This document shows, one piece after another, positions 1-64,000 of a stretch of DNA of 64,000 nucleotides. Origin of the DNA: Saccharofermentans sp. (lineage in GTDB: Bacteria; Bacillota; Clostridia; Saccharofermentanales; Saccharofermentanaceae); NCBI GenBank assembly GCA_024685385.1, contig JAIKVV010000052.1, positions 1-64,000 on the forward strand, read 5' to 3'. The notes below the pieces were generated by a model. That model saw nothing but the letters and a program-made list of their open reading frames with translations, made no database searches and was not told where the DNA came from. The position numbers were made by a program, and so were the translations under genes. How positions within the stretch are numbered: the stretch's first letter is position 1; every line of letters begins with the position of its first letter.

Positions 1-1496
1 AGGCAGTGGCCGTCAGGTCTGAAGGTGTTGTCGGCGTAGCCTGCGAGGATCTTCTTCTCGCTTGCCCAGATCGCTGCCTTGTAGTAATAATCCTTCGCTT
101 TGATATCCGTGAACTTGCTGGTCTTGGCCTTGGGCTCGGGCTTGTTCGCCATCCTCCAAAGGAATGTAACCGTCTGGGCTCTGGTGCAGATGCCCTTGGG
201 ATTGAACTTTTCCTTCGTTACTCCGGTGGTGATGCCCTTTTCGACGGCCCAGAGAACGGGCTTGTAGAAGTAGTCGGAAGTCTTGATGTCCTTGAAAGTC
301 GTCGTCTTTGATTTGGGATTAGGACTGCCTGACAGTCTCCAGAGGAATGTAACCATCTGGGCACGTGAACATTCGTTGGCGGGCTTGAAGAGGGTCTGGT
401 TGTCGTAGCCCTTGACTACTCCTGCCGCCGTAAGATAATTGGTCGGTTCGTACCAGAAATCACTATCTTTTGTGACGTCCTTATAAAGAACGAGTACCGG
501 CTGGATGATCTTCTTTTTTCCGCAAGCTACAGTGATAGAAGCTGTACCTGCCATATTGCAGGAAAATTGTCCCTTGGAATCAACGGAAACGATCTTGGCA
601 TCGGAAGTCTTCCAGGAAAGGGTGCCCGTACCGATCGTAGACGGATTATAGGAAAAAGTTTCTCCGCAAACAAATGTGAGAGGGCTGGTCAGTATCGTTG
701 CATTGGGATCATTGTAGGACAGTGAGAATGAATAATTGCCTCCATTAGCACGTGCGCCTTCATATTGTTTAAAGACCAGATAGTATGTCCCCTCTGTCAG
801 GTCATATTTCTTCTCATATTTACTTGAGTTGCCGATCAGTATTTTATCTAATTCTTTCCCGTCAGAATCAAGCAATTGAAAACGATGATTAATTTTCGAA
901 TCGAACGTGATTATGAGTTGACCTTCTTCTTCCATCTTGAATTTGTGATAATCAACCCAGTCGTTTTCCGCAAGTTGTCCGTAATAAGCGGTATCGAGTT
1001 TTACCGTAACTGCTTTTTCCATACTGTCGTCTGTGTTGGTCTTGGTAAAAGGTTTATCTGCGGCGAAGAATTTATAATAGAATCCGTAGTAATTGCTTTC
1101 AGGGGCATCGTAATAACCGCCGTTATAATCAAACTTCAGATAATATGTACCCTTAGGCAATTTAGCGGAGATCGTTCCTTTATATCCATCGGGTGAATCT
1201 ATAAACTTGTGGTTGGAATCATATATGGAATATTCAATATCCCAATCTGCAGCGTACATTTGGAATACGCCGGATTCCGGCAAAACAAACTTGAAATAAT
1301 CATCATTTGAAACCGTAAGATATCCGGTATATGTTATTCCCTCTTTGATCAGATTTGCCTGCTGAAAACTATCATTGGGCTCCTGCTCTATCTCAGACTC
1401 GTCGGCCTTAACCATATTCCCGAAAGAAAATGAGACGATCAATGCAACGGTTGCAATTCCGGCAGCCAGTAAAAATCTGCGAACGTGGTCCTTCAT
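1..1496 (-). CDS. Secreted protein with PPC-like domains and C-terminal SLH-type repeats (truncated by window start)
   Basis: Minus-strand frame open from ATG at 1496 (MKDHVRRFLLAAGIATVALIVSFSFGNMVKADESEIEQEPNDSFQQANLI...), signal peptide, EPNDS..A pre-peptidase-like motif, SLH-like motifs (YNYL..GVVKGYDNQT, SRAQMVTFLWRL) toward position 1; no stop inside window. Confidence 0.75.
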   Translation of the reverse strand, partial: MKDHVRRFLLAAGIATVALIVSFSFGNMVKADESEIEQEPNDSFQQANLIKEGITYTGYLTVSNDDYFKFVLPESGVFQMYAADWDIEYSIYDSNHKFIDSPDGYKGTISAKLPKGTYYLKFDYNGGYYDAPESNYYGFYYKFFAADKPFTKTNTDDSMEKAVTVKLDTAYYGQLAENDWVDYHKFKMEEEGQLIITFDSKINHRFQLLDSDGKELDKILIGNSSKYEKKYDLTEGTYYLVFKQYEGARANGGNYSFSLSYNDPNATILTSPLTFVCGETFSYNPSTIGTGTLSWKTSDAKIVSVDSKGQFSCNMAGTASITVACGKKKIIQPVLVLYKDVTKDSDFWYEPTNYLTAAGVVKGYDNQTLFKPANECSRAQMVTFLWRLSGSPNPKSKTTTFKDIKTSDYFYKPVLWAVEKGITTGVTKEKFNPKGICTRAQTVTFLWRMANKPEPKAKTSKFTDIKAKDYYYKAAIWASEKKILAGYADNTFRPDGHC

Positions 1497-1589
1497 GTAA
1501 GTCTCCCCCTCGAATGATTATGCGTTGTGGATATTTTCTGCTATGAAAACTCCCCTCCGCTAAGCGTAGGATAGCAGAGAAAGATGCAA

Positions 1590-1632
1590 AAAGAAAGAGG
1601 ATGTTATCTCTTGGAAGAGACGGCATCCTCTT
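1590..1632 (-). terminator. Rho-independent terminator of the LRR/SLH gene
   Basis: AAGAGGATG...CATCCTCTT stem with inner TCTCTT/AAGAGA, followed on the minus strand by a T-rich tract (TTTCTTTTTG). Confidence 0.7.
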
Positions 1633-1650
1633 GGTCAGCATCATCTTGAT

Positions 1651-3390
1651 TTAGCCTTTACCGTTGATGTATTTATCATACTTATAAAGGAAGGTTACCA
1701 TCTGACGTCTCAGGCAGTGGCCTTTGGGCTGGAAGGTATTGTCGCTGTAGCCTGCGACGATCTTCTTCTCGGATGCCCAGATCGTTGCTTTGTAGAAGTA
1801 ATCGGAACTATTGACATCCTTGAACCTGCAGGTTGCGGATTTGGGCTCCGGCTTGTTTGCCATCCTCCAGAGGAAGGTTACCGTCTGGGCTCTTGTGCAG
1901 ACGCCTGAAGGGTCAAACTTGTCCTTGGACGCACCCGTGGTGATGCCCTTTTCGACAGCCCAGAGGACTGCCTTATAGAAGTAGTCTGAACTCTTGATAT
2001 CCGTGAAGCCGGTCGTCTTTGACTTAGGGTTCGGACTGCCGTTAAGTCTCCAGAGGAAGGTCATCATCTGAGCTCTGGTACATTCGCTGGAAGGATTGAA
2101 CTTGGTCTCGTTGTCGTAGCCTTTTACGACACCTTTGGAATGAAGATAGTAGACCGGTTCATACCAGAAATCCTTGGCACTGATGACATCCTTGAATAGG
2201 ACCTGAACTTCTATCTTTGCATCTTTGTCGCCTGCTTTTCCGGTCAGGACGGTCTTGCCTGCTTTCTTTGCAGTCAGATTGGAATTATCCATCGTCAGGA
2301 TATCGTTTTTGGAATTGGTCCATGTGCCGGCATCGCTGTAAGGCGGAATGTAATATCTCAAAGCCGTTTTCTGTCCGCAGCAGACCTTGAGCGCTTTGGG
2401 GAATTCCTGATATTCCAAAGTAACGTCTATCAGGTTCTTGCAATTGGATATATCCAGGACATCAAGAGGGCCGCTTTCAAGGAATTTCAGGTTCGTATTT
2501 GCAGAAAGGTCGATAGTCTTGATCTTGTTCTTCCTGATATTCAAACTTTCCAGTTTGCTATTCTTGGAAAGGTCGAGCTTGGTAAGAGCGTTATCGTTGC
2601 ATTTCAATGATTCCAGAATCTTGCAGCTGCCAAGATCCAGTTTTGTCAATTTGTTTTCATCGCAATTCAAAGTTACGAGATTTGGATTATTTGATGTGAC
2701 AAGCTCTGTAAGCTGATTGTTTGTACAGCCAAGAGCATGAAGTTTCGTGTTCTTGCTGACATCAAGTTTTGTCAGTTTGTTATTGGGACAGTAGAGCGTA
2801 AAAAGCGTGGTGCATGCTCCGGTATTTAAGGCCGGAAGCTGATTGTCGGAGCAATTGATGTTTTCGAGATTAATGCTCTTGGAAAGATCTATTGCAGTCA
2901 GTTGGTTATCGGAACAATTGACGGTCCTGATCTCCGGGTTCTTGGACAGATCCAGTTTTTTCAACTTGTTCCATCCGCAGGAAATACTCGAAAGCTTGGT
3001 ATTCTTGGAAAGGTCAAGACTAGTTATCTTGTTCCCTTCACACTCTATCGTCGTAAGCTTGATATTCTTGGAAACATTAAGACTCTTAAGTTCGTTATTG
3101 CTGCAGTCCAGGTAAGTGATCTGGGTGAAGTATTGGATGCCGGTAAGATCCTTTATCCCTTTTGACGGAACGGCCAGATCAATGACATCCTTTATCTCCT
3201 TAGCGGATAAGGAACCGTTGCCGTCGGTGTCGATCCTCTGACTTACATATTTCCTGAAGGTTGCGTCAGGAAAGTTAGTGCTGTTGACTGCAAGTCCCGC
3301 CGCGCTGACGGATGTCTTCGGAAGCAATGCTGCCAGCATCGCCGCAGTTAATGCAAGAGTTGTCATTCTGATCTTTGTCTTTATGTGCAT
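1651..3390 (-). CDS. Leucine-rich-repeat surface protein with three C-terminal SLH-type repeats
   Basis: Signal peptide, EF-hand-like DTDGNGSLS, repeated L..L.CS.N.L..LDLSKN LRR units, three SLH motifs (ECTRAQMMTFLWRLNGSPNPKS etc.). Confidence 0.85.
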   Translation of the reverse strand: MHIKTKIRMTTLALTAAMLAALLPKTSVSAAGLAVNSTNFPDATFRKYVSQRIDTDGNGSLSAKEIKDVIDLAVPSKGIKDLTGIQYFTQITYLDCSNNELKSLNVSKNIKLTTIECEGNKITSLDLSKNTKLSSISCGWNKLKKLDLSKNPEIRTVNCSDNQLTAIDLSKSINLENINCSDNQLPALNTGACTTLFTLYCPNNKLTKLDVSKNTKLHALGCTNNQLTELVTSNNPNLVTLNCDENKLTKLDLGSCKILESLKCNDNALTKLDLSKNSKLESLNIRKNKIKTIDLSANTNLKFLESGPLDVLDISNCKNLIDVTLEYQEFPKALKVCCGQKTALRYYIPPYSDAGTWTNSKNDILTMDNSNLTAKKAGKTVLTGKAGDKDAKIEVQVLFKDVISAKDFWYEPVYYLHSKGVVKGYDNETKFNPSSECTRAQMMTFLWRLNGSPNPKSKTTGFTDIKSSDYFYKAVLWAVEKGITTGASKDKFDPSGVCTRAQTVTFLWRMANKPEPKSATCRFKDVNSSDYFYKATIWASEKKIVAGYSDNTFQPKGHCLRRQMVTFLYKYDKYINGKG

Positions 3391-3448
3391 TCTCTTTTCT
3401 TCCTCCCTTAAGATCTTACGGGAATTACTATGGATATTATACTCAATA

Positions 3449-4708
3449 TCAGACTATCCTGTATCTGGTGCCGCGGCCGCGCCCTTCTATCTCAACGACT
3501 CCCTTGTCTGAAAGGCCGTTCAAAAGATTGGTAACCTTGGTCTTGCCCATGTTGATGTTTCCGGATGTCATTATCTCATTTATCTGACGGCTCCTGTTTC
3601 TGCTGAGGACATTACATATCGTTGCTTCATCTTCTGTCAGGAGTCTGTGGTCTTCCATAACCGGCAAGGTAACCTTGATCATGCTGCTGTCGACCTCAAA
3701 GGAGGGTTTGCGGCTGCTGCCCGAATAGGCGTTTCTGATCCTGCGGATCCCCGTTCCGAACATCTCGATCATGCCGAGCCTGTAGAATATCCCGGCCAGG
3801 ATGGGATTTCTCAATACCGACAGGTTTCCTGAAAGATAATTCGCTTCGCTGATACCTGAAGGAAGACCACCTGCCGAAACTATCTCAACAGAGTCATCGA
3901 ACATGGAAATCTTTACGGGAGTATTGATGTCCCAGACCCTGTGTATCAGGGCATTGGCCAGCGCTTCGCGGAAGGCCTCCTCCGGAATCATCTCCACGGT
4001 CTTCCTCTTAGTTCCTTTTACCTCTTCATATTGGTAGTAGTCCTTGAACATGGCGACTGCTTCGCCAAAACTCCTGAGGATCGACTGGTCTTCCAAAGTC
4101 AGTCTCTTGGTAAAGATATTGATCGTTTCTCCGAATCTTACGATGTCTATCCCGGGAAGAGTGTTCTTATCTGCCAGTATAAAAGCCGCATTGTTATAGC
4201 CTTCTTTGTCCGAATAGAGATTCAGCGACTTCAGGATGTCACGGGTCATTTCTTCTATCCCGACCTTATCCTTCAGTTCAGCGGCCAGGACATCAAAGTT
4301 CAGATCCTGTTCTTTGGATCTAAATCCTTCGTAATCAAGGTTATCCCCTTCCATAATGAGACGCTTAAGTTCAAGTCTGTCAACTTCAATGGTAGATGTA
4401 TCGTTGCGCTTATAGGCTTTGGACTTGTAAAAATATGGCTTGCCACTGCCGGGTCTGACTTCAAGGGTTATTGTATTCCTGGAAGAGTTGACCGAAAGGA
4501 TATAGTCAGGCTGAGGCTTGATCGTATCATTTATCTTGTTCTCGATCGCAAGACATTTCTTGTCTATGTCCTTGATCCCCACGGGCTTGCCCGAGTCATC
4601 CACACCGAAGAGGATGCGGCCTCCCTCATAGTTGGCGTAGGCGCTCACTGTCTTCAGGAAAGAATCCGAATTATCGCTCTTGAATTCCAGGTGTCTGTTC
4701 TCTTTCAT
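3449..4708 (-). CDS. ATP-binding / AlbA_2 (Schlafen-like) domain protein, RecG-like COG2865 type, with C-terminal winged HTH
   Basis: MKENRHLEFKSDNSDSFLKTVSAYANYEGGRILFGVDDSGKPVGI is a typical AlbA_2 start; EALANALIHRVWD in the ATPase-like region; C-terminal helix-turn-helix. Start placed at internal Met (ORF extends to 4762). Confidence 0.8.
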   Translation of the reverse strand: MKENRHLEFKSDNSDSFLKTVSAYANYEGGRILFGVDDSGKPVGIKDIDKKCLAIENKINDTIKPQPDYILSVNSSRNTITLEVRPGSGKPYFYKSKAYKRNDTSTIEVDRLELKRLIMEGDNLDYEGFRSKEQDLNFDVLAAELKDKVGIEEMTRDILKSLNLYSDKEGYNNAAFILADKNTLPGIDIVRFGETINIFTKRLTLEDQSILRSFGEAVAMFKDYYQYEEVKGTKRKTVEMIPEEAFREALANALIHRVWDINTPVKISMFDDSVEIVSAGGLPSGISEANYLSGNLSVLRNPILAGIFYRLGMIEMFGTGIRRIRNAYSGSSRKPSFEVDSSMIKVTLPVMEDHRLLTEDEATICNVLSRNRSRQINEIMTSGNINMGKTKVTNLLNGLSDKGVVEIEGRGRGTRYRIV

Positions 4709-4770
4709 GTGATATCGCTCCGTATTCTTTTCGATATACATATTATAAAAAGGGTCGGGCACAAAAGCAA

Positions 4771-4801
4771 TCGTAAATATTTACGACCGCATTTACGACC
4801 G
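4771..4801. promoter_or_regulatory. Candidate operator: 16-bp perfect palindrome plus direct repeat
   Basis: TCGTAAATATTTACGA (4771-4786) palindrome; ATTTACGACCG at 4779-4789 and again at 4791-4801. Confidence 0.5.
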
Positions 4802-4939
4802 GTTATTGGTACTTAATTCAGTTTGCGACCGCAAAGGATTCGACTTTCGGTACATCTTATGCGCGATAAGTGCCACAATTCCGCCTTGCCTTGGGGCGTT
4901 CTTTCATTTAGAATGGTGCAAGGAATAGGGAGAAAAGAA

Positions 4940-5236
4940 ATGAGAAGATATTACAAAGACGACATTCCTGAAGAAAAGAAGCCCAAGACCATCTTCGGGC
5001 GCATCCTTTGGATCAGTCTGGGGATCGTGATGATCATCGTGGGTCTTATCGGGCTCATGATCCCCGTTGTGCCGCAGGTGCCTTTCTTCGTTGCGGGAGC
5101 TTTGTGCTTCTGCCGTGTTTCCAGGCGTTTCGGCGGCTGGTTCAGGCATCTTAGGCTCTATAAGTTGTTTGTCGGTGAGATCAAGTTCCGCGATTTCTTC
5201 AAGAAGGACATAAAGCCCCGCCAGTCGGCAGCATAA
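4940..5236 (+). CDS. DUF454 (YbaN) family membrane protein
   Basis: MRRYYKDDIPEEKKPKTIFGRILWISLGIVMIIVGLIGLMIPVVPQVPFFVAGALCFCRVSRRF matches the DUF454 pattern (P..P.....A..C..R.S). Confidence 0.75.
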   Translation: MRRYYKDDIPEEKKPKTIFGRILWISLGIVMIIVGLIGLMIPVVPQVPFFVAGALCFCRVSRRFGGWFRHLRLYKLFVGEIKFRDFFKKDIKPRQSAA

Positions 5237-5253
5237 GGCCTGTAAGTTTTCAT

Positions 5254-5293
5254 TAAAAAAACACCGCAGATAATGCAATCTGCGGTGTTTTTG
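5254..5293. terminator. Bidirectional Rho-independent terminator
   Basis: AAAAAAACACCGCAGAT-AATGCA-ATCTGCGGTGTTTTT between convergent genes. Confidence 0.85.
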
Positions 5294-5315
5294 TAAGTGA
5301 ACTTATCTATTGTGA

Positions 5316-6143
5316 TCAGAACAGATCTACTGCCCCGGCGTTCATGCCGTTGATGACATAGTAGGTCTTGTTGTCCTCAGGCTTAACATAGACATCGACT
5401 GTCTTGATGGATGCATCGACCTTGTTGACCTTGTCAACGATCGTCTTGTAGTCGGTCTCGTTGCCCTTGTACTGGATAACGAACTTGTCGGGTGCCTTGA
5501 TGGCCTTGGGAGCAGCCTTCTTGGCAGCTGCTTTCTTTGCAGCGGGCTTCTTAGCAGCTGCTTTCTTTGCAACGGGCTTAACTGCAGGCTTCTTAGCGGG
5601 AGCCTTCTTCTCTTCCTTCTTTGTTTCAGCCTTTACAGCTGTCTTTGCGGGCTCAGCCTTCTTGACTTCTGCTTTCTTTGCTGCGGGCTTAGCTGCCTTC
5701 TTTGCAGCTGCCTTCTTGGCAGCGGGCTTCTTAGCGGGAGCCTTCTTCTCAGCCTTGGGTGCCTCTGCCTTTACGGGAGCTGCTGCTTTGGTTGCTTCAG
5801 CCTTAACGGGCTCAGCCTTGGGAGCCTCTGCCTTTGCTGCTGCGGGAGCTGCCTTGGGCTCTGTCTTGTCGGCAACCTTCTTTGCTACCTCGTTGACCTT
5901 GGCCTTGGAGCATGCCTTGACCTTGTCCTTCTTCTCGATGGCTTCCTTCTTGATGGTCTCGGTCTTGTCTTCTACCTTGGCCTTTGTCTCCTTGGCAACG
6001 GTCTTGGTCTTCTCGACTGCCTTGCCGGCTGCCTCTCCGACTTTCTTAGCTTCTTCCTTAACCTTCTCGGAAGCCTGTTCTACTTTAACTTCAGCGGTCT
6101 TAACGGCCTCTTTTACTTCTTTCTTGATCTCTTCAACTGCCAT
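5316..6143 (-). CDS. Lys/Ala/Pro-rich protein with DUF6465-like C-terminal domain
   Basis: Long KKAPAKKPAAKKAAAKK low-complexity, histone-H1-like region; compact C-terminus KFVIQYKGNETDYKTIVDKVNKVDASIKTVDVYVKPEDNKTYYVINGMNAGAVDLF. Confidence 0.7.
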   Translation of the reverse strand: MAVEEIKKEVKEAVKTAEVKVEQASEKVKEEAKKVGEAAGKAVEKTKTVAKETKAKVEDKTETIKKEAIEKKDKVKACSKAKVNEVAKKVADKTEPKAAPAAAKAEAPKAEPVKAEATKAAAPVKAEAPKAEKKAPAKKPAAKKAAAKKAAKPAAKKAEVKKAEPAKTAVKAETKKEEKKAPAKKPAVKPVAKKAAAKKPAAKKAAAKKAAPKAIKAPDKFVIQYKGNETDYKTIVDKVNKVDASIKTVDVYVKPEDNKTYYVINGMNAGAVDLF

Positions 6144-6261
6144 AACGGCACCTCCGATCTTTCATTAAATTGTTTTTCTAAACGCACATAATTTATACTT
6201 CTTTGCCTTTACAGTCAAACACAAGCTTTTACTGTATCGGCCGCATTTTTTGTCTATATTA

Positions 6262-7035
6262 TCAAAGAGCGGCATAACCCATGTAAAGCGTTCTCATGTT
6301 CTCTTCGTTCATGATGTATGTATTATCATGCCTTGCGCCTTCAAAGACCTTATTGCCGTCCTTATACACGAACAGCTGATTACGGGAGATCTCCTCCCAG
6401 GGTCCTGTCGTCAGCGGGCGGGTCGAGAAGATCACGGAGCCCTTCTTTTCGAGCTTAAAGAGCGTGCCCTCTTCGTTCTTATGGATATAGAAATATTCGC
6501 CGTCGAAGATCACGAGATTGATCTTATTATGGGGCGACAGTTCCTGCACGATCTCATCCATCAGCCAAAAGCGAATGGCCGGATCTCCGGAGCCGTCGTT
6601 TTCGCGGTAAAGGGAATTCATGCGGTCAACGATATAAAGAAGTATCCTCTCGCTGTCTGTCGTTCCCTTCTGCAGGCACTGGTAGTGCTTGAGTTCTTCT
6701 GATTCGAATATAGTGCCGTTATGCATCAGGGTCCAGTTTCTGCCTGAATCGTCTTTGGCCGTGAAGGGATGGGTGTTGTTGAAGTTGACGTCACCCACCG
6801 TTGCGCGCCTGATGTGGGCCATCATGCGGGAAGATCTGATCTCATCAGTCAGGCGGTGCTTAAGGTAGTAACTGTCCTTGGCTCTCACAGGCTCTTTTTC
6901 GACCGATATGTTGCCTTCGTCGAAAAATGCCAGGCCCCATCCGTTCGGGTGCTCCGAACTGTGATCGAAAAAGTTCTTAAGGAACCAATTAAGCTCGATA
7001 TTATGGTCAGATGTAACTGCGAACAGTTCGCACAT
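6262..7035 (-). CDS. Class II glutamine amidotransferase family protein (YafJ/EgtC-like)
   Basis: N-terminal MCELFAVTS catalytic Cys, NGWGLAFF, HIRRATVGDVNFNNTHPF, LMHNGTIFES motifs. Start placed at MCEL. Confidence 0.8.
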   Translation of the reverse strand: MCELFAVTSDHNIELNWFLKNFFDHSSEHPNGWGLAFFDEGNISVEKEPVRAKDSYYLKHRLTDEIRSSRMMAHIRRATVGDVNFNNTHPFTAKDDSGRNWTLMHNGTIFESEELKHYQCLQKGTTDSERILLYIVDRMNSLYRENDGSGDPAIRFWLMDEIVQELSPHNKINLVIFDGEYFYIHKNEEGTLFKLEKKGSVIFSTRPLTTGPWEEISRNQLFVYKDGNKVFEGARHDNTYIMNEENMRTLYMGYAAL

Positions 7036-8266
7036 GATCAAGATACTCCTTATCTTCTTCGGGAAGTGTCCTGCCTGCAAGTCTTATCAGGTATTCTCCC
7101 CATTCTTCCGCCTTCTTGCCACCATATATTTCTGCATGCAGGCCGTCTCTTTCGATCTTCTCCACCGCTTCCTGAATCTCATCTGCTGTCTTGATGTCTG
7201 AAAGTGCTTCATCCAGCAACTTAAGGTTCTCATCGGAATAGATAAGTCCCTTGATCAGGGCTACATAGCCCAAAGCCTTGTTGATCGGCACTGCGTCAGC
7301 GACCCTGATCTCGATGTATTTCTTCACTCTGAAGTGGAAAAAGCCCATTGACATGAAGTGCTCAATAAGTCTTTTCCTGCGCTCTTCCGTAAGGTCCTCT
7401 TCCCTGAGGATACCTTCATCGAAGAGGTCTTTGGCGCTCTTGCCTGCAACATAAGATGTTTCGCCTTCGTCCGTAAGCAGGATAAGGGGCGTGTTGTAGA
7501 TGACATCAGCCATTTTATCGTAGCCGAACCCTTCTTCCAGCGAATAAGGCACGAAGCCTGTCCTTGAAGGGTCCAGATCGTCCCACTCCTGGATCCTGAG
7601 AAGGTGCTTCTTATCTTCGTGGCCGGGCAGGTAAGAAAGCTCATCCGTCTTGTTTTCCATAAGGATCATGAGGATAGGAGAGATCTTGGATAAGACGCGG
7701 AGCTTTCTTACCATGTCTTCCTCGTTTTTGTAATCGACCGAGATCTGGGCAGAGCCTGATGCTCTCATCATGTATCTGCCGTATTTGCCGGACTCCTGAA
7801 AGTACTTATCCATGTACTCATACCTCTTCTTTGGCGACAGGGGAATATCGTCAGGCGTTATCTCTCCCGTCTCGACTTTTGGGAGATTGCCCGCGGTTAT
7901 CAGACGGTATCCTCTCATTGCGAATATCAGGCTCCAGTTGCTGAAGAATGTATCGTAGACTCTCCTGATGGAAGCCGTATCGTGGAAAGGATTGATGCTG
8001 ATCTCGAACTGGCAGGAAGGCTCAAGGCTTATGGAATGGTCTTCCGTCACATAACCAACCGGATAGCCGTCCATATAGGTAATCTCGGCCTTAAGATATT
8101 TTCCGACATCGTAGATCAGTTTGGATATCTCATGGAATCCGATCTGATCGCCGTTGGAATCGACTACAAAATGCTCGATCTCAAGACCCAGATCCTTCGA
8201 ATCCGTCTCACCGCTCCTAAGATATTCTCTTATCTCATCTCTTATACTCATCTCTTTATCCTCCAT
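7007..8266 (-). CDS. Glutamate-cysteine ligase family protein
   Basis: LGLEIEHFVVD, YMDGYPVGYVTEDHSISLEPSCQFEISINP, RASGSAQISVDY, EIRVADAVP motifs of GCS2-type ligases. Confidence 0.8.
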   Translation of the reverse strand: MEDKEMSIRDEIREYLRSGETDSKDLGLEIEHFVVDSNGDQIGFHEISKLIYDVGKYLKAEITYMDGYPVGYVTEDHSISLEPSCQFEISINPFHDTASIRRVYDTFFSNWSLIFAMRGYRLITAGNLPKVETGEITPDDIPLSPKKRYEYMDKYFQESGKYGRYMMRASGSAQISVDYKNEEDMVRKLRVLSKISPILMILMENKTDELSYLPGHEDKKHLLRIQEWDDLDPSRTGFVPYSLEEGFGYDKMADVIYNTPLILLTDEGETSYVAGKSAKDLFDEGILREEDLTEERRKRLIEHFMSMGFFHFRVKKYIEIRVADAVPINKALGYVALIKGLIYSDENLKLLDEALSDIKTADEIQEAVEKIERDGLHAEIYGGKKAEEWGEYLIRLAGRTLPEEDKEYLDHVRTVRSYI

Positions 8267-8454
8267 TCCTTTTCCGGAAAAGCACTCTTTTCGGGCTTTC
8301 CGGAAGCTGCGGGGCAGGCTTTTCGCGATGAAAAACCTACAAATTTCATAGGTTATAACATAGTAAGTCTATCGAGTCAATAGGTTTTATAGGAATATCG
8401 GCGCCTTAAAGGGGCTCAGGCATATCTCATGCCGCGCATAACAATGTTACAAAG

Positions 8455-9600
8455 TCAATGGGAACGGGCTTTTTTCCTTCTTATGAAAGCCGTGAGGACG
8501 CGCCTGGTAAAAAGGTCGATGAGCCAGCAGACGCAGTAGACGGCCAGGACGATGAGCGCCATCTTGATGAGCCAGAAGCGGCCGTTATAGAACTTGGGAT
8601 CTGAGATGTTGAAGATATCCGTCCAGAGCAGATCCCTGACACGCGAGGATTCGGAGATCATGTAAACGCCGAGGTTTCCGGCGCTCACGAAGGCGATGAC
8701 CCTGGCTATAGACGGGTGCTTTTCGAGACGGATCATCTCGAAGATCCTGAACAGGCATACGCCCTGAAGGACGGTTATGGGGTGATCGTAGTAGTAGGCG
8801 ACCTTCTCGATCCTCTTGTCCGGGTAGTTCAGGACCAGCAGGACGTTGAGCACGAGAAGGATCAAGAAGATGAAGATGTAGATCCAGGGTTTGTCGAAGA
8901 TCTTTGTTGTCCCGTCCTCCGCCTTTGAGATAAATTTGTGCTTTCGCATGTAGGCGCCCAGGATGTACATGTAGATGAAGCCGTAGAGGCCCTTGCCCTC
9001 TTCGGTCCAGATGATGTTTTCGATCTTGAACACCTGGCGCATGGGCTCGAGCTTTGACAGGGGCTGCCATATCGAGAACAAAAAGAAGAGAACGCCGACC
9101 AGGATCAGGAAATTCCTGCGGTCGAGCTTTTCGATCATGAGGTTGAGGAAGGGAGAAAAGATGACGACCAGAAGGTAGAGCGTCATGAAATACCACTGCT
9201 TGGATACGGCGGGAAGAAGGGTCTTGATGATCAATACCGGTTTGCCGATGCCGCCGTCGGCTATGGCGAAGATGATCCTTATCACGACCGAGTAGAAGAG
9301 CATGGGGAAATAGACTTTAAGGAGTCTGTTGATGTTGATCTTCGTGCCGGCGGTGCTCAGGAAGTAGCCGGTGATCATGATGAAGATGTAGACGGGGCAC
9401 CTTGAGAACAGGAGCAGGATCCAGTAGATGACCCTGAGGGAGCCCTTGTCCCCGGCTGCCACCGACTCGAAACCGCCGTAGATAGCGAGGTGCAGATAGC
9501 AGATCTGGAGCATTATCACGACGCGCAGGAGTTCTATTCCCGCGTGTCTGGTCCTGACATTGCTGTCCTTATTAATCGCTTGTCCTTGAAGGTCCGGCAT
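8455..9600 (-). CDS. Acyltransferase family 3 membrane protein
   Basis: RHAGIELLRVVIMLQICYLHLA N-terminal motif, multiple TM segments. Confidence 0.75.
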   Translation of the reverse strand: MPDLQGQAINKDSNVRTRHAGIELLRVVIMLQICYLHLAIYGGFESVAAGDKGSLRVIYWILLLFSRCPVYIFIMITGYFLSTAGTKININRLLKVYFPMLFYSVVIRIIFAIADGGIGKPVLIIKTLLPAVSKQWYFMTLYLLVVIFSPFLNLMIEKLDRRNFLILVGVLFFLFSIWQPLSKLEPMRQVFKIENIIWTEEGKGLYGFIYMYILGAYMRKHKFISKAEDGTTKIFDKPWIYIFIFLILLVLNVLLVLNYPDKRIEKVAYYYDHPITVLQGVCLFRIFEMIRLEKHPSIARVIAFVSAGNLGVYMISESSRVRDLLWTDIFNISDPKFYNGRFWLIKMALIVLAVYCVCWLIDLFTRRVLTAFIRRKKARSH

Positions 9601-9723
9601 CTTAAGTCCTTAAATCCCCTTGATCTGATGTGGATAGGATATCAGGAATGTCCGCGGGTGTAAAGAAAAACAAAGGATCTGCCCCTTTATGTTATAATCT
9701 CTAAAAGCAAGGGGGAAGGGAAT

Positions 9724-11124
9724 ATGAATCATCTCAAAAAGTTCACTTGTGCAATGCTCTGCGCCGTTTATGCGCTCGGTATCACGGGCCTTACGGGCTG
9801 TCAGTCCGCAAACATGGACGATACGAAACCCCAGATCTTAGAAAGCATATCGAAAGTTGCCGATTGTGTAAAAGACCGTGACTACTCATCCCTCTCGGCT
9901 TATCTTTACGAAGACAATGACAATCTCCGCGAAAAGTTCGATCTCGGAGAAGGCAAAGACGACGAAAAGACCGTTGCCGTCCGGAAAGCGATAGCTTCCA
10001 CGATCCGCCACAATATAAAGACTGAAACACTCACATATTCTTTTTTCAACAAGGTCGGTACGGTCAGTGTCGACTTTATGCTCGTCGATTACGAGAAATT
10101 CGCCGAAAACAACATATATTACGGCTCGGTTGAGAGCATGGAGAAGAGCCTCAAGGATTTTGACCGAAAGTTCATAATGGTATGTACGGTCCCCCTGAGG
10201 TTCGTCTTCAACGACGACAAGGCCGTGCTGGAAAACTCCGAGATACTGGAGCAGGTCTATTCTTTCTACGACTTCGACAAGATCGTTTTCGGAGATAACC
10301 TGCTCGAACACCTTTCAGATCCCACTTTCGTTGACAGCAAGGACGGCGTATACACGGATCCCGATTCCATTACCCTGGAACTCAAGCTTGACGAAAAAGG
10401 ACAGAAATTCGACTGGAAATACGACTACGAAGTAGCCCACACCGGAAAGGACGGAGCAGAAGAAGTGCTCTATACGGCTTCTGAAGAAGTCGGAGCGGGT
10501 TCCGAAACCATCCGGATCCGCTATTCCAGCAGCAAAGAGATGGAAAAAGGAAGTTACCGCATATCGGTATTTTTCGGTGACAAGCAGTCTGATTATGAAT
10601 GCAAGGTGGAACATTCCCCCAAGGACCCGCAGCCGGGAGAGTACTTCCGCTGTCCCGAAGGAGACAGTTTGCAGCTCGCAAATTCCGACATCAGCGTTAA
10701 AGTTTACGGCAAATATTTCTTCGTCGCCGATAATTCTTCTCTGGGAGAAGATATCCTTGCCACCTACGGCAAGAGCATGCTCGAGTTCATAGTCTCGGAC
10801 GACGACGGCGACGAGTCCAATGAGTACCTGTTCAGCCTGTACAGTTCGAATTACGGAAATGAAAGCGTTAAAGAGGTCATAGACTATTTTGCCAAGACCC
10901 GCAAAGAGTCATATGAAGGCATCGGCGACAAAGTCAAGACCAAGAAAGGCAAGGTCAAGATCGGTAAGAAAGAATACCAGTACTGCGACGCCACGATAAC
11001 GCGGGGCAAGCACTCGGTTATAAACAGACTGATCGTGGTGCCTGTCAAAAACGGCTTCCACCTCGTCATGGTCATAGCAAGATCGGAAGATTCAGTTAAG
11101 ACATATACTTCCATGCTTAAGTAA
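9724..11124 (+). CDS. Hypothetical lipoprotein
   Basis: Lipobox LTGC after signal peptide; promoter-like TATAAT upstream; no family recognised. Confidence 0.65.
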   Translation: MNHLKKFTCAMLCAVYALGITGLTGCQSANMDDTKPQILESISKVADCVKDRDYSSLSAYLYEDNDNLREKFDLGEGKDDEKTVAVRKAIASTIRHNIKTETLTYSFFNKVGTVSVDFMLVDYEKFAENNIYYGSVESMEKSLKDFDRKFIMVCTVPLRFVFNDDKAVLENSEILEQVYSFYDFDKIVFGDNLLEHLSDPTFVDSKDGVYTDPDSITLELKLDEKGQKFDWKYDYEVAHTGKDGAEEVLYTASEEVGAGSETIRIRYSSSKEMEKGSYRISVFFGDKQSDYECKVEHSPKDPQPGEYFRCPEGDSLQLANSDISVKVYGKYFFVADNSSLGEDILATYGKSMLEFIVSDDDGDESNEYLFSLYSSNYGNESVKEVIDYFAKTRKESYEGIGDKVKTKKGKVKIGKKEYQYCDATITRGKHSVINRLIVVPVKNGFHLVMVIARSEDSVKTYTSMLK

Positions 11125-11316
11125 GCCGAGCGCATCGACCCTCCGGCGGGAAATTATGCACGGGAGTACGGGCAAGAGGGCAAAACACCTGTCAAATGCC
11201 CCTAAATACCGCAGTTATCACGCATTATTATATTTATTCTGACAATAGCGCCGCAGGTGGAAAAAGAATAAAATACCACCAATAGAAAAACAGTTTTCGG
11301 CAGGAGGAATAACTCA

Positions 11317-12420
11317 ATGTCAGATAAAAAGCAGAACAAGAGCGATAAGAAGGACTCCAAGGCGAAGAAGATCTTGAACAAGATCTTTATCGACGGCTTG
11401 TCCGGTATGGCAACCGGCCTTTTCGCCACCCTCATCATCGGAACGATCATCGGTACGATCGGCGGTTACATCCCCGCTCCTGTCGGAACTTATGTCACTC
11501 TCGTAGGCAAGATGTGCCAGTGCCTGATGGGCGCGGGCATCGGTCTGGGCGTCGCGATCAAGTTCAAGGAGAGCCCGCTCGTTACGATCTCCGCTGCTGT
11601 ATGCGGCATGATCGGATCTTATGCCAAGGTATTTACCGCCGCAGCTCCCCTGCTTCAGGAAGGCAAGGTGCTCCTCCCCTCTCCCGGTGAGCCTCTGGGG
11701 GCTTTCATAGCAGCTCTGATCGGCATCACTCTGGGACATTTGGTTTCAGGCAAGACCAAGGTCGACATCATCGTAACGCCTCTCGTCACGATCGCGACCG
11801 GCGGCGCTGCAGGCATCTTCCTGGGACCTTATGTATCGGCTTTCATGACATGGCTCGGCAGCCTCGTTAACTGGGGAACCGAACAGCAGCCTCTCCTCAT
11901 GGGCATCATCGTATCCGTATTGATGGGTATCTTCCTTACCCTCCCCATATCTTCTGCCGCGATCGGCGTTGCTTTGGGACTTAACGGGATCACAGCCGGT
12001 GCAGCCACGATCGGATGCTGCTGCAACATGATCGGATTCGCCGTCATCTCCTACCGCGAAAACAAGGTCAACGGCCTCGTCGCACAGGGTCTCGGAACTT
12101 CCATGCTCCAGATGCCCAACATCATCAGAAACCCCAGGATCTGGCTGCCCTCGATCATATCGAGCGCAATCTTGGGACCCATATCGACATGCGTGCTTCA
12201 GATGACATCCAACGCCGTAGGTTCAGGTATGGGAACCGCAGGTCTCGTAGGACCTATATCGACATTCACGACCATGATCGAGACAACTCCCGCATGGATC
12301 GTAATCATAGAGATCGTTGTCATGTACTTCATCCTCCCTGCTGCAATCAGCCTGGGTCTTTCGGAGATCATGCGCAAGATCGGCTGGATAAAAGCGGGCG
12401 ACATGAAGCTCGACGACTGA
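11317..12420 (+). CDS. PTS_EIIC_2-type membrane protein
   Basis: IFIDGLSGMATGLFATLIIGTIIGTIGGYI, Gly/Ala-rich polytopic membrane protein resembling PTS EIIC type 2. Confidence 0.7.
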   Translation: MSDKKQNKSDKKDSKAKKILNKIFIDGLSGMATGLFATLIIGTIIGTIGGYIPAPVGTYVTLVGKMCQCLMGAGIGLGVAIKFKESPLVTISAAVCGMIGSYAKVFTAAAPLLQEGKVLLPSPGEPLGAFIAALIGITLGHLVSGKTKVDIIVTPLVTIATGGAAGIFLGPYVSAFMTWLGSLVNWGTEQQPLLMGIIVSVLMGIFLTLPISSAAIGVALGLNGITAGAATIGCCCNMIGFAVISYRENKVNGLVAQGLGTSMLQMPNIIRNPRIWLPSIISSAILGPISTCVLQMTSNAVGSGMGTAGLVGPISTFTTMIETTPAWIVIIEIVVMYFILPAAISLGLSEIMRKIGWIKAGDMKLDD

Positions 12421-12464
12421 TATCGGAATATATCAGACTATTGTAAGGGAAAAGAGGAATAGAT

Positions 12465-14423
12465 ATGGCTACAGGAGCCGAAGAATATGCAAAGGCGAGG
12501 AAACTCGCCGTAAAAGAACAGCATAAGGCGTTGAGCCAGGGCCGACACCCCTACCTCCACGCTCTTGACGATATGCTCACCAGCAGGACAACTCTTTCGG
12601 AAGAATCGGTGGGCACGCGTGAGATACCTCTCCCGCAGGTTGTCGGAACAGTGACCCGCGGAAGGCAGGAATCTTTCGCCAGGAACTTTATGCCCTTGTT
12701 AGGGCCTGATACTGAGTTTGCGGCCAAGTGGATCAGCTTGATCGAGTATCAGATGGAAGAGGGGATCAGCGATGCCATCAAGGTAATCGAGTTCATGGGC
12801 AAGTTCTACGTACTGGAGGGCAACAAGCGTGTGTCCGTCTTAAAGTACCTGGAACAGCCCACGATCCTCGCAACCGTAACGCGTGTCCTGCCCCCGGAAT
12901 CAGACGATCCGGAAGTTGTCATCTACTATGAATTTTTGAAGTTCTTCAAGTGCACGGGCATCTACAACATGCTCTTCACCAATGTGGGATCTTACGACAA
13001 GCTCGCGGAATGCTTAGGGCTTACATACGACGAGCCCTGGGACGATGACATCGTACTGGACTTAAAGTCCGCATTCCTCAACTTCACCAAGGCATACGAA
13101 GCAGGCGGCGGCAAGGCATTCTCCTCCATCACGGCGGCGGACGCTTTCCTCGTATATATCGAATCCTATAAATACGAGAGCCTCGTAAACACGCCCGCTG
13201 ACGAGATCAAGAAGAACTTGGGACCCATCTGGCCCGAGTTCAGGATCCTTGCAAACGGCAGTCAGATCACATTCTCCGAGGAGCCCCAGCTCCACAAGAA
13301 GAGCACGATACCGATACTGGATACCATTTTCGATAAGCCTGCTTATAATGAGCAGCACCCGCTCAAGGTCGGATTCCTTTACGACGGCTTCAAGGACAAG
13401 TCGCGCTGGATCAACGGTCACGAGATGGGCAGAGCTTATCTTGAGAGCGTATATCCCGGAGTCGTAAACACTTTCGCTCTTGAAGGCATCAGCGACGAAG
13501 AGGAGTTCGACGAGGCAGTCGAGAAGGCTGCAGCCGCAGGGACCGAGCTGATCTTCACGACTTCGCCGATCCAGATGGAGCCTGCGCTCCGCGCGGCGGT
13601 AAAGCACCCCGAGATCAAGTTCATGAACTGTTCGGTGCACTTTTCGCACGGGGCGGTCAGGACTTATTACGGAAGGATGTACGAAGCCAAGTTCATGCTG
13701 GGAATCGTTGCCGCAAGCCTTGCAAAAGACCACAGGATCGCTTATGTTTCGACCTATCCGATCTGCGGCAACATCGCCAACATCAACGCTTTCGCGATCG
13801 GCGCATCGCTCGTAGACCCCCAGGCAAAGATCCATCTTACCTGGTCCTGCCTGAAGGACGAATACTGGCGTGAATATGTGCGCGAAAACAATTTCCACAT
13901 CGTATCCGGACCTGACCTCATCAAGCCGGTCCGCGCCGACAACGAGTACGGTCTCTATGCCATAGGCGACAACGGTCAGGTAACGAACATCGCTTTCGCC
14001 GAGTGGAAGTGGGGCAAATACTATGAGCTCATCGTCAAGGCGATCCTGAACAACGCCTGGAACGCCGAGGCTGACGATGCCAAGGATTCGGCCCTTAACT
14101 ACTGGTGGGGCATGACTTCGGGAGTAATAGACATCAATCTGTGCAACGATAACATCCCCTACAGCACGAGGAAGATGATCGAGGGCTTGAGGCGCTGCAT
14201 CACGGCTGATACGATCAATCCTTTCGAAGGTGAACTCAGGAGTCAGACATCTGTTATTAAAGAAGCTGACTCACCACGGTTATCAAACTCGGATATAATC
14301 AATATGAATTGGCTCAACGACAACATCGAGGGCACCATCCCGTCGTTCGAAGAACTGACGGAGAAAGCCCAGATGACAGTCAAGGCCAACGGAATACCGC
14401 TCTTAACGGAAAGTGAAAGATAA
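12465..14423 (+). CDS. BMP-type substrate-binding protein with N-terminal ParB-like segment
   Basis: C-terminal half: KVGFLYDGFKDKSRWINGHEMGRAYLES, MNCSVHFSHGAVRTYYGRMYEAKFMLGIVA (BMP/Med-like); N-terminal GKFYVLEGNKRVSVLKYL (ParB-like). No signal peptide. Confidence 0.7.
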   Translation: MATGAEEYAKARKLAVKEQHKALSQGRHPYLHALDDMLTSRTTLSEESVGTREIPLPQVVGTVTRGRQESFARNFMPLLGPDTEFAAKWISLIEYQMEEGISDAIKVIEFMGKFYVLEGNKRVSVLKYLEQPTILATVTRVLPPESDDPEVVIYYEFLKFFKCTGIYNMLFTNVGSYDKLAECLGLTYDEPWDDDIVLDLKSAFLNFTKAYEAGGGKAFSSITAADAFLVYIESYKYESLVNTPADEIKKNLGPIWPEFRILANGSQITFSEEPQLHKKSTIPILDTIFDKPAYNEQHPLKVGFLYDGFKDKSRWINGHEMGRAYLESVYPGVVNTFALEGISDEEEFDEAVEKAAAAGTELIFTTSPIQMEPALRAAVKHPEIKFMNCSVHFSHGAVRTYYGRMYEAKFMLGIVAASLAKDHRIAYVSTYPICGNIANINAFAIGASLVDPQAKIHLTWSCLKDEYWREYVRENNFHIVSGPDLIKPVRADNEYGLYAIGDNGQVTNIAFAEWKWGKYYELIVKAILNNAWNAEADDAKDSALNYWWGMTSGVIDINLCNDNIPYSTRKMIEGLRRCITADTINPFEGELRSQTSVIKEADSPRLSNSDIINMNWLNDNIEGTIPSFEELTEKAQMTVKANGIPLLTESER

Positions 14424-15028
14424 TGAAAGTCCTGATAGTCGCCGACATCGAAGATAAGCGCTTATACGATTTCTACCGCAAGGAACGCACCGAGGGTGTC
14501 GAATTGATCGTAGCATGCGGCGACCTGAAACCGGACTATCTGGATTTCCTTATCACAATGGTCAACGTGCCCACCATCTATGTGCGCGGCAACCATGACG
14601 ACAGATATATCAAGGACCCTGTCTGGGGTGCGGAATGCATCGAAGACAGGGTCTTTAAGTTCAAAGGCTACACCTTCGCAGGGCTCGGCGGTTCCATGCG
14701 CTACAACCCCGACGGTCAGAATATGTACAGCGAAAAGGAGATGCGCTGGCGCGCAGCCAAGCTCGCCCCCAGGATCCGTCTTGCAGGGGGTCTCGACGTG
14801 CTCGTCACCCACGCGCCCGCCAAGGATCACGGCGACTTGGAAGACCTCCCTCACAGAGGCTTTGACACCTTCAACCGCATGATGGAAAAATATAAGCCCG
14901 CCTACATGTTCCACGGCCATGTCCATGCAAATTACGCCCGCAATGTCCAAGCGCAGACCACCCACGAATCAGGCACATTGATCTGCAACGCATACGGCTA
15001 TCAGATAATAGAACTTCCCGACAGATAA
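14423..15028 (+). CDS. Metallophosphoesterase
   Basis: VIVADIED...ACGDLKPDYL...VRGNHDD...VTHAP...HGHVH motifs; start overlaps upstream stop. Confidence 0.8.
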   Translation: MKVLIVADIEDKRLYDFYRKERTEGVELIVACGDLKPDYLDFLITMVNVPTIYVRGNHDDRYIKDPVWGAECIEDRVFKFKGYTFAGLGGSMRYNPDGQNMYSEKEMRWRAAKLAPRIRLAGGLDVLVTHAPAKDHGDLEDLPHRGFDTFNRMMEKYKPAYMFHGHVHANYARNVQAQTTHESGTLICNAYGYQIIELPDR

Positions 15029-15029
15029 T

Positions 15030-18000
15030 ATGGCACATCTTACACCGGCACAAAAGAGCATATCGGATCTTGCGGAATTCTATAAAGACAGCGGGATAGA
15101 TACGCTCTGCGGCGCCGTCCTCTTCGATGAAAAACTCGATAAGGATCTTGTGACAAAGGCAGTAAGACATCTTCTTTCCAAGCACGAAAATTTCAATCTC
15201 CGCTTCACGCGTGAAGACGGCAGGATCGTTCAGAATGTGGTAGTGTCTGAAGATATTCAGGTCCCGCACAAGTCCTTCGACAGCATTGAAGAACTCCGTG
15301 AATACTGCAATAAAGATGCCCGTATTCCCTTCGGCTGCGACGGATCTGTCATGTACCGCATAATGACATTCGATCTTCCTTCAAGATCAGGCATAATGCT
15401 GAGCGCAAGCCACCTCATAGCCGATGCCTGGACCTACAGCCTGATCGTAAAGTATTTCTACGACAGCTATAACGCGCTCAAGAACGGTCTGCCGCTCGAT
15501 ATGTCCGCAGGCAGATACAGCGACTATATCTTAAAGTCAGATGAATATCTTGCTTCGGATTCATATCTTAAGGACAAGGAATTCTGGGAAGCTGAATATT
15601 CGGGCGGCATAAGCCCTTCTTCCCTCGGCAGGACCATTAATGAGAGCGGCATTGAATCAGCAAGATACATAACCGGCATCTCAGAGGAACTCTCGCAGGC
15701 AGCGGTAAGATTTGCAGTCGAAAACAAAAGTACCATCGCTGTTCTTTTCGAGACTGCGATATTGATATATCTCGACAGGATAAACGGCGAGGAAGGTCCC
15801 GTCACGATCGGCGTTCCGATATCCGGAAGAGGAAATGCGGAAGAAAAGAAAACAGCCGGCATGATCATCTCCACGATCCCTTTGACTGCTGCGGTCGAAG
15901 GCAGCATGAGCGTCATTTCTTTATGCCGGAAGGTAAGTTCCAAACACCGCGAGATCTTCCGCCACAGAAGACTTCCCTACGAAGACATAATCCGCGCGGC
16001 AAGACAGAATTCCGCGGGTCTCATGAGGCTCTATAACGTCATCGTGAGCTGCCAGAATTCAAGGACCGACGTGCCTTCCGTCACAGAGTGGTTTTCGGGC
16101 GGGCATTCGGAAGTGCCTCTTGCGATCCATATCGACGACCGCGACAGCAATGGCAATTACAAGATAACCATCGATCATCAGACCGGGATCTATAGCCCCG
16201 AAGAAGCAGCTCTCACCGCGGAGAGGATCAAGCACATAATCAGGCAGATGGTATCCGATAAGGACCTTATGGTAAAAGACATATCGATCCTGCCTCCTTC
16301 GGAAAAGGAGCTGATCCTGGATGGATTCAATCAGACCGCAGCAGATTACCGCAAGGATTCATGCGTGCAGGAGATGTTTTCCGAGAAAGTCATCTCTAAT
16401 CCCGACGGCATTGCGATAAGTTTTGCAGGCAAAGATCATACATTCGCCAACATCGATATGATGTCTGATACTCTTGCTTCTTCACTTATCGACAAAGGAG
16501 CAGGCCCCGGCAATATTGTTCCGATAATCGCATCAAGGAGTCATCTCGTGATAATCTCCATGCTCGCTGTTCTTAAGACCGGTGCAGCTTACATGCCCGT
16601 ATCCCCCGACTATCCGGAGTCCAGGATAAGCTACATGACTGATGCCGTAACGACATCCTGCGTGCTTACATCCGGATACGACTATGAAGGTGATAATGTC
16701 ATTGATCTTGATACTTTCGACTTCGATAAAAAAAGCGAAAAGGTTCTCTTCAGAAACTCCCCCGCTGACCTTTGTTATGTGGTCTTCACTTCAGGTTCCA
16801 CAGGCAAGCCCAAGGCGGTCGGCATCACGCATAAGAACGTTCTTAACTACTGCGCCTGCAATCAGTTCAATGTCGCAGGCGGAATAATAAAAGGATCTGA
16901 CAGGAAGATACTGTCAGTTACAAATATCGTTTTCGATATCTTCGTAACGGAAAGCATCCTAGCTCTCCTTAACGGCATTCAGATCGTAATGGCATCAGAC
17001 GATGATGTCTTCTCCGGCAAAGCCCTAGCATCGCTCATAAGATCTTCCGGCGCAAACATCATCCAGACGACGCCAACCAAGATGAAAAGCTATCTGCTCG
17101 ATAAGGAATTTGCTTCATGTCTTAAGTCGATCGGCACCGTGATCCTGGGCGGCGAAGAATTCCCCGAATCTCTTGCCGGGATAATCGCCTCAAAGACCGG
17201 CGCATCCATATATAACATATACGGTCCTGCCGAGACCACCGTATGGTCTTCTTATTCTTCTGTCGGCAAGGGCGACATCACGATAGGAAAACCCGTTGCA
17301 AACACTTCGATCTATATATTGGACGGATCTTCTGCCCCCTGCCCCGTCGGCATCACGGGCGGGATCTTCATATCAGGCGACGGCGTCGGCCCGGGCTATA
17401 TCAACAACCCGGAACTTAGTTCAGAGCGCTTCGTTCCCGATCCTTGGCACGAAGGTCAGATCATGTATGAGACCGGCGATCTCGGCTACTTCCTCCCTGA
17501 CGGAAGGATCAGGTTCTGCGGGCGCCGTGACGGTCAGATCAAACTCCGCGGGCTTAGGATCGAATTGGGCGAGATCGAGCATGCCATGACCGACATCACG
17601 GGCATCGATCTTGCTGCAGCCGTCTTAAGAAAAGACGATTCAGGCAATCCCTATCTCATCGGATTTTATACTTCCTCCATCCCGGTCTTGGAGCAGGACA
17701 TCCGCACGATCCTCCTTGGAAAACTCCCTTCTTACATGGTTCCCAACAGGATAATCCCGATCGAAAAGATGCCTCTCACCGCGAGCGGCAAGATCGAAAG
17801 GAAGAGCCTGCCGGAAGTTACTGTCATCACTGATTCCGCCAATGAATATGTTGCCCCCGGAAACGATACGGAGAAGGTCCTGTGCGAACTGTTTGCGAAG
17901 GTCTTGAAGCGCAACAGGACAGGCTGCGAAGACGACTTTTTCGAATCGGGCGGCGACAGTTTTGCAGCGATGGAACTGGTCGCTCTGGCATCCGAAAAAG

Positions 18001-18743
18001 GTCTTGAGTTCGGCGTCAGATCGATCTACGAATGCCGCAGCGTAAGAAAGCTTGCGGCAAGCATTGGATCAGTTCCTGCAGCCGAGGAAGCACCATCCTT
18101 AGATCACTCGGCCTTCCCCCTCGAAAGGACCCCGCGGGACCTCCGCTTCTTCCGCCGCTTCGCGTCTTTCTCCCGCAGACATTACAGGCTTAATGTCAAG
18201 TTTGAATCTGACGTAGACTTTAACGGGCGCTTCATCATCTGCCCCGATCACGAGACCATGTTAGACCCCCTCTGGGTCTGGGCCGCCCTTGAAGATAAGA
18301 TCGACATCAACGACTGCGCCGCCATCGGTGCCGCAGAGTTCCTGGATAAGAAACTTTCATCATCGATCTTCAGGCTGATCGGCGGCATTCCCGTCGACAG
18401 GACCGGCGACTTCCTCCCTGCTCTTACCCGCGCTGAAGAAGTGATCTTGAAAGAAAAGAAATACCTCCTGATCCACCCCGAAGGCACCCGCTCCAGAACA
18501 GGTGAATTGAGCGAGTTCAAGATAGGCGCAGGCATTATCGCAGCCAACACGGGAATCCCCGTGATCCCGGTCTCCTTGCACGGCGCAGGCGGGATCTTTC
18601 CGGTCGGTACCAAGAGGCCAAAGCTTTTCGCGCCTAAAGATCATCCCCTCACGATCCGCTTCGGCAGCCCTGTTGTTCCCGAAGGCAAGTCACCGGAAGA
18701 AATAATGGCAGAAGTCAGAGAGCAGATCGTGTCCCTGCGATAA
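15030..18743 (+). CDS. Single-module NRPS (C-A-T) fused to C-terminal PlsC-type 1-acylglycerol-3-phosphate acyltransferase domain
   Basis: Condensation-like SASHLIADAW; adenylation VVFTSGSTGKPKAVGITHKN, YGPAETTVW, GRRDGQIKLRGLRIELGEIE, TASGKIERK; carrier DDFFESGGDSFAAMEL; PlsC DHETMLDPLW, IHPEGTRSRTGEL. Confidence 0.85.
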   Translation: MAHLTPAQKSISDLAEFYKDSGIDTLCGAVLFDEKLDKDLVTKAVRHLLSKHENFNLRFTREDGRIVQNVVVSEDIQVPHKSFDSIEELREYCNKDARIPFGCDGSVMYRIMTFDLPSRSGIMLSASHLIADAWTYSLIVKYFYDSYNALKNGLPLDMSAGRYSDYILKSDEYLASDSYLKDKEFWEAEYSGGISPSSLGRTINESGIESARYITGISEELSQAAVRFAVENKSTIAVLFETAILIYLDRINGEEGPVTIGVPISGRGNAEEKKTAGMIISTIPLTAAVEGSMSVISLCRKVSSKHREIFRHRRLPYEDIIRAARQNSAGLMRLYNVIVSCQNSRTDVPSVTEWFSGGHSEVPLAIHIDDRDSNGNYKITIDHQTGIYSPEEAALTAERIKHIIRQMVSDKDLMVKDISILPPSEKELILDGFNQTAADYRKDSCVQEMFSEKVISNPDGIAISFAGKDHTFANIDMMSDTLASSLIDKGAGPGNIVPIIASRSHLVIISMLAVLKTGAAYMPVSPDYPESRISYMTDAVTTSCVLTSGYDYEGDNVIDLDTFDFDKKSEKVLFRNSPADLCYVVFTSGSTGKPKAVGITHKNVLNYCACNQFNVAGGIIKGSDRKILSVTNIVFDIFVTESILALLNGIQIVMASDDDVFSGKALASLIRSSGANIIQTTPTKMKSYLLDKEFASCLKSIGTVILGGEEFPESLAGIIASKTGASIYNIYGPAETTVWSSYSSVGKGDITIGKPVANTSIYILDGSSAPCPVGITGGIFISGDGVGPGYINNPELSSERFVPDPWHEGQIMYETGDLGYFLPDGRIRFCGRRDGQIKLRGLRIELGEIEHAMTDITGIDLAAAVLRKDDSGNPYLIGFYTSSIPVLEQDIRTILLGKLPSYMVPNRIIPIEKMPLTASGKIERKSLPEVTVITDSANEYVAPGNDTEKVLCELFAKVLKRNRTGCEDDFFESGGDSFAAMELVALASEKGLEFGVRSIYECRSVRKLAASIGSVPAAEEAPSLDHSAFPLERTPRDLRFFRRFASFSRRHYRLNVKFESDVDFNGRFIICPDHETMLDPLWVWAALEDKIDINDCAAIGAAEFLDKKLSSSIFRLIGGIPVDRTGDFLPALTRAEEVILKEKKYLLIHPEGTRSRTGELSEFKIGAGIIAANTGIPVIPVSLHGAGGIFPVGTKRPKLFAPKDHPLTIRFGSPVVPEGKSPEEIMAEVREQIVSLR

Positions 18744-18750
18744 AGTAGCC

Positions 18751-18958
18751 AAGCAAGTTGCTCTGTGTTATATCTCCGCTTCGCTCCGATATAACACATT
18801 TCTCGCAACCCTTGCAAGCAAGTTGCTCTGTTTTATATCTCCGCTTCGCTTCGATATAACACATTTCTCGCAACCCTTGCAAGCAAGTTGCTCTGTTTTA
18901 TATCTCCGCTTCGCTTCGATATAACACATTTCTCGCAACCCTTGCAAGCAAGTTGCTC
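18751..18958. repeat. 65-bp tandem repeat, three full copies plus 13-bp partial
   Basis: Unit AAGCAAGTTGCTCTGTtTTATATCTCCGCTTCGCTtCGATATAACACATTTCTCGCAACCCTTGC starts at 18751, 18816, 18881 and 18946 (partial); each holds the inverted repeat T(G/T)TTATATC...GATATAACA. Confidence 0.95.
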
Positions 18959-18988
18959 GAATATATGTTATAATCACGGTCGCGGCTT

Positions 18989-19064
18989 CGAGGTGTAGCG
19001 CAGTTGGTAGCGTACGTGCTTTGGGAGCATGGGGTCGCGGGTTCGAATCCTGTCACCTCGACCA
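18989..19064 (+). tRNA. tRNA-Pro (anticodon TGG)
   Basis: CGAGGTG...CACCTCG acceptor stem, anticodon loop CTTTGGGAG, GGTTCGAATCC T-arm, encoded CCA; TATAAT at 18969-18974. Confidence 0.93.
19040..19064 (+). repeat. attL core (25 bp)
   Basis: GGTTCGAATCCTGTCACCTCGACCA, identical to 54452-54476. Confidence 0.93.
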
Positions 19065-19083
19065 TCGTTTCAATAATGAAAAA

Positions 19084-19126
19084 GACTGCAAAACCCCTGA
19101 TATTAAAGGTTTTGCGGTTTTTCATT
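19084..19126 (+). terminator. Terminator downstream of tRNA-Pro on phage side
   Basis: CTGCAAAACC-CCTGATATTAAA-GGTTTTGCGGTTTTTC. Confidence 0.75.
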
Positions 19127-19168
19127 ATATGTTTCATTACTATATGATAATGAAAAAATCGATCAGAA

Positions 19169-19190
19169 TTTACTTCCAAATTTACTTCCA
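19169..19190 (+). promoter_or_regulatory. Candidate integrase arm-type sites (left)
   Basis: TTTACTTCCA at 19169-19178 and 19181-19190, 12-bp period; matching pair on the other att arm. Confidence 0.55.
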
Positions 19191-19192
19191 AT

Positions 19193-19231
19193 AAAAAGGT
19201 CCCCGCTCGGCGAGGCTCGAACGGGGGTCCT
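19193..19231 (-). terminator. Terminator of the phage late operon
   Basis: Minus strand GGACCCCCGTTCGAGCCTCGCCGAGCGGGGACC followed by TTTTT. Confidence 0.7.
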
Positions 19232-19297
19232 AGGGGGGATATTTTATGGATATTTTCGAAAGAAGGATTATCGGGTAGATCGAATGCCTCGCAGATA

Positions 19298-20083
19298 TCA
19301 TTTTAGATATTGGTTGAAGCAGAATCCCTGATAACAGGTATTCCCGTCTGTATACTGAACACAGTACCAAGATCCAATACGGGATCCCAGTCCCGCTACC
19401 GTCTTTCCCTTTTTAATGGTCTTCAGGACGTTATACTTTGTCCCGGGACCATCTCTTAAGTTCAGATTATCCTTATCAGTTACAACAGTATATTTCTTGT
19501 CGATACCTGGGTCTTTCGATGCCTTCGAAAGCATAGCGGCTTTGATAGTCTTAACCGCCTGAGTCGGTGTTGAAGGGGCTGGAGCTGCTGTCTGCTTCTC
19601 TTCAGTAAAGAAGGGTGATTGTGCCCAATATGGCCACGCCTTAGCATTGAACTTTGTCTTGACCACACCGTATGCATGTCCTTTCGCCTCGATCACATAA
19701 CCATCAACATATACACCAACATGTGTCTTCTTGGAATCAGAGCCCTTGAAGACAAGCCTGCCGTTCATCTTGTCAAAGGATGCAATCTTACCCTTCTTTG
19801 TGGCCTTGTTATAGAGTCCGTTAGCCCCCAGATCCTGTGATGTGTTGTACTTCGGCACAGATGTAGGAGTATCTGACCACAAAGCCCCGTTATGGAGCCC
19901 CACGCAGTCATATACTCGTTGGCCATACTGTGAAGAGAAGTCTTTAGCCGTGTAATACTTCGGGTACTGTTTCTTCTTTTCATCATAGAGCTTCTTAGAA
20001 GAAGTCTGACCAAATGTTCCAAACCAGTACGGTTTTCCTACCTGGGCCTTGGCGTATTCAACCAGATATGCATTTGATTTCAT
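19298..20083 (-). CDS. Endolysin: NlpC/P60-like amidase/peptidase plus SH3-type domain
   Basis: VYDCVGLHNGALW catalytic Cys region, THVGVYVDGYVIEA His region; C-terminal YTVVTDKDNLNLRDGPGTKYNVLKTIKKGKTV SH3 motif. Confidence 0.8.
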   Translation of the reverse strand: MKSNAYLVEYAKAQVGKPYWFGTFGQTSSKKLYDEKKKQYPKYYTAKDFSSQYGQRVYDCVGLHNGALWSDTPTSVPKYNTSQDLGANGLYNKATKKGKIASFDKMNGRLVFKGSDSKKTHVGVYVDGYVIEAKGHAYGVVKTKFNAKAWPYWAQSPFFTEEKQTAAPAPSTPTQAVKTIKAAMLSKASKDPGIDKKYTVVTDKDNLNLRDGPGTKYNVLKTIKKGKTVAGLGSRIGSWYCVQYTDGNTCYQGFCFNQYLK

Positions 20084-20101
20084 CGTTATTATCTCCCTTC
20101 T

Positions 20102-21679
20102 TTATTTGATCTTTATTGCCCTATACCTGACAGAGATTTCAAGTGATGCATTTGAATCTGTATGATATGCTGTGAAATATACAGGTGTTGAAGCGCTCAG
20201 ATTTAAAATGGTCCCAACATGCAAAATTGTAGAAACATTACTGGCAGTAACAGGAGGACATCTTGCCGAATTAACAACACCGCCTAAATTTTGTGATGTT
20301 GTCGATATTCCGCATGCTCTATAACCACCACTTGATGATGCAAAGATAAATCCAGCTTCAATCAACCAAACCCCTGCAGCAAAAGTTTCAGAAGCAATAT
20401 TTGTCGGAGTCGAACCCGAACTCACCTGCTTTGAGGCAGGCTCTTTATTCTCGTAATTCGTGGGAACAGTATTAGTAGCCGCTATAGTTACAGTTCCACT
20501 ACTGTTCGAAAGAGAAACGTTGCTTCCCGCCTTTAAATTCAAAGCTGTAGTATTATTCCCCAAAGCCTGCGTTCCATTAACTTGAATTGGTCTATGGGTA
20601 TTCGTATCGGTCGCTGCTATTGTAACCGTTCCACTGCTATTCGAAAGTGAAACGTTGGAGCCAGCCTTTAGGTTTAGAGCAGTATCATTATTGCCCAACA
20701 CCTGTGAATCATTTACCTGTATAGGTCTGTGCGAATTGACCAGGGGGCCGCTTAATCCGTTGCTATTATCTACAGAAACCAATGACTTTCTGGAGCCTGA
20801 TGAATTATATACAAATATTTCTTTGTTAGTTCCGCTTCCGTTTGTCGAAAAACCTATTACACCGGAATTAGAAGCAGATGGTTTGACTCCAATAACAGCA
20901 TTATTAGTTCCATTACCGACAACCGTTAAATCACCATCACCACTTGTTTTTGCTTGAATTTTTATAGATCCGCTTGCAACTCCATCAACACGATCAAGTT
21001 TATCTCCCGTTATATATCCGCTATCGTTAATCAGATCTGATACTTTAGTGGGAATGCTTGGTTTATTCTTTATAAAATCATCAGATGTATTATTACTCTG
21101 ATTCCAATCAGGCTGAACGTTGACTTCGGCTCCTGCAGCTATTCCTGCAAGTTTCGTCTTCTCGGTGGTTGTATAGTCTTCTGTAGACAACCCTTTTCCA
21201 GTTACCTTGTCAACCTTAAGTTCAAGTAAGGAGTCCACTTGTGCTTTTGTGTAATAATTTGAGAGATTAATAGAAGTATCACCTATTAATTCCCAACCGG
21301 TGCTCGTTCCTGTAATATTGATGTATTCATCGTATATATTATCTGTTTGAGCAGTTGTCTTCGGAAGAAGGTATATAGTTGATGTTGAAATATTCTGTGT
21401 CGGCAGAATCTGGACAACCAATATATTTATCGTTGATACTGCGCTGATCAAAGCATTAACTTCCGCTTGGGTGTATGTATCTGTCTTCAGATAGTAATTG
21501 GAAAGATTGTTAACAGTATTAGTGATAAATCCCGCATCATTTTGAAGATCTGAAACCTTGACAGGAATAGAAGAAGCAAGAGCGACTATATCAGCTCTTG
21601 CTTGTGCATCTCCAACTTCATATAATTCCTCTTTGGGGGTATTATAGTACTCTGTCATCAGCCCGTCATAGTTAGGCAT
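20102..21679 (-). CDS. Phage tail fibre / receptor-binding-like protein
   Basis: TKVSDLINDSGYIT, NYYTKAQVDSLL fibre-type repeats; internal duplication HRPIQVN.QALGNNTALNLKAGSNVSLSNSSGTVTIAAT. Confidence 0.65.
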   Translation of the reverse strand: MPNYDGLMTEYYNTPKEELYEVGDAQARADIVALASSIPVKVSDLQNDAGFITNTVNNLSNYYLKTDTYTQAEVNALISAVSTINILVVQILPTQNISTSTIYLLPKTTAQTDNIYDEYINITGTSTGWELIGDTSINLSNYYTKAQVDSLLELKVDKVTGKGLSTEDYTTTEKTKLAGIAAGAEVNVQPDWNQSNNTSDDFIKNKPSIPTKVSDLINDSGYITGDKLDRVDGVASGSIKIQAKTSGDGDLTVVGNGTNNAVIGVKPSASNSGVIGFSTNGSGTNKEIFVYNSSGSRKSLVSVDNSNGLSGPLVNSHRPIQVNDSQVLGNNDTALNLKAGSNVSLSNSSGTVTIAATDTNTHRPIQVNGTQALGNNTTALNLKAGSNVSLSNSSGTVTIAATNTVPTNYENKEPASKQVSSGSTPTNIASETFAAGVWLIEAGFIFASSSGGYRACGISTTSQNLGGVVNSARCPPVTASNVSTILHVGTILNLSASTPVYFTAYHTDSNASLEISVRYRAIKIK

Positions 21680-21896
21680 CAGGATCACCTTCCTCAACAG
21701 ACTTTAGATTCTTCTGGTAATTTGATGCTAATATCGTAACGGCAACACCAATAAAGGTATCAAGAGCCGCACATGTAGCAACGATCTGTTGGCCGTATGG
21801 AATGCCCCAAATATCGACTACAGCTGTCATAAATGTAACTGCAGGAGCAACTAACAATGCAACCTTTTTGATTATGTCATATGTCTTGTTATTCAT
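21672..21896 (-). CDS. Phage holin-like protein
   Basis: Small protein with two TM segments (VALLVAPAVTFMTAVVDIW, VATCAALDTFIGVAVTILA) beside the lysin gene. Confidence 0.65.
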   Translation of the reverse strand: MNNKTYDIIKKVALLVAPAVTFMTAVVDIWGIPYGQQIVATCAALDTFIGVAVTILASNYQKNLKSVEEGDPDA

Positions 21897-22144
21897 CCTT
21901 TCACCTCCTGATTTTTCTCAAGATCTTCTATCCTGTGGTTTGCGACCTTGATTTGTTCTTCAGTAAGATCAGCTCGGCCTTCAAGCTTATACACTCGATC
22001 AATCAGGCCATTATGCTTTTCAACTTCCTTTTTGAGCTCATCGATTTTGTAATTAGTAAGTTTATTTGCTGTAAAAACTGATACGACACCGCCCAAAGCA
22101 GTTCCGGCAAGAGAAAGAACTGCAACTAATATTTCACTTGTCAT
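21893..22144 (-). CDS. Small membrane-anchored coiled-coil protein (holin accessory-like)
   Basis: N-terminal TM helix plus charged coiled coil; overlaps holin gene. Confidence 0.5.
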   Translation of the reverse strand: MTSEILVAVLSLAGTALGGVVSVFTANKLTNYKIDELKKEVEKHNGLIDRVYKLEGRADLTEEQIKVANHRIEDLEKNQEVKG

Positions 22145-22156
22145 TATCCTTCCTCC

Positions 22157-23638
22157 TTAAGACTGACTTATTGTTATCGAGTACTCAACTTGCATGGTTT
22201 GAGCAGATGTTTTTGTGATAACAGATGCCAGATTATAGACGCTGGCCGCATACATCTTGTTAAGGACTGCCGACGGATATGGACAATCAAAGTAATAAGA
22301 TCCCGACATACCGGAAAGCCAAAGTAACGGTTTGAACTTATCGGCACCAACAATGTTCATCATCACATCCCTGCTGTTCCAGCCATTCAATGCCGGTGCG
22401 TCTTTCAAACACTGATATACCGTATTGTTGTTTATGAGATGACCATTCGCCATCAGTATGCGGTTATGCCCTAAATAAACCGACCATGCCCAAGCCCTAT
22501 CCATTGTGACATTACCAGGATTTGAAATGTCCGTAGTAGTTCCGGTTGCAATATCTATCTTCAAATAGGTTGATAAATCGCCCTTATAAAGATATATATA
22601 ATCCGCTATACCATTATCGGAAGCAGGGTTTAAAGCAACATGTGCTGGTCTATAACCTGTGTTAACGTTCAGTGAGATCTGTGAAGAAAGAGTTAATGTT
22701 CGCGTTGTATTTGTTTTAGCTATCAGATCTATCTCGTTTAAATAAATCGTATTAGTAGGAGATGCTGTTATAATACCGATCGTAAGTTTCTTTGTACCAG
22801 AATTATAAAAGAAAAAATGCCTCACATTATTGATATTAGCAGCGGTGCCTGCAGAGAGATTAACGTTAAATGATTCTGCATGATCATTTTGTCCTTCTCC
22901 GACAGGGCCAAGAAGATCTGCTTTTGTAAGGATTATCGGAACCACTGAAACAGAACAAATCATATCCGTTATCGAATAACAGATCATCGTGTTTTCATCA
23001 AGCATTTCAAAAGGTTGCTTTTGGTAATAGCTGCTTATGTTATCAACATATCTCTTGGTAATAACTTTTGAGTTAATCTCTGCCAACGGACTATATGTCG
23101 GGAATGTCAGATTCGCTTTCCCTGTTCCGCAATCTCCTGTATCTGCATGAGTCAAAGTTAGGGCTCTTATGGGACCATTCCCTTGAGATGCATCCCATGT
23201 CCATACATGTTTCCAGCCGATTGCTTCTCCGCTACTGATAATCTCTTCAGAAAGATTTGAATTAGGGATACCTCGGGCAAGATCGTCAGCTGCACCACCG
23301 TGTTCCTGATCATATGTATTTTGTCCGGCATGTGCTGTCACTGAATTCGATGTTTCTGAAGGGAGAAATACATCATTGGTATCTGAAATCTCGCCACTCC
23401 ATAAACATACGCCACCCAAGAGTTTCTGGTATATGGGCAAAATTTTTGTGAAATCTATAGTTCCCGCAAGATTCTTTTCGAAAATGTTGGCAATAGCGGG
23501 AGTTATGGTATTATCTGCTTCTTCATGTCTGACAATCTTCCCAGATTTTGCATCCCGAAGAGTGAGTGCAACATGACCATGTATCTTTATGTCTCTTAAT
23601 CCATTAAGAACCTGCTTTTTAACATTATCAGTATACAT
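22157..23638 (-). CDS. Phage tail-associated hypothetical protein
   Basis: 493-aa ORF between tail and lysis modules, good RBS. Confidence 0.6.
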   Translation of the reverse strand: MYTDNVKKQVLNGLRDIKIHGHVALTLRDAKSGKIVRHEEADNTITPAIANIFEKNLAGTIDFTKILPIYQKLLGGVCLWSGEISDTNDVFLPSETSNSVTAHAGQNTYDQEHGGAADDLARGIPNSNLSEEIISSGEAIGWKHVWTWDASQGNGPIRALTLTHADTGDCGTGKANLTFPTYSPLAEINSKVITKRYVDNISSYYQKQPFEMLDENTMICYSITDMICSVSVVPIILTKADLLGPVGEGQNDHAESFNVNLSAGTAANINNVRHFFFYNSGTKKLTIGIITASPTNTIYLNEIDLIAKTNTTRTLTLSSQISLNVNTGYRPAHVALNPASDNGIADYIYLYKGDLSTYLKIDIATGTTTDISNPGNVTMDRAWAWSVYLGHNRILMANGHLINNNTVYQCLKDAPALNGWNSRDVMMNIVGADKFKPLLWLSGMSGSYYFDCPYPSAVLNKMYAASVYNLASVITKTSAQTMQVEYSITISQS

Positions 23639-23651
23639 TTTTATTCCTCCA

Positions 23652-24026
23652 TCATATAAGATCGACTATTTTTCGGGAATCCCATAATTGATTGTCCCAG
23701 GTACCGGTAACATTATTGGAATTACATTCGTATAACAAACCATCATGTATAACAACATCGCCGGAGTTATATATGATCGTGCTATCATAATTGTCAGCGA
23801 TCAAATGTAACAACGAATTTATTGCAGCCGTTATAGTCTTTGAGGAAGTCTCAAGTTCTGAAGCATACTCAACCTCCGTCACAATTGTTACCCCCAGTGT
23901 GCTTACAGACTGAGCCTTGGTAATATATCCCGACTCCTGAGTCTCATCTACTTGTGAAGTCATTACCAGATCACTATTTGCTCCCTGTGTAGTTCTTTCC
24001 ATTTCCGACGTTCTCAAATTGCTCAT
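23652..24026 (-). CDS. Hypothetical phage protein
   Basis: 124-aa ORF overlapping upstream gene stop (24023). Confidence 0.6.
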   Translation of the reverse strand: MSNLRTSEMERTTQGANSDLVMTSQVDETQESGYITKAQSVSTLGVTIVTEVEYASELETSSKTITAAINSLLHLIADNYDSTIIYNSGDVVIHDGLLYECNSNNVTGTWDNQLWDSRKIVDLI

Positions 24027-25912
24027 TCTTCGTCACTTCCTTCCGTGATAATATTGTTCGATCCTGTTTCATCACATATACCATCTATTCCGTTCTCGGT
24101 CACCACATTCATTAACATTCGTTCCATAATGATCATTGCAAAATCCTGTATTCTTCCCTTCAGAGGAATTCCTTTGAATCTTTCAATCTGAACTGCGTCT
24201 GATATCTGAAGCGATCTTGGAACATCTGTATTAACTGTGACTGAATCAGATAATTCTTCAGGATCGATGGATCCAATATCCAATAACTCATATTCATCTC
24301 TTGCTGGAATGACACCATCCCAGACATCATCACCGAGCATACCCTGCGCCCATACCAAAATATGAGCATCTCCAGCATCGATTATTTCAGCCCCATTCAA
24401 CCCAGTCGCAGTAACCTTCAGAACGTAGGTACCAGCAATAACACTTGGCAGATGATAATGAAAATTCACAGTATGCGCGTTATTGTTGCTCGTTCTATTT
24501 CTCTCTGTATATACAAGTGTGGTACCCCGTAACTCAAAATCAGGAACTACTCCAATATCCTCCCACTCTTCCACCGGGTGGTATTCCGTAAGCAACTCAC
24601 CATTCAAGTAGTAGTTTATTTGGATTCCTGCTTTTTGATCAGAATTAAAGGTTGTATGAATTTTCAACTCAACCCAGACTTCAACATCGGCTACTTCAGA
24701 AACTGCAAACCTAACCTGTCCGATATCCACCTCATTGCTTCTCGTAATGATTATTGCATTAGGGTTAATAAATGAAGCGAATTCGATCTTTCCGGTGCTA
24801 TCTTCCTCGTCAGACAACTTGCTCAATCTTTTGTCAGTAAGACTCTGCGTCTCACCAAGATATGGATTTTTCCCAACCGCTACAATCTGATGCTCGCCTC
24901 TCCATTTCCACTTGTTCTTCTGAACCGGGATCAGAGTCGAGTTCATAGCTGCACTTCCGGTAGCCTGGATCAAGTCACCAAGATCGATAGCAGGATCCCC
25001 ATACCAGCCGATATCAGATGGGGTATATCGCAGAGGGCTGATAGCATCAAGTATCTCCTGCAGGACATCCTCTGCCCATTCCTGTGTGTTCTTTTGAATA
25101 AAGTCATTCGCATCAAGTGCCAGATCCTGGCCACTGTCATTACCTACAGATATCAGGTCCTGTCTTCTTAAACAGCTGGCAGATGAATATACTACCTCGT
25201 AATCTGATATGCTTTCTCTTGTTCTTGCATCTGCAGGAATGGTCAATGTAACATCCGTGGTAAAACTCTGAATGAAGATCTTACCTTCTCTGTCGAGTAT
25301 CGCATTACCGGCAAGACATGCAGCCATATCACCCAGAAGATCTCGCCATGTCGTGGAACGATATTTATCACGCAGTTTGAATCCAACCTTAGTTCCGTTC
25401 GGAAGTGCACGGATCTGAGCCCTGGTCTGGGACAACGTCATACCGTTATTTACAGCTATAACTCCCAAAATATCATAAGCTTCTCCCGACAGTTCAATTC
25501 CGCCAGGATACTTCTTATCGAGCTTATCCATCTCATCAAGCGCTGTGATCTTCAGAATGTCATTAGATGTCCTGATACATTCTTTGACCTTAAACACACC
25601 AAGAGGGACATCTTCCCACGTTTCAGGATCATCTGACAGTTTTACACCATGACTCAGAGTAATGGTCGCACCATATATCTTGTATCTGTCGATATTAAGA
25701 TACAGGCCAATATCAAGCTGCGCCTGATATGCCTGGCCCAGCTTTAATTCAGTATCATTAACACACTGATTGGAGAATACCGGTGCTTCAGCCACTAATT
25801 CATTATCGATGGATACAGTAGTCCCGTTCTTAAGCCTGAGGGTTCCCGTAATCCGGGTCTCTCTTTGATCATCGAATATCGTATTCAAATAAGCATTTGA
25901 TACGGGATACAT
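24023..25912 (-). CDS. Phage tail / minor structural protein
   Basis: 629-aa ORF downstream of tape measure; MYPVSNAYLNTIFDDQRETRITGTLRLKNGTTVSIDNELV. Confidence 0.65.
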   Translation of the reverse strand: MYPVSNAYLNTIFDDQRETRITGTLRLKNGTTVSIDNELVAEAPVFSNQCVNDTELKLGQAYQAQLDIGLYLNIDRYKIYGATITLSHGVKLSDDPETWEDVPLGVFKVKECIRTSNDILKITALDEMDKLDKKYPGGIELSGEAYDILGVIAVNNGMTLSQTRAQIRALPNGTKVGFKLRDKYRSTTWRDLLGDMAACLAGNAILDREGKIFIQSFTTDVTLTIPADARTRESISDYEVVYSSASCLRRQDLISVGNDSGQDLALDANDFIQKNTQEWAEDVLQEILDAISPLRYTPSDIGWYGDPAIDLGDLIQATGSAAMNSTLIPVQKNKWKWRGEHQIVAVGKNPYLGETQSLTDKRLSKLSDEEDSTGKIEFASFINPNAIIITRSNEVDIGQVRFAVSEVADVEVWVELKIHTTFNSDQKAGIQINYYLNGELLTEYHPVEEWEDIGVVPDFELRGTTLVYTERNRTSNNNAHTVNFHYHLPSVIAGTYVLKVTATGLNGAEIIDAGDAHILVWAQGMLGDDVWDGVIPARDEYELLDIGSIDPEELSDSVTVNTDVPRSLQISDAVQIERFKGIPLKGRIQDFAMIIMERMLMNVVTENGIDGICDETGSNNIITEGSDEE

Positions 25913-25926
25913 ACTGTTACCTCCAA

Positions 25927-26283
25927 TTAGAATTCAGTAAATGTTGCAGAATATGACCATCTCGGTTCACCGTTAGGAGCTGCCGTCATCTCCGCAGTTC
26001 CAGGAGTGAAATAACCATGTGCTTCTTTATAGGAACCAAACCAGAAACGGATATCAACACTTGCCGGGCTGATCGCCTGAACAATTGTTGCCAATTCAGC
26101 ATCGGTCAGTTCTTCCCAGGAATAATCACACTGATATACACCCTGCCTTATTCGTTCACGGTGCATCTTTCCCGTTCCGACCGACCTGGTCGTGTTCTCC
26201 GAGTCCAGGTCATTCGTTTGAATGGAGATTCCCGTAGGACAGGGCATCGCCACGTTGTTTATCTTCAAATAATCAATGCTCAT
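25927..26283 (-). CDS. Phage distal-tail-type hypothetical protein (DUF6711-like)
   Basis: MSIDYLKINNVAMPCPTGISIQTNDLDSENTTRSVGTGKMHRERIRQG; adjacent to tape measure. Confidence 0.6.
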   Translation of the reverse strand: MSIDYLKINNVAMPCPTGISIQTNDLDSENTTRSVGTGKMHRERIRQGVYQCDYSWEELTDAELATIVQAISPASVDIRFWFGSYKEAHGYFTPGTAEMTAAPNGEPRWSYSATFTEF

Positions 26284-29200
26284 GCCCTGCCTCCTGATCT
26301 TCCGTTATGTAACTTGTCGTACTTCTGATAGCTGTCGTAAAGGACCTGTCCGTCAAGCATCAGTGTGATGTTTGTAGCTGTATTCCCTGCGCCGGACGTT
26401 GCGACAGTGTTTGCACCCTTCAGGTATGGCAACACCTGCATCATGGCAGCTGCTACCGCTTCAGCGATCTTGCTCTCAGGCGCCACGATCTCACCTTCGC
26501 GTTTGTTATCACCGATAAGTGCGAGTTGAGGAGTGTTTGCTTCTACAAATCCACCGGTTGCCAATCGAGGAATGGATACTTTTGAGAATTTCGGAAGCCC
26601 TGTATAGGGCTTACCCATAATCTCCGCACCTTTTTTCCCGAATGCATCAAGTTTCCCGAGGAATCCGTTAAGTCCGTCAACAATATGATTGATCGCATTT
26701 TCGATCGCTCCGAGCGCAGAATTGAATGCGCCCTTCACAGCACCGACGATGCTGTCGAACGCTTCTGATATAGGCGTGACCACATTTTCCTGGAACCATT
26801 TGCTTGCAGATGCCCAAACACCACAAATATCGTCCCAAAGTTGCGAGAAGAATCCGGAAACTGAAGTCCAGACGCCCTCGAAAAATCCCTTCACAGGCTG
26901 TATGACATTGGTATCGAACCAGGTCGCGACTGAATTCCAGACGCCCTGGATATCAGACCAGAGCTGCGAGAAGAAACCTGATACTTTGGCTACTATTGGA
27001 CTGAAGAACTTTACGACCGGCTGAATAACAGTAGAATCGAACCACTCTGCTGCTGTCGCCCAGATCCCGACGATTACCATCCAAAGAGACTCGAAGACTC
27101 CACCTACTGTCTCTTCAATAGGTTCAAAGAAGCCTATTATCGGCTGAACAACGGTTTCATCGAACCATGTTGCAACCCCTTCCCAAGCCAGATGGATTCC
27201 TTCGATGATCTTGTCCCACTCGAAAATCTGAACCAGATCCGTGAAGAAATTTTCGAGGTCCTTCCACAAATCTTCGAAAAGGCCTCCAATAGCACCGACG
27301 ATATCCTGGAATCCCTTTGTTACAGTGTCCCAATCGCCACTGAATATGCCGACAATAACCTCTACAACGCCCTTTCCGACAGTGAAGATGGACTTCAATA
27401 CGGAAAGCATGTTACTGAAGGCCATGATCAATCCGGAGAAAAATGCTGCTCCATATTTCCCTAGGAAGTTCCCTATAGCCTTAATTACAGGCTTGATTAC
27501 CGGATAGATCTTATTGAACCCTTTTGCAATGGTACCTATCGTCTCACCAATAGTCTTACCAATCTCACGAGCCTTGTCAGCAACACCGGAAGATTCAAAG
27601 TTCTGTCTTACGATATCGAACTTATCTTTGATGGCACCGGTAAATGTAGCGATCGCATCCGAGATGTTGACCGCTGCATCCGAGATATCTTTCTCGAAAT
27701 TCTTGATTCCTTCGGCAAAGCCTTCCAGAGTGCCTGTTTCAAGCGCCTGCTTGAATTCAGTTATTACCGAGGTTATGTCAAAGAAAATGCCTGCAATATT
27801 TGCGCCGGCAACTTCAAGATTCTCAGAATCAAATACCGCCTGAAGGATATTTGATACAGATCCCGACAGATTGGATATTGCATCTGCTTCCCTGCTCGAC
27901 AGGTCGAACATTGTTACCAGATGATCTTTGACAGGCTGTTCATTCTGCGTCAGGAACTTATCAATCGTCCCTGTGGTTGCCTTCGTAACACCCAGAGTGA
28001 TCGTTGCAACAGTTCCGGACACAGAACCGAAAGCCTTAGCCCATTTCTCAGCACAACTGTCAGCTGCACCCTGAACCTTAGGATCAGTAAATATCCGCTG
28101 TGCTGTTTTGCCGATACTTATGACGTCATCCTTGATGCCATCAATATACTTGGATCCATTATACGTCTGATTGAATCCGTCAACGAATGCATCTTTTAAC
28201 TGTACTGCCTTTTTTACAACACCATCAAGCGCCTGCTTCCACTTATTCGTGGCTTTTGTAGCATCATTCGTTGCTGCCGCTGCCGCTTTTGTATTAGCGA
28301 GAACCTTCTTGGAAGCACCACCTCCACCGCCGCCTGAAGAATCAGAGTTCAGAGTGTTAATCTTATCGAACCCTGCAAGGTTCTGCATCATCTTCTTAGC
28401 AGCTCCGCCGGCAGACTTCATCCCCGTGCTGAGATCATCCGCGCTCTGTGCCGCACTTGCAGTAGCATCTGCCACACCACCGACATCGCCGTTCTGGGAT
28501 ACCCCCATAAGGCTTGCAGTGAAGTTTGAAAAGGCAGAAGCTGCCTGATTGGCAGCTTCCATTATCATGTTAAGCCACTGTACTATAGGTGTAAGGACAT
28601 TGATCAAACCCTGACCTATAGTAGCCTTGAACGAATCAAACTGAAGGGTCAGCACACGGATCTGGTTAGCCCAGCCTCCGGAAGTTCTTTGAAAGTCTCC
28701 TGATGCGTCAGACAGTTTATCTTGAACAAAAGCAAGTCTCAAAGAAACCTTCTCCTGTTCGCTCATACTCTTGACGGTCTTGTTCATGCCCTGAGACATC
28801 GCGAACTGGTTAAGTGCAGTCTCTGTCATTACGACACCGTACTTCTTAAGGACTTCTGTCTCACCGGAATATACGGCTTTCAATGCGTTGAAAGTCTCGT
28901 CAGTCGATTTGTTATAGAAGGATGCCATATCACCGGCCAGAGCCGTCAGGGACGATGCCTGGTCATATGCTTCCTTCTCCGAATAACCAAACGCTTTCGA
29001 CATGGCACCGAGTGTTCCCATGTAATCCTTGGCGACAGTCTCGGACAAACCATATGACTTGATCGCGGACTTGGCAAACTCGTTGACATCGTTCGCCATA
29101 TTGCCGTATACGACATCTACTACATTCTGAACCTCTGCAAGGTCAGATCCCAGCTCCACTGCTTCCTTACCGAAGGAGATGAGTCCTGCAACACTGACAG

Positions 29201-29417
29201 CTACGCCGAGAGCCCCAATAGCCTTTTTGGCAACAGACCCCAATGTGCTCAGGGCAGATGTTTCCTTACCGATGGCCGAGGTCACACTCTTTGATGCTGA
29301 CTTTGATTGCTTATTGGCTTCCGATGCCGCGTCTTTAACTGCAGATTTAACATCCGCTATAAGTTGATCCTTCAAGACCTTGATCGACAGATCAACTTCT
29401 CCGACATTTGTCGCCAT
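26280..29417 (-). CDS. Phage tail tape measure protein
   Basis: 1045 aa, Ala-rich coiled N-terminus, amphipathic W..I...F/W repeats; longest ORF of the tail module. Confidence 0.9.
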   Translation of the reverse strand: MATNVGEVDLSIKVLKDQLIADVKSAVKDAASEANKQSKSASKSVTSAIGKETSALSTLGSVAKKAIGALGVAVSVAGLISFGKEAVELGSDLAEVQNVVDVVYGNMANDVNEFAKSAIKSYGLSETVAKDYMGTLGAMSKAFGYSEKEAYDQASSLTALAGDMASFYNKSTDETFNALKAVYSGETEVLKKYGVVMTETALNQFAMSQGMNKTVKSMSEQEKVSLRLAFVQDKLSDASGDFQRTSGGWANQIRVLTLQFDSFKATIGQGLINVLTPIVQWLNMIMEAANQAASAFSNFTASLMGVSQNGDVGGVADATASAAQSADDLSTGMKSAGGAAKKMMQNLAGFDKINTLNSDSSGGGGGGASKKVLANTKAAAAATNDATKATNKWKQALDGVVKKAVQLKDAFVDGFNQTYNGSKYIDGIKDDVISIGKTAQRIFTDPKVQGAADSCAEKWAKAFGSVSGTVATITLGVTKATTGTIDKFLTQNEQPVKDHLVTMFDLSSREADAISNLSGSVSNILQAVFDSENLEVAGANIAGIFFDITSVITEFKQALETGTLEGFAEGIKNFEKDISDAAVNISDAIATFTGAIKDKFDIVRQNFESSGVADKAREIGKTIGETIGTIAKGFNKIYPVIKPVIKAIGNFLGKYGAAFFSGLIMAFSNMLSVLKSIFTVGKGVVEVIVGIFSGDWDTVTKGFQDIVGAIGGLFEDLWKDLENFFTDLVQIFEWDKIIEGIHLAWEGVATWFDETVVQPIIGFFEPIEETVGGVFESLWMVIVGIWATAAEWFDSTVIQPVVKFFSPIVAKVSGFFSQLWSDIQGVWNSVATWFDTNVIQPVKGFFEGVWTSVSGFFSQLWDDICGVWASASKWFQENVVTPISEAFDSIVGAVKGAFNSALGAIENAINHIVDGLNGFLGKLDAFGKKGAEIMGKPYTGLPKFSKVSIPRLATGGFVEANTPQLALIGDNKREGEIVAPESKIAEAVAAAMMQVLPYLKGANTVATSGAGNTATNITLMLDGQVLYDSYQKYDKLHNGRSGGRA

Positions 29418-29440
29418 CTATAACCACCTCCTTCAGTCCC

Positions 29441-29665
29441 TTACTTCATCCCGAAAATCTTCCGTAATGCCCAATCAGCTTCCTCGAGAGAATGCGTGAC
29501 TGTACGGGAGTGGCGGGATCTCCACTCGCTATAGATCTTTCTTTCCTGTGCTGTGAACTTGTCTCTTACTTTTCTGTTTTTCTCAGAACGGATCCTGACG
29601 AGGTACCCGAGCGGTGTCTCACCATTCAGACCGGCAAGAAGAGTCGTAAACTCGTCCCAGAGCAT
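29441..29665 (-). CDS. Tail assembly chaperone, frameshifted C-terminal part (GT-like)
   Basis: Frame open upstream to about 29774 with no ATG/GTG/TTG; reads PTPKNEVWYDLYEDYDAIEASFAQQYGILLRREDDMLWDEF. Confidence 0.65.
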   Translation of the reverse strand: MLWDEFTTLLAGLNGETPLGYLVRIRSEKNRKVRDKFTAQERKIYSEWRSRHSRTVTHSLEEADWALRKIFGMK

Positions 29666-29753
29666 ATCATCTTCTCTTCTTAACAGGATCCCGTATTGCT
29701 GTGCAAAAGATGCTTCGATAGCATCGTAATCTTCATAGAGATCGTACCAGACC

Positions 29754-30071
29754 TCATTCTTCGGTGTCGGTGCGAAAGTCGTCCTCTATGTCTTCCAGGT
29801 CCTTGTTCATCGCTACTGCCATAGCAGCCTTCATGATCGTTACCCAGTTATCGAAGGGAAGATTCATATCCTCGATCTGCTTGATCGCTTCATTGCCAAG
29901 CAAGATCTTTAAGATCTCGTTTATCTGTTCCAAATCATCCCCGTTTTCGAGGGCCATTACCTTCAACATTGCGTTCTTGGTGCAATCGACCTTGTACTTA
30001 TGTTTCTCATCAATGATAAGGAATCTCGGCTCCCTATCCAATTTGTTGCTTATGTTTATTACTCTACCCAT
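29754..30071 (-). CDS. Tail assembly chaperone (G-like)
   Basis: MGRVINISNKLDREPRFLIIDEKHKYKVDCTKNAMLKVM, between tail tube and tape measure; RBS upstream of 30071. Confidence 0.7.
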   Translation of the reverse strand: MGRVINISNKLDREPRFLIIDEKHKYKVDCTKNAMLKVMALENGDDLEQINEILKILLGNEAIKQIEDMNLPFDNWVTIMKAAMAVAMNKDLEDIEDDFRTDTEE

Positions 30072-30148
30072 TGTTAATCCTCCTTTAATAGAAAGGGAGA
30101 GCACTCTTCCCCGAATGCTCTCCCTGTTTTGTTTGTGTTGTTTTCTGA

Positions 30149-30592
30149 TCAGCCGTTAGCATATGTAATTGTAGGCTTGCCGTTGCTCTGAACCTCAAAT
30201 TCGAGCGGAGCAACATTGGTTGAATCACCGTACTCATATGCTGTAACAGAGATGATCGCATCTGTAAGTGTGATGCTGTCACCATTCTTGAAGTTGACCT
30301 TGAAATCACCTTCAGCATCACGACCGTTCTTGAACGCATAAGAAGCAATTGCATCATTACCGGTGTCACCGACATTTCTCTTACCGGAGCAAGAGAAGGC
30401 AATGCTCTTTGCAGTCATGAGTCTTCTGACCCAGCCCTCAGCATTGTAAGGGTTCCACTCTTCGATACCGTTGTCAATGGCGATAGAGAAGCTCTCAACA
30501 TCTGCGATATCCTCAAAAGTGTTGTCCACCTTAATCTGGAACTGACCTTCGTAACAGGGAAATACACCTGTGAAAGGAGTAGGATCTGGCAT
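30149..30592 (-). CDS. Phage major tail tube protein
   Basis: Position, size, GVFPCYEGQFQIKVDNTFEDIADVESFSIAIDNGIEEWNPYNAEGWVRRLMTAK. Confidence 0.75.
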   Translation of the reverse strand: MPDPTPFTGVFPCYEGQFQIKVDNTFEDIADVESFSIAIDNGIEEWNPYNAEGWVRRLMTAKSIAFSCSGKRNVGDTGNDAIASYAFKNGRDAEGDFKVNFKNGDSITLTDAIISVTAYEYGDSTNVAPLEFEVQSNGKPTITYANG

Positions 30593-30609
30593 ATTTTTTT
30601 CCTCCTATT

Positions 30610-30987
30610 TTATGATATTGGTTTTGCATATACCGTAACGTCCAGTGTGTACTCGCATATCCCGTTTTCATCTTTATCGACATCAACGGGAGGTCGGGGA
30701 CAGTCTATCCATCCGGTATGTTTTGTTGTAGTAAAATTCGCTCTCTTAAGTATGTTGTAGAGCGAAATAGCTTTGTCTTCGGTAACATCAAGAGCCTTTG
30801 TCCAATGAACCAAGATGGTAAGATTCTTGACCGAATACGAAGACGGTCCGTAACTTTCAGGTTGTACAGCGGGATCCCTGGAATAGACTCCAAGAACCTG
30901 CGTCTTTCCTTTGGGGATATATCCTCCATAAAGATCTGTAATGCCCTGGGATTCCAGCCACCTGATAAACTCTTTAATGGTCATCAT
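30610..30987 (-). CDS. Phage minor capsid / tail terminator-like protein
   Basis: 125-aa ORF in head-tail connector cluster. Confidence 0.6.
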   Translation of the reverse strand: MMTIKEFIRWLESQGITDLYGGYIPKGKTQVLGVYSRDPAVQPESYGPSSYSVKNLTILVHWTKALDVTEDKAISLYNILKRANFTTTKHTGWIDCPRPPVDVDKDENGICEYTLDVTVYAKPIS

Positions 30988-31355
30988 GTGATTTCCCTCC
31001 TCACCAGTTCAGCATATATCTTTGTCGGAAGATCCCCCTCTGCACCGTTCGGGAGATAATCGTCAAACCATCTTCCTCCAGCATTTGCGTTCTTACCCTG
31101 TTGGAAATTGTATTCCGGATGGTAATACAAACGTCTGGCTTGAGGTGCAATTGTCTTAATGATTATTTCTCCGGACGATACGTTGGAATCATCAACAAAC
31201 GTTCTGTTATTTTGCATCTCACCGGTATCGAACGGCATCTTCTGCTTCTGCACAAGATCTGTCAGCACGGCTTGACCAGTCTTCTTCAAGGCTTTGACCT
31301 GAGCTTCAGACAACTTCTTAAGACCATCATCATTGAATCTGTAATTAGATGCCAT
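30984..31355 (-). CDS. Phage minor capsid protein (Minor_capsid_2-like)
   Basis: DTGEMQNNRTFVDDS, PQARRLYYHPEYNFQQGKNANAGGRWFDDYL. Confidence 0.7.
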   Translation of the reverse strand: MASNYRFNDDGLKKLSEAQVKALKKTGQAVLTDLVQKQKMPFDTGEMQNNRTFVDDSNVSSGEIIIKTIAPQARRLYYHPEYNFQQGKNANAGGRWFDDYLPNGAEGDLPTKIYAELVRREIT

Positions 31356-31703
31356 TCAGATCACCTCGATTCTTGTATGGTTCACCGTACCGTCAGGGTT
31401 CCTCGGTCTGTAGATTCCCAGGATCTCTCTGTTAGAAAGACCTGCAATCGTAACATGACCGCCGGTAATTTCGTCGTTGATACCTGCAAGAAGATCCTGG
31501 CCAACATGGATGATCCCGGACAACTTTATCCAGTCACCATTCTTGTCCCTGACCCTTTGTGCTTTCTCCGACCAGTTCACCTTGCCGGACCACGTCAAGA
31601 GTTCAGAATCATCACCAAACTGCGACGGACCGCCTGTAAACACGATCGTGCATGGTGTCACATCCGCGAAATCGGGATACTTCAACTTCTTGATCATTGT
31701 CAT
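31356..31703 (-). CDS. Phage head-closure / minor capsid protein (Minor_capsid_1-like)
   Basis: 115-aa ORF in connector cluster. Confidence 0.65.
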   Translation of the reverse strand: MTMIKKLKYPDFADVTPCTIVFTGGPSQFGDDSELLTWSGKVNWSEKAQRVRDKNGDWIKLSGIIHVGQDLLAGINDEITGGHVTIAGLSNREILGIYRPRNPDGTVNHTRIEVI

Positions 31704-32083
31704 ATCCCCCTGTAAAGATATCCGGTCACGATGAGTTCATCATATGCACGTTGGGGAACTCCGTATGTTGCCATCATGTCAACATCAGAAGTTCCGCCTA
31801 TCTGCATATTTACATCGCCTATCGAATATCCGGAAAGACCATTTGCCGATGCACCGCTGTTGTTACCTGTTTCCAGAAGAAATTCGGCAGCAAGACATAC
31901 CGCACGTTTCAGATGCTCCTTCTGAAAGGGAGTGGGCGGTTCGAGCTCGTCCTTATACCTGATCGCTCTTCTTACGGCATCAGATGCTTTCTGAAGATAC
32001 GGCATGGCTTCTTCCGAAGTCGAAAAGTCCGTTCCGTGATATTCATCTGTATAGAATTCATAATCCGCGTAAGATATGCTCAC
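31700..32083 (-). CDS. Phage head-tail connector-like protein
   Basis: Ala/Arg-rich helices LQKASDAVRRAIRYKDELEPPTPFQKEHLKRAVCLAAEFL typical of connector proteins. Confidence 0.7.
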   Translation of the reverse strand: MSISYADYEFYTDEYHGTDFSTSEEAMPYLQKASDAVRRAIRYKDELEPPTPFQKEHLKRAVCLAAEFLLETGNNSGASANGLSGYSIGDVNMQIGGTSDVDMMATYGVPQRAYDELIVTGYLYRGI

Positions 32084-32101
32084 TGCTTCATTCCTCCGTA
32101 A

Positions 32102-32200
32102 TTACTTCTTTTTCTTGGGTTTCTCTTCGGAAGGAACTTCCTTCTGGGTCTTACCTTTAGGCTGTTCCTTCTTCGGAATACCACCGATCATGATACTCAT
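32102..32200 (-). CDS. 32-aa Lys/Pro-rich phage protein
   Basis: MSIMIGGIPKKEQPKGKTQKEVPSEEKPKKKK, GGAGG-type RBS upstream; not in supplied track. Confidence 0.45.
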   Translation of the reverse strand: MSIMIGGIPKKEQPKGKTQKEVPSEEKPKKKK

Positions 32201-32211
32201 AAAGCACCTCC

Positions 32212-32577
32212 TTACTCACATACAAGCGGTGACAAGTCGTACTCCTTACGGAGTGTTGCCGTACCATCAGTAGCCACGATAATGAGCTTCTGGGTATTCT
32301 TGTCATTGATGTATGCTGCAAAGTTCTTATCCTCATCCTCGATGATCTCAACAAGGCCGCTGTCATCATCAATGGGAGTGGTTCCACCCGGACCACCGTA
32401 TGTAGGTCTAAGCCCTACCTTAACGGAAGTCATATCCTCGGTGATTCCCAGAACTTTCATGGCGAGGAAGTTACCTTCACCCCAGTAGTTAACCAGAGCG
32501 CTCGGAGTATCATAATGCTTGAGTGTTCCTGTTACGGCATTCCCTACAACAGAAACACCGCTCTGAAGATCACTCAC
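32212..32577 (-). CDS. C-terminal extension domain of the major capsid protein, expected by -1 frameshift
   Basis: Only a GTG start without evident RBS; same frame is open back through the capsid stop into AAACCCC (32634-32640). Confidence 0.6.
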   Translation of the reverse strand: MSDLQSGVSVVGNAVTGTLKHYDTPSALVNYWGEGNFLAMKVLGITEDMTSVKVGLRPTYGGPGGTTPIDDDSGLVEIIEDEDKNFAAYINDKNTQKLIIVATDGTATLRKEYDLSPLVCE

Positions 32578-32627
32578 TGCCGAGTCGTAGATTGTAGCCC
32601 CACTGTCCTCGGGCTCAACCGAGGGGC

Positions 32628-33491
32628 TTACGAGGGGTTTGATGCCACCACATGAGCATAGATACCTGCTACCTTGTTCTCATAGACATCGTTAAGGCCA
32701 TAGATCCTGTAACCGAACTTCCATGCGTCAGCATCCTGATTCTGTTCAGGTGTGATGACCTTCGGTGCCAGGTGCTTGACCGTCTGAAGAACTGCAGACT
32801 TGGCAACGATAAGGAAGTTAAGGTTCTTACCATCTGTGTGCCTGGAGTATCCGCCTGCGCCGGATGTAGCAAGAGCAACCTTGCTGTAGAAACGACTCTG
32901 CGGAACCTTGGTGATCTTGGCGAAGGATGCAAGACAAGCCTTGGACTTAGTTGTATCCATATCCTCGATATCCTTAAGACCTGCAGGTGTAATGAAGAGG
33001 TATCTCTCTTCTAAAGGAACCTCTGCGTCATCCATCTCTGCCATTGCTGCGGATACAGCTGCATACCAGCCACCTGCAGAAATGTTTGCGGAAGTACCGC
33101 CGATATTAGCTGTGCCTGCGTACTGTGCGAAACGGACAGCGTCAACCTCGGGAACAACCTTTGTTCTGATGAACTCACCTGCGAGCTTACCGAAAGCGAT
33201 ACCTGCAGTCTCCTCGTTGTCCATAGCGTCAACGTTGAACATACGACCACGCTCGTAGTTGAACTGCTTGGTCTCGTGTGTGAGTGTAACATCGCCCTGG
33301 GTATAACCGCTGTTACGGCTGTAAGCTGCAAGACCCTGCATCTCAAGCTTGGGTACGATGATCTCGTTAGCGTTAGCACCTGCCTGGAAGAGTTCAGAAT
33401 CGCCATCAAGTACAGACGTAAGAGAAGCGTTCTTATAAACTTCATCAAGCAAAGGTACATACTTCTTAAAAAGTGCAATAGAATTTGCCAT
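32628..33491 (-). CDS. Phage major capsid protein
   Basis: MANSIALFKKYVPLLDEVYKNASLTSVLDGD... follows the scaffold gene; 287 aa. Confidence 0.85.
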   Translation of the reverse strand: MANSIALFKKYVPLLDEVYKNASLTSVLDGDSELFQAGANANEIIVPKLEMQGLAAYSRNSGYTQGDVTLTHETKQFNYERGRMFNVDAMDNEETAGIAFGKLAGEFIRTKVVPEVDAVRFAQYAGTANIGGTSANISAGGWYAAVSAAMAEMDDAEVPLEERYLFITPAGLKDIEDMDTTKSKACLASFAKITKVPQSRFYSKVALATSGAGGYSRHTDGKNLNFLIVAKSAVLQTVKHLAPKVITPEQNQDADAWKFGYRIYGLNDVYENKVAGIYAHVVASNPS

Positions 33492-33512
33492 GTTATTATT
33501 CCTCCTTATGGC

Positions 33513-34187
33513 TTATTTCTTGTTGGGGGAAAGTCCGAAAGCGCGTCGTATCGCGTCATCGTTATCACCTCCCTTGTCCTTATTCCCGTCAGCTCCGATC
33601 TTGAATCCCGAAGTCTCCTTCGTATCCTTCAGTTCCGGAACATCCTTAAGGACCTGTTCAACGGCAGCCTTGATAGCCGCCTCATCCGGATTACCGTCAT
33701 CATCGATGGTGATCTTGGTAAGGTCTGCCATCTTGACCACATAATCCAGCTTGTTGCTCTTGACACCAAGGCTCGAAGCCATGATCTGTGCATTTGCCTT
33801 AATCATTACTGCATTCGCTTTTGCGATTGCTTCCTGAGCGGTCTTTTCCGCAGCATCTGCACGTTCAGCCTGTGCTTTGGCATCATTCTTTGAAGCCTCT
33901 GCCTTCTCTGCCTTTGTCTTTTTGTACTCGGCTATAGCTGCATTAGCTTCTTCCTCAGTAAGACCCTGCTGCTGGAAGAAAGACTTCAAAGCTGACTTCT
34001 CAGCTCTGCCCGTTCTCTCTGTCACAATCTTATCCAGGTCTTCCTGCGTATACTGCTTTGTACCGGTAGCAGCTCCGTCGTTACCGCCGTTACCCCCGGC
34101 GTTAGGGTTTGTGCCGTTCGTATTGTTCTCGGCACCCGAATTCTCGGCGCCGGATCTTGCGGACTGCTGTTCATTCATCTCTGACAT
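33513..34187 (-). CDS. Phage scaffolding protein (DUF4355-like)
   Basis: Acidic N-terminus, YTQEDLDKIVTERTGRAEKSALKSFFQQQGLTEEEA, coiled coil, upstream of capsid. Confidence 0.8.
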   Translation of the reverse strand: MSEMNEQQSARSGAENSGAENNTNGTNPNAGGNGGNDGAATGTKQYTQEDLDKIVTERTGRAEKSALKSFFQQQGLTEEEANAAIAEYKKTKAEKAEASKNDAKAQAERADAAEKTAQEAIAKANAVMIKANAQIMASSLGVKSNKLDYVVKMADLTKITIDDDGNPDEAAIKAAVEQVLKDVPELKDTKETSGFKIGADGNKDKGGDNDDAIRRAFGLSPNKK

Positions 34188-34252
34188 AGATGTACCTCCG
34201 TTTATTGCCCGTCGGCTATATTCCATCCTGTAAGCCCGGATGTTGGACATGA

Positions 34253-34287
34253 AAAAGGGACCGCAGAGCTTTAGGCTCTTAGGTCCC
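34253..34287 (-). terminator. Rho-independent terminator upstream of scaffold gene
   Basis: Minus strand GGGACCTAAGAGCCTAAAGCTCTGCGGTCCCTTTTTC. Confidence 0.75.
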
Positions 34288-34372
34288 GTGTTTGAGGGCG
34301 ATGCGCCCTCGGGTTTATGCTATATTCATAATACAGGCCAACAACCGAGTAATATGAAAGGAGCAACTTGTT

Positions 34373-34558
34373 ATGAAATCTAATGTAAAGATCGAGTTCC
34401 CAGACAACTTTGATCAGCTGATCACAAATGCGGCTATCGAAGCTGTCAAGACTCAGGGCGTGGAAATTGAATGTCCAAAGTGTCAAACTAAGTTCAAAAC
34501 AAAAGGCGAATCATTTCAATGCCCACATTGCAATCAATCATTCCACATAAACTTTTAG
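34373..34558 (+). CDS. Zinc-ribbon protein, plus-strand gene inside the minus-strand late operon
   Basis: CPKCQTKFKTKGESFQCPHCNQSF; AAAGGAG RBS 11 bp before the ATG. Confidence 0.7.
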   Translation: MKSNVKIEFPDNFDQLITNAAIEAVKTQGVEIECPKCQTKFKTKGESFQCPHCNQSFHINF

Positions 34559-34732
34559 CTTTACATCCTTGGAAGCCAGTTCGTTTACCAATGAGCTGGC
34601 TTCATTAAGTATCTCAACCAGTTTATTTGCTTTGTCAATTGTTTCATCAAGTTCTGATTTATCAACTTTGACAGTAACAGGAATTGACTTTATCTGGTCT
34701 CCGCCTACACATACTATTATGTTTTTTTCCAT
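34538..34732 (-). CDS. Small hypothetical phage protein
   Basis: MEKNIIVCVGGDQIKSIPVTVKVDKSELDETIDKANKLVEILNEASSLVNELASKDVKLKVYVE; start placed at second Met. Confidence 0.55.
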   Translation of the reverse strand: MEKNIIVCVGGDQIKSIPVTVKVDKSELDETIDKANKLVEILNEASSLVNELASKDVKLKVYVE

Positions 34733-34850
34733 GTTTACCTCCAATGAAAAAGAGGTCTGGTACCATTTTGATACCGAACCTCTTTGGTTGATTATGTTAA
34801 GTTGTCTGGTCAGTTACTGGTTGAACGATGCACCGTTTTCGGTGGGGTGG

Positions 34851-34991
34851 TCAGGAACTGTGTTCCTTTTCTTGTAAACAAGCAATATACGCATCTTGCT
34901 CCTCAGGAGACATGTTAGAAAACTGATCTATCATTCCTCCCGGTTCATACATAGAATCATCAATAATTAAGTCTTTACTATTCCCAATCAT
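34851..34991 (-). CDS. 46-aa hypothetical protein downstream of MuF gene
   Basis: MIGNSKDLIIDDSMYEPGGMIDQFSNMSPEEQDAYIACLQEKEHSS, AAGGAGATG RBS region; not in supplied track. Confidence 0.55.
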   Translation of the reverse strand: MIGNSKDLIIDDSMYEPGGMIDQFSNMSPEEQDAYIACLQEKEHSS

Positions 34992-35014
34992 ATATAATCA
35001 TCTCCTTGTAATGA

Positions 35015-36697
35015 TTATATCAGTTTTGTCACCTTAAAGCCATAATCTTCGCTTAACTTTTTTAATGCGTATTCCGCAGCTGCAACTTTATCTTGATTTT
35101 GACGAAAATAATCTTTGTAGTGATCTAAAAACTCAGAATCAGGTATTTCCCTTGTTGGCCTTGTATAATGATAAACACTCCCATTATGTCCTGCCACCAT
35201 CCCAGAAGCATTTTTCGTAGACAATAACTCATTCAAATCTGTTAAACTTGGTGGTGAACTACTGGGATGATTATGAATTATTATAATCGGAGACCCAGAT
35301 TCATCAGCTTTTTTCAATTTACCAATGAATTTTACATCTCTTCCAACTCCAAATGGTACATTTTGGTTCGTTACACGCCCGATTTCTTCTCCAACTTTTT
35401 CTCCGCTTGAAAAAACTGCATACATCTCTTCAGTATTCTTCCCATCACGGTTTGTCAATGTCCAAGTTATTCTCGTTTTTATAGCTTCTGATGCTTTTTC
35501 CGAGTCCACAACACTCCTTATTGCTTTATCATACTCCTTACTTTGAATCTTTGGCCAATTTACACCATAATCCCCTTCTGTAGCCTTTCTTGAAGACTCA
35601 GCAACCATTGGTTTTCCATTTCCTGTATACCCCGGCGCTAGCCTCTTCGGATTCTTTCTCAAATACGGGTGCTCGCTCAAGTACTCGTCATGCTTCTGTG
35701 TCCATTCCTTAACCCTGGCATCGTATTTCTGTCGATCTGCCGGATCCACAGCTCCGTCACGGAGTCTCTTGTACTTTCTTATCTCACGTTCCTGTCTCCT
35801 TTGCTCCTGTTCCGCCTTATAGTGTTCCTTGTTTTCAACATCGTTGGGAAGTTCTGCTATCTCCGTGATTCCTTCAATGTACATGAACAGCTGATGCCTG
35901 CAGTTCGGATGAAGGAAGCCAGCTGCCTTTGCTTCAGATACGAGCTTATGCTTCCCGTCAGGCTTACCTTCAGAGTACACGTCATCGATCATGACCTTCC
36001 CCTGCCACTCCTGGCAGATCGGACAGGTCATGCCGATCACATTGGATACGACCAGGTATTCACCCAGTTCGTTCCTGACATCGCCGTTTGCCTGCCTGGT
36101 GACTTCGGAAGAACTCGTCCTCAACGCCATCTCCGCATAAGATGCGATGTTTACACGATTACCGTTCCTGTACTCAACACAGTTAAGACCTGCTGCCAGG
36201 AAGTCTCTGGAAGCTATGTCCACCGCCTGAGGTATCGTATAGCTTCCTGACTGTGCGTAGATATCAGCCTTCCTTAGGAAGTCTGTATATCCGCTGTTCA
36301 TCCTGTTGATCGCTGCATATCGTTTCGTATCGATATTCTGTACTGCCTCATTGATGATGATATCCAGCTTACTGCTGTTCACTCCGAAGAAACCCGGACG
36401 GATCCTCTTTTTTCCGAACAATGCAGCAAAACCTCTGGCATCATCAACACTGCCTTTGTAGGCTTCCTTCAGGAACTCGATAATAGCTGCTTTCGCTCTA
36501 TCGAAGTAACTGTTGGTCAGTCCAGCAACATTCTTACGATATTCTCTTAATCCGGTTATCTGTTCGGCCTGCCACTGGGTCCACTTAAAGCCTTCCATCT
36601 TCTCCCAGTCTTCGTGCCTCTTCATGTTGCGAATTGCCATTGCAAAAAGGTCATCCTCCATAGCCTGGAAGATGTCGCCAATATCTTCCCAGGTCAT
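35015..36697 (-). CDS. MuF-type phage head morphogenesis protein with C-terminal JAB-like domain
   Basis: N-terminal MuF signature GMTCPICQEWQGKVM...HPNCRHQLFMYIEG; C-terminal IIIIHNHPSSSPPSLTDLNEL JAMM-like motif. Confidence 0.8.
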   Translation of the reverse strand: MTWEDIGDIFQAMEDDLFAMAIRNMKRHEDWEKMEGFKWTQWQAEQITGLREYRKNVAGLTNSYFDRAKAAIIEFLKEAYKGSVDDARGFAALFGKKRIRPGFFGVNSSKLDIIINEAVQNIDTKRYAAINRMNSGYTDFLRKADIYAQSGSYTIPQAVDIASRDFLAAGLNCVEYRNGNRVNIASYAEMALRTSSSEVTRQANGDVRNELGEYLVVSNVIGMTCPICQEWQGKVMIDDVYSEGKPDGKHKLVSEAKAAGFLHPNCRHQLFMYIEGITEIAELPNDVENKEHYKAEQEQRRQEREIRKYKRLRDGAVDPADRQKYDARVKEWTQKHDEYLSEHPYLRKNPKRLAPGYTGNGKPMVAESSRKATEGDYGVNWPKIQSKEYDKAIRSVVDSEKASEAIKTRITWTLTNRDGKNTEEMYAVFSSGEKVGEEIGRVTNQNVPFGVGRDVKFIGKLKKADESGSPIIIIHNHPSSSPPSLTDLNELLSTKNASGMVAGHNGSVYHYTRPTREIPDSEFLDHYKDYFRQNQDKVAAAEYALKKLSEDYGFKVTKLI

Positions 36698-36715
36698 TGG
36701 TACCTCCTGATGTTA

Positions 36716-38200
36716 TTACACTGCGTATTCTTCCGGGGCAGGCGGTTCGATACCACCGTCTGCTATCCCCTTCTCTGCCTTTATCCTCTCGACCTCCGCT
36801 TTCTTCCACTCTTCGTCCTTCGTATCACCCCAGAGTTCCTCGACCTGTGTCTCCGTGCTCATCAGGTTGGAAGATGCGGCCTTACCCAGAGTCTCGACCT
36901 GAGCCTCGAACGACGGGTTCGCATACTCGCCGAACGTCACGGCAACATCCGTGTCCTCGATCCCCATGTCATAGAGGGTCGCATAGACAGCCAGGACATT
37001 CTTTACGAGCTCCGGTAAGACATCGTTAAGTGTATCGATTATGGTATCTCTCGTGTAGAGAGTAGCCTTCTCTTTCTCGCGTTGCGCTTCAGCATTGTCG
37101 AGTTTCTTCACATCGATACCCAACGTGCTGGGACTGATGATCCCCTGTAAGCACATATCCAGGGTATTGATATACGTGGCCAGAAGTCCGTCGTAATCGA
37201 TATGCGGAGCTTCAACCGTGATCGTATCCTTAGAGTTCTCTGACATGGAGCTCTTAAGTGCTATAAATTGATTGTCGAAAGCATTCGGCTCCATAGCCTT
37301 TCCGGTGTTCGGATCTCTCGGGATCATCGTCTCCGGGATATATGTCTTGACTCTTCCGATCCTCAATGCATCCTGCCACTGTGATATGGCTTCATCAAAC
37401 GCATCAAAGGCGTCCGTCTTCCTGTCGAAGATGGAACGGCCACGACCGGGGAACTTGGCTGACTTGTAAAACATCATCGGGAGAGCCATTACAAAATCAT
37501 CTTCCCAGGTGATCGTCTTCAGGCCCTTAAGATCCGGAACACTATCGAGGCTGACCTCGTTCCCGTTTTCATCGAAGAGGTGATACTCGATCATGCCCTT
37601 GGTGTAGTGTTCCTCTAGGTAATAGACCTTACGTGTCGCTTCTACATAGTAACGGGTGTTGAAGATAATCTTGTTTATCCTTCCGCGTTTCTTCTCGAAC
37701 TTAACACGGTCTGCCGGATAGAATTCTATAATGGGATAGTCCGAGATATCCTTATCGAATGATATCTTCCAAGCCCCGTCCCCCTGAACAAGAACATCAC
37801 CGATCGCCTGTGATACCGTATCGACAAAGTTATTGTCTTCACTGATCTCCTGCCAGGTATCGTTCCAGACATCCGGATCCGTTACTTCAATAGCATTAAG
37901 ATCTGTAATGACTATCGATGTCAGCATATCCACCATAAGCCCCGGAAGGCCGCTGTGGATCTTCCTCAGCCTGTTACCTCTTGACGGTACAGCTGCCCAG
38001 AACTTAGCTCTGACCACATCATCATGCACCGTAGTTAAGCTCTTATAGAACTGATCAAGTTCTGAAGCGCTGCCACGATACCAGAGATTGTACTCAAAGC
38101 ACGCATCTTGATGTGACATATCAGCATCGATCGTTATACGCTGATTCTCTGCAGGCTTGATGTCAAGCCACCGCTTGATCATCTCTTTTACTGCGCCCAT
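36716..38200 (-). CDS. Phage portal protein
   Basis: 494 aa between terminase and MuF genes; DISDYPIIEFYPADRVKFEKKRGRINKIIF, QREKEKATLYTRDTIIDTLN. Confidence 0.85.
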   Translation of the reverse strand: MGAVKEMIKRWLDIKPAENQRITIDADMSHQDACFEYNLWYRGSASELDQFYKSLTTVHDDVVRAKFWAAVPSRGNRLRKIHSGLPGLMVDMLTSIVITDLNAIEVTDPDVWNDTWQEISEDNNFVDTVSQAIGDVLVQGDGAWKISFDKDISDYPIIEFYPADRVKFEKKRGRINKIIFNTRYYVEATRKVYYLEEHYTKGMIEYHLFDENGNEVSLDSVPDLKGLKTITWEDDFVMALPMMFYKSAKFPGRGRSIFDRKTDAFDAFDEAISQWQDALRIGRVKTYIPETMIPRDPNTGKAMEPNAFDNQFIALKSSMSENSKDTITVEAPHIDYDGLLATYINTLDMCLQGIISPSTLGIDVKKLDNAEAQREKEKATLYTRDTIIDTLNDVLPELVKNVLAVYATLYDMGIEDTDVAVTFGEYANPSFEAQVETLGKAASSNLMSTETQVEELWGDTKDEEWKKAEVERIKAEKGIADGGIEPPAPEEYAV

Positions 38201-38210
38201 GCTCTCCTCC

Positions 38211-39560
38211 TTACGCCGCTAGCAGAAGCTGCTTAAACGGCTGTATTGAATATTCGTCCGAGTCGAGGCAGTCAACAGGATAGCTCCCGTCATCCACTCT
38301 GACCCAATCCTTCTCTAAGTATTCCTTCTCATCCCAGCACGCCTGTTCGTATGCATCGAGCCACTGCCGCATATGGGATGCGATCTTCTTTCTGCCCTGG
38401 TTGATCAGGATCTCCTGAAGGTGGATCCTGTCAACTATGCCTTCCTTCTTATAGGACGGCACTATGATCATGCTCTGAAGGCCGACATCATCCAGAGCCT
38501 TTCTCAAGGCCTGTCTGAATAGCTTGTCTGCCGATTCGCAGAACACGGTACATGTCTTAAGCTTCGGGTAAACCTTCGTCCACTTCAGGACGAATTGTGC
38601 GATCGCAGCTGCGTACTGAGCATGGTCCATTCCGTGCTCAATCCCCTGCTTATGGTAATACCCGTCTATCGCTACGACCTGACTATATCCGGATGTGAAT
38701 CCGTTCAACGTGGCTACCGTCGCATCCGTACCACCGACATCGACTCCTACCGAGAAGTCAATAAACGATATCTTACGGTCATAGGTACCTTCAGGAAGCT
38801 TTTCGACGATATCCTTCAGGTCTATCTCCACCGCCTTACTAAAGCCCGTGTAGATGATTCCTGAAGCCGTCGTGCGCTTTCCGAGAATATCAGCCTTGAA
38901 CCACTGGCTCTTCTGATCGTACGTCTTGATGATCTCTCTTATTCTGTCATCAGAGATCGAGAGGTTATCGGCTATCGTGAAGTGCTGGTAGTTATAACCG
39001 TAATTAGGATCCTTGCTTTGATTCTCCTTGTGTACGGATTCTATCTCCTGATAGAACCAATGTCTGGGCGGCTTCGGATTCAGGTCCATGAAGATCCTTC
39101 GTCTGCCTGCTGCCAGCGTACGATCGAAGCATTCCTGTATGAATGTCTTGTGACACTCGTTAGCCTCTGTTATATACACGCATCCGAGCGAGAATCCTTT
39201 GATACGAGCTGCATCATTTATCTTCTGACCGCCCGCGATCAGTACGATCTTCTCGCCCTTGGCCGTCATTATGAACAGAGCATCTAACCCTTCATACTTT
39301 CCTTCCCGGCATCTTCCGCGGAAGTAATGCTTCAGTCCGAACCCGTTCGAGTCGATGATGTTCATCCTCGCCGTACCATGCGTAACTCCGGCAGCTAAGT
39401 GGATCTTGTCTGTCGTGACCTCAATATTCATCGCGAATGCAATGATATTGATCACGTTCTTTCCGGCACGCTTACCGCCTTCGGCCACGTTGAGCCAGCA
39501 GGATCCGCTCCGTCTGATGTATGCGGCCTGCTTCTTTGTAAACGGTGCATACTTACTCAT
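38211..39560 (-). CDS. Phage terminase large subunit
   Basis: NVAEGGKRAGKNVINIIAFAMNIE Walker A-like, GCVYITEANE Walker B-like, FIDFSVGVDVGGTDATVATL nuclease-like region. Confidence 0.85.
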   Translation of the reverse strand: MSKYAPFTKKQAAYIRRSGSCWLNVAEGGKRAGKNVINIIAFAMNIEVTTDKIHLAAGVTHGTARMNIIDSNGFGLKHYFRGRCREGKYEGLDALFIMTAKGEKIVLIAGGQKINDAARIKGFSLGCVYITEANECHKTFIQECFDRTLAAGRRRIFMDLNPKPPRHWFYQEIESVHKENQSKDPNYGYNYQHFTIADNLSISDDRIREIIKTYDQKSQWFKADILGKRTTASGIIYTGFSKAVEIDLKDIVEKLPEGTYDRKISFIDFSVGVDVGGTDATVATLNGFTSGYSQVVAIDGYYHKQGIEHGMDHAQYAAAIAQFVLKWTKVYPKLKTCTVFCESADKLFRQALRKALDDVGLQSMIIVPSYKKEGIVDRIHLQEILINQGRKKIASHMRQWLDAYEQACWDEKEYLEKDWVRVDDGSYPVDCLDSDEYSIQPFKQLLLAA

Positions 39561-40068
39561 GCGTGTCACCTTCTCCCAGGAACGCACCAAGATCTCTGTC
39601 ATCATCTGCGGAGAACACCTTGCAAGTCAGATCATCTATCTTGCTGAGTTCTGAAGAGTTCTCCGTAAGGACCTCGCGCTTGTCACGCCACTGATCCGGT
39701 TTCCTGTTCTTGAGCCAGAAGATCTGAGCTGTCGTATCCGGAGCTACATCCTTCTCGACTTCTTTTACAGTGACCATTTCATACTGACCTGTAGTACGGT
39801 TCCACTGCTTTTCCCGTATGACCTCTTTCGCCTTATAACCGGTTGCCTTACGGAAGAGTGCCTGCTCGACCTCTCGATCGGCTACTTCCTTGTTCTTTTT
39901 TATGGCCTCGCAAATCTCGCAATAAGAATGTTGCCATCGATAAAGAGTAGCAACATTTATTCCCATGTTCTTAGCAATCTCTTCATCGGTCAGGCCGTCT
40001 CTGGCCCATCCTTCGATCAGAAGTAATCCTTCAGGCGTAAGCCAGCGTTGATACTTGCCTTTCGCCAT
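39553..40068 (-). CDS. Phage terminase small subunit
   Basis: HTH DGLTDEEIAKNMGINVATLYRWQ, typical small terminase; overlaps large subunit. Confidence 0.8.
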   Translation of the reverse strand: MAKGKYQRWLTPEGLLLIEGWARDGLTDEEIAKNMGINVATLYRWQHSYCEICEAIKKNKEVADREVEQALFRKATGYKAKEVIREKQWNRTTGQYEMVTVKEVEKDVAPDTTAQIFWLKNRKPDQWRDKREVLTENSSELSKIDDLTCKVFSADDDRDLGAFLGEGDTHE

Positions 40069-40082
40069 AGGTTACCTCCTCT

Positions 40083-40505
40083 CTAAGAGTCCCACCTCAA
40101 TCCGTACTCCTTGATAATATCGTCGAATTCTTCAACATCATGAGGTTTGACATAAGGCTCTCCTTTATCATCGATCCCGATATGCAGCAGCTCGTGCCAC
40201 ATCAGTATCTTCATTTGTTTGTCATCGAGGTGTTCACAGTTGAGATCGTAAATAATGATCACGAAATCATATGGGCAGTACAGCTTCCAGATTTCCGGAA
40301 CCTTCTTGCACTCCCCGTACACGAGTTGTGTTTTCCCTCTGGTCTTCTTCTTGGAAGATGATATGAATCCTACGGCTACACCCAGATCAAGCAGATCCTG
40401 TCTCTTAAGTTGCAGGACCTCAGCTCCCAGAACGCCATACTCCTCTGATATGCAGTATATCGGTTCAGAATCAATCATATTCAAACTCCCAAAGGAAAAG
40501 GGCAC
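40083..40505 (-). CDS. Putative phage metallopeptidase
   Basis: MLMWHELLHIG HExxH-like motif and DLGVAVGFISSSKKKTRGKTQLVYGECKKVPE. Confidence 0.7.
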   Translation of the reverse strand: MPFSFGSLNMIDSEPIYCISEEYGVLGAEVLQLKRQDLLDLGVAVGFISSSKKKTRGKTQLVYGECKKVPEIWKLYCPYDFVIIIYDLNCEHLDDKQMKILMWHELLHIGIDDKGEPYVKPHDVEEFDDIIKEYGLRWDS

Positions 40506-40525
40506 CGCTTTTCGGCGATACCCTC
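40496..40525 (-). terminator. Rho-independent terminator between early and packaging genes
   Basis: Minus strand GGGTATCGCCGAAAAGCGGTGCCCTTTTCC, pairing partly through G-U. Confidence 0.55.
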
Positions 40526-40560
40526 AATAATTAGACACTATCAGGATAACATTATTTTTA

Positions 40561-40590
40561 CTCTCATTTACTCTCATTTTCTCTCATTTT
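40561..40590. repeat. Three in-phase 10-bp direct repeats
   Basis: CTCTCATTTA CTCTCATTTT CTCTCATTTT. Confidence 0.85.
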
Positions 40591-40612
40591 GTGTTTTTTG
40601 TTGTCCGACTTC

Positions 40613-41023
40613 TTAATCAATCGTTTCTGCATCAACAGGAATCCACATCTTGGGATTGAAGTTGATCGTATATCTGTAGTTGCTGACATCATTGGCTCCA
40701 AGGTTCAGATCTTCGATAACATATGTAACGTTATCAGACAGTCCAATAATGTGCTTCTGATAAGTTCCATCATCCTCAACCGTTATCTCAAGCTGATTAT
40801 CATCGGTATCAGCCATGATCGAAAGCTTCCCGACCATCTGAAAGAGTGTGTCTCCGGTAATACAGTCGATTACCGTCACCCTTCTAACGATGTTGAAGTT
40901 GTCAGCTTCCTTAGACAGATTATAACTTGCTCTCTCTGCCTGTGTAGTACAACCAACAAGGAAGCCCATGATAAGGCATGTAATGCATACTGTGTTAATT
41001 ACTAATGCTATTTTGTTTTTCAT
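40613..41023 (-). CDS. Phage lipoprotein
   Basis: MKNKIALVINTVCITCLIMGFLVGCTT lipobox. Confidence 0.65.
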   Translation of the reverse strand: MKNKIALVINTVCITCLIMGFLVGCTTQAERASYNLSKEADNFNIVRRVTVIDCITGDTLFQMVGKLSIMADTDDNQLEITVEDDGTYQKHIIGLSDNVTYVIEDLNLGANDVSNYRYTINFNPKMWIPVDAETID

Positions 41024-41025
41024 TT

Positions 41026-41268
41026 TTATCTACCTCCTAGAAAATTGGTAATATCTGTAGTGTCCTCTGTTACGACCTGCCACTTCGGAATAGATATAGT
41101 GTGCTCCTTGGTGTTTTTATCTGGGAATACCCGAACCATGTAATAAAAGTCTGTTTCCTTTACCACTTCACCAAGGTATTCACTTCTGCCCATATATCTG
41201 GCAAGCGTGCTCATGATGACCTTCCTCTGTATAACCGATACAAAGTCTCTCTCCAGAGTCTCCAGCAA
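41026..41268 (-). CDS. Hypothetical phage protein
   Basis: 80-aa ORF overlapping the upstream sigma-like gene. Confidence 0.45.
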   Translation of the reverse strand: MLETLERDFVSVIQRKVIMSTLARYMGRSEYLGEVVKETDFYYMVRVFPDKNTKEHTISIPKWQVVTEDTTDITNFLGGR

Positions 41269-41654
41269 TGACTGGTTGAATAGTTCAGCCTTTTGCTTAC
41301 CTGTTCCATTGACAGGCTTTCCAGATAGTAGAGTCTCAGGACTTCCCTTCCTATCCCGTCCAGAGAATAGATCATCTCTTCAGCCCATGCATTCTGTTCC
41401 TTCAGGTATGACAAACGTGCAAGCATGATCCTCTTCTCTTCATCGATCCGGTATATCGCATTGATAATTGCTGCATCCGGTTCAGTCTGATGCTGAATCC
41501 GATCCTTGCTGTAGTCGACAGCTCCGGAAGTTACTGTCCCGAGAATATCATCAGCTATCGTATCCAATGATTTCTTAAGGGAATTGATCTCTCTGGAGTT
41601 GATCCTGACGTCATAGAATCTGGATTTAAATTCGTAGAAAGACATATCTCTCAT
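41211..41654 (-). CDS. Sigma-70-region-4-like / DUF1492-type phage late regulator
   Basis: IYSLDGIGREVLRLYYLESLSMEQVSKRLNYSTSHCWRLWRETLYRLY. Confidence 0.7.
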   Translation of the reverse strand: MRDMSFYEFKSRFYDVRINSREINSLKKSLDTIADDILGTVTSGAVDYSKDRIQHQTEPDAAIINAIYRIDEEKRIMLARLSYLKEQNAWAEEMIYSLDGIGREVLRLYYLESLSMEQVSKRLNYSTSHCWRLWRETLYRLYRGRSS

Positions 41655-41660
41655 TGAAGA

Positions 41661-41753
41661 TCACCCTTTCTTCCTTTTGTTGAAACCGCCGATGATCGCC
41701 AAAATGATGATCGTTCCGCAAATGATAAATGTGATCTGTACAGCTGTTGACAT
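41661..41753 (-). CDS. 30-aa single-TM small protein
   Basis: MSTAVQITFIICGTIIILAIIGGFNKRKKG; GAGGAGG RBS; not in supplied track. Confidence 0.55.
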   Translation of the reverse strand: MSTAVQITFIICGTIIILAIIGGFNKRKKG

Positions 41754-41755
41754 AT

Positions 41756-42148
41756 TTACACCTCCTCTCTATTGTTGACTTTTATGTAGATGCCTTCTGT
41801 TCCTGTAGTCCAGTACTTGCCGATAATCTCGTAAGTAACGTGTGCGTCGTCCTTCCAAAATCCCTTCTTAGTCATGCAGTCCTTCAGGAGCTTGATCATA
41901 TTATCCGTATCAGGTTTAGTGATCTTAGGAGATTTGTCTGGGTGCTCATCCGAATGAAAGTAAAATATGACCATGAGCATGATCGGAGCTTTTATGCGGG
42001 TATCCGGTTTGAACCTGTCCAGATGTGCTAAGTATTTTTCCTTGGCTGCCTTAACGGAAGCATCCGGATATATAGTTCCGGTCTTGGTGTTGATCTTCTT
42101 CTCCTGAGCTGTAGCGGTAGGGATACGCATAGGCATAAAGAATTCCAT
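41756..42148 (-). CDS. RusA-like Holliday junction resolvase
   Basis: APIMLMVIFYFHSDEHPDKSPKITKPDTDNMIKLLKDCMTKKGFWKDDAHV; RusA DxDN region. Confidence 0.8.
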   Translation of the reverse strand: MEFFMPMRIPTATAQEKKINTKTGTIYPDASVKAAKEKYLAHLDRFKPDTRIKAPIMLMVIFYFHSDEHPDKSPKITKPDTDNMIKLLKDCMTKKGFWKDDAHVTYEIIGKYWTTGTEGIYIKVNNREEV

Positions 42149-42149
42149 A

Positions 42150-43547
42150 TTACGCCTCCTCTTCGTCTTCAGGTTCGTACAAAGCCGAAGAACCTTCGAG
42201 AATCATCTCAAATTCATTGGAAAGCCTTAATCCCATTCCGTACAAAACATCATAGAAGTCATCGAAGATCTTAAGGCGATTCTTCTCCGGCTTATTCTGC
42301 CAATCGCAGAAATCCTTACCATGCCTGTCGCTTAAATTAATCACGATCCGAGTCATCATCTTCTGGACTATATGAAGATCTTCATACTTTTCCACTAAGG
42401 GCATCAGCTCAGCTTTACAGAGTGATTGTTCCAACTTCATCGTGTATGAATAGAAACTTATCTCTGCCCTTTCCATGAGTTTCCAAAGAGCTGTAATCAT
42501 AGGAATCAGAGTCTGATCTTTCTCGAGTTTCCTGAACCGATCGGGATCGATATCGAGGATGGCATTTGCGAACTCGGTGCAGATCTGCTTCCTGGCATCT
42601 GTGAGAGCTTTCTCGTTCTCTTTTAATCTGTCGCGCTCAAGCTCAGCCTTCGTCTTTTTATTGTCCTTCTTCTTGCCCAGCTTCTCGGCGATATAGAGAC
42701 AGGAATATGAGAACTGGCAGACTATCTCGTTCTTCGTCTTAGTTTTCCGGCTCTTGATCGTGCTCTCAAGATCTTCATAATCAACATCTTCACTGAGATA
42801 GATGAAGTTGCTTTTATCTTTCCCAAATTGCAACTTCTTATACTCATCGTTCCAGTTAAGATTTACTTTTACTTCCTTAATCCCAAGTTTATTCATGAGC
42901 GTTCTGGTCTTTTCCGTGTTGTCCTCGATAAGTTTGTCTCTTAAATATCTCGATACGTTATACTTGAGATCATCGGAGCTGGAAGACTCCTCAAGGATCT
43001 CGGATCTTTCCTTTATATCCTTGACTTTCTCGAGCTCGATATAGTCATTAATGCCTATCTGCCACGAGGTCTCCTTCTGAACTTCATCGATGATTTTTTT
43101 GTCCAGCTTCGCGATCTCCAATCTGTGGCGGACTGTGGTAGTTGAGAACCCGGTCTTCTCGCTTATTGATTCAACCGTGTCACCAAGATCAATCATCATC
43201 TGGAATCCGTGAGCCTGCTCGATAAAGGTCAGATCAGCACGCTGCAGATTCTCACAGAGCATTATTCCGATCTGTTCACGGTCTGACAGCCCCTCAACTA
43301 TCACACAGGGAAGTTCTGTAAGTATTCCTTCAGATGCTGCGTAACGTCTGTGACCTATCAGAATATAAAATTCATCGATGCACGGCAGCGGCTTTGGAAT
43401 AACTGTCAGATTCTGCATAACACCATGCTCACGAATAGACTCTCTTAACTCATCCAGATCCCCTAAGTCCTTACGCGGGTTATCCGGGTGCGGATGCAGC
43501 CGTGATCTTGATATCATTACTACTGAACTGCACTTATTATTTTTCAT
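42150..43547 (-). CDS. ParB/RepB-like N-terminal domain protein
   Basis: ISRSRLHPHPDNPRKDLGDLDELRESIREHGVMQNLTV, LIGHRRYAASE, ENLQRADLTFIEQAHGF. Confidence 0.8.
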   Translation of the reverse strand: MKNNKCSSVVMISRSRLHPHPDNPRKDLGDLDELRESIREHGVMQNLTVIPKPLPCIDEFYILIGHRRYAASEGILTELPCVIVEGLSDREQIGIMLCENLQRADLTFIEQAHGFQMMIDLGDTVESISEKTGFSTTTVRHRLEIAKLDKKIIDEVQKETSWQIGINDYIELEKVKDIKERSEILEESSSSDDLKYNVSRYLRDKLIEDNTEKTRTLMNKLGIKEVKVNLNWNDEYKKLQFGKDKSNFIYLSEDVDYEDLESTIKSRKTKTKNEIVCQFSYSCLYIAEKLGKKKDNKKTKAELERDRLKENEKALTDARKQICTEFANAILDIDPDRFRKLEKDQTLIPMITALWKLMERAEISFYSYTMKLEQSLCKAELMPLVEKYEDLHIVQKMMTRIVINLSDRHGKDFCDWQNKPEKNRLKIFDDFYDVLYGMGLRLSNEFEMILEGSSALYEPEDEEEA

Positions 43548-43590
43548 GTTTGGTACCTCCGTAATTATTCGCTCTTTGCTGATTGCGTAT

Positions 43591-43663
43591 AGCTTATGTA
43601 TGGTGTCCGTAGTAGTCGTCGTGCGTGAGCGTTACGCACGACTACGTTCGGTACACATAAGCT
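43591..43663. promoter_or_regulatory. Long imperfect inverted repeat (cruciform), candidate origin or partition site
   Basis: AGCTTATGT...ACATAAGCT outer arms; GTCGTGCGT (43618-43626) / ACGCACGAC (43634-43642) inner arms; AT-rich tract at about 43690-43725. Confidence 0.5.
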
Positions 43664-43738
43664 GGATGTTGTTGGAACCATGAATCAAAATGAAATTTAT
43701 ATATTTATATATAAGTTTTTGTTGATGGCTGGTTCTGA

Positions 43739-46006
43739 CTACTTTTTTCGTCGGACAAATGACATATCATATTTGCCGTCTTTGCCCCTATTTTTAATCA
43801 TCTCGAATGATTCTGACTCTTTTACTCGGCGTATTATCGTTTGCGAAGAACATCCAAGATAATCCACAAGATCCTGCACCGTGACCTCACCACCATCGTT
43901 CAGGGAACTGACTGCCTCGAAAGCGTTCTCGAACTCTTGCTGGCGTTTCTTTTTCTTGACTTCGGGATCCTTGCGCTTCTCCATAGCTTTCTGCCAGGGA
44001 AGCTTTGAACCTTCTGCATCAAGATCGGAGAGCACGCCGATATCATCGATCTGATGTACGGGATAGTTGAACCAGAGATTAACCGGAGCGAACTTCGGAA
44101 ACTCACGAAGAGTGCCTTCAATACGCCATGCGGTACGGGCATCGAGTTCCTTGTTCTTCTCGTTGATCGCGATCTGGATCTCGCTCTTCTGGGCCCAGGA
44201 GCACTTATCATCGATAAACTTCTGCATCTTATGGAATGACAGCTTATCGTCTTCAGAAATAAATCCTTGGTCTTCCCAGTCCGGCATTTTTTCTGCCAAA
44301 TAATTGCAGATAATATTGCACGCTGCAGATTCGCGCTGCTGTTTGGCCAAAGCGTCCGTTATCTCCAGTTCAATAAGATCGATGAGGGCATCCGGATCAC
44401 GTGCAAACACACCGGATCCTGACGCACGGTCCATAGACCTTTTCTCGCCCTGGTGTCCCTTTGAGTGATGGTGACAGTAGATCACCGCACATCCGAGTTC
44501 ATTACAGACCTTATCGAACTGGTTACAGAAGTGTGCCATCTGGTCTGCAGAGTTCTCGTCACCCGTGATTACCTTGTAGATGGGATCGATAATTACAGCT
44601 ATGTATTCCTTCTTCTGGGCACGACGTATAAGTTTCGGAGCGAGTTTGTCCATAGGCAAGGAAGATCCTCTCAGATTCCATATATCGATATTGGAAACAT
44701 TCTGAGGACGCCATCCCAGGCTCTCATATACATCATGGAAACGATGCAGGCACGAAGCCCTGTCGAGCTCCAGATTGACATAGAGGATCTTACCCTGAGC
44801 GCACTTCCATCCTAACCAGTCTCTGCCTTCAGCAATTGCGCAGCACAGTTCGATCAGTGCGAATGACTTACCCGCTTTCGAAGGACCGGCAAGAAGCAGC
44901 TTGTGACCTTTTCGCAGTACACCATCGATAAGAGGATCTGCAAGAGGCGGCATGTCTATCCATACATCAGACAATGCTTCAGGATCCGGAAGATCGTCGT
45001 TGACTGCCTCGATCCACTCTTTCCATTCATCGAAATCCTTCTTACCGATATTGGTAGCGATAAGAAACTGTTTATGGCCGTTACGCATAACGCCCGGCAT
45101 ACGTGACAGCCTTGACGGATTCCTGTTCTGTGTATCTATCTTCAGACCGTTCTTCTTACAGACATCGTAGATGAAGTCCACACGCTTCCTGTACTCCTCG
45201 TACGATGCTGCATCGACCCGGACAATGGCATGGATGGATTTCTTGCCGGAATGCACGAGACACGCCACAGGAAGCTCCAGATCACGAATAATAGTATTCT
45301 GCTGCGCAAGATCCATTGTGTCTGATTCGACCAACGCATACCTGAACTCAGTAACGTTATCGTTCTTGACACCCTGACCGTCCAGAGGATTGAACCGGAT
45401 CCAGGCACCTACTTCATCGTTGTAGTCGCCCAGAGCCTCGCCGATATTCTTATACTTCTTAAGATCCCGGATGATATCTCCGGCCGTTCTGGTATATGCT
45501 CCCTTGGACGGAAGATGCTTACCCTCGGTGTTCTGCCAAGTATCGGTAACATATCCGACTATCTCATCAGGCTGAAATAGAGTTTCAAGATAATTGGTAA
45601 GGTCAGATATCGGGTCCCAGTTATTCGGCTCCTCTATCTCTTTGATCTCCATCCAGTTCTTGTTAATGATGGTAAGATCGTCACCGTCATCCGTAATGAC
45701 ATCGTCCCAGTCAAGCTCATGACCTTCGTCATCGTCGCGACGATGTGGCATCCAACCACTCTCCTTGGCCATCTGGGTGATTGTCGCACCGGATACACCG
45801 GTACCGCCATAAGAGCCGAAAGAAGACCACTTCTTATCACACTCTCCCGGATGATATCTGGAAGAGTCCCTCTGCGACCACATATCCCAGACAGAACAGG
45901 AATAGCCTTCAGAATGAAGTGCCATGCCTACCTGAACCCATTCTTGATAATTGCATTGAGACGGATCGATATAATCCAGCAATTCGGTAAGATTTATCTC
46001 ACTCAT
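43739..46006 (-). CDS. Primase-helicase / RepA-like AAA ATPase replication protein
   Basis: PriCT-like QCNYQEWVQVGMALHSEGYSC; LLLAGPSKAGKSFALIELCCAIAEGRDWLGW Walker A; VIIDPIYK; C-terminal HTH. Confidence 0.8.
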   Translation of the reverse strand: MSEINLTELLDYIDPSQCNYQEWVQVGMALHSEGYSCSVWDMWSQRDSSRYHPGECDKKWSSFGSYGGTGVSGATITQMAKESGWMPHRRDDDEGHELDWDDVITDDGDDLTIINKNWMEIKEIEEPNNWDPISDLTNYLETLFQPDEIVGYVTDTWQNTEGKHLPSKGAYTRTAGDIIRDLKKYKNIGEALGDYNDEVGAWIRFNPLDGQGVKNDNVTEFRYALVESDTMDLAQQNTIIRDLELPVACLVHSGKKSIHAIVRVDAASYEEYRKRVDFIYDVCKKNGLKIDTQNRNPSRLSRMPGVMRNGHKQFLIATNIGKKDFDEWKEWIEAVNDDLPDPEALSDVWIDMPPLADPLIDGVLRKGHKLLLAGPSKAGKSFALIELCCAIAEGRDWLGWKCAQGKILYVNLELDRASCLHRFHDVYESLGWRPQNVSNIDIWNLRGSSLPMDKLAPKLIRRAQKKEYIAVIIDPIYKVITGDENSADQMAHFCNQFDKVCNELGCAVIYCHHHSKGHQGEKRSMDRASGSGVFARDPDALIDLIELEITDALAKQQRESAACNIICNYLAEKMPDWEDQGFISEDDKLSFHKMQKFIDDKCSWAQKSEIQIAINEKNKELDARTAWRIEGTLREFPKFAPVNLWFNYPVHQIDDIGVLSDLDAEGSKLPWQKAMEKRKDPEVKKKKRQQEFENAFEAVSSLNDGGEVTVQDLVDYLGCSSQTIIRRVKESESFEMIKNRGKDGKYDMSFVRRKK

Positions 46007-47592
46007 GCAGCACCTCCCGGAACATATTCCTTAGGTACCACACCATTAGGAATCCTCCACCCGTTGGCTGAGATTCGCGAGATCATCTTATTCGCAGAAA
46101 CAAATGTCCAAGTTCCGACGTGATTGAATCCTCTTGCCTCAAGAAATCGTATCTGCTTAGGAGTAGCCAGACCTTCATCACGACGTTTGGCCAATCGGTT
46201 AAGAAGCATGGACGCTTTGCCGGAGTTCTCAACGACATCCGGCAGAATACCGAACTTCTCTAAAGCTTTAAGCTGCTTGTCCGAGGGTGGTGCCATCTCG
46301 GCCGGAAACACCGGAACATAGTTCACAAGGTCCTCCGCCTGGATCGACATTTCATACTGGAGCGGATCCACGAGTTTCTGTTTCCTTCTCTTCATCTCTT
46401 CCAGTTTTTTCGCAAGCGCTTCCTCCCTGGCCGCAACGACATCCTCAGCTGCAGCCTGCTCAGCTGCTTCGATATCTTCAGGCATACCTGTCATCTCAAG
46501 ATTCTTGGTCATGCGTCTGGCCACTTCATCGTTCTCACATATCAAGTGTGCCGGATGACAAAGCTCATGCCTTTCGGTATGCCAAAGGAAGTCCAGCAGA
46601 AGAAGATGATCCTTACCGGGATGCAGCCTGGTGCCTCGCCCGACCATCTGGCAATACAGTGATCTGATCTTGGTAGGCCGGAGCACGATGATACAGTCAA
46701 CAGATGGACAGTCCCAGCCTTCTGTCAGGAGCATAGAGTTGCAGAGCACGTTATACTCACCACGATCGAATGCGGCAAGCTTTTCTGAACGGTCAACAGA
46801 CTCGCCGTTTACTTCAGCTGCACTGAATCCTTTCTTACGGAGGATCGCGCAAAACTTCTGAGAAGTCTTTATGAGGGGCAGGAACACGACAGTCTTCCTG
46901 TCCCGGCAATGCTCCAGCATGACGTCCGCTATTTGCTCCAGATACGGGTCCAGAGCTGTTCCGATATCGCCGACAGAGAAATCTCCCTGACTTATCTTGA
47001 CGTGACTGAGATCGAGCTTCAGAGGGACCGTAAGCGCCTTTATCGGTGACAGATACCCTTCTTTGATTGCTCTCGGCAAAGTGTATTCATATGCCAGAGT
47101 GTTGAAGAACTGGCCGAGGTTCTTCATATCACCGCGATCGGGTGTAGCCGTAACTCCCAAAATGTTCGCTTGAGGGAAGTGTTCCATAACGCGTTGGTAC
47201 CCGTCAGAGAGAATATGGTGAGCCTCGTCAACGATAATGGTTCCAAAGTAATCTTCTGAAAACTGCTTGAGGCGATTCTCACGCATCATGGACTGAACGG
47301 ACCCAACCACGATCTGATACCAGGATCCGATACAAGACTCTTCTGCCTTCTCGACAGCTGTCATGAGACCGGTCACTGAATAGATCTTATCCGAAGCCTG
47401 TTGCAGGAGCTCACCACGGTGTGCAAGAACAAGTACTTTTCTACCTTCACGAACCTGATCTTCAGCGACCTTGGCGAATACGACCGTTTTGCCGCATCCT
47501 GTCGGAAGAACCAGGAGAGTCTTACGATTCCCGGAATCCCATTCTTCCTCTATCCGAACTCTGGCCTCATCCTGATAAGGTCTTAATTCCAT
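46003..47592 (-). CDS. DEAD/DEAH-box helicase (SSL2-like)
   Basis: LLVLPTGCGKTVVFAKVAED, IIVDEAHHI, GVTATPDRGDM, QMVGRGTRLHPGKD. Confidence 0.88.
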   Translation of the reverse strand: MELRPYQDEARVRIEEEWDSGNRKTLLVLPTGCGKTVVFAKVAEDQVREGRKVLVLAHRGELLQQASDKIYSVTGLMTAVEKAEESCIGSWYQIVVGSVQSMMRENRLKQFSEDYFGTIIVDEAHHILSDGYQRVMEHFPQANILGVTATPDRGDMKNLGQFFNTLAYEYTLPRAIKEGYLSPIKALTVPLKLDLSHVKISQGDFSVGDIGTALDPYLEQIADVMLEHCRDRKTVVFLPLIKTSQKFCAILRKKGFSAAEVNGESVDRSEKLAAFDRGEYNVLCNSMLLTEGWDCPSVDCIIVLRPTKIRSLYCQMVGRGTRLHPGKDHLLLLDFLWHTERHELCHPAHLICENDEVARRMTKNLEMTGMPEDIEAAEQAAAEDVVAAREEALAKKLEEMKRRKQKLVDPLQYEMSIQAEDLVNYVPVFPAEMAPPSDKQLKALEKFGILPDVVENSGKASMLLNRLAKRRDEGLATPKQIRFLEARGFNHVGTWTFVSANKMISRISANGWRIPNGVVPKEYVPGGAA

Positions 47593-48116
47593 GATTCGAA
47601 GCCTCCGAAGCCATTTGCCTGAGGTTGTGCAGGAGCGGTCGGGGCCTGTGAAGCCATGGTGGTATTATCCGCCTTCTCGGGATCACAGAAGCTCTTAATC
47701 TTATTGGCTTTATGCTTCTCACCGTCATTGCCGGTATATTCATCGATATAGACTTTGCAGATGCCGGTAGCACCGGTAACCTTGTTCCACTGCATCTTCA
47801 GTGTCTCACCGTGCTTCTTAAGGCCAATCGATACAAAGAACTGCGAAAGAAGACCTTCTGTCTTTGAGTGTAGATAAAGCCTGTGCTTGATCAGTGTTTC
47901 ATCACCAGTTTGAGGATCCCACACGATGATCTCCAGCTCACACATCTTACAAGCCGGAAGCTTGGCCCCTCCGTTATACTGTCCTCTGTTCCAAGTCTTT
48001 ACCTTGAACGGATACTTACCGGGCTGCAACAAAGAGAATTCTGTAGAGTCTTTGGTGATCTCATCATCCCAATCCAGTTCGTGTCCCTGATCGTTTACAT
48101 TATCAAATCCTGCCAT
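47583..48116 (-). CDS. DUF669-family protein
   Basis: GHELDWDDEITKDSTEFSLLQPGKYPFKVKTWNRGQYNGGAKLPACKMCELEI; start placed at MAGFDN. Confidence 0.75.
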   Translation of the reverse strand: MAGFDNVNDQGHELDWDDEITKDSTEFSLLQPGKYPFKVKTWNRGQYNGGAKLPACKMCELEIIVWDPQTGDETLIKHRLYLHSKTEGLLSQFFVSIGLKKHGETLKMQWNKVTGATGICKVYIDEYTGNDGEKHKANKIKSFCDPEKADNTTMASQAPTAPAQPQANGFGGFESWN

Positions 48117-48120
48117 ATTA

Positions 48121-49197
48121 TCATCCTGCCTTTCTGTTAATAAGAATCTGGTCGTATACTTTGTCAAACTGTGCTATCAACATTCCGTCGATAAACTGTG
48201 GCGGATACTTGCTGACGAGCATGTCTTCCGGGCAAATGCCCTTAGAGGCAACCGCCTTTCTGATGTCCGCTTCCGTGACCTCTTTGGCCATCATGAGCGG
48301 AAGAAGTTTCTCCGGGAAATTCGGATCTGTGATCTGAGGATCGAAGCACGTTTTTTCAGCATCATCTGTTATTTCAAACGGAAGATCATCTGATATCTCG
48401 AACGGGAGCGCATCATTGTCAAATGAAGATACTTCCTTAACGGGTTTCTGCTCGTGCTTCGGATTTGAATCCGATATCAAAAACAACCTGGCTATCTGGT
48501 CGAATTCGAACGGAAGTTCATCCGGAAGACCAAAACGGTTTTTCGCATCCCAAGCGGGGTGATGTGTCGTGTACATTACCCTCTGACCACCCTGAGCCTT
48601 CTTTTTCCCCTCGACGTCGACCACATAGGTCTTATAGTTCGCAAACAGCACAAGATCTGCCCATTCGCGCACCATATTTGCTATTGATGTCTTAGGCGTA
48701 TCGTTGAGTTTCAGCGTGTATCTGTCGTAAGCACCGTTCTCATCCGGCTGTTCAAACTTTTTCAGAGCAGCATGTGCAATAAGAATTACATTGATACCCT
48801 TGTTGACGATATCTGTAAGGGCATTAAGAAGCTTGCCGAACTCTTCATAGACATATGTATAACCCTTGCCATATCCCCAGTCCTCTATGCCGGACTTCTG
48901 GTTCTTGTCACATATGTGCTTGATACACATACGCTCTGCCCAATCAGCTGTATCGATTACCAAAGTCTTGCAAAGTTCAACGTCAGAATTTCTTACTTCC
49001 ATAACATAGTTAGCAAGTTCCATCCAAGTCTTAGGGGAAGGATCTACGCGTCTTACGTTAATGTCTTTGGTCGACTCCTCTGTATCAATAAAAAGTGGAT
49101 ACGGTGCCTTCGATGCAAAAGTCGTCTTCCCTATACCATCAGTACCATAGAGTACAGCCTTAATGGCATGCGGCTTTATTCCGTTAGATATATTCAT
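48121..49197 (-). CDS. Sak4-like RecA-fold ATPase (AAA_24)
   Basis: AVLYGTDGIGKTTFASKAPYPLFIDTEEST. Confidence 0.8.
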   Translation of the reverse strand: MNISNGIKPHAIKAVLYGTDGIGKTTFASKAPYPLFIDTEESTKDINVRRVDPSPKTWMELANYVMEVRNSDVELCKTLVIDTADWAERMCIKHICDKNQKSGIEDWGYGKGYTYVYEEFGKLLNALTDIVNKGINVILIAHAALKKFEQPDENGAYDRYTLKLNDTPKTSIANMVREWADLVLFANYKTYVVDVEGKKKAQGGQRVMYTTHHPAWDAKNRFGLPDELPFEFDQIARLFLISDSNPKHEQKPVKEVSSFDNDALPFEISDDLPFEITDDAEKTCFDPQITDPNFPEKLLPLMMAKEVTEADIRKAVASKGICPEDMLVSKYPPQFIDGMLIAQFDKVYDQILINRKAG

Positions 49198-49215
49198 GAA
49201 TCTGGTTCTCCTTTC

Positions 49216-50517
49216 TTACCATTTCCAATCTTCTTTTGTATCCGGAGGTGCACAGTGCTTCACAGACTCCGGATCAACATCTCCGCCATAACCGTCGGTG
49301 ATAATGATGCTGCATTCATCTCCGGTCGAGACTCGGGTGGCTATAGCCTGCAGGCCTTCTGATTCAAGCCACTTGCCAAACTCGTTCATGGTGTCGATGT
49401 CCATCTGCTCAAGCTTGTCGATGAGAACAAAACCGCATTCCGGGTTAAGCTTCCTTACGATTGCGGTGGCGACACGGAGCTGTTCTGAAGAACTCATATC
49501 TCCCCAGGTGAAACCTTTATATGTCAGCTCGCCATCTTTGACAGATAATCCTTCGAGCGGAAGATCTGCTCCATTAAGAAGGTCTATCTTATCCTTACGG
49601 ATCTGTTCGATCTTGACGGTAAGATCGTCATATAGTGCCTGACCTTCCTTCGCAATCTGATCCGCACGCTCTTTATCCTGATTAGCGCGGATCTTTACAT
49701 TGATCTCATCGATGTTTTTGATATTCGCCTCAAGTTCCACTGTAGATTCATCTTGCAGATCTTTTGCATCTGTCTCGGCAATCTTCAGATCAGCTTCAAG
49801 GTTTTTATGCTTCTGTTTTGCTTCGGCAAGTTTTTGTTCAAGTGCCTTGACCTCACCATATGCAAATGCACACTCGTGCAACAGCTGTTCGACACGGTCC
49901 CGCTTTCGCTGGTTCTCACCGTTTTTAGCAAGAATATCCTGTTGCTGCTTAATCAGTTCTGAGGGAGACATAAGGTCCTTCGGTACATCCGGATAGTATG
50001 TTAGTTCTGCTGCGAGAGCTTTCTTCTTTTCGACATCTCTACCGAGAACCAACCTCTCCTGATATAGTTCCTGTTCCTCGCGATCAAGTTTCTCGAGTTC
50101 TTCTTCTACCCCGATAATCTGAAGAAGCGTCTTGGCCTTCTCCTTACCGGAGCTCTCCATGAACTTGGGAAGGTCCAGCGCAAGCTTGCTAATGAAGCTG
50201 TCAAGCAAAGTCTGACCGGACTTCTGACCCGAGGGATCAGTAATCTTCAGATCAGAGTTCTTTCCCTTCCTCTCCACGATAAGTCCGTTTGAGAGAACTA
50301 CCTTCAATGTTGGGGGGAGAACAGAGTCCGCGTTCTTGGCGTCTGCAGGACGGTACTTGTCGCCGCCAAGAGCCCAGGCGATAGAGTCAAGTACAGATGT
50401 CTTACCCTGTCCATTCTTACCGCCGATAACGGTGAGACCTTCCTTGCCGGGTTCGATCTTGACAGCTTTGACGCGCTTGACATTCTCTATCTCCAACTTG
50501 TTGATCTTAATGCTCAT
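49216..50517 (-). CDS. SMC/Rad50-like AAA_23 ATPase
   Basis: LTVIGGKNGQGKTSVLDSIAWALGG, central coiled coil, DMSSSEQLRVATAIV signature-like. Confidence 0.8.
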   Translation of the reverse strand: MSIKINKLEIENVKRVKAVKIEPGKEGLTVIGGKNGQGKTSVLDSIAWALGGDKYRPADAKNADSVLPPTLKVVLSNGLIVERKGKNSDLKITDPSGQKSGQTLLDSFISKLALDLPKFMESSGKEKAKTLLQIIGVEEELEKLDREEQELYQERLVLGRDVEKKKALAAELTYYPDVPKDLMSPSELIKQQQDILAKNGENQRKRDRVEQLLHECAFAYGEVKALEQKLAEAKQKHKNLEADLKIAETDAKDLQDESTVELEANIKNIDEINVKIRANQDKERADQIAKEGQALYDDLTVKIEQIRKDKIDLLNGADLPLEGLSVKDGELTYKGFTWGDMSSSEQLRVATAIVRKLNPECGFVLIDKLEQMDIDTMNEFGKWLESEGLQAIATRVSTGDECSIIITDGYGGDVDPESVKHCAPPDTKEDWKW

Positions 50518-50523
50518 ATATAA

Positions 50524-50655
50524 TCATTCCTTTCTTATCTGCGTCCCGAATACCGGGAATCTGTATGGTTCAACTCTTCTCAGATCTTCAACACGACGCT
50601 GGTGTTTACGACGCTCCAACCCGATAAGTTCCTTAATGAGTTCTATGAATGTCAT
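50524..50655 (-). CDS. 43-aa hypothetical phage protein
   Basis: MTFIELIKELIGLERRKHQRRVEDLRRVEPYRFPVFGTQIRKE; start overlaps upstream stop (TGATG). Confidence 0.45.
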   Translation of the reverse strand: MTFIELIKELIGLERRKHQRRVEDLRRVEPYRFPVFGTQIRKE

Positions 50656-50834
50656 CAGAACCCTCCGATCTGGATCTTTCGTTCCTCAACCTTGTTCTCA
50701 GCTACGTCCAGAATGGCATGGAGAGAATTCAGCATGAGTTCATCGACTTCTATCTTGTCTCCGGGTGCCAAACCGTAAATAACATCACCCATGTGAGCTG
50801 TAGCATCCTCTAGTGAGATTCCGAATATGTTCAT
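50655..50834 (-). CDS. 59-aa hypothetical phage protein
   Basis: MNIFGISLEDATAHMGDVIYGLAPGDKIEVDELMLNSLHAILDVAENKVEERKIQIGGF; GGAGAGGAG RBS. Confidence 0.5.
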   Translation of the reverse strand: MNIFGISLEDATAHMGDVIYGLAPGDKIEVDELMLNSLHAILDVAENKVEERKIQIGGF

Positions 50835-51208
50835 CTCCTCTCCTCCTTCTTGCCGATATCGAAGTACTTCCTTTTGTTCTCTGCTGTAGGTTCGATACCC
50901 TTGTTACGAAGCAGAAGTTCCTTCTCCCTGACCGTAAATGCTATTTTCCCGGTCATGCGGCTGTTTACCGCTGCCACACCCTTGTTAATCACATTTCCGA
51001 TTTCTTCATAGGACCTGTAGATCCTGCGAAGTCTCGGATATGTGCAATACTTACTCGATCTCATGGTTTTGATTACTTCTCTGTTTCTTCCAACCTTTTT
51101 CTCTGACTCAAGCTCTTTCTGTGAAGCTCTTACTGCCTCTTGAATCATCGGCCGGAAGATCGATGCCAGAACTTCTGCTTGTTGTGGTGTAATAACTAGT
51201 CCGTTCAT
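50831..51208 (-). CDS. Hypothetical phage early protein
   Basis: MNGLVITPQQAEVLASIFRPMIQEAVRAS...; ATG at 51208 with GGAG RBS. Confidence 0.6.
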   Translation of the reverse strand: MNGLVITPQQAEVLASIFRPMIQEAVRASQKELESEKKVGRNREVIKTMRSSKYCTYPRLRRIYRSYEEIGNVINKGVAAVNSRMTGKIAFTVREKELLLRNKGIEPTAENKRKYFDIGKKEERR

Positions 51209-51222
51209 TGTTTCTCCTTTCT

Positions 51223-51435
51223 TCACATTTCGTGAGTGTCGTGGGCAAAAAATAAATCCCCAATAGGCGTCTGATAAAAATTAGATATTCTAACTTTAAT
51301 CTCATCCCTGGGGATCCTCTGGTCCAGCTCATACATCGAAAGCGCTGAAACGCTTATTCCAATTGCTTCAGCGACTTCTCTTTGTGATCTGTCTCCTCTA
51401 AGTGAAGATAACTTCTGTCCTATTGTCTGTGCCAC
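51223..51435 (-). CDS. Cro-like XRE family regulator
   Basis: VAQTIGQKLSSLRGDRSQREVAEAIGISVSALSMYELDQRIPRDE; GTG start at 51435 with AAGGAG RBS. Confidence 0.75.
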   Translation of the reverse strand: MAQTIGQKLSSLRGDRSQREVAEAIGISVSALSMYELDQRIPRDEIKVRISNFYQTPIGDLFFAHDTHEM

Positions 51436-51496
51436 TTGGATTTCTCCTTTCTTCACGTTTTGTGATTAGAGTTTAAATCATGCCTGAAAGTTTGTC

Positions 51497-51542
51497 AACA
51501 CACTTTGTGAATTTTGTTATTGTATTTTTCACAATTCGTGTA
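51497..51542. promoter_or_regulatory. Candidate CI/Cro operators in the divergent switch region
   Basis: AACACACTTTGTGAA (51497-51511) and TTCACAATTCGTGTA (51528-51542), related to 51452-51466 and 51222-51236. Confidence 0.6.
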
Positions 51543-51577
51543 TATACTTGATTTATTACATAAGAAAGGAATGTCAT

Positions 51578-52222
51578 ATGAACAAATTCAAAGATATGTT
51601 GAAATACTTCCGAGAAAAGGAAGAACTATCTCAGGCTGAACTTGCCAGTAAGATTGGAGTAAAACCCTCTACTATTGGTATGTACGAAACCGGCGAACGA
51701 CAGCCGAATTTCGAGACTGAAGAAAAAATAGCAGATTATTTCAACGTTAGTCTTGATGTTTTAAGGGGGAAAAGGGAGTACTCAGCTCAACCCATTATTC
51801 TTTTGGAAACAATCGGTAGCAAGGCCTCTTCTGTAAAGATCCCTGTTCTTGGCGATGTTGCAGCAGGCATTCCTCTCAATGCTATCGAAAATATAATCGA
51901 TTATGAGGAAATTCCTGAAGAGCTCGCTTCCCAGGGAGAGTTTTTCGGTCTGAGAATAAAGGGGGATTCAATGGAGCCCAGGATCTGCGATGGTGATGTG
52001 GTAATCGTCAGGAAGCAAGAAGATGCTGATTCCGGTGACACTATCATCGCCTGTGTAAATGGTGACTATGCTACCTGCAAAAGATTGGTTAAGCAGTCAG
52101 ACTGCATCATGCTGGTATCCTTGAATAGCAAATATGCACCCATGATATATACCAAAGATGATGTTATCAACATGCCGGTAACGATCATCGGCAAGGTGGT
52201 TGAACTCAGGGGGAAGTTATGA
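51578..52222 (+). CDS. CI-like repressor: XRE HTH plus S24/LexA-type peptidase
   Basis: LSQAELASKIGVKPSTIGMYETGERQPN; IPVLGDVAAGIP, FFGLRIKGDSMEPRICDGDVVIVRKQ. Confidence 0.9.
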   Translation: MNKFKDMLKYFREKEELSQAELASKIGVKPSTIGMYETGERQPNFETEEKIADYFNVSLDVLRGKREYSAQPIILLETIGSKASSVKIPVLGDVAAGIPLNAIENIIDYEEIPEELASQGEFFGLRIKGDSMEPRICDGDVVIVRKQEDADSGDTIIACVNGDYATCKRLVKQSDCIMLVSLNSKYAPMIYTKDDVINMPVTIIGKVVELRGKL

Positions 52223-52250
52223 ATAAAATGTGGCATTTCTGAATGGTTGC

Positions 52251-52279
52251 TTGACGGGATCCTCGGGTGATTATAGAAT
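52251..52279 (+). promoter_or_regulatory. Sigma-A-type promoter for the NYN gene leader
   Basis: TTGACG (52251-52256), 17-bp spacer, TAGAAT (52274-52279). Confidence 0.7.
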
Positions 52280-52286
52280 ATACATA

Positions 52287-52371
52287 CAAAAGCTTCGGCT
52301 TTTGTTAATAAGTTTAACCGCCCAGGACAGTAAGCGCCCTAACTATCAGAGGGAGAGCAGAATTCCTGGGC
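52287..52371 (+). ncRNA. Structured 5' leader RNA of the NYN-domain gene
   Basis: UUCG-capped hairpin CAAAAGC-TTCG-GCTTTTG (52287-52304); GCCCAGGA/TCCTGGGC stem (52320-52327/52364-52371) enclosing CCCT/AGGG hairpin. Confidence 0.6.
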
Positions 52372-52393
52372 ATTACTATTTGTGGAGGTCGAT

Positions 52394-53080
52394 ATGATTA
52401 GGACAGCTATTTTAGTAGATGGTGGTTTTTACAGGAAGAGAGCCAAAGTATTAAAGGGTGAGCTTTCAGGAAAAGATCGCGCAAAAGAATTATTTCAATA
52501 TTGCATGTCGCATATAAACGGCAAGAATTACGATGGTAGCAAAAATGAAGAAAAACAAACACTTTATCGCATTTTCTATTATGATTGTATGCCATTGAAT
52601 AAGCGTTATGTCTTTCATCCTCTAAGCAAACAAAATGTAGATCTTGGTAAATCTGATTCATTTGACTGGACGGAATCAATGTTTAATGAACTTAGGAAAA
52701 CTCGAAAAGTTGCATTAAGGTTGGGAGAATTATCTACTTATTCTAATTACAATCTTAAACCTTCAGTAACAAAAAACTTGTTTTTGGGGAAGATCAAACT
52801 TGAAGATATTAAAGTGAACGATTTTGAATTAAATATCAAGCAGAAGGGCGTTGATATGAAGATTGGTATCGATATTGCTTCTCTAGCATATAAGAAGCAG
52901 GTTGATCGAATAATATTGATTGCAGGCGATAGCGATTTTGTTCCTGCAGCAAAAACGGCTCGAAGAGAAGGCATTGATTTCATATTGGATCCGATGTGGA
53001 CTAAAATAAACGACAATTTATTTGAACACATTGATGGATTAATGAGTGTTTGGCCCGATCCTTCGAAAACTACAAAATAA
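52394..53080 (+). CDS. NYN domain (PIN-like nuclease) protein
   Basis: RTAILVDGGFYRKRAK, GVDMKIGIDIASLAYKKQVDRIILIAGDSDFVPAAKTARREGIDFIL; ATG at 52394 with GGAGG RBS. Confidence 0.8.
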   Translation: MIRTAILVDGGFYRKRAKVLKGELSGKDRAKELFQYCMSHINGKNYDGSKNEEKQTLYRIFYYDCMPLNKRYVFHPLSKQNVDLGKSDSFDWTESMFNELRKTRKVALRLGELSTYSNYNLKPSVTKNLFLGKIKLEDIKVNDFELNIKQKGVDMKIGIDIASLAYKKQVDRIILIAGDSDFVPAAKTARREGIDFILDPMWTKINDNLFEHIDGLMSVWPDPSKTTK

Positions 53081-53120
53081 AAACCTTCCCCAATGCACCA
53101 CCATCGGAGAAGGCAAGAAA

Positions 53121-53214
53121 GGAATCGTGTGTACAGTGAACGAACGTACTGGCAATTCCACGTTCATTGTACCACATTCCTACATATTTTAATAACGAGG
53201 AGGAATGTACAATG
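53121..53214 (+). promoter_or_regulatory. Integrase leader with mutually exclusive hairpins
   Basis: CATTGTAccaCATTCC (53165-53180) can pair with upstream GGAAT..GTACAGTGAACG (53121-53142) or downstream GGAATGTACAATG (53202-53214, includes ATG). Confidence 0.5.
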
Positions 53215-54369
53215 TATCAACATCACGATATCCCACAACCCAAGTGGGATGCAAAAAACAAGAAATGGATCCTGTCCATTATGATCAAAGGCAGAAGAAA
53301 GCAATTCACGTCCAGCCTGAAGGGTATGCCGGGCAAACGGATCTGCCGTGAGAAAGCAGCAGAGTGGATTGAATCAGGTTGTGAAAACACGAACAATTCT
53401 ACTGTCAGCAAAGCTTTCGATATCTATATTAAGGAATACCGAGCACGATTTGGGGATAATGAGCAGCTGGTAAATATCGAGAGTGTGGGAAGAGTATTTA
53501 TTCTACCTGCTATCGGCAATTACAAATGTTCCAGGATAACTCTGGATGATTGGCAGGATATCATCAATAACGCTAAGCCTACTGTATTTGTTCGTAAGGA
53601 CGGTACTACATATCAGAGGACTGAGAAACTCTCCAAGAAATATTTGAACAATATAAGGGGTGTTATCATGACCTTCTGCAAATGGGCAGTTCCGAGGCAT
53701 TACTTCAAAGACTATCCCAATGGTTTATACATTCCATCAGGAGCTCCTACGAAGGGAAAGGAAATACTCCAACTGTCAGATATAGAGAAACTGTTTAAGA
53801 ATCCTACAGGCCTGTGGTACGAGCGAGCCCTGATGATCGAGGTCCTTACCGGATGGCGTCCGGGGGAAGTACTGGGGCTCCAGAAAAGCGATTACGACCC
53901 GGAGACCGGACTCGTCGTGATAAACAGATCCGTTAATGCCAGAGGAATGATCACTCCCGGCAAGAACAAGAACGCACATCGAGCAATGGAGTTAACTCCG
54001 GAAGTTAAGAGGATCCTCGATGAACAAATCGCAGAAACGGAATATCTTGACTCCGAATGGATATTCTGCAATCAGATCGGATGTAAGGCAAGACAGGAAG
54101 CCGTCCGAAGATGCTGGAGAGCTATAGTAAAACGCAAAGGACTCCCGGAGAATACCTCTCCCTACTCCCTGCGTCACACTTTCTACACGCATACCGAAGC
54201 ATATCTACCTGACAGAGTGATTAAATCGGTCTTCGGACATAGCGAGAAAACTGATGGACACTCAATATATGGTTCACATGTTATCTCCGAGGAAGCACAC
54301 GAGGCAGCACAGAAGCTTTCTATCACACCGATATATCAAACTGCTTTCAACAAGAAAAAAGCGGAGTAA
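53212..54369 (+). CDS. int: Tyrosine recombinase integrase
   Basis: EVLTGWRPGEVLGLQKSDYD, NTSPYSLRHTFYTH, VFGHSEKTDGHSIYGSH (R..H-R-Y motifs) adjacent to attR. Confidence 0.92.
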   Translation: MYQHHDIPQPKWDAKNKKWILSIMIKGRRKQFTSSLKGMPGKRICREKAAEWIESGCENTNNSTVSKAFDIYIKEYRARFGDNEQLVNIESVGRVFILPAIGNYKCSRITLDDWQDIINNAKPTVFVRKDGTTYQRTEKLSKKYLNNIRGVIMTFCKWAVPRHYFKDYPNGLYIPSGAPTKGKEILQLSDIEKLFKNPTGLWYERALMIEVLTGWRPGEVLGLQKSDYDPETGLVVINRSVNARGMITPGKNKNAHRAMELTPEVKRILDEQIAETEYLDSEWIFCNQIGCKARQEAVRRCWRAIVKRKGLPENTSPYSLRHTFYTHTEAYLPDRVIKSVFGHSEKTDGHSIYGSHVISEEAHEAAQKLSITPIYQTAFNKKKAE

Positions 54370-54370
54370 T

Positions 54371-54392
54371 TTTACTTCTATTTTTACTTCTA
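54371..54392 (+). promoter_or_regulatory. Candidate integrase arm-type sites (right)
   Basis: TTTACTTCTA at 54371-54380 and 54383-54392, 12-bp period. Confidence 0.55.
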
Positions 54393-54451
54393 ACAATGTT
54401 ACACAGCTTGGAAACGCAGTAATATCAATCATTTCGAAGAAGGCTTCCACA

Positions 54452-54476
54452 GGTTCGAATCCTGTCACCTCGACCA
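54452..54476 (+). repeat. attR core (25 bp)
   Basis: Identical to tRNA-Pro 3' end at 19040-19064. Confidence 0.93.
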
Positions 54477-54490
54477 AAACAAATTAAAGG

Positions 54491-54531
54491 ACCCTCAAAC
54501 ACGGTACGACCGGTGTTTGAGGGTTTTCTTT
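54491..54531 (+). terminator. Terminator after attR, likely the original tRNA-Pro terminator
   Basis: ACCCTCAAACACGGTACGACCGGTGTTTGAGGGTTTTCTTTT. Confidence 0.8.
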
Positions 54532-54576
54532 TCGAAGTCAGGAAACTGTTGTCTTTATTTCGAATACCAGTTCTGA

Positions 54577-55086
54577 TTATTTCTTCATCTTCGATTCTAT
54601 ATACTTGCAGGCCTGATAGACAGTAACATCCTGATCCGGCATGGGTATGCGCTCACCGGTTACAAATCCTGCGAAACCGTTGACCTCAGATGCATTGTCT
54701 TTGAGGACGAGTTTTTTGCCGCCTGCATAAAAGATGGTCAGCTTCATTCTGTATTCGGTGCTGCGAATAACTCTTCTTTGGTAATCTTCGATCTCCATAT
54801 CCTCGATCTCATCGATCGCGATCTTCTTCCTCACAAACAGTGACGATACCTTTACTGTCGTATCGTCCACTTTGATGACGGCACCGATCGCTTTATCAAC
54901 GAAATAAAGGATCAAAGCCAGAGCAAGCAATACCATCAAAACTACGCATACGATCAGCGCGATCCCGTGAAGCTCGACATTCGCAGAAGTTAAAGGTAAA
55001 AACAGAATTGAAATAAACCACAACACGGGCAATATGATCAAGCTTATCCATATAGGCGTGAATTCGTTTCTGATCTTAAATTCCAT
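54577..55086 (-). CDS. Hypothetical membrane protein (PH-like)
   Basis: Two TM helices then KVDDTTVKVSSLFVRKKIAIDEIEDMEIEDYQRR beta-rich domain. Confidence 0.6.
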   Translation of the reverse strand: MEFKIRNEFTPIWISLIILPVLWFISILFLPLTSANVELHGIALIVCVVLMVLLALALILYFVDKAIGAVIKVDDTTVKVSSLFVRKKIAIDEIEDMEIEDYQRRVIRSTEYRMKLTIFYAGGKKLVLKDNASEVNGFAGFVTGERIPMPDQDVTVYQACKYIESKMKK

Positions 55087-55166
55087 AATATCCCCCAATT
55101 ATTCTCAATGTTTTGGTTTCCCTTATCCGCGATTATATCATACCGGGAGCGGAAACTCCTCTTTTC

Positions 55167-55197
55167 GAAAAAAAGGACTGCCCCGCGGGACAGCCCT
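55167..55197 (-). terminator. Terminator of lipoprotein gene
   Basis: Minus strand AGGGCTGTCCCGCGGGGCAGTCCTTTTTTTTCG. Confidence 0.8.
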
Positions 55198-55230
55198 AAA
55201 TATATTCTCTATATCCTGTTGTTAAATCGA

Positions 55231-56067
55231 TCAGTCCTTGCCGTAGAAATCGTTGAAGGATACGGCCTTGTCGAACTCGTAGATATCGTCTGCGATCTGG
55301 AATTCCTCGTAAGGGCCTACGTTCTCGTCGCTGCCGTCAAAAGAAGGAGCTGCGGGATTCTTGGCCTTGTACATGATGAGGTTGCCGTCTGCATCCTTCT
55401 CGCCTGTCGTGTAGTAGCACTCGGTGCTTTCAACAGTCTTCTTCTCGGGATTATACTTCTGGAACTCAATAACTGTTGTGCTGGCTCCGCCGGAACCTGT
55501 ACGGTAGAATGTGCCGTCCTTCATGTACTGGAGGCGGTTGCGTGCCCAGCCTGCGGTAACGGGAACGATCTTGCCGTCAGAATCGAGAGTGAAGATGCTC
55601 AAAACGCTGATGATGTGGTAGGAACCGTTTTCGACCTTCGCCTCAACATCGCTGATAACGAAGAGCTCTTCTGTGCCGTCCTTGTCAATATCGATGAGTT
55701 CATACTTCAAAACAGAATAGGGATCTTCTGTCAGCTGTGCTGCCTCGAGGATTCCGGAAGGATCTGCGAAATCAGCATAATCTCCGACTTCCTTGGTGTC
55801 AGCCAGAGTCTTGATCTTGTCTGTGATGTCCTTATACTTGTCAAAACCTGTCTTGCCGGCATCAGCCTTGGATTCCTTGCTCTCCTTGCTCTCCTCGGAA
55901 TCCTTGCTTGCCTCGGTGTCCTTGGACTCGGAAGAGGAAGCCTCTGTTGCCTGAGTCGTAGTCGTTGTTGTAGCGTCCGTAGCGGATGTCTCAGCGGGCT
56001 TATCAGCATTGCATGCAGTAAGAGCAAGAGCAGCTACGAGGACTGTGCTTACTAAAGTCTTTTTCAT
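55231..56067 (-). CDS. Ser/Thr/Glu-rich lipoprotein, hypothetical
   Basis: MKKTLVSTVLVAALALTAC lipobox, low-complexity linker, globular C-terminus with DIDKDGTEELFV. Confidence 0.65.
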   Translation of the reverse strand: MKKTLVSTVLVAALALTACNADKPAETSATDATTTTTTQATEASSSESKDTEASKDSEESKESKESKADAGKTGFDKYKDITDKIKTLADTKEVGDYADFADPSGILEAAQLTEDPYSVLKYELIDIDKDGTEELFVISDVEAKVENGSYHIISVLSIFTLDSDGKIVPVTAGWARNRLQYMKDGTFYRTGSGGASTTVIEFQKYNPEKKTVESTECYYTTGEKDADGNLIMYKAKNPAAPSFDGSDENVGPYEEFQIADDIYEFDKAVSFNDFYGKD

Positions 56068-56181
56068 ATTTAAAATCTCCATTCATTTACTATTAGTGTC
56101 TTTCGACAACCGTGTTATTTTACCCGTTTGGCTTCTTTTTGCAATAAACTTTTGCGTTTTGCCTAGAGATAGCCACAACTT

Positions 56182-56219
56182 AAAAAAGCAGCCCCGGACG
56201 TCCGGTCCGGAACTGCCCT
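56182..56219 (-). terminator. Terminator of deacetylase gene
   Basis: Minus strand GGGCAGTTCCGGACCGGACGTCCGGGGCTGCTTTTTTA. Confidence 0.75.
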
Positions 56220-56238
56220 GCTGAATATGTTTCCGTTG

Positions 56239-56934
56239 TCAGATAAATGCCGGCTTATCGAAAACGACTCCTCCTTCGATCAGGCGGTCGATAAAATGCT
56301 TATAGTACTCAGGGATCAGCTCCTCTGTCTCATCGTGCGCATGCAGGAGCAAAAGCTGATGCGAGCCATCCTTGAAGAGCGGTGCCCCGTAAGGCGGCTT
56401 TGGATCTTCGATCCTCTTAAAGACATCTTCTTCGGTAAAGCCGCTCCCCTTCCTTATCTTGTATTCCTCAAAATCGAAAGTCCAGAAAGTATCGATATCC
56501 TTATCAAGTTCCATCTCCTGCCAGAAAGGAAAACCGATCTTCCTGTCGTCAACCTTGTCGAATCCCTTCTCCTTCAGATAGTCCTGCAGAAAGGCTTTAT
56601 TCTCCCCGCCCTTGTTGCCGTATGGGAACCTGAAAGACCTGAACCTGCGCTCAACTCCCGCCTCATCGTAAAGGCGGTCCAAGAACTCCTCGTTCTTCTC
56701 TATCTCGCTTATTGCCTCTTCCCTTGTAAGTTCCGAGAACTGCGGATGCGAAAAGCTGTGATTGCCGACTATCATGCCATTCTGCAGAGCATATATCGCA
56801 TTGGCGCGGCACTCCTCATTCCAGGAGCCGACGGCAAACATTATGACTTCTATGTTTTTCGAGACAAGGTAATCAACTATCGCCTTTGTGTTCCGGGACG
56901 GGATGTCGTCGATCGTAAGCGTTGCGGTTATCAT
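56239..56934 (-). CDS. Polysaccharide deacetylase family protein
   Basis: ITATLTIDDIPSRNTKAIVDYLVSKNIEVIMFAVG, NAIYALQNGMIVGNHSFSHPQFSEL, RSFRFPYG motifs of NodB homology domain. Confidence 0.85.
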   Translation of the reverse strand: MITATLTIDDIPSRNTKAIVDYLVSKNIEVIMFAVGSWNEECRANAIYALQNGMIVGNHSFSHPQFSELTREEAISEIEKNEEFLDRLYDEAGVERRFRSFRFPYGNKGGENKAFLQDYLKEKGFDKVDDRKIGFPFWQEMELDKDIDTFWTFDFEEYKIRKGSGFTEEDVFKRIEDPKPPYGAPLFKDGSHQLLLLHAHDETEELIPEYYKHFIDRLIEGGVVFDKPAFI

Positions 56935-57014
56935 GTGATGCCTCCTTGGGATCTATATGATATAGATTATAACTTTTCGCGCGCAAAATATTTAAACATC
57001 CTTTTCGATCGGCA

Positions 57015-57078
57015 GCAAAACTGTAAATGGGATTTTTGCTAACTGTACAGTTTACGGATTTGCACGTTACAGTTTTGC
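57015..57078. promoter_or_regulatory. 64-bp symmetric three-element operator candidate
   Basis: GCAAAACTGTAA (57015-57026), AACTGTACAGTT (57041-57052), TTACAGTTTTGC (57067-57078), all sharing centre 57046.5. Confidence 0.5.
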
Positions 57079-57136
57079 CGTAAAGATAATCTTCGCCAGA
57101 TGGCGAAGTTTTAAGGCTGTTTTGGAGAAATCCGCG

Positions 57137-57165
57137 AAAAAACAGGCGGACCGGAGTCCGCCTGT
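57137..57165 (-). terminator. Terminator of hydrogenase operon
   Basis: Minus strand ACAGGCGGACTCCGGTCCGCCTGTTTTTTCGCGG. Confidence 0.85.
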
Positions 57166-57187
57166 CTGAAGCTTTAGCTTATTGTGA

Positions 57188-58960
57188 TCAGATCTCGTTG
57201 AAGCCTTCTCTTGCAGCGTATGTTGTGTGCAGGAGCTCGTGGGACTTGTGGCTGTTGGGCTCGCCCAGGAACTTCTCGTAGAGCTCGATGATCTGAGGGT
57301 TGTTGTGAGACTGACGGAGAACAAGTCTCTCGTCCTCGGAGTAGAGGGCCTTAGCTCTCTTCTCTTTGTATGTATCCATGATGTCATCGGACTCGCCGTG
57401 GAGGAAGCACTCTCTGACGTAAGGCTGGCCGCCGCCGTTGATACAGCCGCCGGGGCAACCCATGATCTCGATGAACTGGTACTTGGACTTGCCTTCGCGG
57501 ATCTCGTCGAGGAGGACCTTAGCGCTCTTCATGCCGGATGCGATAGCAACGTTGACTGTTGTACCGTTGATGTCGATGGAAGCTTCTCTGATGCCTGCAT
57601 CGTGGCCACGGACTGCCGTGAACTCGATGGGCTCGGACTCCTTGCCTGTGAGCTTGAAGTAAACAGTTCTGAGTGCAGCTTCCATAACGCCGCCCGTAAC
57701 ACCGAAGATAACGCCAGCACCGGTGTAATCACCCATTATGTCCTGATCCCAATCTTCGTCGGGAAGTCTGTCGAAGAGGATACCGGCACGCTTGATCATG
57801 CGGGCAAGCTCTCTTGTTGTGATGACTGCATCAACGTCGTCAATGCCGTTGACCTTGAGCTGGTCACGCTGACGCTCGAACTTCTTTGCTGTACAAGGCA
57901 TAACGGATACAACGAAGATGTCTTCGGGAGCGATGCCGTTCTGCTCTGCCCAGTAAGACTTGATGATCGCGCCCTGCATCTGGTGAGGAGACTTGCAGGA
58001 GGACAGGTGAGGGAGAAGATCTCCGTAGTTGTACTCTGCATAGTTGATCCATCCCGGTGAGCAGGAAGTGATCATGGGGAGTGTTCCGCCGTTTGTAAGT
58101 CTGCCTAAGAGCTCTGTGCCCTCTTCCATGATGGTGAGGTCGGCACCGAAGTTTACGTCGTAAACTCTGGTGAAGCCGAGTCTTCTCATAGCAGCTGCCA
58201 TCTTGCCCGTAACGGGTGTGCCGATGGGGAAGCCGAACTCTTCGCCAAGAGCTGCTCTGACTGCAGGAGCTGCCTGAGCGATAACTGTCTTGCCTGCTGC
58301 GAGAGCAGCGTCGATCTTGGAGATCTCGGAGTGCTCCATGAGAGCGCCCGTAGGACAAACGTTAACGCACTGACCGCACTGGATGCAGGGGGAGTCAGCG
58401 AAGGAGCGGTTCTCTGCAGGAGATACGAATGTGTTGAAGCCGCGGTTTTCGAAACCTAAGATTCCAAGTCCGTGAGCGTTCTTACATCTCTCGATGCAGC
58501 GGCCGCAGAGGATACACTTGGATGTATCTCTTACGAGTCCGGGAGCCAGCTCGTCGTAGTGAGTCTCGGAATGAACGCCCTGGAAAGCGCCTTCTCTTGC
58601 GCCCGTTACGTTAGCAACGTGGAGAAGCTCGCACTGGCCGTTCTTGTCGCACTGCTGGCAGTTCATGTTGTGGTTGGAAAGAAGCAGCTCTACGCTGTGT
58701 CTTCTTGCGGCTGTAGCAGCGGGAGAAGAGATCTTGATCTCCATACCCTCGGAAACGGGGTAAACGCAGCTTGCTACAAGGCCTCTTGCGCCGGTTGCCT
58801 CAACGAGACATACACGGCAGGATCCCTGGTTGCACTCACCGTGGTTGAATGCACAGAGTGAAGGGATCTCATATCCGCACTTCTTTGCAGCTTCGAGGAT
58901 AGTAAGTCCTTCCTCGACCTGATAGGAGATGCCTTCTATTTTAATATTGATCATCGCCAT
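57188..58960 (-). CDS. hydA: [FeFe] hydrogenase catalytic subunit (NADH-dependent, HydA-like)
   Basis: 2Fe-2S N-terminus, CILCGRCIERC, CIQCGQCVNVCPTGA, ITSCSPGWINYAEYNY, SVMPCTAKKFE, EIMGCPGGCINGGGQP (L1-L3 H-cluster motifs). Confidence 0.95.
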   Translation of the reverse strand: MAMINIKIEGISYQVEEGLTILEAAKKCGYEIPSLCAFNHGECNQGSCRVCLVEATGARGLVASCVYPVSEGMEIKISSPAATAARRHSVELLLSNHNMNCQQCDKNGQCELLHVANVTGAREGAFQGVHSETHYDELAPGLVRDTSKCILCGRCIERCKNAHGLGILGFENRGFNTFVSPAENRSFADSPCIQCGQCVNVCPTGALMEHSEISKIDAALAAGKTVIAQAAPAVRAALGEEFGFPIGTPVTGKMAAAMRRLGFTRVYDVNFGADLTIMEEGTELLGRLTNGGTLPMITSCSPGWINYAEYNYGDLLPHLSSCKSPHQMQGAIIKSYWAEQNGIAPEDIFVVSVMPCTAKKFERQRDQLKVNGIDDVDAVITTRELARMIKRAGILFDRLPDEDWDQDIMGDYTGAGVIFGVTGGVMEAALRTVYFKLTGKESEPIEFTAVRGHDAGIREASIDINGTTVNVAIASGMKSAKVLLDEIREGKSKYQFIEIMGCPGGCINGGGQPYVRECFLHGESDDIMDTYKEKRAKALYSEDERLVLRQSHNNPQIIELYEKFLGEPNSHKSHELLHTTYAAREGFNEI

Positions 58961-58974
58961 AGTAGTAACCTCCT

Positions 58975-60864
58975 TTAAGCTTTGGATATCGCGCTGAACT
59001 TACAGTTGCTCATGCACAGGCCGCACTTAACGCACTTGTCGGGATCGATCTCGAAAGATGCGAGCTTGTGGCCCTCGGGGATGTACTCGGTCCTCGTGAT
59101 GCAGGAAGCAGGACAGTTCTTGGCACACATGCCGCAGCCGATACACTTATCCTTGTCGATCTTGTACTGCATAAGGCTCTTGCAGACGTGAGCCGGGCAC
59201 TTCTTGTCAACGATGTGAGCGATGTACTCGTCACGGAAGTGAGCGAGTGTCGAGTTAACAGGGTTGGAAGCTGTCTGGCCGAGAGCGCAGAGGGAGTTTG
59301 TCTTGATCGTCTTGGAGAGTTCTTCGAGCTCATCCAAGTCTTCCATTGTGCCCTTGCCTTCGCAGATCTTTGTGAGGATCTCGAGGATCCTCTTTGTGCC
59401 GATACGGCAGGGTGAGCACTTACCGCAGGACTCGTCGCAGATGAATTCCATGTAGAACTTTGCAACGTCGACCATACAGTTGTCTTCGTCCATGACGATG
59501 GCTCCGCCGGAACCCATCATGGAACCCTTCTGTACGAGGTTATCGAAATCGATGGGCTCGTCCAGATATTCTTCTGTCAAGCAGCCGCCCGAAGGACCAC
59601 CGGTCTGGATGGCCTTGAATTTCTTGCCGTTCGGGATGCCGCCGCCGATATCGTAGATCAGCTCGCGGAGTGTTGTACCCATAGGTACCTCAACGAGTCC
59701 TACGTTATTAACCTTACCGCCCAAAGCGAAAACCTTTGTTCCCTTGGACTTCTCTGTTCCTACTGCTGCGAACTCAGCTGCGCCTTCGCGAAGAATGAAA
59801 GGTACGCATGCCAGAGTCTCAACGTTATTAACACAGGTAGGCTTGCCCCACAGACCCTTGACTGCCGGGAAAGGAGGTCTCGGTCTCGGCATACCGCGCT
59901 TACCTTCGATGGAATTAAGGAGAGCTGTCTCCTCACCGCAAACGAAAGCGCCGGCACCGAGTCTGATGTGACAGTCAAAGTTGAAGCCCGTGCCCATGAT
60001 GTTCTCACCAAGGAGACCTGCTTCTCTTGCCTGAGCGATCGCGATCTTAAGACGGGATACTGCGATAGGATACTCGGCACGTACATAGAAGTAACCCTCC
60101 GATGCGCCGAAAGCGTAACCTGCGATCATCATGCCTTCGATAACGGCCAAGGGGTTACCCTCGAGGATGGAACGATCCATGAATGCACCCGGGTCGCCCT
60201 CGTCACCGTTACATACGACATACTTCTGATCAGCGTTGACGTTGAGAGCGAACTGCCACTTTCTTCCTGTGGGGAATCCGCCGCCGCCACGGCCTCTTAA
60301 GCCGGATGCCAATACTTCGTCGATAACTTCCTGCTGCGTCATGGACAGAGCCTTCTTCAAGCCCTGGAAAGCACCCATGCCTACTGCCTCATCGATATCC
60401 TCGGGATTGATGACGCCGCAGCCGTGAAGTGCAACACGGCGCTGCTTCTTGTAGAAGTTGATGTCTTCCTGCTTTGTTACTTTATTCTGGGAAGCGGGAT
60501 CAACATAGAGAAGTCTCTCTACGATCTGACCGCCCGCAATATCTGTGTCAATGATCTCTTCAACATCGTCAAGTGAGACCATACGATAGAGAGTATCTTC
60601 GGGATAGATCTTTACGAAAGGTCCCTGTGAACAGAAACCGAAACAACCTACCTGGTTGACTGTTGCCTTATCGGAAAGGCCTTTTGCTTCGAGGAGTTCC
60701 TTGAACTTCTCCATTATCTCTTTGGAGTTACTGGACAGACATCCCGTACCGCCGCAGAGAACGATATGGCGCTTATCATCTGCGCCCTTGAGCTTATCAT
60801 CGAGACACTTGGTACAAGCTGCACATGTCTCGTCAAGCTGAGCTACTGATGTAATCTTGTTCAT
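58975..60864 (-). CDS. hydB: NuoF-like hydrogenase subunit (HydB)
   Basis: LRGRGGGGFPTGRKWQFA, CNGDEGDPGAFMDRSILEGNP, ESCGKCSPCRIGT; C-terminal 2x[4Fe-4S]. Confidence 0.93.
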   Translation of the reverse strand: MNKITSVAQLDETCAACTKCLDDKLKGADDKRHIVLCGGTGCLSSNSKEIMEKFKELLEAKGLSDKATVNQVGCFGFCSQGPFVKIYPEDTLYRMVSLDDVEEIIDTDIAGGQIVERLLYVDPASQNKVTKQEDINFYKKQRRVALHGCGVINPEDIDEAVGMGAFQGLKKALSMTQQEVIDEVLASGLRGRGGGGFPTGRKWQFALNVNADQKYVVCNGDEGDPGAFMDRSILEGNPLAVIEGMMIAGYAFGASEGYFYVRAEYPIAVSRLKIAIAQAREAGLLGENIMGTGFNFDCHIRLGAGAFVCGEETALLNSIEGKRGMPRPRPPFPAVKGLWGKPTCVNNVETLACVPFILREGAAEFAAVGTEKSKGTKVFALGGKVNNVGLVEVPMGTTLRELIYDIGGGIPNGKKFKAIQTGGPSGGCLTEEYLDEPIDFDNLVQKGSMMGSGGAIVMDEDNCMVDVAKFYMEFICDESCGKCSPCRIGTKRILEILTKICEGKGTMEDLDELEELSKTIKTNSLCALGQTASNPVNSTLAHFRDEYIAHIVDKKCPAHVCKSLMQYKIDKDKCIGCGMCAKNCPASCITRTEYIPEGHKLASFEIDPDKCVKCGLCMSNCKFSAISKA

Positions 60865-61346
60865 GCCGTTGCCTCCTGTCTGTAAGAATCAATGATCTCT
60901 GATACCTGACCTACGGTAACCTTGGGATAAACCTTACCGTTGATACTTACTGCCGGTGCGATACCGCATGCACCGATGCATCTTAACGCATCGAGAGTAA
61001 AAAGTCCGTCCTCCGTCGTCTCACCGGGCTTGATTCCCAGAAGTTCGGAGAACTTGTCGATAACAGTCTGTGCTCCCTTAACGTAGCACGCTGTTCCGAG
61101 ACAGCATCCGATTACGTACTTTCCCTTCGGTGTCAAAGAGAAGAAAGAGTAGAACGTAACCACACCATAGATTTCTGCGACCGAAATACCGGTCTTTGCG
61201 GATACCAGCTCCTGAACTTCAAGCGGGATATAACCGTATTCGTTCTGGATGTCGCTGAGTATCATCATGAGAGGAGTCTTCTCATCCGTGTATCTCGCAC
61301 AGATCTCCTCGATCTTCGCTGCTGCAGCAGCATTCAGCTTAGCCAT
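60861..61346 (-). CDS. hydC: NuoE-like hydrogenase subunit (HydC)
   Basis: GVVTFYSFFSLTPKGKYVIGCCLGTACYVKGA, CIGACGIAPAVSIN thioredoxin-like [2Fe-2S] protein. Confidence 0.92.
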   Translation of the reverse strand: MAKLNAAAAAKIEEICARYTDEKTPLMMILSDIQNEYGYIPLEVQELVSAKTGISVAEIYGVVTFYSFFSLTPKGKYVIGCCLGTACYVKGAQTVIDKFSELLGIKPGETTEDGLFTLDALRCIGACGIAPAVSINGKVYPKVTVGQVSEIIDSYRQEATA

Positions 61347-61592
61347 ACCTGACCTCCTTGCTAAAAATACTCGATTTTGAGCCGTTAATATTCTACCACG
61401 GCGGCCCCCCTCTAAGAGACTCTTCTTTAGGGTATTTTAGGCGATATTCCGCTCTCAAAACGACATTAGCCGCTTTCATTTTTTATTATTTTTTACACAC
61501 ACGCGAAAATAGATTAACGAAAAGATATCATTTTTCGAAAAGTCACTTCCTCATAAAAAATCGGGTAAAAATCAGGCAATCTGCAGAAATGG

Positions 61593-61644
61593 TTGACAAT
61601 TACGGTTTACAACTGTAAACTAAGCACAGTTTATGATCGTAAAC
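61593..61644 (+). promoter_or_regulatory. Promoter overlapped by two BlaI-type operators
   Basis: TTGACA (61593-61598), N17, TAAACT (61616-61621); GTTTACAACTGTAAAC (61605-61620) and GTTTATGATCGTAAAC (61629-61644). Confidence 0.7.
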
Positions 61645-61656
61645 CACGGAGGAACA

Positions 61657-62025
61657 ATGATGGCAGAATTATTGTTAAGCGAGAGCGAATACCGTCTGAT
61701 GGACGTGATCTGGAGAAACGCGCCGGTCGAATCAGGCAAGCTCGTAAAGCTTTGTGAAGCTGAGCTGAACTGGAAAAAATCAACGACCTACACGATGCTC
61801 CGCAGGGTCATGACCAAGGGCATGGTCCGTAACGACGATTCGCTGGTGTCCGTGCTTATCCCGAGAGACCGGGTTCAAAGGTTCGCATCCGAAAGGATCG
61901 TATCCAATACCTTCGGCGGATCTCTTCCTTCATTCCTCACCGCCTTTTTGGGGGACAGGACTTTGTCGGACAGTGAAGCTGACGAACTCATAGGACTCAT
62001 CGATAAGTACAGACAGGAGAACTGA
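61657..62025 (+). CDS. BlaI/MecI/CopY family transcriptional repressor
   Basis: LLLSESEYRLMDVIWRNAPVESGKLVKLCEAELNWKKSTTYTMLRRVMTKGMV; start at 61657 after CGGAGG RBS (supplied ORF start 61633 lies within operator 2). Confidence 0.88.
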   Translation: MMAELLLSESEYRLMDVIWRNAPVESGKLVKLCEAELNWKKSTTYTMLRRVMTKGMVRNDDSLVSVLIPRDRVQRFASERIVSNTFGGSLPSFLTAFLGDRTLSDSEADELIGLIDKYRQEN

Positions 62026-62041
62026 TCCGGGAGGAGATTAG

Positions 62042-63721
62042 ATGAGTGAATTTATCTCGACGATCCTTAACATGAGCCTGACCGGCAGCATCGTAATATT
62101 AGTGGTGCTCGCCGCAAGACTTCTGATGAGGAAGCTCCCCAAGAAGTACCTCTATCTTTTGTGGGCCGTTGTAGGCTTCAGGCTCCTGTGTCCCGTAACA
62201 CTTGAATCGAGCCTTTCGATCTTCAACATCAAGCCCCTGAAAGAATCCGTGAACACCGTAAAAGAACTGCCTATGGCAAATTTTGCCGACAGGACTCTGC
62301 CGGCAGGCAAGGCGGTTGAGAGAGCCGCTGCAGCTGCAGATGTTTCCGCAGTCAGCATCGTCCCTTCTCAGATCGTGATCTTGCTCTGGGCAGCAGTTGC
62401 GGCCGCTATCGTAATATACATAATCCGCCAGTATTTCCTCCTGCGGAAGGACCTTAAGAATGTGACCGAACTGGAACCCGGCCTCTGTGTCGGAAGCCAG
62501 ATCGACTCTCCGTTCGTAATGGGATTACTGAAGCCTGTGATCTATATGCCCGACGGGTTGGCTGATGATGAGATGAAATATCTTCTCCTCCATGAGAAGA
62601 CTCACATCAAACGCAGGGATACAGTTTTCAAGGCTATAGGACTTATTACAGTCGCCCTTCATTGGTTCAATCCATTAGTATGGCTGGCTTATAAGCTTTT
62701 CGTACAGGATATGGAGATGAGCTGCGATGAGGAGGTTATCTCAGAACTCGGCGCGAACGTCAAAGCTGATTACAGCATGTCACTCGTCTCTTTCGCATCA
62801 AGAAACCATCAACCCAAGTACATTGTGGTGCCGGTAACCTTCAGTAAGGCGGTTTTCGGCAGAAAGGAAGTAAAGATGAGAATCAAGAATATCTTAAGTT
62901 ATAACGGAACATCTAAGCTGATCGCAACCCTTTCTCTCGTACTGGTTGCAGCTATCGGACTTGTATGTATGTTCAATGCAACAACACACGCAGACGCCCA
63001 GGCTGACGGGCAGCTCGCTACAGCTCCCACAACAGTGGAAGAAGATAATGATGATGCACTTCAGATCACGGCTACCGAGGCTCCTGCAGAAGACAAAGAC
63101 GCAGATGATGCCAACGTACCCTACGAAGGAACAGAGCCTGCTGCAGATGCAGATGCAAATGCAAACGTACCCTTCGAAGCAAAAGATGCAGAAGAAGGTT
63201 CGGCAGTCCGCAAATATCTGGCTGAACAGCCCACAGAAAGCGGAAAAAAGATCGACCAGGATGATATCGATGCAGTAGATAAGTACATTGCAGAACAGGA
63301 AGCTGACCAGACATCAGGAGATAAACTTGCAATGATCACCCCCGGTTGCTTCGGCATCGAACTTCCCATCATCGACAGTGAGCACATCTTCAACAAGGTC
63401 GATCTCGGCAAGGGCAAGCACACCACAAAGGAAAGCCCTGAACTCGGATTCTCAATGGGCCCCAAGGAGGTTTTCAAGGGCAGAGTATTCGAGATCCGCT
63501 CTGACAAGAAAGTAGCCGATAACCTTTTCAATGCTCAGGTCGAAACGCTCGAAAATATGGGCTTCGAAAAGTTCCTCGATGAAGTCAGCGGTACATACTA
63601 CGGCTACAACAAAGATCTCAAGATCGCCGTAGTCATCGAGAACTGCACGGGAATCTACAGGACATCCTACTTCGATATGGCTTCCACTAACGAAGTGACT
63701 CCCTTCATGTGCCTCGGCTGA
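62042..63721 (+). CDS. BlaR1/M56 family metallopeptidase
   Basis: Four TM helices; YLLLHEKTHIKRRDTVFK HExxH; FNPLVWLAYKLFVQDMEMSCDEEVI; non-PBP C-terminal domain. Confidence 0.88.
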   Translation: MSEFISTILNMSLTGSIVILVVLAARLLMRKLPKKYLYLLWAVVGFRLLCPVTLESSLSIFNIKPLKESVNTVKELPMANFADRTLPAGKAVERAAAAADVSAVSIVPSQIVILLWAAVAAAIVIYIIRQYFLLRKDLKNVTELEPGLCVGSQIDSPFVMGLLKPVIYMPDGLADDEMKYLLLHEKTHIKRRDTVFKAIGLITVALHWFNPLVWLAYKLFVQDMEMSCDEEVISELGANVKADYSMSLVSFASRNHQPKYIVVPVTFSKAVFGRKEVKMRIKNILSYNGTSKLIATLSLVLVAAIGLVCMFNATTHADAQADGQLATAPTTVEEDNDDALQITATEAPAEDKDADDANVPYEGTEPAADADANANVPFEAKDAEEGSAVRKYLAEQPTESGKKIDQDDIDAVDKYIAEQEADQTSGDKLAMITPGCFGIELPIIDSEHIFNKVDLGKGKHTTKESPELGFSMGPKEVFKGRVFEIRSDKKVADNLFNAQVETLENMGFEKFLDEVSGTYYGYNKDLKIAVVIENCTGIYRTSYFDMASTNEVTPFMCLG

Positions 63722-63826
63722 TGTTCGTGACCAATAGGGGATCAGCTTAGAAAGATCTTGCGGGGGCTGCCTTGACGGGCGGCCCCCTTTTTGATTGCCG
63801 GTGCGGCTGCCTCCTGCTCGTGAATC

Positions 63827-63951
63827 TGTTCACAAAACTGCTCACAAATTCCATTAAATTGTGAACAGTTTTGTGAGCAAAAGGGTTAAAAAGCTGTTTG
63901 TTCACAGTTTTGCTCACAATCTACATAAAATTGTGAGCAAATTTGTGAACA
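63827..63951. repeat. Array of eight TGTTCACA/TGCTCACA octamers in two inverted modules
   Basis: Octamer starts 63827, 63839, 63860(rc), 63872(rc), 63899, 63911, 63932(rc), 63944(rc); each pair spaced exactly 12 bp. Confidence 0.9.
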
Positions 63952-64000
63952 GAAGCCCGAAGCAGTGATCACTAAGGCAGCGGAACCCGGCTGTGATATA

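Follow-up and report, generated by a model that had tools for sequence, protein, structure and literature searches.

A single-module nonribosomal peptide synthetase with a terminal PlsC domain in Saccharofermentans: a candidate route to N-acyl-aminoacyl phospholipids

Nonribosomal peptide synthetases (NRPSs) usually release their products through thioesterase (TE), reductase or condensation (C) domains. The window analysed here, a stretch of 64,000 nucleotides of Saccharofermentans sp. DNA, encodes an NRPS with an acyltransferase at its end, and the question that this locus raises is what such a protein makes and how it lets go of it. The initial annotation described a one-module NRPS lacking a thioesterase and carrying a C-terminal PlsC domain as the last member of a possible four-gene lipid/peptide operon, and Pfam agrees on the domains. 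The gene (hereafter, gene 4; 15030-18743, + strand), delimited by ORF calling, Pfam and its full-length relatives, encodes 1237 aa. Pfam matches are to Condensation (aa 2-430; 15033-16319, +), AMP-binding (aa 453-790, with the C-terminal part of the adenylation (A) domain reaching aa 921; 16386-17792, +), PP-binding (aa 950-1010; 17877-18059, +) and Acyltransferase PF01553 (aa 1054-1183, E 3.9e-22), the last lying within a PlsC (lysophospholipid acyltransferase) domain that spans aa 1026-1237 (18105-18740, +). The PP-binding region is also recognised as a carrier (T/PCP) domain by Foldseek matches to PCPs and by its GGDS motif, which contains the predicted phosphopantetheine site Ser977 (17958-17960, +). 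No thioesterase, reductase or NAD-binding domain was found in gene 4 by Pfam, and PlsC occupies the release position. The C-A-T-PlsC NRPS is the real finding of the locus, and its domain logic is well supported.

The C-A-T-PlsC protein was recovered in 10 of 115 genomes of the family searched with gene 4, the source genome included, with the copy in G074 interrupted by a contig end. A further copy (51% identity) is present in a MAG labelled 'uncultured Ruminococcus sp.' (CAMCRP010000052.1). The initial annotation had suggested looking for other NRPS-PlsC fusions, and 10 genomes besides the source genome carry one, nine of them complete and one truncated at a contig end. The full-length set (n = 10) comprises the source protein and excludes the G074 copy. 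The domain order is common to relatives at 43-54% identity. A T-PlsC profile search yielded no more C-A-T-PlsC proteins among 188 genomes of the order, 391 sampled from the class and 398 sampled from the phylum, and no sequence in a plasmid collection matched T-PlsC at 80% coverage. In the full-length proteins (10/10) the catalytic residues of the A domain are invariant, as are the C-domain H-x3-D, carrier GxDS, PlsC H-x4-D, motif II Arg and EGTR; the initial annotation had staked its lipid reading on the survival of the PlsC catalytic residues in homologues, and these are retained in every full-length member. In the one pair compared (L084/L085) the dN/dS values of the C, A, T and PlsC domains were 0.10, 0.18, 0.11 and 0.11, respectively, indicating purifying selection, and the similarity of these values suggests that PlsC is as constrained as the rest of the protein in that pair.

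Which amino acid enters the module can be judged from the A-domain pocket. Code extraction returned DITQIGIVWK, exactly the string obtained by hand alignment in the initial annotation and, as stated there, close to glycine codes; across the family the code is DITQ[IMVA]G[IV]VWK. The pocket contains D235 and K517, the Asp/Lys pair typical of A domains that use amino acids, and the glycine-code positions D235, I236, Q278, G301 and W331 are retained. A pocket code can mislead, an example being the second module of LgrA, which activates glycine. The sole unusual position is 239 (T, versus L in Gly codes), and the other differences are at positions 299, 322 and 330, which vary among published Gly codes (PMC12283262). 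The Gly codes of DhbF and PAX are DILQVGLIWK (PMC4169593) and DILQIGLIWK (PMC10634486), respectively. From its code, the A domain would activate a small amino acid, most likely glycine.

The C domain carries the motif SHLIADAW (15408-15431, +), which had been called atypical. It genuinely is, but alignments show that the catalytic His128 and Asp132 are retained and that this is the normal form of its clade ([SCN]H..xD[AS]). In a C-domain tree whose references were loci gathered in this analysis rather than characterised starter C domains, a 100/98 branch set apart the 10 family sequences and 8 others in N-terminal position (one of which, L058, is the same protein as family member L090), with no internal C domains among them; 7 other N-terminal-position sequences fell across that branch from the family. 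The starter-position assignment draws on Pfam, this tree, VIA-align and an AlphaFold model (pTM 0.89), which is closest to known C domains, the starter C of RzmA with C8-CoA having a Z of ~41 among many ties. Tree and model are compatible with, and no proof of, a C domain that would act as a fatty-acyl starter. A dead C domain is ruled out, as the His and Asp are invariant and dN/dS is low in the pair compared.

These observations bear on a reading in which the C domain is non-acylating and glycine or another amino acid, still unacylated on the carrier, is passed by PlsC to a lipid hydroxyl, in the manner of D-Ala transfer by the Dlt system. Profile matching of the A domain does return DltA-type ligases, and a membrane acyltransferase that moves a carrier-bound aminoacyl group is known logic. 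However, a vestigial C domain would be expected to decay, so that the invariant His and Asp, along with a C-domain dN/dS (0.095, L084/L085 pair) below that of the other three domains, count against this reading, which we consider improbable.

The remaining domain, PlsC, would determine where the chain goes. It has the H-x4-D catalytic dyad in motif I (HETMLD; 18249-18266, +) and a motif III (EGTR; 18480-18491, +) predicted to bind phosphate or the acceptor. Its sole PDB sequence match is Thermotoga maritima PlsC (5KYM, E 8.4e-11), which is also the top Foldseek match; the two share the Hx4D and EGTR motifs and the fold, whereas the Thermotoga enzyme is a stand-alone LPA acyltransferase. Judging by its LPA-acyltransferase-like motifs, the acceptor would be of the lysophospholipid type. 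In a PlsC tree, fusion PlsCs were split from stand-alone PlsCs by a 98/99 branch, and the NRPS-type PlsCs formed a single group (100/97) whose nearest neighbor, with weak support (87/26), was one ligase-ACP-PlsC protein. Proteins of this latter kind (~850 aa) were found in five genomes (L214-L217 and L218) scattered over the family, class and phylum. Like gene 4, they have an A-type ligase, a carrier and PlsC in that order, and their PlsCs fall on the gene 4 side of the tree, but they are without a C domain and their A domain resembles acyl-CoA/acyl-ACP ligases, not amino-acid A domains. They apparently take fatty acid to phospholipid on a single protein, in which the acyl group on the carrier would naturally serve as PlsC donor, and so offer a precedent for the scheme proposed below. 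The grouping of the gene 4 PlsC with carrier-fused PlsCs suggests a carrier-bound chain as its donor. Enzymes of the PlsC family use acyl-ACP thioesters as donors, which makes a T-bound acyl-glycyl thioester a plausible one.

The tree also places the gene 4 PlsC across the 98/99 branch from the stand-alone enzymes, which disfavours a housekeeping PlsC fused by accident. A chance and non-productive fusion, with a stray housekeeping acyltransferase on an NRPS, would suit the patchy distribution of the gene and its decay in a close relative (described below). It is nevertheless highly improbable in the face of the same architecture in 10 full-length proteins, the separation of their PlsCs from housekeeping ones as a 100/97 group, the retention of all catalytic motifs, and a PlsC dN/dS of ~0.11.

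Taken together, we put at about even the chance that gene 4 encodes a single-module NRPS that makes a lipid on its own, with PlsC as the release domain of a four-step cycle. In this cycle, the A domain would activate a small amino acid, glycine being favoured, and attach it to the T domain; the starter-type C domain at the N terminus would take a fatty acyl chain from either acyl-CoA or acyl-ACP and N-acylate the glycine with it; the T domain would offer the N-acyl-glycyl-S-pantetheine to the fused PlsC, as acyl-ACP is offered to an ordinary PlsC; and PlsC would move the N-acyl-glycyl group to a lysophosphatidate- or lysophospholipid-type hydroxyl, releasing it without a thioesterase. This would yield a glycerophospholipid with an N-acyl-glycyl ester. 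The broader proposal, that an NRPS chain may be ended by a built-in PlsC that acylates a membrane lysophospholipid to give N-acyl-aminoacyl phospholipids, as a new mode of NRPS release, we hold a shade more tentatively, at just under an even chance. The transfer of an acyl or aminoacyl group to a lipid, as envisaged in the initial annotation, is supported by the single module, the glycine-like pocket and the intact PlsC, and is a prediction from sequence.

The main rival is a glycine-lipid synthase of the OlsB/OlsA kind, in which N-(3-hydroxyacyl)-glycine is built by the C-A-T module and then acylated on its 3-hydroxyl by PlsC to give an N-acyloxyacyl-glycine lipid, with release through hydrolysis or a separate enzyme. 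Known aminolipids are made by an N-acyltransferase and a PlsC-like O-acyltransferase (OlsA, SalA), combined in one protein in OlsF (PMC11631085). The source genome has no OlsB/GlsB-type N-acyltransferase (PF13444) at E ≤ 1, and the C domain could take that step; moreover, a fused PlsC whose task was to O-acylate a 3-hydroxyacyl chain would be expected to look much alike. Against this, gene 4 has no thioesterase or other release domain, and its PlsC groups with carrier-fused PlsCs, ligase-ACP-PlsC included. We regard this rival as unlikely. The ornithine and glycine lipid synthases (OlsB-OlsA, OlsF and GlsB-GlsA) resemble the scheme for gene 4 in pairing an N-acyl amino acid with an O-acyltransferase that is PlsC-like in OlsA and SalA (PMC11631085), but they use an OlsB-type N-acyltransferase and have neither a C-A-T module nor a carrier-bound amino acid.

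For phospholipid synthesis by gene 4, the T domain must carry phosphopantetheine. One PPTase domain was recognised in the source genome, in an LRAT-ACPS fusion within an ACP/ligase/PlsC cluster, and priming of the T domain would fall to this enzyme unless a further PPTase escaped recognition or is encoded in sequence absent from the 95%-complete assembly. The cluster (G000:C59, L081:6583-12642, - strand) contains the LRAT-PPTase fusion, an ACP, an AMP-ligase, two PlsC genes and an AMP-binding/PP-binding protein. The same genome has a second, contig-truncated NRPS (G000:C68, L078:8528-10972), which over 550 aa is 29% identical to the window NRPS.

The closest C-A-T sequences outside the family belong to gut Clostridia NRPSs of the form C-A-T-(C-A-T)-reductase, whose N-terminal C domain is of the same clade as that of gene 4. 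An Enterocloster bolteae MAG (L110; 40% identity) encodes C-A-T-C-A-T with the gene 4 pocket code present twice, and a Lachnospiraceae protein (L108) has 39% identity to gene 4. Both end in a reductase-like region, as read from a Rossmann motif in their sequences (GATGFLG/GVTGYLG), and by architecture they are probably of the ruminopeptin/pyrazinone type. Gene 4 differs in having one module followed by PlsC where these nearest C-A-T relatives have the reductase-like region, so that the release domain is the point of difference. The myxobacterial PUFA synthase Pfa3 is likewise a megasynthase with a terminal PlsC/AGPAT-type domain and a proposed release as phosphatidic acid (PMC8436480, PMC6731297), and its AGPAT domain has been reported to end the chain in that form (PMC8436480); unlike gene 4, it follows polyketide/fatty-acid chemistry, uses no amino acid and relies on carriers borne by another protein. 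A search of the open-access literature, of which coverage was partial, turned up no NRPS ending in PlsC, and a review of aminolipids makes no mention of nonribosomal synthesis (PMC11631085). Gene 4 is thus a set of known domains in a new order, likely with a new release mode.

If the release by PlsC is correct, NRPS chemistry and membrane lipid synthesis would be linked in a new way of placing amino acids in membrane lipids, and gut/rumen-type Clostridia would gain a one-gene route to amino-acid-containing phospholipids. Lipidomics may already detect such phospholipids without a known gene. The reading of gene 4 is directly testable, as one protein and a phosphopantetheinyl transferase should be enough.

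Whether the three upstream genes take part is a separate question. They encode a PTS EIIC-like membrane protein (gene 1; 11317-12420, +; PTS_EIIC_2 PF13303, E 3.5e-102), a BMP-family protein (gene 2; 12465-14423, +; Bmp PF02608, E 2.4e-14) and a calcineurin-like phosphoesterase (gene 3; 14423-15028, +; Metallophos_2, E 4.9e-11), all assigned by Pfam. The ParB-like N-terminus that had been assigned to gene 2 has no match in Pfam or the PDB. ORF calling reproduces the four collinear genes, all on the + strand, and the junctions 14423/14423 and 15028/15030, with 1 nt between the phosphoesterase stop and the NRPS ATG; both the collinearity and the junctions hold in this genome only. The evidence does not support the four-gene operon of the initial annotation as a functional unit, as the neighborhood is not conserved in relatives. 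The 115 family genomes were searched with gene 2 as well as gene 4, and in about a dozen of the loci fetched gene 3 comes directly after gene 2 and the NRPS is absent. Among these loci, gene 1 adjoins gene 2 only in L091 and L092, the closest relatives of the window, while genes 1-3 are missing from all other NRPS-PlsC loci. The gene 2-gene 3 locus and the NRPS-PlsC locus of G064 lie ~236 kb apart on the same contig.

The two closest relatives show what surrounds the NRPS position. The window NRPS is followed by a tRNA-Pro(TGG) (18989-19064, +) that bounds the locus. In L092, genes 1-3 are followed within ~0.1-0.2 kb of gene 3 by a tRNA-Pro that matches this one over 81 bases (97.5%), with no NRPS between. 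L091 aligns with the window to base 15094, ~65 bases into the NRPS, but the L091 sequence at this place gives no intact NRPS reading; the gene 4 search found no full NRPS-PlsC copy in that genome, and what L091 retains looks like a 5' stub left by decay of the NRPS. Its occurrence in few genomes (10/115) and apparent loss in close relatives indicate that the NRPS-PlsC gene is dispensable.

A functional operon, in which the products of genes 1-3 provide or process what the NRPS-PlsC protein uses as substrates, would be in keeping with the shared strand and 1-nt junction and with the NRPS 5' stub at the equivalent place in L091. Gene 2 and NRPS-PlsC also co-occur weakly (6/10 versus 26/105; Fisher p 0.027, uncorrected for relatedness), and HAD-type phosphatases are associated with two relatives, one fused (L086) and one overlapping (L102, NT5C-type). 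These two cases hint that the product may be dephosphorylated later. We nevertheless consider such an operon quite improbable, given the gene 2-gene 3 pairs without the NRPS, the absence of genes 1-3 from every other NRPS-PlsC locus and the arrangement in L092. Rather, the neighborhood evidence suggests that NRPS-PlsC is an independent cassette that here lies 3' of the gene 2-gene 3 pair. Genes 1-3 are probably mostly bystanders, and we do not judge genes 1 and 2 to be members of the system.

No neighboring gene is common to most of the NRPS-PlsC loci. A CAAX-protease-like gene is beside NRPS-PlsC in two (L084, and L085 with the same cluster), MatE transporters are near it in two (L083 and L087), and one downstream gene recurs in four. 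In L098 (3033-7331), with equivalents in L093, L099 and L101, the gene immediately 5' of the BMP-phosphoesterase pair encodes an AcrB-family transporter of ~1430 aa with an apparent coiled-coil-rich insertion (Pfam run on L098 only). In the window, near-identical tandem units of ~60 bp were seen by eye directly 3' of the NRPS-PlsC gene (18760-18970). Beyond the tRNA-Pro, phage-like genes lie at about 19298-50500 (- strand), including an NlpC/P60-SH3 protein and a weak Mu portal-like match, and this region is possibly a prophage sited at the tRNA. On the other side of the locus, a GCS2 glutamate-cysteine ligase-like gene adjoins a class-II glutamine amidotransferase (EgtC-like) gene (6262-8266, - strand).

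Follow-up and report, generated by a model that had tools for sequence, protein, structure and literature searches.

Frameshift-made extensions of capsid and tail proteins are established in several phages (PMC5009743, PMC6316719). Lactobacillus phage A2 frameshifts by -1 in two genes, those for its major head protein and for a tail protein; the major coat protein of phage T3 has a frameshift-made Ig-like extension, and T7 makes the 10A/10B pair; and Listeria phage PSA shifts by +1 at proline codons (CCC) in its genes cps and tsh, the capsid gene also having a pseudoknot (all PMC5009743, the last in its Figure 3D). With SPP1 gp17.1*, the tail protein comes in a short and a long form at a ratio of 3:1 (PMC6316719). 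Both gp17.1* (PMC6316719, PMC8718954) and TpeX of the 936 lactococcal phages (PMC6669499) are decorations of the tail tube added by frameshifting, non-essential or adhesive. Ig-like phage extensions have been reviewed (PMC5009743, PMC8718954), and one of these reviews relays the suggestion that the frame in which a decoration domain is attached reflects a chance landing (PMC5009743).

Here we describe a comparable prophage locus in a 64,000-nt stretch of DNA from Saccharofermentans sp. (contig JAIKVV010000052.1), which as a whole we call the window. The near relatives of this host are rumen Clostridia, and all sequences compared are MAGs or viral contigs. The major capsid protein gene (32628..33491, minus strand), with scaffold, minor head and portal genes upstream, encodes 287 aa in the 0 frame and matches the major head protein profile phrog_422 along its whole length (E 6e-70, capsid residues 1-283). 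It ends with the codons GCA TCA AAC CCC TCG TAA, which place a slippery heptamer A AAC CCC (32634..32640, minus) in the phase X XXY YYZ; the 0-frame stop TAA (32628..32630, minus) falls between this slip site and the stem discussed below. In the -1 frame no stop codon occurs between a point 39 nt ahead of the heptamer and the TAA at 32214-32212, and the resulting extension (32212..32640, minus; 142 codons from the slip site plus the stop) would be a beta-sandwich of the phrog_31690 family. After a -1 slip the codons would read AAA CCC CTC GTA AGC CCC and onwards, and the predicted transframe product has 286 + 140 = 426 aa, with capsid and extension joined through the peptide ...NPLVSPSVEPEDSG... 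(span also given as ...SNPLVSPSVEPEDSG...). Within the extension lies a 121-aa ORF that has a GTG (32575..32577, minus) as its only start, the sole start codon close to the -1 ORF's 5′ end, and no Shine-Dalgarno in front of it; the next gene, for a small lysine-rich protein (32102..32200, minus), has its own AAGGAGG. The initial annotation had reported the heptamer and its phase, the -1 frame running open past the capsid stop, the 121-aa ORF with a GTG and no clear ribosome-binding site, and isoforms of 287 and about 426 aa, and the codons and the arithmetic agree with it throughout; A2 and PSA, which it named as precedents, are known cases, the PSA shift being +1.

By itself the heptamer occurs at chance level (AAACCCY is found 12 times in the window, with 11.8 expected), and A AAC CCC, having Y = C, does not rank among the classical strong slip sites. 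Of the 115 window ORFs of at least 100 aa, only the capsid has both an in-frame XXXYYYZ no more than 12 nt from its stop and 80 or more open codons in the -1 frame. A primase/ATPase-like ORF (43739-46006, minus) carries A AAA AAG in frame within 12 nt of its end; its -1 frame is open for just 38 codons, and the motif there is probably due to chance. Two other features of the window may be recorded. Between the major tail protein and a long tape-measure-like ORF lies a likely tail-assembly chaperone pair of the G/GT type (29441-30071, minus), whose second frame (ending at 29441) would be reached by shifting +1 or -2, perhaps at GAC TTT CGC. A tRNA-Pro (TGG) gene at 18989-19064 (plus) adjoins a prophage NlpC/P60-SH3 ORF (19298-20083) and is a possible attachment site.

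Four relatives (L002, L092, L093 and L094; here L numbers denote loci and G numbers genomes or phage records) share the same capsid, heptamer and extension, the last being 72-86% identical to that of the window, and L091, from a MAG named Saccharofermentans sp., has an extension 100% identical to it. Across the window and these four the heptamer is invariant, and it is followed by TCG TAA in the window, TGA in L002 and in L092, TTG TAA in L093 and TAA in L094, with the 0-frame stop 0-9 nt after the heptamer in the relatives. Computed over the extension by Nei-Gojobori for all ten pairs, dN/dS lies at 0.05-0.19 in the -1 frame and at 1.3-2.8 in the other two; by this measure purifying selection acts on the -1 frame and not on the others. 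Among the other fetched capsid relatives (46-72% identical capsids), none has A AAC CCY at the capsid end where this could be scanned. Many relatives lacking the domain carry a small ORF with its own Shine-Dalgarno directly after the capsid, and since they pass straight from capsid to small next gene, the domain seems to be a later insertion between two long-standing neighbours.

Past the slip site, a stem beginning 5 nt after the heptamer pairs AGCCCC (32623..32628, minus) with GGGGCT (32596..32601, minus), and within its loop lies an inner hairpin, CCTCGG-TTGAGC-CCGAGG (32607..32624, minus). Both arms of the outer stem covary in a gapless alignment (A5) of 16 junctions from four partner families and the L082-type tail protein. 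The eight stem pairs are formed in 92.2% of its cells, against 38-55% when the partner is slid by 1-3 columns; six of the eight show two-sided, compensatory changes (e.g. G-C to C-G, U-A to C-G); the covariation score of 0.563 was equalled by 0 of 500 shuffles; and RNAalifold recovers this very stem unprompted. Taken alone, the window stem is not significant against shuffles (z +0.41; p 0.10-0.17), and Rfam finds nothing in the window except a tRNA. A covariance model of slip site plus stem (R1), built with L138, L134 and L135 kept out, matches these three held-out junctions, has no match in 79 capsid-relative loci that lack the domain, and in 117 genomes of the host family matches four places, all with a phrog_31690-type domain; it misses the diverged junctions L099, L100, L089 and L140. 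At 5 nt from the heptamer the conserved AGCCCC/GGGGCT stem lies in the 5-9 nt range of stimulatory structures at -1 sites, and it is the likely stimulator. The initial annotation had assigned that role to the CCTCGG hairpin, which does exist at 32624-32607 but is absent from L092-L094; not being conserved among the relatives, it was dropped as a stimulator. The programmed -1 frameshift signal for an extended capsid that the same annotation proposed is supported by the invariant heptamer, the purifying selection in the -1 frame, the covarying stem and the lack of conservation of the GTG (below).

The window extension matches phrog_31690 (PHROGs v4, function unknown) at E 1.6e-7, and 18/18 homologues tested match this profile too. 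A Pfam search of 18 members gave no meaningful match, and they show no recognisable Ig-family profile (I-set, Big, FN3). AlphaFold2 predicts a confident, mostly-beta domain (pLDDT 92.3 for the window extension, 90.6 for a second model), whose best PDB structure matches are often PKD, FN3 or Ig domains, none of them significant (E 0.03 or worse, TM-scores mostly <0.5); among viral models, the nearest ones are phage proteins that are themselves uncharacterised. At the sequence level, PDB chains gave no match. Named phage records held no match for the window extension or for the L134 domain, and the L127 domain as query of phage records found two unannotated human-gut contigs. Of 391 other genomes in a sample of the class, two had the domain, one of these matches being weak (E 7e-4), and none did among 398 others in the phylum sample. 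In L128 (genome G277), weak homologues of the domain form repeated units in one 857-codon open frame.

The domain is attached to different virion proteins of head and tail, partly by frameshift and partly in frame. A -1 frameshift connects it to head proteins of phrog_422 (window clade, L137), phrog_544 (L114-L116, L133, L138) and phrog_10 (L099, L100, L134, L135); to the L127 partner, whose best match is phrog_3270, annotated as head maturation protease, and whose C-terminal half also matches a major head protein more weakly; and to the L089 partner, of phrog_4088 (function unknown), taken for a coat protein from its place and size. On the tail side the same relation holds for proteins of phrog_2645 (L129; L140 by likeness) and for the L082-L085 protein, which has no PHROG match and is called a major tail protein by position and look. 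Counted by PHROG profiles, on which the tally depends, the frameshift partners fall into two tail groups and no fewer than four head-protein families. In-frame fusions involve tail proteins of phrog_88 (L087, L102) and phrog_885 (L088), a head protein of phrog_29 (L136) and a virion protein of phrog_2729 (L139); stand-alone copies, each with its own start and spacer, occur in the distant members L090 and L101. The single phage records G117, G118 and G120 each have the domain twice, behind a head protein and behind a tail protein, and their head and tail copies (L082, L083, L085) differ in slip site, A AAC CCT versus G GGG GAA. Partner exchange is also seen in the domain tree, where the head/tail label changes at least four times on well-supported branches; its deep branches are poorly resolved.

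The recoding signal appears to move together with the domain, since the frameshift-joined members share the stem and six of the seven others are without it. In 22 frameshift junctions examined jointly a stem lies just past the slip site, in one register in 16, shifted by 1-2 nt in five (L099, L134, L135, L089, L100) and by ~4 nt in L138; in L140, which was looked at on its own, the usual position holds no stem. In the in-frame or stand-alone copies it is absent from 6/7 (best stem p 0.47-0.93). The exception, L102, is an in-frame tail fusion and yet has a perfect 9-bp stem; it is the sister of the frameshift-joined capsid copy L099, which resides in the same prophage (genome G040). We consider it reasonably probable that slip site, spacer and stem constitute a self-contained recoding cassette at the 5′ end of the domain's frame, which moves with the domain and whose stem decays after in-frame fusion; a portable module that loses its stem when this is no longer needed would be the simplest reading. 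Alternatively, frameshifting may be real and the signal not portable, slip site and stem having been invented anew after each out-of-frame landing, in line with the chance-landing view of Ig-like phage domains. This would suit the variation of slip sites by partner (A AAC CCY, G GGG GAA, U UUA AAA in L140, UUU before the stop in L100 and L138), the poor resolution of the deep tree and the displacement of some stems by 1-4 nt. It sits badly with a stem placed at the same domain codons in frameshift-joined members and with core stem letters common to different partners (GCTCTC/GAGAGC in L127 and L137, GCTCTC/GGGAG in L114; AGCCCTAC/GTGGG in L094 and L138), with A AAC CCC or A AAC CCT closing six unrelated partner families, and with the stem kept by L102 despite its in-frame fusion, and we regard such repeated invention as rather unlikely. 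One of the other slip sites, GGGGGAA, is the 'fivetwo' motif that PRFect reported throughout its SEA-PHAGES set (PMC10885494).

Much less survives of the proposal that the extension is an independent gene of ~121 aa, translated from GTG 32577 either alone or coupled to the capsid stop. The window, L002 and L094 share the GTG, and the stand-alone copies L090 and L101 offer a parallel; however, L092 and L093 read GTA at this position and offer no in-frame ATG until one inside the domain, and the -1-frame selection includes codons before the GTG. The invariant heptamer and stem would moreover be left unexplained. We rejected this reading as very improbable on the missing Shine-Dalgarno, the unconserved GTG and the selection upstream of it. 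Two further explanations deserve next to no credence: a single frame broken by an indel, through sequencing or assembly error or decay of a fusion, for which the in-frame fusions of the domain (L087, L088, L102, L136, L139) are a precedent, is contradicted by five same-capsid loci and by junctions in six other partner groups, in every one of which the extension sits in the -1 frame behind a slip site and the 0-frame stop varies; and transcriptional slippage in place of ribosomal frameshifting, which has nothing specific in its favour, is rejected because the runs (A3-C4) are shorter than those on which polymerases are generally known to slip and because the covarying stem, 5 nt past the heptamer, is of the kind usual at ribosomal -1 sites.

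Judged from the comparison of sequences, the joint explanation that is highly probable is a programmed -1 frameshift, giving the 287-aa capsid and a minor 426-aa form, with heptamer, spacer, stem and domain acting as one portable module. Most ribosomes would read AAC CCC TCG and stop at TAA, making the shorter capsid. The stem would pause a fraction of them, which would slip back one base on A AAC CCC into the -1 frame and add the beta-sandwich domain of ~140 residues to the capsid. We infer the slippage and its efficiency, and the virion would then incorporate a minority of decorated capsid subunits, plausibly conferring weak adhesion to the host surface. Such loose binding by decorated subunits is likely by analogy with SPP1 gp17.1*, Ig-like extensions and TpeX of 936 phages. 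The PHROG phrog_31690 would in this way gain a likely role, virion decoration. If the cassette exists as proposed, a domain landing behind a capsid or tail tube protein would bring its own sub-stoichiometric expression, and the module would be a natural portable part for low-copy display of domains on virions.

Set beside the systems introduced above, the window locus would resemble A2, where a -1 shift late in the head gene appends a domain to the C-terminus, and G117, G118 and G120 resemble A2 in having head and tail frameshifts in one phage. The domain differs from that of A2, whose slip site reportedly also differs from the window's, and we know of no shared portable signal described for that phage. 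As in T3 and T7, two coat-protein isoforms would come from one gene by a -1 frameshift, although the domain is unrelated and T3 and T7 are podoviruses of enterobacteria. PSA likewise has extended capsid and tail proteins and a capsid signal with downstream structure, but its shift is +1 with a pseudoknot, whereas the window shift would be -1 with a simple stem. With SPP1 and TpeX the locus has in common a decoration domain added by frameshift; these are confined to the tail, the SPP1 shift is +1, and their domains are FN3 or carbohydrate-binding domains of recognisable families. For phrog_31690, no function or junction type had been recorded previously. Because one uncharacterised family recurs with a shared frameshift layout on head and tail proteins that are unrelated to each other, and with a covarying stem missing from nearly all in-frame and stand-alone copies, the idea of chance landing can be put to the test. 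A portable recoding signal tied to one domain family appears to be new among these systems.

What the first reader, a model, noticed from the sequence alone, without database searches (positions are those of the whole stretch)
35015..35620. MuF capsid protein carrying a JAB-like (JAMM) C-terminal effector domain
Seen: after the MuF core (GMTCPICQEWQGK...HPNCRH) the last ~190 residues, in visibly AT-richer DNA, contain IIIIHNHPSSSPPSLTDLNEL (HxH-x-S/P..D motif) with a candidate upstream Glu. Polymorphic MuF toxins and JAB-type toxin domains are described families. Inference: virion-delivered isopeptidase/protease effector or interphage weapon.
Basis: partly seen in the sequence, partly recalled or inferred. 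Interest (0 to 1): 0.7.

Follow-up and report, generated by a model that had tools for sequence, protein, structure and literature searches.

The report
Phage-head toxin with tiny immunity gene
A dormant virus in a Bacillota-type bacterial genome carries a head protein whose tail end is a swappable JAB-fold metal-enzyme toxin, followed by a previously unnoticed 46-residue gene that very probably neutralises it, so this is a new toxin-immunity pair in a known class of phage-borne weapons.

Summary
The 560-aa MuF protein (window 35015-36697, minus strand) has a PF06152 core and an AT-rich C-terminal domain (CTD). The CTD is predicted as a JAB/MPN fold (pLDDT 88; listed structural matches are essentially all JAB/MPN proteins). 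E, H, H and D are invariant in 46 sequences.

79 of 92 related JAB genes have such an ORF, against 32 of 425 control genes. Orphan copies persist where the toxin is wrecked: in S. mitis satellite phages and in a same-genus chromosome whose toxin remnant has lost the E and HxH.

Three same-genus prophages keep a 76-79% identical MuF core but carry unrelated CTDs, one a CdiA_C toxin. This is a polymorphic toxin-immunity cassette. The CTD also occurs on unrelated MuF cores and on an HK97-type portal.

Shown by computation: fold, conservation, cassette behaviour. Inferred: toxicity, inhibition by the small protein, virion delivery. Peptidase versus nuclease is unresolved. The spacing HxH-x6-S-x2-D (90/90) differs from the x7 of RadC, and no curated model covers the CTD above cut-off. 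A new variant of a known kind.

The parts
35633..36697 (-). MuF minor head protein core, Phage_min_cap2 (PF06152) over residues 5-340, plus linker up to about residue 355
   Evidence: directly follows the portal gene 36716-38200 (phrog_533)
35015..35632 (-). JAB/JAMM-fold C-terminal toxin domain, MuF residues 356-560 plus stop
   Evidence: fold prediction and structure comparison, family alignment, composition break
35447..35449 (-). invariant Arg417
35429..35431 (-). invariant Glu423, predicted JAMM catalytic Glu
35267..35275 (-). H475-N-H477, predicted metal ligands
35237..35248 (-). S484-L-T-D487, predicted oxyanion Ser and metal ligand Asp
35186..35188 (-). His504 of the GHNG turn, conserved in at least 90% of the family
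34851..34991 (-). 46-aa acidic small ORF, predicted cognate immunity protein, with AAGGAG upstream of its ATG
   Evidence: homologue in G031

Best explanation
This is a MuF-type polymorphic toxin of a temperate phage. The N-terminal MuF domain is a minor head protein that places the polypeptide in the capsid (known for the MuF family, inferred here). The exchangeable C-terminal cassette is a JAB/JAMM-fold, probably zinc-dependent hydrolase (fold and ligand set shown by computation; catalysis inferred). It would act in the cytoplasm of the cell that receives the phage DNA, or of the producing cell, unless neutralised. The 46-aa acidic protein encoded directly downstream is the cognate immunity protein (shown: family-wide linkage, shared composition with the toxin cassette, survival as an orphan after toxin loss). 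It probably binds the basic CTD through a short acidic/hydrophobic segment plus one helix (inferred). Lysogens would be protected and non-immune recipients poisoned. The substrate is unknown; I put a peptidase at about 60% and a nucleic-acid hydrolase at about 40%.
For: JAB/MPN fold: model pLDDT 87.8, pTM 0.83; Foldseek and VIA-align matches dominated by JAB/MPN proteins, P. furiosus JAMM1 Z 8.0, 122 residues, rmsd 3.6. Invariant R, E, H, H, P, D in 46 sequences. Small ORF after 79 of 92 JAB genes against 32 of 425 control genes; the window's small ORF matches a profile of the others at E 0.0021, above about 1,800 decoys. Orphan immunity: satellite phages with a 39-aa toxin stub and an intact 52-aa small ORF; chromosomal G031 locus with the toxin lacking E and HxH and an intact 60-aa small ORF. 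Swapping: same core with other CTDs including CdiA_C; same CTD on unrelated cores and on a portal. CTD and small ORF share low GC, 0.371 and 0.362, against 0.489 in the core. Complete temperate prophage context.
Against: No toxicity, inhibition, metal or substrate data. The structural matches are individually modest (no Foldseek E below 0.001 in PDB; Z at most 8). Virion incorporation is assumed from family knowledge. The control test on small ORFs uses related loci, so its p-value is inflated by non-independence. One sister prophage (G033, L148) shows no small ORF of 35 aa or more within 120 nt of its different CTD.
Confidence: 0.8

Rival explanations
1. Nuclease toxin: same delivery and immunity, but the JAB domain cleaves DNA, RNA or nucleotides, as proposed for RadC and for Tox-JAB domains.
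For: The nearest sequence profile is RadC. The CTD has pI 8.0 and the small ORF pI 4.05. A sister CTD matches CdiA_C. Published reasoning that RadC and Tox-JAB clades lack the residues lining the ubiquitin-tail tunnel (PMC3482391, PMC5512222).
Against: The complete JAMM peptidase set including Glu and Ser/Thr is kept. The top structural hits are peptidases. Two sister CTDs carry HExxH motifs typical of metallopeptidases. No experimental JAB nuclease is known to me.
Confidence: 0.35
2. Structural or maturation protease: the JAB domain cleaves scaffold or head proteins during capsid assembly, and the small ORF is an assembly factor.
For: The gene sits between portal and scaffold; some related actinophage MuF-region genes are annotated capsid maturation protease; no separate maturation protease gene was seen between portal and major head protein.
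Against: Same-genus prophages with 76-79% identical cores lack the JAB domain and have unrelated CTDs. The domain occurs as stand-alone chromosomal genes with its small ORF. Orphan small ORFs persist without toxin.
Confidence: 0.06
3. Counter-defence: the injected JAB domain removes ubiquitin-like conjugates made by bacterial defence systems (CBASS type II, Bil, Bub), protecting the incoming phage.
For: Structural similarity to Cap3 (Z 6.8) and BubCD (Z 7.6); a JAB in an injected head protein would be well placed.
Against: A dedicated linked small ORF that persists after toxin loss is expected of a toxin, not of an anti-defence protein. Sister CTDs include CdiA_C. A search for Prok-E2_B in the host family found none, but the control also found none, so this is uninformative.
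Confidence: 0.08

Closest known systems
MuF polymorphic toxins (Jamet et al. 2017, PMC5576092; Apk2, PMC12226406; Bxa, PMC11699363)
   Same: MuF core behind the portal gene, variable CTD, small downstream ORF, temperate phage of Bacillota type
   Different: CTD is a JAB domain not named in the main text of those papers; own small immunity family; the CTD also occurs on a portal protein and as stand-alone cassettes
Tox-JAB-1 and Tox-JAB-2/DUF4329 (Zhang et al. 2012, PMC3482391)
   Same: JAB-superfamily toxin domain with E, HxH, S, D and an adjacent immunity gene
   Different: Listed there on T2SS/T6SS/T7SS/TcdB carriers, not MuF, with Imm65 or Imm-NTF2-2; here a 42-70-aa immunity ORF and x6 spacing; only 1 of 42 members touches DUF4329, at E 0.003
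RadC-like JAB domain (PF04002)
   Same: Nearest sequence profile (hhalign probability 91, E 1e-6) and HNHPS motif
   Different: Below the RadC cut-off; x6 instead of x7 before Ser; no RadC N-terminal region; toxin-immunity context
JAMM peptidases PfJAMM1, Rpn11, Cap3, BubCD
   Same: Fold (Z 6.8-8.0) and E/H/H/D ligands
   Different: 10-15% identity; substrate groove not examined; delivered-toxin context instead of intracellular conjugation systems

Membership tests
MuF polymorphic toxin | MuF domain encoded directly after the portal gene | tested here: met
   PF06152 E 2.7e-45; portal phrog_533 immediately upstream
MuF polymorphic toxin | C-terminal domains exchanged on a conserved core | tested here: met
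   three same-genus MuF cores 76-79% identical with unrelated CTDs, one CdiA_C
MuF polymorphic toxin | Small immunity ORF directly downstream | tested here: met
   46-aa ORF; 79/92 relatives vs 32/425 controls
MuF polymorphic toxin | CTD toxic and neutralised by the adjacent protein | not testable with these tools
   needs expression experiments
MuF polymorphic toxin | Protein present in the virion | not testable with these tools
   needs virion proteomics
JAB/MPN+ (JAMM) fold enzyme | JAB/MPN fold | tested here: met
   predicted, not solved
JAB/MPN+ (JAMM) fold enzyme | Metal ligand and catalytic set E, HxH, D | tested here: met
   invariant in 46 sequences
JAB/MPN+ (JAMM) fold enzyme | Canonical spacing HxH-x7-S-x2-D | tested here: not met
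   x6 in 90 of 90 relatives with a readable motif; so a JAMM-like variant, not the canonical motif
RadC (PF04002) | Score above the curated cut-off | tested here: not met
   11.8 bits vs 22.1
Tox-JAB-2 / DUF4329 (PF14220) | Match to the DUF4329 model | tested here: not met
   no match for the window CTD; 1 of 42 members at E 0.0034
Ubiquitin-like deconjugase | Ubiquitin-tail groove and a ubiquitin-like substrate | tested here: inconclusive
   groove not examined (no coordinates available); Prok-E2_B search negative, but so was the control

The most novel reading that the evidence does not exclude
A widespread, undescribed class of phage-carried JAMM-fold metallo-toxins (MuF-fused, portal-fused and stand-alone) that harm bacteria by cleaving a conserved non-ubiquitin target, each held in check by a roughly 50-residue dedicated inhibitor. 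These would be natural protein inhibitors of JAMM-fold enzymes. In one subclade the toxin may also be made free of the head protein from an internal start codon.
Probability: 0.3. Interest if true: 0.78.

Novelty: new variant of a known kind. Interest (0 to 1): 0.58.

Why it matters
It supplies a toxin-immunity pair small enough to test at once: a ~200-aa predicted enzyme and a 46-aa predicted inhibitor. It gives direct evidence that phage-head CTDs are swapped as cassettes within one genus. It shows satellites and a host chromosome keeping only the antidote, which implies real exposure to the toxin. If the small proteins inhibit JAMM-fold enzymes, they are natural leads for inhibitors of a protease family that includes Rpn11 and BRCC36, and they make the open question of what bacterial JAB toxins and RadC act on experimentally approachable.

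Tried and rejected
Single-sequence scans of viral contigs and genome contigs with the CTD gave no relatives; alignments were needed. The plasmid collection had no match. phmmer of the CTD against PDB sequences gave only noise. PADLOC has no model for it. A Prok-E2_B search to judge a ubiquitin-like target was uninformative because the control genomes did not ring either. A second fold, of toxin and small ORF as one chain across the natural in-frame TAA of L105, gave mean pLDDT 88.1 and pTM 0.74, with the small protein mostly confident and the junction (193-198) under 50; coordinates are not returned, so I do not claim that it docks on the active site. Internal translation start of the toxin in the window itself: rejected (upstream pairing -4.8 kcal/mol, reached by 16% of background codons). 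Capsid-maturation protease: considered and rejected because the CTD is exchangeable. Rows that turned out to be host RadC (L014-L017, L030, L031) were excluded from the family.

Full report
OBSERVATION. The finding lies on the minus strand, in the last third of a 560-codon ORF (35015-36697). The first ~340 residues are a phage minor capsid protein of the MuF2 type (PF06152, E 2.7e-45; phrog_581). The C-terminal ~205 residues contain the reported IIIIHNHPSSSPPSLTDLNEL. The composition break is real: GC 0.371 and GC3 0.254 in the CTD, 0.489 and 0.577 in the core. Curated models do not recognise the CTD: RadC (11.8 bits, cut-off 22.1) and Prok-JAB (13.8, cut-off 25) are sub-threshold, and none of 42 family members gives better than E 0.002.

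WHAT THE DOMAIN IS. Relatives came from Anaerostipes phages AC844P1-3 (47% identity over the CTD) and Streptococcus phage MissF (29%), then by profile from IMG/VR and whole genomes. After removing duplicates I count 53 loci of the window's clade and 41 of a sister clade; the two clades are homologous (hhalign probability 99, E 3e-18). In an alignment of 46 sequences six columns are invariant: R417, E423, H475, H477, P483 and D487 in MuF numbering, i.e. the JAMM E/H/H/D set plus an Arg and a Pro. The spacing is HxH-x6-[ST]-x2-D in 90 of 90 relatives in which it could be read, one residue shorter than in host RadC sequences (HNHPSGDPKPSQDD). The AlphaFold model has pLDDT 87.8 and pTM 0.83. Foldseek against PDB ranks BRCC36, RadC and JAMM1 near the top, none with E below 0.001. 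The VIA-align rows are essentially all JAB/MPN-fold proteins, led by P. furiosus JAMM1 at Z 8.0. A profile comparison with RadC aligns E, HNHP, S and D (E 1e-6).

THE MISSED NEIGHBOUR. Twenty-three nt after the MuF stop, behind AAGGAG, starts a 46-aa ORF (34851-34991), pI 4.05, GC 0.362. Nearly every relative has a comparable ORF at its toxin's 3' end. With a fixed rule (40-75 aa, start within -45 to +25 nt, SD-like motif), 79 of 92 JAB genes qualify against 32 of 425 other genes of 150 aa or more in the same loci (Fisher p about 1e-52; loci are not independent). Several of the 13 failures do have a small ORF but no SD match under the rule. Many of the small proteins share a pattern, an acidic/hydrophobic stretch such as DDRVIIPDxIKxM[ST]xEE followed by one helix. 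A profile built from 20 of them finds the window's ORF at E 0.0021 (14.8 bits; best of about 1,800 shuffled decoys 9.8 bits). The sister clade has its own small families (GLDLVDxxPDYTKSxEEN..., IIDPPSPF...).

WHY TOXIN AND IMMUNITY. First, in Streptococcus mitis satellite phages Javan298 and Javan341 the toxin is reduced to its last 39 residues while the adjacent 52-aa small ORF is intact; Javan332 has the same fragment match. Second, in same-genus genome G031, between genes I read as dprA and topA with no phage genes alongside, a CTD remnant lacks residues about 61-121 (including the E and HxH) and is frame-broken, but a 60-aa homologue of the window's small ORF is intact. Third, a search of 113 genomes of the host family with the small ORF alone found only the window and that locus. 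Antidote kept, poison lost, is the expected signature of immunity.

WHY A POLYMORPHIC CASSETTE. Three same-genus prophages have MuF cores 76-79% identical to the window's and diverge completely after ...LRKNPKRLxPG into AT-rich CTDs: one is CdiA_C (PF18451, E 1.1e-6, above cut-off), and two show HExxH motifs (HEFQH, HELGH; read from the sequence, no Pfam hit). Conversely, the JAB CTD appears on a core with no significant similarity to this one (MissF: core E 0.24, CTD E 3e-20), on a Phage_Mu_F MuF, on an HK97-type portal protein, and as stand-alone genes of about 190-230 aa followed by their small ORF, many among ordinary chromosomal genes. The phage itself is temperate: integrase, CI-like repressor, terminase, portal, scaffold, major head and tail genes were identified.

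MECHANISM. Shown by computation: fold, ligand conservation, cassette exchange, linked small ORF, orphan small ORFs. Inferred: metal-dependent hydrolysis, toxicity, neutralisation, and delivery with the phage head as proposed for MuF toxins (PMC5576092). The activity is open. Characterised JAMM enzymes are peptidases, while PMC3482391 and PMC5512222 argue that RadC and toxin JABs may be nucleases. I lean to a peptidase at about 60:40 because the whole peptidase set (E, H, H, S/T, D) is kept.

KNOWN VERSUS NEW. MuF toxins as a class, their small downstream ORFs (89.4% of MuF toxin genes against 25.5% of short MuF genes) and their temperate-phage bias are known (PMC5576092), with Apk2 and Bxa characterised (PMC12226406, PMC11699363). 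JAB toxins are known on other carriers (Tox-JAB-1 and -2, PMC3482391). The only two papers in the held library with 'JAB domain', 'MuF' and 'toxin' together are the two genomic surveys, and the passages read do not put a JAB on MuF. The supplementary tables of Jamet 2017, where 20% of MuF toxins are said to carry a metallopeptidase domain, could not be read, so an earlier listing cannot be excluded. I therefore call it a new variant of a known kind: a JAB clade, an immunity family and carriers that I did not find described.

Noticed in passing
L024, L103, L104, L106-L109, L135 (MuF-fused, QRYGRNK subclade), at the start of the CTD: A Shine-Dalgarno-like stretch followed by ATG, GTG or TTG lies inside the MuF ORF exactly where stand-alone copies of the toxin begin; 8 of 9 are in the strongest 5% of in-frame start-like codons, combined synonymous-codon test p 0.0014 with related sequences. 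It suggests a second, free toxin product. Not present in the window.
   Followed up: partly
L146, L147, L148 (same-genus prophages): The same MuF core carries an HEFQH CTD, an HELGH CTD and a CdiA_C CTD; the first two match no Pfam model.
   Followed up: partly
L034, L035 (Streptococcus satellite phages Javan298, Javan341): Satellites carry an orphan immunity gene against a MissF-like helper-phage toxin, possibly a means of surviving with or against the helper.
   Followed up: partly
L004, about 368 nt after the toxin ORF and downstream of its small ORF: After the portal-JAB fusion and its small ORF comes a second protein with a different GHTHPG...D motif, looking like another JAB-type cassette.
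   Followed up: no
window 34746-34790: A GAGGT...ACCTC hairpin followed by T residues lies after the small ORF; a similar one follows the CdiA_C cassette in L148 (read). It may mark the downstream border of cassette exchange.
   Followed up: no
window 34373-34558 (+): A 61-aa ORF on the opposite strand with a zinc ribbon (Zn_ribbon_4, 31.1 bits, just above cut-off 30.3) lies between MuF and scaffold.
   Followed up: no
window 34538-34744 (-): A second small conserved-looking ORF (MEKNIIVCVGGDQIKSIPVTVKV...) between the immunity ORF and the scaffold gene; no family match.
   Followed up: no
L040 (G584:C9), about 5960-8083: Long runs of short repeats translating as GSPPRVRGI...ITPACAGNT...DHPRVCGEY beside a phage scaffold-like gene and the JAB cassette.
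   Followed up: no

Follow-up and report, generated by a model that had tools for sequence, protein, structure and literature searches.

A covarying leader RNA conserved upstream of NYN-domain nuclease genes: a candidate RNA-antitoxin module of mobile elements

Results

The locus

The window (the whole stretch of DNA analysed, 64,000 nucleotides of a Saccharofermentans sp. contig, JAIKVV010000052.1) contains a Clostridia prophage in which an open reading frame for an NYN-domain protein sits between genes for a CI/LexA-type repressor and a tyrosine integrase. The features of the locus are:

51578 to 52222, + strand: neighbouring gene, CI/LexA-type repressor (HTH_3 and Peptidase_S24; Pfam)
52251 to 52279, + strand: promoter of the RNA-NYN unit, TTGACG-N17-TAGAAT (consensus scan, 10/12 match), with the TTGACG -35 box at 52251-52256 and the TAGAAT box at 52274-52279
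52286 to 52305, + strand: 5' hairpin ACAAAAGC-UUCG-GCUUUUGU, at the predicted transcript start (fold)
52320 to 52371, + strand: core RNA hairpin, 52 nt (covariance model match and compensatory changes)
52320-52327/52364-52371, + strand: outer helix of the core, GCCCAGGA/TCCTGGGC (fold)
52329-52332 opposite 52360-52362, + strand: internal loop of the core, AGUA opposite GAA, loop-E-like
52334-52335/52357-52358, + strand: helix 2 of the core
52337-52340/52350-52353, + strand: helix 3 of the core
52372 to 52379, + strand: position of the U-tract of relatives, here ATTACTAT (sequence)
52384 to 52388, + strand: ribosome-binding site GGAGG (sequence)
52394 to 53080, + strand: NYN-domain putative ribonuclease, 228 aa, PHROG 5783, ATG at 52394 (Pfam, PHROG)
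53212 to 54369, + strand: neighbouring gene, tyrosine integrase (Pfam Phage_integrase, 3.6e-18)

This layout agrees closely with the original prediction, which had placed the promoter, the 8-bp helix with its AGUA/GAA internal loop and enclosed CCCU/AGGG hairpin, and the ribosome-binding site and start codon after the hairpins exactly where we found them. The UUCG-capped hairpin was also present, although it has 8 bp in our fold and not the 7 claimed. The U-tract that most relatives keep is largely missing from the window copy. Termination at this poor tract is probably weak, and the window RNA may be released by processing instead of termination, or may act only in cis. No protein antitoxin gene was found between the NYN gene and its neighbours. 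A tRNA-Pro gene lies elsewhere in the window (18989-19064).

The leader RNA fold

The fold of the window leader, taken alone, could be due to chance, as its stability was only mildly unusual (z = -2.0, with 9 of 200 shuffles equally good), and single-sequence folding was dropped as proof of structure. We therefore turn to relatives of the NYN gene, gathered from contigs of viruses and of genomes and from phage records. A similar hairpin, diverged in sequence, was found directly 5' of nearly all of those collected. In an alignment of 75 seeds picked for the outer stem and the GUA (A2), all 14 consensus pairs showed double-sided changes, and 94.1% of cells were paired, compared to 71.8% in shuffles and 23-60% (maximum 60.1%) when the alignment was slid. 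Because these seeds were pre-selected for the very stem in question, a held-out alignment of loci outside the seed set (A5) was used as the fair check. In A5, 94.6% of cells were paired (75.4% in shuffles), the covariation score was 0.626 (0.248 in shuffles; 0/500 shuffles), and 243 cells carried double-sided changes compared to 58. A5 was fitted to the model, and so leans towards the model structure, while its inner helices are free of the seed selection.

A covariance model made from the leaders of NYN relatives (R1) matched the window core with 45.7 bits at 52316-52380 in a whole-genome scan. The comparative data thus settle the point that the single sequence left open and confirm the fold as real. 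Covariation and conservation, proposed with the original prediction as its check, were both found, and the evidence for a structured leader now goes beyond what had been claimed. Conservation among the unpaired bases is seen in the internal loop, with (A)GUA in its 5' strand and GA(A) in its 3' strand, and in the apical loop, with AU; GUA was present in 72 of the 91 A5 loci, and is not universal. The internal-loop bases are compatible with a loop-E/bulged-G platform, a known RNA motif.

The NYN protein

The NYN assignment proved genuine. The product matched PF01936 (44.5 bits against a cut-off of 24.2; 2.8e-11) and phrog_5783 (1.3e-87), a PHROG of unknown function. Residues D9, D154, D160, D179 and D181 were invariant across 55 relatives. 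As these are the active-site acids, the protein is expected to be an active ribonuclease. An AlphaFold2 model (pLDDT 93.8) had a single significant match among solved folds, the NYN protein VPA0982 (2QIP), while the family profile found no sequence match in the PDB. The window protein has the NYN catalytic acids and fold in common with PHROG 5783, PF01936 and VPA0982, but differs from PF01936 and 2QIP by an insertion of ~100 residues, after the first strand and helix of the fold, that is without a solved sequence relative.

A Spirochaetaceae NYN gene (L078, 4001-4675) has two stop codons and has kept its leader RNA (33.5 bits). In E. coli NZ_OZ547122.1 (L299) the annotation is inconsistent: a stretch with the same DNA sequence as the intact NYN gene of phage ev099 is split into a partial PIN pseudogene and a short NYN gene. 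Part of this stretch occurs in 386 of 5426 E. coli genomes and most of it in 73.

Linkage of the RNA to NYN genes

The RNA-NYN linkage is near-universal. R1 matched directly 5' of the NYN gene at E<0.01 in 88/95 and 69/73 loci (157/168 together), and the remaining 11 had variant hairpins at the same site (E. coli ev099, Proteus, actinobacterial loci and a few others). Variant leader hairpins were also found in distant plasmid relatives of Thermus, Aeromonas and Pseudomonas. A strong PHROG 5783 match occurred in 10 of 391 sampled Clostridia genomes, and all ten had a leader hairpin, nine by R1 and the tenth, a variant hairpin with a U-tract, by eye. No NYN gene without a leader hairpin was seen among the 168 loci and these Clostridia genomes, the hairpin being less clear in two leaders from Campylobacter plasmids. 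Within 1.2 Mb of locus sequence, a single strong R1 match lay away from an NYN start: an extra RNA copy of 68 bits (L164, 4941-5003) between an NYN gene and an integrase start, on the same contig as L284 (7456-7518). One NYN gene was preceded by a tandem RNA pair (L292, 1356-1420 and 1501-1562).

A scan of one genome collection gave more than 500 NYN loci, spanning Bacillota, Actinomycetota, Pseudomonadota, Spirochaetota, Fibrobacterota, Acidobacteriota and others. Plasmids of Campylobacter, Xanthomonas and Thermus carry the gene as well. The original prediction had placed the gene in a lysogeny module, a location between CI and int that it took to be typical for prophage-encoded defence or conversion genes. 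Relatives often have such a position, with a CI-like gene 5' of the locus in 49/150 loci and an integrase 3' of it in 42/125, both lower bounds from a simple phmmer search. The pair is not confined to prophages, as it also occurs on SaPI-like islands, plasmids and in one defence-like operon. The NYN family was present on 136 Campylobacter plasmid records, several of them conjugative by plasmid typing. On a Thermus thermophilus plasmid (L300) the NYN gene is flanked by a helicase-related gene and a gene for an N-6 DNA methylase, which it overlaps, in an arrangement suggestive of a defence operon of several genes; here too a terminator-like hairpin lies 5' of the NYN gene.

The leader as a probable separate small RNA

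In most relatives the outer helix is followed by a U-tract (a mean of 5.9 T in the 8 bases 3' of the helix, in 102 distinct relatives), a feature that had escaped the original description. A promoter score of at least 10 at a comparable position was obtained for 64 of the 102, with the predicted start ~25-30 nt 5' of the core helix in most of these. The 5' hairpin also recurs, with a sequence that varies: in 43 of 66 relatives it is more stable than 96% of shuffles of that sequence. The mean for the 5' hairpins of relatives is -6.8 kcal/mol, compared to -2.4 kcal/mol for shuffles. A structured RNA with a promoter-like sequence and a U-tract before the gene, as in type III-like systems, is thus found in most relatives, the U-tract of the window copy being weak. 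Judged by sequence, the outer helix and U-tract of most relatives would make a terminator-ended small RNA.

The family has an expressed member. Teg147 is reported as a bona fide 60-nt sRNA of S. aureus HG003 (PMC5826253), located in a genomic island (PMC5826253, PMC3053349); the available portions of these two papers state no function for it. The Rfam TEG147 model (RF03535; gathering cut-off 56.1 bits) matched the NYN leaders of L121 with 80.9 bits and of L110 with 58.3 bits. ORF inspection places L121 in a SaPI-like island of 14.6 kb that has genes for an integrase, a repressor, replication and a small terminase. On these matches RF03535 belongs to the same RNA family as the NYN leaders, and the listing of Teg147 as a separate 60-nt sRNA indicates that the core can accumulate alone. 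The window leader reached 18.2 bits, which is under the cut-off and so outside TEG147 membership, and a search of the host genus with RF03535 gave zero matches at a cut-off too strict for it. A weak similarity to a Brucella sRNA was set aside as a chance match.

RNA copies without an NYN gene

Whole-genome scans gave ~30 distinct RNA matches of at least 40 bits: 20 with an NYN gene 3' of the RNA, one with a decayed NYN gene (L200) and ~9 without. Only matches at this level were counted, because those of 28-36 bits were doubtful or false; Bacilli matches of ~28-36 bits 5' of purE (L201-L203) and weak, context-less matches (L221-L224, L264, L271-L273, L296) were set aside on these grounds. Scans with IUPAC patterns cover a small share of the family, as its helices vary, so the viral-contig orphans sample the family and do not amount to a census.

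Among the orphans, a promoter-like sequence and U-tract were kept in L207, L211, L219, L256, L259 and L274. The core of an orphan may be almost the same as that of an NYN leader. L207 differs by one base from such a leader (L118), and L219, which comes from the same genus as the window, has its inner hairpin in common with the window leader and an outer stem that differs with pairing preserved. The neighbours of the orphans are varied. By Pfam, orphans lie next to genes for an AAA_21 ATPase (L219), a PBECR3 nuclease (L211) and Phd/YoeB (L270), and near an Abi_2 gene with a small gene between (L260); four lie next to HicAB or HicB (L216 by Pfam; L212, L274 and L289 by inspection). Four others lie, by inspection, beside phage terminase or scaffold/capsid genes (L220, L261, L262, L277), and are candidates for RNA counter-defence.

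Other RNA elements were seen at two of these loci. The L260 viral contig has two RNA copies (3843-3906 and 6214-6276), each with a group I intron ~270 nt 5' in an IStron-like arrangement; one copy is 637 nt before the Abi_2 gene and the other directly before an unknown gene of ~290 codons. At L211 (2061-2131) a skipping-rope RNA lies ~500 nt 3' of the orphan, just past the PBECR3 nuclease gene.

Thus ~9 of 30 RNA copies stand without the nuclease, and no leaderless NYN gene was found. Tolerance of the RNA without the nuclease, but not of the nuclease without the RNA, is the pattern that an antitoxin and its toxin would show.

Discussion

What does the leader do? We favour an ncRNA-nuclease module of AbiF/RCd22-like (type III-like) architecture made of unrelated parts, in which the RNA would limit both the expression and the activity of the RNase, and assign this reading a probability of about 0.5. 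The leader would probably be a built-in RNA brake on the nuclease, which may act in phage defence. In this mechanism, mobile elements would carry a two-part RNA-nuclease module whose sigma-70 promoter drives a small RNA with a protective 5' hairpin and a core bearing the internal-loop platform. In most members the U-tract would end the transcript, with some transcription reading through into the NYN-fold ribonuclease gene, and such partial read-through would leave the RNA in excess over the nuclease. We infer that the RNA binds the nuclease and holds it inactive, so that it would limit expression in cis and neutralise the protein in trans. Once a phage infects, or the element is lost, the RNA supply would stop, and the longer-lived nuclease could attack cellular or phage RNA.

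Several points count against an antitoxin. The orphans before Abi_2, AAA_21, PBECR3, Phd/YoeB and HicAB genes fit a general leader or attenuator equally well, and the window copy is without a good U-tract. A physically linked RNA and protein would also co-occur under any cis-regulatory model, and the position in a lysogeny module was found, by a crude search, in under half of the loci.

If the nuclease bound or cut the hairpin in its own mRNA, its own expression would fall, and the leader would be a cis autoregulatory element with no trans role. This would account for the fixed site just before the ribosome-binding site (in the 102 relatives the start codon follows the stem after a median of 25 nt), for an RNA that is nearly always in cis to NYN, and for hairpins that diverge together with divergent NYN clades (E. 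coli, Thermus); moreover, NYN/PIN proteins are usually RNases. We nevertheless think it rather unlikely, as the orphans have their own promoter-like sequence and U-tract with no NYN gene 3', and Teg147 is on record as an sRNA in its own right. The original prediction had put the leader forward as an autoregulatory substrate or sensor. These two observations point to an autonomous small RNA, and the leader is probably an RNA antitoxin or repressor rather than only a cis autoregulatory 5' UTR.

The orphans bear differently on an infection-responsive attenuator, in which a conditional terminator would sense the state of the cell (a ligand, a change in RNA polymerase or translation arrest) and switch on a downstream conflict gene, mostly NYN. 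The same RNA does occur before AAA_21, PBECR3, HicB and Phd/YoeB genes and at an Abi_2 locus, most members have a terminator-like U-tract, and the internal loop and apical-loop AU are conserved beyond what termination needs. However, about two thirds of the RNA matches go with one protein family, for several orphans there is no gene that the RNA could switch on (L259, which faces convergent genes, and L256), and no alternative fold was identified, which together make an attenuator unlikely. That the RNA is a cofactor that guides or activates the nuclease is highly improbable: the near-invariant linkage and the large insertion without a solved relative would suit it, but the core has no variable guide segment and orphan RNAs would be useless.

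Returning to the antitoxin reading, a broader form of it, which we regard as doubtful, is that one RNA fold serves as the antitoxin of the NYN family in many phyla, and that the orphan copies in phages, prophages and toxin-antitoxin clusters are trans decoys or immunity RNAs against an NYN-armed resident. If the module works as proposed, TEG147, so far an orphan among the sRNA families of S. aureus, would gain a partner and a likely function, and RNA-controlled toxins would extend to the NYN fold. The module, with its more than 500 NYN loci, would become directly testable, and the orphan copies suggest RNA-based phage counter-defence.

Comparison with known systems

In the classical type III toxin-antitoxin systems (ToxIN, CptIN, TenpIN) and AvcID, which have roles in phage defence, an RNA is co-transcribed before a toxic enzyme with a terminator between them. 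The NYN module shares the RNA before the enzyme gene and the terminator-like element between. Its parts differ, since type III systems have an array of pseudoknot repeats and a ToxN fold or a deaminase, whereas here the enzyme is an NYN protein and there is no array, only a single core with one tandem pair (L292) in more than 168 loci. Membership of the classical type III group was rejected for the different protein fold and the lack of a repeat array.

TEG147 is the same RNA as the leaders that exceed its cut-off, but the Rfam family is narrow, with an entry that records no more than a small RNA of S. aureus, type Cis-reg; no link between it and NYN appeared in the texts found. The original prediction had called the RNA-nuclease pairing undescribed. 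The pairing is real and conserved, and the literature searched, with preprints and most subscription papers outside it, held no earlier description.

The closest likeness is to AbiF/RCd22 from a C. difficile prophage, in which a sigma-70 promoter, a structured ncRNA of ~100 nt and an intrinsic terminator precede a putative RNase gene reached by read-through (PMC12373285). By binding the toxin, RCd22 neutralises it both in cis and in trans, and in cis it also reduces expression (PMC12373285); for the NYN leader, neutralisation is proposed by analogy. The AbiF toxin is an Abi_2 HEPN protein and the toxin candidate here has an NYN fold, with Pfam giving NYN only and no Abi_2/HEPN domain in the window protein. 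AbiF has two abiF motifs, while the NYN leader usually has one core hairpin, and RF03085 (abiF RNA) matched none of the NYN-family RNAs tested, the leader being searched to E<=5. On protein fold and RNA family alike, membership of AbiF was rejected. Both are prophage-borne and have the same order of parts: a promoter, a structured RNA, a terminator, and a putative RNase gene that read-through would reach. Taken with the asymmetry between RNA and nuclease, this architecture favours an RNA-antitoxin module as the best reading of the locus.
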